Assembly (NCBI GenBank): GCA_003153935.1
Contig: PMCA01000015.1
Span: 1 to 15,038 of the forward strand
DNA from: Elusimicrobiota bacterium
GTDB taxonomy: Bacteria; CAYTYR01; UBA6262
Direction: 5' to 3'
DNA length: 15,038 bases
Shown here piece after piece: positions 1 through 15,038 of this stretch. The notes beneath the pieces are model-generated. The model searched no databases. It was given only the letters and a program-made list of their open reading frames with translations, and was not told the origin of the DNA. Every line of letters begins with the position of its first letter. The stretch's first letter is position 1. Made by a program: the position numbers and the translations under genes.

Positions 1-258
1 AAACCGCACCAGAAAGACACCGACACCCTGCCCGAGTACAAGGTGCTGGACCCGATCCTGAAGGAATACATCGAGGAAGACAAGAGCATGAACAAGATAG
101 TCAAGAAGGGGTTCAGCCAGGAGTTAGTGGATAGGGTGGTCAAGATGGTGGACAATAGCGAGTATAAGCGGAGACAGTCAGCGCCGGGAGTACGGATCAC
201 GCCGAAGTCCTTCGGTAAAGACAGAAGAATGCCGATAACGAATAAGTATAAAGGATAA
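1..258 (+). CDS. nadE: NAD+ synthetase, C-terminal end (partial)
   Basis: The reading frame is open from base 1, so only the last 85 residues are present; the GTG at 43 is internal. The tail reads [20 protein letters not shown], then a GF..ELVDRVV.MVD..EYKRRQ block and a final FGKDRRMPI segment. This pattern is typical of the end of the ATP-pyrophosphatase (synthetase) domain of glutamine-dependent NAD+ synthetase, which amidates nicotinic acid adenine dinucleotide to NAD+ in the cytoplasm. The P-loop (SGGxDS) and any glutaminase domain lie upstream of the window, so whether the enzyme is the glutamine- or the ammonia-dependent type cannot be seen directly; the C-terminal form resembles the large glutamine-dependent type. 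No terminator hairpin separates it from the next gene. Confidence 0.85.
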
Positions 259-261
259 TTA

Positions 262-290
262 GTTGATAGTTGATTGTTGATAGTTGATAG
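262..290 (+). repeat. Four tandem 7-bp repeats
   Basis: Just after the nadE stop codon the unit GTTGATA occurs at 262-268, 276-282 and 283-289, with a GTTGATT variant at 269-275. The tract is AT-rich and lies 48 bases upstream of the sigma-factor start. It could be a slippage-prone spacer or a regulator-binding array; nothing else indicates a function. Confidence 0.9.
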
Positions 291-337
291 AAAAACAAAA
301 GGGAAAGCAAAGACACAAAGTAAGAGAGGGTATATAT

Positions 338-856
338 ATGATGAAATTTGAAGATTTGATCAAGAAACTTTCACCAACCATAAAGAGAATAACCTATAAA
401 TTGAACGGCAGATACCGGGTGCTGGACCATGAGGACCTGTACCAGGAAGCGCTGCTGCACCTGTGGCAGGATTTCTGCGATGGGAAGCTGAACGAGAAGA
501 CGGACAGCTATATACTGCAGGGCTGCTACTTCTACCTGAAGAACTATCTGCGTAATGTGGAGGATAACAACTTCTTTGCCAGCCTGGATGAGGTGATTGG
601 CGAGGATGATACCACCTTGGGTGAAATGATAGAAGATAACAAGCCGAATGAACTGGAAACCCTGGAAACGAAGCTGGAGGCGCAGGCGGTTTTGGATTGC
701 TGCCTGAATGAACGGGAAACGACCGTTCTGAAGCTGTATGCCGACGGGTTTACCGCCCGTGAAGTGGGAGATATAGTCGGCGTGTCGCACGTAACTGTGG
801 TTAAGACCATTGAGAGGATCAGGGAAAAAGCGAAGAAACTGATCCAGCATATTTAG
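338..856 (+). CDS. Small sigma-70 family RNA polymerase sigma factor
   Basis: A 172-residue protein is read from ATG 338, preceded by AGAGGG at 325-330 with 7-nt spacing; the TTG at 284 is open in the same frame but lacks a ribosome site. Residues 29-46 (LDHEDLYQEALLHLWQDF) match sigma region 2 core-binding helices, and residues 57-72 (SYILQGCYFYLKNYLR) continue region 2. An acidic linker spans about 84-112. Residues 122-165 form region 4, with the helix-turn-helix LNERE..VL.LYADGFTAREVGDIVGVS at 123-150 and its recognition helix after that. This two-domain layout is that of small alternative sigma factors or sigma-like regulators. No anti-sigma gene is adjacent, so the regulon is unknown. 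It seems to be a single-gene unit closed by the terminator at 871-916. Confidence 0.8.
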   Translation: MMKFEDLIKKLSPTIKRITYKLNGRYRVLDHEDLYQEALLHLWQDFCDGKLNEKTDSYILQGCYFYLKNYLRNVEDNNFFASLDEVIGEDDTTLGEMIEDNKPNELETLETKLEAQAVLDCCLNERETTVLKLYADGFTAREVGDIVGVSHVTVVKTIERIREKAKKLIQHI

Positions 857-870
857 AATCTAGATAGTAT

Positions 871-916
871 AAGGGACATTTGTTAAGTAATAAATAACAA
901 TTGTCCCTTTTGTTTT
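871..916 (+). terminator. Intrinsic terminator after the sigma-factor gene
   Basis: AAGGGACA (871-878) pairs with TGTCCCTT (902-909). After one T/T mismatch, TTGTTA (880-885) pairs with TAACAA (895-900), leaving a 9-nt loop. A T-rich tail follows at 908-916. This gives a stem of about 15 positions, 15 bases past the sigma-factor stop codon. Confidence 0.9.
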
Positions 917-940
917 GTAGGCTGTTGTTTCAGATTTCAC

Positions 941-969
941 TTGACAAGAAAACGAATTAGGTGTATTTT
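941..969 (+). promoter_or_regulatory. Sigma-70-like promoter of the riboswitch-kdp operon
   Basis: A perfect -35 box TTGACA (941-946) is followed after 17 nt by TATTTT (964-969), which matches the -10 consensus at four of six positions. Transcription would start near 975-977, just upstream of the riboswitch aptamer. It lies after the preceding terminator and is the only good promoter seen in this gap. Confidence 0.65.
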
Positions 970-984
970 CAGCCGAAATAGCCG

Positions 985-1140
985 AGTTCCTTCCTAGCCT
1001 GGCAGTGTGGTAATAGGGCAGGAGGGAAACGGGGGAACCAAACGGATCGCAAGATCTTGGGGCTAAAATCGATTTGCTTCGATTAAGGTACTTCTGCCTG
1101 AGCCCGACAGCTAACCTCGTAGGCCTGATGAAGAGAATGT
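985..1140 (+). ncRNA. c-di-AMP riboswitch (ydaO/yuaA type)
   Basis: The leader contains the hallmark blocks of the ydaO/yuaA aptamer in order. These are GGGGGAACC at 1031-1039, a GATC-GCAA-GATC hairpin at 1045-1056, TTGGGGCTAAAATC at 1057-1070, an AATCGA/TCGATT hairpin at 1067-1084, and the highly conserved 3' block CAGCTAACCTCGTAGGC at 1108-1124. A terminator follows at 1141-1171. In known members, c-di-AMP binding promotes termination and lowers expression of potassium-uptake or cell-wall genes. Here the next genes are EIIA-Ntr and kdpABCD, which fits the role of c-di-AMP in shutting off K+ uptake. AGAATG (1134-1139) can pair with CATTCT (1151-1156), which overlaps the terminator and is a candidate antiterminator. 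The outer boundaries are approximate. Confidence 0.88.
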
Positions 1141-1171
1141 AACCAGAGACCATTCTTTGGTTATTTTTTTT
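1141..1171 (+). terminator. Expression-platform terminator of the c-di-AMP riboswitch
   Basis: AACCAGAGA (1141-1149) pairs fully with TCTTTGGTT (1154-1162), with one G-U pair, across a 4-nt loop. Eight T residues follow at 1164-1171. It ends 27 bases before the EIIA start codon and after the only visible promoter, so it must be conditional. Confidence 0.9.
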
Positions 1172-1198
1172 GCCCATAGGAAAAAAGAGGAGGAAGTA

Positions 1199-1660
1199 AT
1201 GAAGTTAATGGACAATATCGTCAAAGAGGCGATAATAATAGATTTGGCGAGCAAGGATAAGATAGGAGTGATCTCTGAGCTGACAGAAGCCTTAGTTAAG
1301 GCTAAAAAGGTCTCCAGCCGGGAGAAGATCATTAGGATACTGCTGGACCGGGAGGAGCTCGGTTCCACCGGGATCGGTTCGGGAGTGGCTATCCCGCATG
1401 GCAAGACTGATGAAATAGACAAAGTGATCATCGCTTTTGGCTCTTCCAAGGCGGGAATAGAGTTTGCCAGCTTAGATGGCGCGCCGGTCCACCTGGTGTT
1501 CCTGCTACTAGCTCCGGCGGACTCTGCGGGTGAGCATTTGCAGGCGTTGGCAAAGATATCGCGCATGGTAAAGGATAAACGTTGCCGGCCGCTGCTGAGA
1601 GAGGCAAGTTGTGTGGAGGAGATAGTTAAGATTATAACGGAAGAAGATAAAAAACAATAA
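1199..1660 (+). CDS. PTS EIIA-Ntr-like (PtsN family) regulatory protein
   Basis: The 153-residue protein starts at ATG 1199, chosen because AGGAGG (1188-1193) sits 5 nt upstream; the frame is open back to 1157, but inside the terminator. It is a single PTS EIIA type-2 domain. The phospho-accepting histidine is H67 in GSGVAIPHGK, and a second conserved histidine lies in GEHLQALAKIS (H113). No EIIB, EIIC or sugar-transport gene is adjacent, so a regulatory EIIA-Ntr role is more likely than sugar transport. In enterobacteria, unphosphorylated EIIA-Ntr (PtsN) binds TrkA and the KdpD kinase and adjusts K+ transport. As the first gene of this kdp operon, 44 bases before kdpA, it may do a related job here. 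It is downstream of the c-di-AMP riboswitch and so shares its control. The K+ role is inferred from context. Confidence 0.85.
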   Translation: MKLMDNIVKEAIIIDLASKDKIGVISELTEALVKAKKVSSREKIIRILLDREELGSTGIGSGVAIPHGKTDEIDKVIIAFGSSKAGIEFASLDGAPVHLVFLLLAPADSAGEHLQALAKISRMVKDKRCRPLLREASCVEEIVKIITEEDKKQ

Positions 1661-1664
1661 AAAG

Positions 1665-1673
1665 TGGTATAAT
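1665..1673 (+). promoter_or_regulatory. Possible extended -10 promoter before kdpA
   Basis: TGGTATAAT at 1665-1673 is a perfect extended -10 (TGn plus TATAAT) lying 31 bases before kdpA. No convincing -35 box is present about 17 nt upstream, though extended -10 promoters often do without one. It could give riboswitch-independent basal kdpABCD expression, or it may be chance in an AT-rich gap. Confidence 0.35.
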
Positions 1674-1704
1674 GTAGTATCGGAAAGAATGGAGGAAGTA
1701 AAAT

Positions 1705-3384
1705 ATGCCGTGGTATTTGCAGTTTATTTTGTTTCTGGTGATCCTGACCGGGTTAGCGGTGCCGTTAGGTGAGTATATGGCCAGGATATTCGACAGCAAG
1801 AAGATCAGGCGTCTGGAGGCGCCGGCTTATCGCCTTTTTGGCATAGACCCCACTAAGGAAATGACCTGGAAGACTTACGCGTTGAATTTGGTGCTAATTA
1901 ATGTTATAGGTCTTGTCTTTGTTTTTGCTTTGCAGCGGTTTCAGCAATTCCTGCCATTAAACCCGCAGAAAATGGGCCCGGTGCGCTGGGATACGGCTCT
2001 TAACACGGCGGTGTCCTTTGTCACGAATACCAATTGGCAAGCCTACGGCGGGGAATCTACCATGAGTTATCTCACCCAGATGCTGGGGCTGGCGGTGCAG
2101 AATTTCCTGTCCGCGGCGGTGGGTATAGCAGCGGCGATTGCTTTTATCAGGGCTTTCGCAAGGCAAAGCGTGACCGAGATCGGTAATTTTTGGGTGGACC
2201 TTACCCGTACTATTATATATATCCTTCTGCCATTGTGTATTATATTTTCCCTATTCCTGGTGTCCCAGGGCGTGATCCAGAATTTCCATCCCTATGTACA
2301 TGCTACCACTGTGCAGGGACAGGAGCAGGTCATTGCTATGGGGCCGATAGCTTCACAAGAGGCTATCAAGGAACTCGGCACTAATGGCGGCGGTTTCCTT
2401 AATGCCAATTCTGCCCATCCTTATGAAAATCCAACGCCCGTAACCGATTATCTGGAAATAATCGGCTTGCTGGTAATCTCGGTAGCACTGCCATTCACTT
2501 TCGGTATAATGATGAAGAACCGGAAGCAGGGCTGGGTGATATTCTTCGCCATGTTATTATTATATCTGATCGGCTTCAGCGTGGTAGCCTGGTCGGAATT
2601 ACATGGCAATCCCTTATTAGCGAAATTAGGGGTGGAGCAGGGACTGAATATGGAAGGCAAGGAAGTGCGGTTCGGCCAGCTCGCTTCCATAGTTTTCGCG
2701 CAATCTACTACGGTGACTTCCTGCGGAGCGGTTAACTGCATGCACGATAGTCTTATGCCGCTGAGCGGGATGATCCTGATATTCAACATGGCCATTGGTG
2801 AAGTAATATTTGGCGGCACGGGGACGGGGTTGATCAGCATGATTGTTTACGCGATCATTACCATGTTCCTGGTGGGGCTGATGATCGGCCGAACGCCGGA
2901 AATATTCGGCAAGAAGCTGGAGCCATTCGAGATGATCATGGCGATGATAGTTATCCTATCTTCATCGGTGGTTCAGTTGGTACTGAGCGCGGTGGCGGTT
3001 TCGCATGGCTTTGGCTTGTCCAGCCTGAACAATGCCGGCCCGCACGGACTATCGGAAATATTATACGCTTTCGTCTCCGCGGCGGGCAATAACGGCTCGG
3101 CCTTTGCTGGGCTGAATGCCAATACGGTTTTCTATAATCTCGGCACGGCCTTCGCCATGCTGGTGGGGCGATTCACGGTCATTATCCCCGCGTTAGCGAT
3201 AGCTGGGACTCTGGTGACCAAGAAAATGGTGCCCAAAAGCGTGCAGTTCCCGACTGACGGGAGTCTATTTGTCGTGATGCTGGTCAGCATGGTTATCATT
3301 GTGGGCGCCCTGACGTTTTTTCCCGTGCTGGCTTTGGGACCATTACTTGAGCATTTGTTTATATATGCCGGAAAGGTATTCTAA
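1705..3384 (+). CDS. kdpA: Potassium-transporting ATPase subunit A
   Basis: The 559-residue protein is full length for KdpA (about 557-563), with a GGAGG site at 1691-1695 before ATG 1705. KdpA is the K+-channel-like, membrane-embedded subunit of the high-affinity KdpABC pump. All four pore loops of its selectivity filter are visible: [38 protein letters not shown] and [12 protein letters not shown]. They lie between about ten hydrophobic segments. The stop codon overlaps the kdpB start (TAATG), so translation is coupled. The small subunit kdpF, often found before kdpA, is absent: only 44 bases separate EIIA from kdpA. Expression should follow c-di-AMP through the upstream riboswitch unless the extended -10 at 1665 is active. 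Confidence 0.97.
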
Positions 3385-5420
3385 TGGAAAAGAAGACTAA
3401 AGGTATATTAAAGCCGGAAACTATCAGGCAAGCGGTAAAGGGTTCATTCACAAGATTAAACCCGGTAACCATGGCAGCTAATCCGGTGATGTTAATAGTA
3501 GAGATAGGTTCGCTGGTTGTTACCCTGGTCGCTGTCCGCGATATCATGCTTGGCAGAAGTTTCGGTTTTGACCTGCAGATAAGTATCTGGCTGTGGTTCA
3601 CGGTCTTGTTTGCCAATTTTGCCGAGGCGCTGGCTGAAGGCAAGGGCAAAGCGCAGGCAGAAACCTTGAAGAAGACCCGCAGTGAAGCCTTTGCCAATAA
3701 GGTGACTGATGAAGATAAAATAGAAAATGTGCCAGCCCTCACCTTGCGCAAGGGCGATATAGTAATTGTCAAAGATAACGAGCTAATCCCCTGCGATGGC
3801 GAGATCATCGACGGCGTATCGCTGGTAGACGAATCGGCGATCACCGGGGAATCAGCGCCGGTGGTGCGGGAATCCGGCGGCGAGAAAGCCGGAGTAACCG
3901 GCGGCACTAAGGTATTATCTGGTACGATCAAGATAAAGGTCACCACCAATCCGGGTGAGACATTTATCGACCAGATGATCAAAATGGTGGAGAGCGCCAA
4001 GAGGCAGAAAACCCCTAATGAACAGGCGCTGGAAATATTGCTGATAGCGATGACTGTCCTGTTCCTGGTGGTGGTCATTACTTTGAGATTTTTTGGCGTA
4101 TATATGAGCGTGGCCATATCCATTCCTATCCTGATATCTCTGCTGGTGTGCCTAATGCCGACGACTATCGGCGGATTGCTGCCGGCTATTGGCATCGCGG
4201 GGATGGACAGGCTGCTGGCTCATAATGTCATTGCCATGAGCGGCAAGGCAGTAGAGGCTGCAGGCGACGTTAACGTGGTTCTGTTGGATAAAACGGGAAC
4301 CATCACCTTGGGTAACCGAGTGGCGACGGAGTTCCTGCCGGCAGAGGGAGTGACGGAACTGGAGCTGGCGCATGCGGCGCTGATCTCCTCCCTGGCTGAC
4401 GAAACGCCTGAGGGTCGGAGCGTAGTTATACTGGCCAAGGAGAAATTGAACCTGAAGGGCAGTGATATTAAGATACCAGAAGGAGCCAAATATATAGGCT
4501 TTAGCGCGGAAACCAGGATGAGCGGAATTGACGTGGGCGCCAAGCAGATCCGCAAAGGCGCGATGGAAGCCATAGAAGAATATGCCAAACCCTTCTGCAG
4601 TAAATTACCAGAAAAGGTACAGCAGGATGCCGATGATATTGCCGGGGAGGGCGGTACGCCGCTGGTAGTGTGCGAGAGCGGCCGGGTACTCGGCGTCATC
4701 AGGTTAAAAGATGTCCTAAAGCATGGCATCAAGGAAAGACTTCAGCAGCTGCAAATGATGGGTATTGAATCCATCATGATAACGGGCGATAATCCCCTGA
4801 CGGCCGTGGTTATCGCCGCGGAGGCCGGGGTCAGCGATTTTATCGCTCCGGCGAAACCGGAGACCAAGTTGAAGGCTATCCGCGAATTGCAAAGCCGCGG
4901 AAATATGGTGGCTATGATCGGTGACGGAACTAATGACGCACCGGCTTTGGCGCAGGCGGACGTGGCGGTAGCGATGAACGCGGGCACCCAGGCCGCGAGA
5001 GAAGCGGCTAATATGATCGACCTGGATTCATCGCCGACCAAGCTATTGGATATCGTAGAGATAGGCAAGCAGATATTGATCACGCGCGGTTCGATCACGA
5101 CTTTCAGCGTGACCAATGACGTCTCCAAGTATTTTGCCATTATCCCGGCGATATTCGCGGCGAGTTACCCGATGTTGGGGATATTGAATATCATGCACCT
5201 GAGCACGCCGCAGAGCGCTGTCCTGTCCGCGGTGATATTTAACGCTATCATCATCCCAATGTTGATACCGCTGTCCCTGCGAGGGGTTAAATATAAAATG
5301 ACGACGGCCCAGGCGCTGTTGACGCGGAATTTCCTGATTTATGGCATCGGCGGGCTTCTACTGCCGTTCATTTGTATAAAGCTGATCGATATTCTATTAG
5401 TAGCTACAAGGTTGGTGTAA
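3384..5420 (+). CDS. kdpB: Potassium-transporting ATPase ATP-binding subunit B
   Basis: The 678-residue P-type ATPase subunit energises K+ uptake in KdpABC. Its start overlaps the kdpA stop by one base. The actuator loop TGES ends at S157, which corresponds to the serine that is inhibitory when phosphorylated in E. coli KdpB. The catalytic aspartate is D302 in the DKTGT motif. KGAMEA in the nucleotide-binding domain and the hinge [12 protein letters not shown] are intact. Transmembrane segments flank these domains at about residues 30-80, 210-265 and 575-675. All catalytic residues that can be checked are present and the length is normal (about 680), so the pump should be active. KdpC follows after two bases. 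Confidence 0.97.
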
Positions 5421-5422
5421 AT

Positions 5423-5992
5423 ATGATCAAATCAATTAAACAATCGTTAATAGTTTTCGCATTTTTTACCCTGCTACTGGGTATCGTTTATCCCTTATTC
5501 ATTACTGGGATCGCGCAGGTTACTATGCCCTATAAAGCGAACGGCAGTCTTATAGTTAAGGACGGGAAAACCGTGGGCTCGGCTCTGCTCGGACAGAATT
5601 TCGATAAGCCTGAATACTTCCATAGCCGGTTATCCGCGGTCAACTATGACGGCACTAATTCCGGCGCCAGCAACCTGGGGCCATCCAGCGCGAAATTAAT
5701 GCAGCAGGTCGGGGATAGTATTAAACAAATAAGGAAAGAGGACAATTTCCCGGTTGGCGATATGCCTCCGGATATGGTATCATCTTCCGCAAGCGGGCTT
5801 GATCCGCATATTTCCAGGGCCAATGCCCTGATCCAGTTAAAAAGAGTGGCCAAAGTGAGAAATATTCCGGAAACGGAAGTGGGGAAGCTGATCGAGGATA
5901 ATACCGACAAAGACTTCATCGGCATTTGGGGACATCGCGGGGTTAATGTCCTGAAACTTAATCTGGCGTTAGATAGTTATAAAAAGAGCTAA
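5423..5992 (+). CDS. kdpC: Potassium-transporting ATPase subunit C
   Basis: The 189-residue protein is the usual KdpC size. The start is ATG 5423, two bases after the kdpB stop; the frame is open upstream to 5372, but that part overlaps kdpB and would place 17 polar residues ahead of the membrane anchor. One N-terminal transmembrane helix (about residues 8-33, SLIVFAFFTLLLGIVYPLFI) anchors the protein, and the remainder is soluble. Family motifs visible are GSALLGQNF, EYFHSRLSA, SASGLDPHIS and the C-terminal VNVLKLNLAL. KdpC stabilises the KdpA-KdpB complex and influences ATP binding. The ribosome site is weak, consistent with translational coupling to kdpB. Confidence 0.95.
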   Translation: MIKSIKQSLIVFAFFTLLLGIVYPLFITGIAQVTMPYKANGSLIVKDGKTVGSALLGQNFDKPEYFHSRLSAVNYDGTNSGASNLGPSSAKLMQQVGDSIKQIRKEDNFPVGDMPPDMVSSSASGLDPHISRANALIQLKRVAKVRNIPETEVGKLIEDNTDKDFIGIWGHRGVNVLKLNLALDSYKKS

Positions 5993-6005
5993 AAAGGGAT
6001 AAATA

Positions 6006-7973
6006 ATGGAAGAGAAAAGACCTGACCCGAATGAACTGCTGGCCCAGATAAAACAGGAAGAGGACGAAATCGCCATTCTGAAGAAGAAAGGCGACCGGGG
6101 CAAGCTTAAGATATTCCTGGGATATTGCGCGGGCGTAGGCAAGACCTACCGCATGTTGCAGGATGCCGCGGCCAATAAAAATAGCGGGGTGGATGTAGTT
6201 GTCGCCCTGGTGGAAACGCATAAGCGGTCGGAAACAGAGGCTATGGTTTCGGGCTTGGAGATAATCCCCAGGAAAACCATTGAGTATTCGGGCCTGGCCC
6301 TGGAAGAAATGGACACCGACGCGGTATTGAAAAGAAAACCGGTCCTGGCGCTGGTGGACGAACTGGCGCACAGCAATGTACCGGGCTCCAGGCACCTCAA
6401 GCGCTATCAGGACGTAGAGGAACTGCTGAACGCCGGTATAGATGTTTTCACTACTTTAAATATTCAGCATCTGGAAAGCATGGTGGATATTGTCCAGCAG
6501 ATAACCGGCGTAAAAGTCGCGGAAACCGTGCCTGATCGGGTGATGGCCCTGGCGGATGAGGTGGAACTGGTTGACCTGACGCAGGAAAAGCTATTGGAGC
6601 GGCTGCGGGAAGGCAAAGTTTATATCCCGAAAAAGGCCGAGCAGGCCATGCACCGGTTCTTTAAGATAGGCAATTTACTCGCCTTACGCGAACTCTCCCT
6701 GCATTACACCGCCCGGCAGGTGGACGAAGACGTGCGCGAACACATGCAGAAGCACGCCATTCCCGGTCCCTGGCCGGTCGGCTCCAGGGTATTGGTCAGC
6801 ATAAGTTCCAGCCCCTCTTCGGAAAGGTTATTGCGCTTTACTCACCGGATGGCGCAGGAACTGGACGCGGAATGGTTCGCAGCTTATGTGTCCTCACCCC
6901 AGCAGGTGGACCTGGGTGAGAAAGCCCGGCTCCAGCTTGATAAAAACATACGCCTGGCGGAAGAGCTGGGAGCACGGGTTGTCCAACTTAAAGGGGTGGC
7001 AGTAGCCGATGAGATCCTGAATTTCGCCCGGTCCAAGAATGTAACCCTGATCGTCGCAGGTCCATCGCGCCGGTCTAAGGCGGAGCAAATACTAAAAGGT
7101 TCTATTATTGACGAACTGGTTAGTAAGAGCGGCTCAATCAGCGTTTTGATCACCGGTGACGAAGGACCGGAAAAAGCCTCTGCGGGAAAATTCTTCCAGA
7201 TAAGGAAGCGCGGTTACAAGGCCTACCTCGCAAGCTTACTGGCGATAGCGGCAACCGCCTGGATAGGGTGGCTGCTGCGTGACAGCATTGAACCCGTCAA
7301 TATTGGTATGCTGCTCCTTTTACCGGCCATCGGCAGCGGCGTCCTCTGGGGAGTACGGGTAGGATTGTTTGCTTCCATTCTGGGTGTGTGCGTCTTCGAT
7401 TTCTTTTTTATCCCGCCGTATTTCACTATGCGGGTCTCCGACTTACGGTACCTGCCCAGTTTTATTGTGTTCATTTTCGTCTCGGTGTTTATCAGTTTTC
7501 TGGCTAAATCAGTCAAGCAGGAAGCGGAACGCTCCCGGCACCGCGAGCGATTCGTTTATTCGCTGTATTCTTTTAGCCGTGATATCATAGCCGCGGAAGA
7601 CCTGGCGGCTACCTTAAGCCAGGCGACCAGGCATACGGCCGAAGCTTTTGAGAGTCATGTAGGCATATTTTTGCCGGATAATTCCAAGAAGTTGCATCTA
7701 CGCTCGAGGAACAATGAAGATATTGTCGTCAGTGAAACCGAACTGGCGGTAGCGACCTGGGTTTACAAGAACGGCATACCCGCCGGTCGCGGGACCAATA
7801 CCCTGGCTTCCAGTCCCTGGTACTTTTTGCCACTGAAAATACAGGAAAAAACCATAGGAGCCATTGGTTTAAGGTCTAAGGACCCCGCTAAGTTTTTAAC
7901 TCAGGAGCAGGATCAGTTGTTCAAGTCTATGGCCAGTATTATTGCCTTAGCGGTAGTGAACGCCAAGCCGTGA
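6006..7973 (+). CDS. kdpD: KdpD-like sensor without the histidine kinase domain
   Basis: The 655-residue protein compares with about 890 for E. coli KdpD. The N-terminal KdpD domain (about 30-240) carries Walker A GYCAGVGKT (39-47) and the LVDELAHSNVPGSRH block (116-130). A universal-stress-protein-like domain spans about 260-385. A DUF4118-type membrane region lies at about 405-500 with several hydrophobic segments, and a GAF-like domain follows at about 525-653. The protein ends there (AVVNAKP), so the HisKA and HATPase domains are missing. The 149 bases after it encode no kinase fragment in any frame, so this is not a simple frameshift. No kdpE is nearby. Without a kinase it cannot phosphorylate a response regulator; it may act as a ligand-binding regulator. 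Residues 265-272 (SISSSPSS) and FAAY at 291-294 resemble, with imperfect spacing, the c-di-AMP-binding motif described in Staphylococcus aureus KdpD. Confidence 0.9.
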   Translation: MEEKRPDPNELLAQIKQEEDEIAILKKKGDRGKLKIFLGYCAGVGKTYRMLQDAAANKNSGVDVVVALVETHKRSETEAMVSGLEIIPRKTIEYSGLALEEMDTDAVLKRKPVLALVDELAHSNVPGSRHLKRYQDVEELLNAGIDVFTTLNIQHLESMVDIVQQITGVKVAETVPDRVMALADEVELVDLTQEKLLERLREGKVYIPKKAEQAMHRFFKIGNLLALRELSLHYTARQVDEDVREHMQKHAIPGPWPVGSRVLVSISSSPSSERLLRFTHRMAQELDAEWFAAYVSSPQQVDLGEKARLQLDKNIRLAEELGARVVQLKGVAVADEILNFARSKNVTLIVAGPSRRSKAEQILKGSIIDELVSKSGSISVLITGDEGPEKASAGKFFQIRKRGYKAYLASLLAIAATAWIGWLLRDSIEPVNIGMLLLLPAIGSGVLWGVRVGLFASILGVCVFDFFFIPPYFTMRVSDLRYLPSFIVFIFVSVFISFLAKSVKQEAERSRHRERFVYSLYSFSRDIIAAEDLAATLSQATRHTAEAFESHVGIFLPDNSKKLHLRSRNNEDIVVSETELAVATWVYKNGIPAGRGTNTLASSPWYFLPLKIQEKTIGAIGLRSKDPAKFLTQEQDQLFKSMASIIALAVVNAKP

Positions 7974-7984
7974 TCCGCAAAATA

Positions 7985-8016
7985 AGTTACCAAAACACCT
8001 CCTAATTTACTTGTAT
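7985..8016 (+). promoter_or_regulatory. Conserved leader element, copy A (before amtB-1)
   Basis: AGTTACCAA (7985-7993), 15 nt, then ACTTGTAT (8009-8016). The same two blocks, 15 nt apart, occur at 9851-9882 and 12010-12041. A conserved ACAAAGACG follows at 8068-8076, directly in front of the terminator hairpin. It may be a promoter-operator or the 5' part of a structured leader RNA; I cannot assign it to a known family. Confidence 0.6.
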
Positions 8017-8049
8017 GTTTACACAACTGAATAAACATATGAGTAAATT
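8004..8049 (+). other. 18-bp hairpin in leader A
   Basis: Bases 8004-8021 pair with 8032-8049 along all 18 positions, including two adjacent G-U pairs, with a 10-nt loop. The conserved ACTTGTAT block lies inside the 5' arm. Copies B and C have different, shorter hairpins at the matching place, so the hairpin is a variable part of the leader. Confidence 0.7.
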
Positions 8050-8073
8050 GTAGTTTCAAAATGGACAACAAAG

Positions 8074-8103
8074 ACGTTTCTCCAAAAGAGAAACGTTTTT
8101 TTT
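8074..8103 (+). terminator. Terminator between kdpD and amtB-1 (likely attenuator)
   Basis: ACGTTTCTC (8074-8082) pairs perfectly with GAGAAACGT (8088-8096) across a CAAAA loop, and seven more T residues follow (8097-8103). Only 19 bases separate it from amtB-1, which are largely taken up by the ribosome site. Any amtB-1 promoter must therefore lie upstream, and the terminator must be passed for amtB-1 to be expressed. It also ends the kdp transcript. Confidence 0.9.
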
Positions 8104-8122
8104 CTATTTTAAGGGGGTAATT

Positions 8123-9364
8123 ATGCCGCAGATTAATTCCGGAGATACAGCCTGGATACTGATGTCAACAGCGTTAGTTATGCTGATGACCATACCCGGG
8201 CTGGCTTTTTTTTATGGCGGGCTGGTACGCCGGAAAAATGTCCTGGCTACCATTATGCAATCCTTCGCTGTCTTGTGCGTGATTAGCCTACAGTGGATAC
8301 TGTGGGGGTATAGCCTATCGTTTGGACCGGATAAAGGACACATTATCGGGAGTTTGGCCTGGTTCGGTTTGAAAGGGGTAAGTATCGTTCCCAATCCGGA
8401 TTACGCGCCTACTATTCCACATTCGTTGTTTATGGTCTACCAGATGATGTTCGCGGTTATCACTCCCGGGTTGATCACCGGGGCTTTCGCGGAAAGAATG
8501 AAATTTTCATCTTTCCTGATATTTTCCTTGTTATGGGCGACTTTTGTCTATGACCCGATCTGCCACTGGATCTGGGGATCAGGCGGCTGGCTGCGCAATA
8601 TGGGCGCGCTGGATTTTGCCGGCGGTGCGGTAGTGCATATCTCCTCCGGTATCGCGGCTTTGGTTTGTGCGCTGGTATTGGGCAAGAGGCGCGGGTATGG
8701 AACCGATCCGATGCCGCCGCATAACCTGGCCTTTACGGTCCTGGGCGCGGCTTTATTGTGGTTCGGCTGGTTCGGCTTCAACGCTGGCAGTGCATTGGCG
8801 GCGAACGGCCTGGCGGTTAATGCGTTCATTACTACTAACACCGCGGCTGCGGCTGCGGCGCTAACCTGGATGTTCGTGGAGTGGAAGATGGCCGGTAAGC
8901 CGACCATGCTGGGCGGAGCCACTGGAGCTGTGGCCGGATTGGCAACGATTACGCCGGCTTCTGGTTTCGTTTCCCCGATATCAGCGATTGTGATAGGGAT
9001 CGCGGCGGCAGGTGTATGTTACCTGGCAGTAGCTGTGGTGAAAGCCAAACTGGCGTATGATGACAGCTTGGACGCGTTCGGCGTACACGGTATAGGCGGG
9101 ATAGTTGGTGTTTTAGCGACCGGATTGTTTGCCTCTAAATTGATCAACCCGGCCGGTAATGATGGATTGTTTTTCGGTAACCTGGCTCAGCTGAAGACGC
9201 AGGCGATCGTAGTAGGGGTAACGGTCCTCTATTCAGCGGCTGTGACCTTTGTATTATTAAAACTGGTGGAAGTGTTTGTGGGGTTGAAGGTGACGGAAGA
9301 GGAAGAAGTGATGGGGCTGGATATTACGCAGCATGAAGAGAGCGCGTACACACTATTGGATTAA
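8123..9364 (+). CDS. amtB: Ammonium transporter AmtB (copy 1)
   Basis: The 413-residue protein starts at ATG 8123 behind AAGGGGG (8111-8117). It is an Amt/Rh-family channel with about 11 membrane helices, carrying NH4+/NH3 across the inner membrane. Signature segments are visible: FYGGLVRRKN (30-39), TGAFAERMKF (119-128, periplasmic gate), CHWIWGSGGWLRNMGALDFAGG (147-168), and the pore twin histidines H172 (VVHISSG) and H322 (FGVHGIGG). The usual cytoplasmic tail EEEEVMGLDITQHEESAY, where GlnK docks in known Amt proteins, is intact. Unlike copy 2 it has no signal peptide and begins directly at helix 1. A glnK follows after 146 bases. Expression is probably controlled by the leader and terminator at 7985-8103. 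Confidence 0.96.
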   Translation: MPQINSGDTAWILMSTALVMLMTIPGLAFFYGGLVRRKNVLATIMQSFAVLCVISLQWILWGYSLSFGPDKGHIIGSLAWFGLKGVSIVPNPDYAPTIPHSLFMVYQMMFAVITPGLITGAFAERMKFSSFLIFSLLWATFVYDPICHWIWGSGGWLRNMGALDFAGGAVVHISSGIAALVCALVLGKRRGYGTDPMPPHNLAFTVLGAALLWFGWFGFNAGSALAANGLAVNAFITTNTAAAAAALTWMFVEWKMAGKPTMLGGATGAVAGLATITPASGFVSPISAIVIGIAAAGVCYLAVAVVKAKLAYDDSLDAFGVHGIGGIVGVLATGLFASKLINPAGNDGLFFGNLAQLKTQAIVVGVTVLYSAAVTFVLLKLVEVFVGLKVTEEEEVMGLDITQHEESAYTLLD

Positions 9365-9375
9365 TCATAAGCGTA

Positions 9376-9460
9376 GTGTTTCGGATTAATTTCTTGGACA
9401 TTATACTTTTCGAAATAAGCTTCAAGAGCCTTGGTTCGAAAAGTAAATGTCTCGGCGAAA
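9376..9460 (+). other. Repeated, structured spacer between amtB-1 and glnK-1
   Basis: The first 26 bases (9376-9401) recur with 24 identities at 15013-15038, just after amtB-2. The region folds well: 9404-9414 pairs with 9435-9445 (11 bp), extended by GACAT (9397-9401) with ATGTC (9447-9451). Inside, AAGCT pairs with AGCCTT with one bulged C. TTTCG (9379-9383) can close the structure with CGAAA (9456-9460). No T-run follows, so it is not an obvious terminator. It may be a processing, stability or regulatory RNA element. Confidence 0.6.
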
Positions 9461-9510
9461 CCAATCACTCAACACCCGCTCATTTAATATAACGAAAGCA
9501 GGTATAAAAA

Positions 9511-9852
9511 ATGAAATTAGTGATTGCTGTAATTCAGCCGCATAAACTGGAAGCGGTGTTAAAAGAGCTGGATAAGGCAGAGATACATTTAAAGACGGTT
9601 AGCAATGTCCTCGGTTGCGGGCGGCAGAAGGGTAAGACGGAAATATACCGCGGGCATAAGGAGACCGGCAACCTGATCAAGAAGGTGCGCCTGGAGATAG
9701 CGGTTAACGAGCAGTTCGTGGAACCCACTATTAAAGCTATTGTCGCTGGAGCCCAGACCAAACAAATAGGCGATGGTAAAATATTTGTTATGAGTCTGGA
9801 TGATTGCGTCAGGATACGGACAGGCGAGCGCGGCGGAGTGGCCATAGGGTAG
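9511..9852 (+). CDS. glnK: PII nitrogen regulatory protein (copy 1, GlnK-like)
   Basis: The 113-residue protein is the typical PII size. PII trimers sense ATP/ADP and 2-oxoglutarate and block AmtB when nitrogen is plentiful. Ligand residues known from E. coli PII are present: Q39 in GRQKG, K58, the GDGKIFV loop and the RIRTGERGG pair R101/R103. In the T-loop Y46 (EIYRG) is kept, but position 51, the uridylylated tyrosine of E. coli, is glutamate (GHKETGN). Control by GlnD-type uridylylation at Y51 is thus not expected. The gene lies downstream of amtB-1, the classic amtB-glnK pair in reverse order to most proteobacteria. The start is preceded by a weak GCAGGT. The stop codon overlaps leader copy B. 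Confidence 0.93.
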
Positions 9853-9882
9853 TTACCAAAACAGATAGTTATGTACTTGTAT
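9851..9882 (+). promoter_or_regulatory. Conserved leader element, copy B (before permease-PII)
   Basis: AGTTACCAA (9851-9859), 15 nt, then ACTTGTAT (9875-9882), the same as copies A and C. It overlaps the glnK-1 stop codon. A small TGTGT-AAT-ACACA hairpin (9884-9896) follows, then ACAAAGGCG at 9911-9919 running into the first terminator. Confidence 0.6.
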
Positions 9883-9916
9883 ATGTGTAATACACAGTGA
9901 TGTGATGCGTACAAAG

Positions 9917-9947
9917 GCGATCTGAGAAAGTATCAGACCGCTTTTTT
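9917..9947 (+). terminator. First terminator in leader B
   Basis: GCGATCTGA (9917-9925) pairs with TCAGACCGC (9933-9941), with one A-C mismatch and a 7-nt loop, followed by six T residues (9942-9947). It would end the glnK-1 transcript or attenuate a leader started at element B. Confidence 0.75.
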
Positions 9948-9956
9948 ATTTACCAG

Positions 9957-9976
9957 GAATACTCAGTAGAGTATTC
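9957..9976 (+). other. Perfect 8-bp hairpin between two terminators
   Basis: GAATACTC (9957-9964) and GAGTATTC (9969-9976) are perfect complements around an AGTA loop. No T-run follows. It could be an operator dyad or a structural part of leader B. Confidence 0.6.
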
Positions 9977-9989
9977 AGAACTTAGACGG

Positions 9990-10034
9990 AGGCGTCTTTT
10001 TTACCCAGAGATGGGTTAGAAAAGGCGCCTTTTT
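9990..10034 (+). terminator. Second terminator in leader B
   Basis: AGGCGTCTTTT (9990-10000) pairs with AAAAGGCGCCT (10020-10030) over 11 positions with one G-U. It encloses an ACCCA-GAGA-TGGGT hairpin (10003-10016). Five T residues end at 10034. Only 36 bases remain before the permease start, with no promoter visible, so read-through must be conditional. Confidence 0.85.
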
Positions 10035-10070
10035 GCTTTAAGAAAGAAAATCATACAAAAGGAGGATATC

Positions 10071-11951
10071 ATGGCTCAGAACAAAATGGCTTCACCTTTA
10101 GTAAAACCGACCCTGGGCTTGTTGGGAGCTACAATGAACGCGATGGCATTGATTGCGCCGGGGGCGTTCTTGTGGATCACCTTCCAGTTGCAGGCAGCGG
10201 CCACGGCTCCGAATGGAGCTTCAGTGGCGGGAGATATGTGGTTCGGGATAGTCGTGGCTTTAGTAGTGGCTTTCCTGACCGCTTTCTCTTACGCGGAATT
10301 GGCTAAGATATACCCGGAGGCGGGTTTTGCCAGCTGCGTTTACTTCGCGGAGAAAGCTTTCCTGGATCGTCCAGGGGCTCCTAAGAAAAATACACCTAAC
10401 TCCCTGGCGCGTATGGCTAAATTGGCGACCGGATGGGCGGCGCACCTGTTCTACTGGGTTTATCCGGGTATCATGGTGGCAATGATGGCCATACTGGTTG
10501 GATACATATATAACCAGTTCACAGGCCAGACCTTTTCTAACATGACCTTAACCGTTATCGGCGGGATATTTGCGGTCGTGACCGGATATGTCGCCTTCAG
10601 GGGAGTCACCGGGTCAACCAAGACCTCGATCTGGATCAATGTGATCCAGTTGGTCACCCTGGTCATTTTCAGCGGCCTGGCGATCTGGTACCGGTTCAGC
10701 AACCCGCAAGGTGCGACCATGTGGTCTTTCAGCGGTGCCTGGGATGTAGTCAAACCGCATACGCTTAACGGCGTGCTGATACAATCGACACTGGCTATAT
10801 TGATATTGGTCGGTTTCGAGAGCTGCACCGCTTTGAGCGCGGAGACGAAAGAGCCGGAGAAAACTATTCCCAAGGCGATCATATTGTCGCTGGTGATACA
10901 GGGATTGCTGGCTTACCTGATAGAGTATTTCGCGGCCGGTTATATGGTCAGCGAGAAACTGGCTTCAGGCACCGGCGCGACAACGGTGAGCGGAATGGCC
11001 GCGGCGGCTGTCTCAGGGGCGCCGATCGGGGACTTAGCTAAGCTCCTGGGCGATCACCTGCTGCCTGGGATCGGATTTGGTTTGATGATCAGCATGGCTG
11101 TTACAGTTGCCATCGCCATTGTTGGTACCACCCTAAGCTGCATGAACACCGCCATCCGGGTCACCTGCGGCATGGCCGCGGACCGGGAACTGCCGGATAT
11201 CATGGGCTTCATGCATGACCGGTTCAGCACCCCGCACGTCGCTCTGTGGGCGCTGATAATCGTTACTACGGTGATAGCGGCGGTGGGAGTGAGGTCGGTC
11301 GTGGGATTGACCGGTATCACCCTGGCCTCGAACTTCGGCACCTTTGTTCTTTACGGATTGACCTGCGTCTGGACCATAGTCGCGTTCCGCAACCGGGAAG
11401 ATTTCAATATCGTTAAACATGGAATAGTCCCGGGGCTGGGCGTCATCACCAATGTGGTCATGGCTGCTGCCATCATCTACCTGTATTCAACGGGTAATGC
11501 CGACGCGAAAAAAGAAGCGGACATATGCTTCCTGATAGCCGGAGCATGGGCGTTGATAAGCTTCGCTTACGTGGCGGTTACCAATATACATAAGTCGTAC
11601 CGGGTCAAGATGGTCTCAGCTACTATCCGTCCGGAGCAGTTGTATGATGTCATGGAGGCTTTGAAAGATGAAGATATGATACTGGGCATGACGGTGACCG
11701 ACGTGCGTGGTTTTGGTCGGCAAAAAGGGCATGACACGACCGACGGTACAGTCAAACATTCAGATAAGATAGTGCTGCTGCCCAAGGTCAGGATCGAGGT
11801 CCTGGTCAAGGATTGGGACGTGCAGAAGATGATGGAAATCCTGCGCGACGCGGTTTACACCGGCCAGGTAGGCGACGGCAAGATCTTCGTTCTGGACGCG
11901 AAGGACGCCATGCGCATCCGTACCGGTGAGAAGGGTGTTTACGCCCTCTAG
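10071..11951 (+). CDS. APC-family amino-acid permease fused to a C-terminal PII domain
   Basis: The 626-residue protein starts at ATG 10071 behind GGAGG (10061-10065). Residues 1 to about 505 are an APC-superfamily permease. It begins with the glycine-rich helix GLLGATMNAMALIAPGAF, carries the FAEK-type loop, and has the APC hallmark GFESCTALSAETKEPEKTIP with about 12 hydrophobic segments. Residues 513 to 626 form a complete PII domain. The ligand residues TVTDV, GFGRQKGH, LLPK, GDGKIFV and RIRTGEKG are all retained, so ATP and 2-oxoglutarate binding looks possible. The T-loop (DTTDGTVKHSDKIV) is two residues longer than in GlnB and contains no tyrosine, so it cannot be uridylylated there. 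The likely role is amino-acid uptake or exchange gated by its own nitrogen/energy sensor. The substrate is unknown. The junction is in frame within a single open reading frame. Confidence 0.93.
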   Translation: MAQNKMASPLVKPTLGLLGATMNAMALIAPGAFLWITFQLQAAATAPNGASVAGDMWFGIVVALVVAFLTAFSYAELAKIYPEAGFASCVYFAEKAFLDRPGAPKKNTPNSLARMAKLATGWAAHLFYWVYPGIMVAMMAILVGYIYNQFTGQTFSNMTLTVIGGIFAVVTGYVAFRGVTGSTKTSIWINVIQLVTLVIFSGLAIWYRFSNPQGATMWSFSGAWDVVKPHTLNGVLIQSTLAILILVGFESCTALSAETKEPEKTIPKAIILSLVIQGLLAYLIEYFAAGYMVSEKLASGTGATTVSGMAAAAVSGAPIGDLAKLLGDHLLPGIGFGLMISMAVTVAIAIVGTTLSCMNTAIRVTCGMAADRELPDIMGFMHDRFSTPHVALWALIIVTTVIAAVGVRSVVGLTGITLASNFGTFVLYGLTCVWTIVAFRNREDFNIVKHGIVPGLGVITNVVMAAAIIYLYSTGNADAKKEADICFLIAGAWALISFAYVAVTNIHKSYRVKMVSATIRPEQLYDVMEALKDEDMILGMTVTDVRGFGRQKGHDTTDGTVKHSDKIVLLPKVRIEVLVKDWDVQKMMEILRDAVYTGQVGDGKIFVLDAKDAMRIRTGEKGVYAL

Positions 11952-11965
11952 ATAGTTACACCCCG

Positions 11966-11995
11966 GCTTCTGCCTGGCCACAGCCAGGCAGAAGC
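11966..11995 (+). other. Perfect 13-bp hairpin after the permease-PII gene
   Basis: GCTTCTGCCTGGC (11966-11978) pairs perfectly with 11983-11995 around a CACA loop. No T-run follows, so it is not a typical intrinsic terminator. It may stabilise the mRNA 3' end or be a small palindromic repeat. AGTTAC occurs on both sides (11954-11959 and 12010-12015). Confidence 0.75.
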
Positions 11996-12009
11996 TCTCC
12001 CTCGTGACA

Positions 12010-12041
12010 AGTTACCAAGAGGACGGAATTTATACTTGTAT
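12010..12041 (+). promoter_or_regulatory. Conserved leader element, copy C (before barrel-glnK operon)
   Basis: AGTTACCAA (12010-12018), 15 nt, then ACTTGTAT (12034-12041), with the same spacing as copies A and B. A CCCCA-GTGT-TGGGG hairpin (12059-12072) follows, then ACAAAGGCG (12078-12086) leading into the first terminator. Confidence 0.6.
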
Positions 12042-12083
12042 ATCTGTAAGACGAATTACCCCAGTGTTGGGGAGCAAACAAAG

Positions 12084-12118
12084 GCGTTCTGACAGATAAG
12101 TCGGAGCGCTATTTTTTT
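12084..12118 (+). terminator. First terminator in leader C
   Basis: GCGTTCTGAC (12084-12093) pairs at all ten positions with GTCGGAGCGC (12100-12109), two of them G-U, around AGATAA. Seven T residues follow (12112-12118). The layout matches the first terminator of leader B. Confidence 0.85.
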
Positions 12119-12128
12119 AGAGACATAG

Positions 12129-12178
12129 ACGTCTTTTTAAGGGTCCAGGAATGGACAATTAAGAAGACGTTTTTTTTG
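12129..12178 (+). terminator. Second terminator in leader C
   Basis: ACGTCTTTTTAA (12129-12140) pairs with TTAAGAAGACGT (12159-12170) over 12 positions with one G-U. It encloses GTCCA-GGAA-TGGAC (12143-12156). A long T-run follows (12170-12177). Its design and position match the second terminator of leader B. Confidence 0.9.
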
Positions 12179-12250
12179 TTTACGAAGGAAACAACCCGCC
12201 AGAGCTTATTGGAGGGTACACCTAGACTAAATACACAAAGGAGAAGGGCC

Positions 12251-13006
12251 ATGAGCAAAGAGAAATTGAAAAAGTTAGCTGCGATCTACGTGCTGGTGAT
12301 CTTGTTGGTAATGTTTTTCGGATTGAAGGCGCATGCCACGCCGTCCACCCAGATCTGGAACCCGTCTACGGATATCCAGGCGGTAAAGACCTGGCACCTG
12401 GGCATTGACAATTATTTCTCGGTGAAAGACAACTTGGACCATCCCTACGCTTTCCCGACCGACGTGGGCTTGACCTATGGGCTATTCAAGAACCTGGAAG
12501 TCGGCGTTGATACCTTGTATCCCTCTGAACATCCCTTGTATTTCAATGCCAAGTATGGTTTGCCGGAGGGTGATATGATGCCGGCCATCGCCGTAGGTAT
12601 ATTCAATGTCGGCACTAAAAGTGACGTGACTAATTACGACATTTGGTACGGTGTAGTGGCCAAAACTTTCAAACCCATCGGCCGGCTATCTTTAGGCTAT
12701 TACGTCGGCAATGACAAGCTGTTGCTGGATGAGACCGGAGCCAAAGCCAATACCGGATTGATCGCCAGCTGGGACAAGGCCATTACGGATAAGATCTGGA
12801 CCTCAGTGGATTACGCTTCCGGTGATAGCTTCTACGGCTCTTTGAGCCTGGGCGGTTCTTACGCATTTGCTCCTAATGTCAGTATTATTTTCGCTTACGT
12901 GATCTATAACAATAAGAAAGAGATCGTCACGGACGGAGTTCCGACCGGCTCGTTCATGAACAATAAGAATGATACCGCTACCACACAGTTAGATATTAAT
13001 TTCTAA
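12251..13006 (+). CDS. Predicted outer-membrane beta-barrel (porin-like) protein
   Basis: The 251-residue protein starts at ATG 12251 behind AAAGGAGAAGG (12237-12247); the frame is open back to 12176, but that part lies in the terminator. A signal peptide is clear: basic MSKEKLKK, a hydrophobic core AAIYVLVILLVMFFGL, and a cleavage site AHA at about residue 33. The mature part is rich in alternating aromatic/polar strands (such as VGLTYGLFKNLEVGVDTLY and LSLGYYVGNDKLLL) and ends in TTQLDINF. A terminal phenylalanine is the usual sorting signal of outer-membrane barrels. The length would suit a barrel of 10-12 strands. I do not recognise the exact family. It is the first gene of a unit with glnK-2 (11-base gap) and leader C, so a nitrogen-related solute such as ammonium or amino acids is a plausible substrate by context only. 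Confidence 0.75.
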   Translation: MSKEKLKKLAAIYVLVILLVMFFGLKAHATPSTQIWNPSTDIQAVKTWHLGIDNYFSVKDNLDHPYAFPTDVGLTYGLFKNLEVGVDTLYPSEHPLYFNAKYGLPEGDMMPAIAVGIFNVGTKSDVTNYDIWYGVVAKTFKPIGRLSLGYYVGNDKLLLDETGAKANTGLIASWDKAITDKIWTSVDYASGDSFYGSLSLGGSYAFAPNVSIIFAYVIYNNKKEIVTDGVPTGSFMNNKNDTATTQLDINF

Positions 13007-13017
13007 GGAGGACTACC

Positions 13018-13356
13018 ATGAAAAAAATAGAAGCCATAATCAGACCCAACAAACTTGATTCAGTGCGCCAGGCCCTGATCGCCGCGGGCACGACCGGACT
13101 AATGGTCACTAAAATAGAGGGCCACGGCAGCCAAAAAGGATTGACTAAGCACTTCCGGGGCAAGGACTATACAGTGGACCTTCTGCCCAAAAGCAAGATC
13201 GAAGTCATTGTTAAGGATAATGAGGTAGATAATATTGTGGAAGTGATCTCAACCACTGCCAGGACGGGAGAGATAGGCGACGGCAAGATCTTTGTCTATC
13301 CGGCTGAGAATTCTATTCGCATTCGTACTGGCGAAAAAGGTGAAGGTGTTATATAA
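13018..13356 (+). CDS. glnK: PII nitrogen regulatory protein (copy 2, GlnB/GlnK-like)
   Basis: The 112-residue PII protein follows a strong AAGGAGG site (13005-13011) that overlaps the end of the barrel gene. It aligns with E. coli GlnB without gaps through the T-loop. Y51, the uridylylation target, is kept (GKDYTVDLLPK), Y46 is phenylalanine (KHFRG), and R38 is serine (GSQKG instead of GRQKG). Q39, K58, GDGKIFV and RIRTGEKG are intact, so ATP and 2-oxoglutarate binding is likely. Of the three PII domains in this window it is the only one with Y51. Its neighbours are an outer-membrane protein upstream and a coupled HTH protein downstream, so its partner may be something other than AmtB, although amtB-2 follows. 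Confidence 0.94.
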   Translation: MKKIEAIIRPNKLDSVRQALIAAGTTGLMVTKIEGHGSQKGLTKHFRGKDYTVDLLPKSKIEVIVKDNEVDNIVEVISTTARTGEIGDGKIFVYPAENSIRIRTGEKGEGVI

Positions 13357-13532
13357 TGTTAGATAATGACTTGATCGGTAAAATAAGGATGTATAAAATG
13401 GAGAAGGGATATACTTTGCATGAAATGTCAAAAATTATCGATATCCCTATCTCCACGCTGGAACGGTGGTTTAAAACCGGCCGCATAAATAAACTGTACG
13501 CGCAGGTGGTAAAGGAAAAATTAGGATTATAG
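13356..13532 (+). CDS. Small helix-turn-helix protein coupled to glnK-2
   Basis: The 58-residue ORF starts at an ATG sharing one base with the glnK-2 stop (TAATG), with GAAGGTG (13342-13348) 7 nt upstream. The sequence begins MLDNDLIGKIRMYKMEKGYT and continues through LHEMSKIIDIPISTLERWFK (residues 21-40) to a basic end. The pattern KGYTLHEMSKIIDIPISTLERWF resembles the HTH of XRE- or transposase-type DNA-binding domains, with an initial helix, a turn near I28-P31 and a recognition helix STLERWF. It is all HTH and has no ligand domain. The overlap with glnK-2 suggests co-expression and possibly a shared regulatory role, perhaps as a repressor of nearby leaders or promoters. It is too short to assign to a named family. 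Confidence 0.7.
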   Translation: MLDNDLIGKIRMYKMEKGYTLHEMSKIIDIPISTLERWFKTGRINKLYAQVVKEKLGL

Positions 13533-13639
13533 GGTTAGAGAAAAATTTTTACTTTTACAGATAGACATTTGGCACGTCCGTGTTGTACTCATTAGGGTAA
13601 GCATAAGAACAATACAATCAAATGAAAGGGGACAGAACC
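13533..13639 (+). other. Gap before amtB-2 without clear terminator
   Basis: This 107-base AT-rich gap has no hairpin/T-run terminator and no copy of the leader element, so amtB-2 may be read from the upstream operon. TTGGCA (13569-13574) could be a -35 box, but the sequence 17-18 nt on (TTAGGG) is a poor -10. AAAGGGG at 13625-13631 is the amtB-2 ribosome site. Confidence 0.5.
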
Positions 13640-15004
13640 ATGAAAAAGATTTTAGTAGTATTGAGCGTCCTGGGTTTAATGCTGGGCGCTGGGATGTTGT
13701 TCGCGGAAGAAGCGATAGCACCAGCGACGACTCCTGTTTGCGCGGTTCCAGCCGCGGTTCCGGTATCTCCCATCAATACGGGGGATACGGCCTGGATATT
13801 GATCTCCACGGCACTGGTGATGATGATGACGGCGCCGGGACTGGCTATGTTCTACGGCGGGTTGGTGCGGAGGAAGAACGTTTTATCTACCATGGTTCAA
13901 TCTTTCTTCCTGCTGGCTCTGATCAGCGTCCAATGGGTGTTATTTGGCTATAGCCTGGCCTTTGGTCCGGATATCGGCCATTTTATCGGCAGTTTGAAAT
14001 GGATGGGACTGCAGGGTGTCGGCATGGCGCCTAATCCCGACTACGCGGCTACGATACCTCATTCTCTATTCATGATTTACCAGATGATGTTTGCTGCAAT
14101 TACTCCGGCCCTGATCACCGGCGCTTTCGCGGAAAGAATAAAATTCTCCACTTTCGTCGTATTCAGCTTACTCTGGGCTACATTGGTATATGATCCGATC
14201 TGCCACTGGGTCTGGGGATCGGGCGGCTGGCTGCGGAATATGGGCGCTCTGGATTTTGCCGGCGGAACCGTGGTCCATATCTCTTCCGGTGTCACAGCGC
14301 TGATTTTTGCTTTGATGATCGGCAAAAGAAAAGGTTATCCTGATAATCCGGCGCCGCCGCATAACATGGTGTTTACCCTGTTAGGCGCGGCTTTGCTGTG
14401 GTTTGGCTGGTTCGGTTTTAACGCTGGCAGCGCCTTGGGCGCGAATGAACTGGCTGTTTCAGCTTTTATCGCTACTAATACTGCTGCGGCTACCGCGGCT
14501 TTAGGATGGATGTGCCTGGATTGGTTCTTTAACGGCAGTCCGACCGTGCTGGGCGGCGCTTCCGGTGCGGTAGCGGGTCTCGTAGCTATCACCCCCGCGG
14601 CCGGTTTTGTTACGCCGATGGGCGCAATAATGATAGGTATAATAGTGGCTCTAGTGTGCTATACTGCTGTAGTGGTCATTAAGGAAAAATTCGGTTATGA
14701 TGACAGCCTGGACGCTTTCGGCGTGCATGGTGTTGGCGGAACAGTGGGAGCACTGGCCACCGGGTTATTTGCCACGAAGCTGGTCAACGCAGCGGGTAAT
14801 AACGGGTTATTTTATGGCAACGCCCATCAGCTTGGTATACAGGCGATAGGGGTATTGGCTACCATTGGATACGCGGTCGTGGTCAGCTTTGTATTGTTGA
14901 AGATACTGGATAAGACTATGGGACTCAGGGTCAATGAAGAGGAAGAGCTCATGGGGCTGGATGTGACGCAGCACAAGGAAACTGCGTATACGTTAATTGA
15001 TTAA
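13640..15004 (+). CDS. amtB: Ammonium transporter AmtB (copy 2, with signal peptide)
   Basis: The 454-residue protein starts at ATG 13640, because AAAGGGG (13625-13631) sits 8 nt upstream; the ATG at 13622 lies before this site. A signal peptide (MKKILVVLSVLGLMLGAGMLFA, cleavage near residue 22) and a short Ala/Pro-rich linker precede an Amt core of exactly the length of copy 1. The key residues are conserved: TGAFAERIKF, the twin histidines H213 (VVHISSG) and H363 (FGVHGVGG), and a tail EEEELMGLDVTQHKETAY nearly identical to that of copy 1. The two are clear paralogues that differ mainly in the N-terminus. Cleavable signal peptides also occur in E. coli AmtB. The spacer element after amtB-1 begins again 9 bases after this stop, so another glnK may follow outside the window. 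Confidence 0.96.
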   Translation: MKKILVVLSVLGLMLGAGMLFAEEAIAPATTPVCAVPAAVPVSPINTGDTAWILISTALVMMMTAPGLAMFYGGLVRRKNVLSTMVQSFFLLALISVQWVLFGYSLAFGPDIGHFIGSLKWMGLQGVGMAPNPDYAATIPHSLFMIYQMMFAAITPALITGAFAERIKFSTFVVFSLLWATLVYDPICHWVWGSGGWLRNMGALDFAGGTVVHISSGVTALIFALMIGKRKGYPDNPAPPHNMVFTLLGAALLWFGWFGFNAGSALGANELAVSAFIATNTAAATAALGWMCLDWFFNGSPTVLGGASGAVAGLVAITPAAGFVTPMGAIMIGIIVALVCYTAVVVIKEKFGYDDSLDAFGVHGVGGTVGALATGLFATKLVNAAGNNGLFYGNAHQLGIQAIGVLATIGYAVVVSFVLLKILDKTMGLRVNEEEELMGLDVTQHKETAYTLID

Positions 15005-15012
15005 TTAAAGGG

Positions 15013-15038
15013 GTGTCTCGGATTGATTTCTTGGACAT
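15013..15038 (+). repeat. Second copy of the post-amtB element (cut by window end)
   Basis: These last 26 bases match 9376-9401 at 24 positions; the differences are C for T at 15017 and G for A at 15025. Both copies begin about ten bases after an amtB stop codon. Any hairpin corresponding to 9404-9445 would lie beyond the window. Confidence 0.85.

Follow-up and report, generated by a model that had tools for sequence, protein, structure and literature searches.

What controls the three nitrogen-transport units in this stretch of DNA, each of which is preceded by the same spaced repeat? The stretch analysed (the window, 15,038 nt) is part of a 36.9-kb contig in a genome of 1.75 Mb, and the motif copies, hairpins, terminators and genes of the proposed system lie on its plus strand. 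Exact copies of AGTTACCAA-N15-ACTTGTAT occur at 7985, 9851 and 12010 (copy A, 7985–8016; copy B, 9851–9882, overlapping the stop codon of a P-II gene at 9511–9852; copy C, 12010–12041), as the initial annotation had described, including the interval of exactly 15 nt. Allowing up to three mismatches still recovered these three window matches alone, compared with a mean of 0.06 in shuffled sequence (n = 200), and no shuffle reached three. At position 24958 of the same contig, ~10 kb past the window end, there is a fourth copy that has one mismatch, and a type III glutamine synthetase gene is located downstream of it.

The initial annotation had offered a protein-controlled attenuator or a promoter-operator as explanations. 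Both apply, in series: the repeat is two stacked control devices and not one RNA element, and the attenuator part, rather than founding a new class, has ANTAR features. It is quite probable that each copy consists of a promoter read by an ECF-like sigma factor followed by an ANTAR RNA antiterminator, a reading that draws on comparison of sequences: the motif, its gene context, its association with the sigma gene, the hexaloop signature, and the overlap of the P2 hairpin with the terminator.

A motif with promoter-like spacing

A promoter is the best reading of AGTTACCAA-N15-ACTTGTAT. A position profile of 148 sites, which together with the exact match and the shuffle test defines copy A (B and C being defined by the latter two), starts with an A-rich tract (–9 to –4, ahead of the motif) and continues with GTTACC, a spacer rich in T at its end, and TACTTRTAT. 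GTTACC and TACTT were near-invariant; the sites were picked by pattern, so conservation of the core is by construction, whereas that of the A-rich and T-rich tracts is not. The only enriched spacing was GTTACCA-16-ACTTRTA, with 33 matches compared to 0–3 at any other spacing. A general sigma-70 promoter was considered and rejected, as a loose pattern gave only four exact matches in the genome, three of them in the window. One further motif match (L047; G090:C112:13396) lies upstream of a TrkA-like gene with repeated GGCCTGTTTACT on its flanks, and may reflect either a further role of the promoter or chance.

An ECF-like sigma factor gene accompanies the motif

The proposed reader of the motif is a 171-aa ECF-like sigma factor encoded at 341–856, identified from its TIGR02937 match, its helices, its PDB matches and its co-occurrence with the motif. 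The TIGR02937 (sigma70-ECF superfamily) model scored 64.2 bits on this ORF (cut-off 42.9), and all NCBIfam subfamily models scored far under their cut-offs. The predicted structure contains two helical domains, sigma2 and sigma4 (helices 3–76 and 104–170), which are better defined than their mutual arrangement (mean pLDDT 77.9, pTM 0.43). Sigma factors, including many of the ECF type, are its best structural matches in the PDB, and the protein lies inside the sigma70 family with sigma2 and sigma4 as its only domains, as in ECF factors. The gene comes after the 3' end of nadE, likewise in G001–G003; nadE directly 5' of the sigma gene (window 1–856; L039, L041, L043) is kept in the Elusimicrobia family.

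Scanning named genomes with the sigma protein identified clear relatives in Elusimicrobia, Omnitrophota and Firestonebacteria (19 in all), and further matches on contigs binned under other names. In most of the 19 the sigma gene adjoins the motif and nitrogen genes. Within 235 kb around the sigma relatives there were 14 motif matches at up to two mismatches and none of the reversed pattern, compared with no motif match in 474 kb flanking 28 generic ECF genes. Genome-wide, the motif was present in 22 of the 22 sigma-bearing genomes tested, and in 18 genomes with generic ECF genes only, matches were no commoner than those of a control pattern.

Among 285 Omnitrophota genomes, the sigma gene was cleanly present (82, one a fragment) or absent (203). 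The motif was found in 73 of the 82 and in 21 of the 203 (Fisher P ~4e-38, a value that ignores kinship), and the reversed control was found in 38 of the 203 genomes without the gene, which is more often than the motif itself. Some of the motif matches in genomes lacking the sigma gene look genuine, and their source may be incomplete genomes. At the search stringency, nine sigma-bearing Omnitrophota genomes had no motif match. In the phylum of G129, four genomes carry a strong sigma match, and three of these likewise lack the motif; groups were small in the surveys of the phyla around G090, G129 and G133. ANTAR domains were encoded in 78 of the 82 genomes with the sigma gene compared to 133 of the 203 without it. 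Because few of these 133 ANTAR-bearing genomes carry the motif (19), the motif follows the sigma gene and not ANTAR.

The one variable base of the –10 block changes with the sigma protein. Sites with G (ACTTGTAT) go with Q at sigma residue 60 (49 of 51), and sites with A (ACTTATAT) go with K or R (18 of 20). We do not read this as many independent events, since the sigma tree shows essentially one switch; the association therefore counts as support, consistent with direct recognition, and not as proof. We infer that the sigma factor of the window recognises the motif. On the same tree, the Elusimicrobia sigma sequences nest among those of Omnitrophota, which may reflect horizontal transfer.

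Genes downstream of the motif

Further copies near nitrogen genes in related genomes, for which the initial annotation had suggested a search, were found. The motif lies upstream of amtB, glnK, glnA and related genes in Elusimicrobia, Omnitrophota, Firestonebacteria and other phyla; relatives of the same family have it ahead of amtB, nifH, glnK and glutamine synthetase genes, and distant genomes, G090 being an example, have it ahead of glnA, amtB and the barrel gene. We took 171 sites from loci of genomes that bear the sigma gene and of a few related ones; at 129 of them, the first gene recognised downstream encoded AmtB, glutamine synthetase, P-II, permease-PII, a GltB-linked protein or NifH. 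The individual counts were 49 for glutamine synthetase, 46 for AmtB, 12 for P-II, 7 for permease-PII, 11 for a small Fis-type gene beside gltB, and 2 each for NifH and glutamine amidotransferase; the remaining first genes encoded the barrel protein (18) or others (2), or were unrecognised (22). These are raw counts without a background rate, and the genes were recognised by similarity to references from these same loci.

In the window, copy A is followed by an AmtB ammonium transporter gene (8123–9364, PF00909), and copy B by a gene for an amino-acid permease fused to a P-II domain (10071–11951; PF13520, PF00543). The permease with this C-terminal P-II domain stands behind the same promoter in Omnitrophota and Firestonebacteria loci too. 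Downstream of copy C are genes for a putative outer-membrane barrel protein without a Pfam family (12251–13006) and a GlnK-type P-II protein (13018–13356, PF00543). Secreted barrel-like proteins of this kind (also L039, 505–1221; L045, 4474–5172; L048, 2296–3042) are kept alongside amtB or glnK and the motif in several phyla, and are perhaps nitrogen-related outer-membrane channels. A short ORF for a small helix-turn-helix-like protein (13360–13533) lies between glnK and a second amtB.

The window has further features. A c-di-AMP riboswitch (970–1140; RF00379, 73.4 bits) lies upstream of a PTS EIIA-like gene and kdp potassium-transport genes, and a KdpD-like protein is encoded at 6006–7973, with Pfam matches to KdpD, Usp, DUF4118 and GAF and none to a histidine-kinase domain.

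Hexaloop hairpins and terminators in the leaders

Past the motif, each copy carries the block ACAAAGRCG and an intrinsic terminator, and the distances from the start of ACTTGTAT to the start of ACAAAG (59, 36 and 44) agree with those first reported. In most copies, the hexaloop signature identifies the hairpin and the ACAAAGRCG block together as the known dual-hexaloop antiterminator of the ANTAR type. Such RNAs are marked by hexaloops with A at position 1 and G at position 4, and act through a P2 hairpin overlapping the terminator (Ramesh et al. 2012, PMC3369931). The architecture here is a P1 hairpin with an A1/G4 loop, then P2 (AAC-[AAAGRC]-GTT), with the 3' arm of P2 starting the terminator. 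It is a known type of leader, met here in phyla new to it.

Hairpins were counted by loop bases 1 and 4 where the loop had 6 nt and the stem four or more Watson-Crick pairs, and the counts were compared with dinucleotide shuffles. In 149 leaders, ANNGNN loops numbered 125 (6.6 expected) and GNNGNN loops 53 (4.6 expected); other classes reached ~1–3 times expectation, the largest being TNNANN (20 compared to 8.0) and TNNTNN (22 compared to 7.3). The anchor C-ANNGRC-G for P2 was found in 96 leaders, and a tandem of P1 (at least four pairs) and anchored P2 in 75 of the 149. Among leaders with both an anchored P2 and a terminator, 88 had a terminator 5' arm that began no more than three bases from the start of the P2 loop. 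A second P2/terminator unit occurred in 37 of 101 leaders, B and C included, compared to 2.3 expected. Several leaders have double, both-side changes in P1 pairs, a covariation count that is partly circular as the aligned rows were selected for having the stem; the inner pairs of P2 are nearly fixed, so their covariation says little. Across the set these marks of ANTAR target RNAs were found: A1/G4 hexaloops, tandem hairpins of at least 3 bp, a terminator over P2, and an ANTAR gene. Two GAF-ANTAR proteins are encoded in G000, the genome of the window, and presumably bind these leaders, and GAF-ANTAR genes adjoin the sigma gene at several loci.

The tandem is intact in copy C, has a degenerate P2 in B, and lacks P1 in A. 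Copy C contains P1 at 12059–12072 (CCCC[AGTGTT]GGGG), P2 at 12077–12088 (AAC[AAAGGC]GTT) and a first terminator at 12083–12110 whose 5' arm overlaps P2, followed by a second P2-type hairpin at 12119–12136 (AGAGAC[ATAGAC]GTCTTT) and a second terminator at 12126–12176 (RNA fold). In copy B, P1 at 9893–9904 (CAC[AGTGAT]GTG) is followed by a P2 that retains the closing pair only (9910–9921, TAC[AAAGGC]GAT), and then by a first terminator at 9913–9946, a second P2-type hairpin at 9984–9997 (AGAC[GGAGGC]GTCT) and a second terminator at 9988–10034 (both terminators from RNA fold). Copy A has a P2-type hairpin at 8067–8078 (AAC[AAAGAC]GTT) and a terminator at 8070–8100, with no clear P1. A covariance model trained with this family left out found copy C (E 4e-5), the fourth copy (0.04) and copy B (0.2), and did not find copy A, indicating a canonical leader in C and the fourth copy, a partly degenerate one in B and an incomplete one in A. 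The useful hairpins in B and C are the hexaloops at 9893–9904 and 12059–12072 and not the stems first reported. The 18-bp inverted repeat reported in A includes the ACTTGTAT block, and we rejected it as a conserved core since most of it is missing from the orthologue in G002, where 10 outer pairs are left.

Proposed mechanism and alternative explanations

We propose that RNA polymerase with the ECF-like sigma factor (341–856) would read GTTACCA as –35 and ACTTGTAT as –10, 16 bases apart, and that the transcript would start a few bases past the –10. By default, the leader terminator would fold and transcription would stop before amtB, glnK, glnA and the like. An active GAF-ANTAR protein, as a dimer, would bind the hexaloop hairpins P1 and P2 (A or G at loop position 1, G at position 4); P2 takes bases of the terminator 5' arm, so that the terminator could not form and the genes would be read. 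Some leaders, B and C among them, have a second P2/terminator unit. The signal is presumably nitrogen status.

An alternative for the upstream part is that a DNA-binding protein responsive to nitrogen uses the motif as its operator, or as part of a composite promoter, together with the housekeeping sigma factor; the ECF-like sigma factor would then be a mere neighbour and the leader still an ANTAR target. The sigma gene often lies beside motif-bearing operons, so that linkage alone could give co-occurrence, and conservation of the motif is very high for a promoter. However, the motif is asymmetric, with promoter-like fixed spacing, an A-rich upstream tract and a T-rich spacer; it tracks the sigma gene genome-wide, on other contigs too, and its –10 base shifts with sigma residue 60. 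We consider this explanation improbable.

Much less credible are two accounts that concern the leader. One, put forward in the initial annotation, takes both upstream blocks and everything behind them as a single structured RNA, a new riboswitch-like or attenuator class closed by pairing of CTTGT with ACAAAG. The block order is indeed the same in the three leaders. Yet ACA(A)AG is at least as common at sites with ACTTAT as at those with ACTTGT, so the proposed pairing is uncompensated; the stem of A is not kept in its orthologue, and the upstream blocks are rigidly spaced while everything downstream varies. No riboswitch family matches, and no Rfam family exceeds its gathering score at leaders A, B or C. 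Matches to P11 and mir-368 were sub-threshold, and one to DUF3800-I RNA (RF02969; 9854–9952, 32.1 bits, gathering score 44.2), which shares a hairpin and terminator by a weak covariance-model match and starts inside the promoter motif, was taken as chance. The other account, in which the hairpins simply terminate transcription of the genes upstream and the hexaloops are incidental, fits the position of B and C directly 3' of genes and the missing clear P1 in copy A. It hardly accommodates A1/G4 hexaloops at nearly twentyfold over shuffles with other loop classes far lower, terminators starting at the P2 loop in 88 leaders, or ANTAR genes in 78 of 82 sigma-bearing genomes, and we give both accounts very little weight.

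Returning to the sigma-dependent promoter with an ANTAR antiterminator, we lean towards the view that this coupling is the main control of nitrogen assimilation in several uncultured phyla, where it would replace sigma-54. A sigma/promoter pair dedicated to nitrogen genes appears to be undescribed in the papers searched: among the titles and abstracts listed, with subscription journals mostly outside the search, there was ANTAR work and no paper on this sigma factor or promoter, and a review of ECF factors (PMC8103513) makes no mention of nitrogen. If the proposal is correct, an unrelated ECF-like sigma factor on nitrogen duty in several candidate phyla would be a case of convergent wiring, with a promoter that can be found by eye and a second gate in RNA. 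It would provide a readable regulon for organisms beyond culture, and the system opens a test of nitrogen sensing by GAF-ANTAR proteins.

Comparison with known systems

ANTAR target RNAs are described from the eut leaders of Enterococcus faecalis, nasF of Klebsiella oxytoca and amiE of Pseudomonas aeruginosa, and a nitrogenase regulon with such RNAs is predicted in Pelobacter carbinolicus (PMC3369931). The leaders studied here have in common with them two A1/G4 hexaloop hairpins, a P2 over the terminator, an ANTAR gene and a regulon of nitrogen genes. They differ in often having G at loop position 1, in a linker that ranges from 4 to 55 nt, in a frequent second P2/terminator unit, in the one shared promoter upstream, and in their hosts, which are candidate phyla.

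The window sigma factor resembles ECF (group IV) factors in having sigma2 and sigma4 domains only, in fitting the sigma70-ECF superfamily model, and in its nearest solved structures. It is unlike them in that no anti-sigma gene was recognised alongside, and in its nitrogen-assimilation regulon. ECF promoters usually have AAC in the –35, whereas the –35 here is GTTACC, without an AAC-type box.

Sigma-54 is the textbook example of a sigma factor dedicated to nitrogen control. Its DNA-binding domain (PF04552, rpoN) had no match in G000–G003, which are 91–95% complete drafts, and in a non-random sample rpoN was present in 8 of 30 genomes with the ECF-like sigma gene compared to 8 of 10 without it. 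Like sigma-54 (RpoN) with NtrC, the system proposed here would assign a dedicated sigma factor and promoter class to glnA, glnK-amtB and nif genes, but with an unrelated sigma family and an unrelated promoter.
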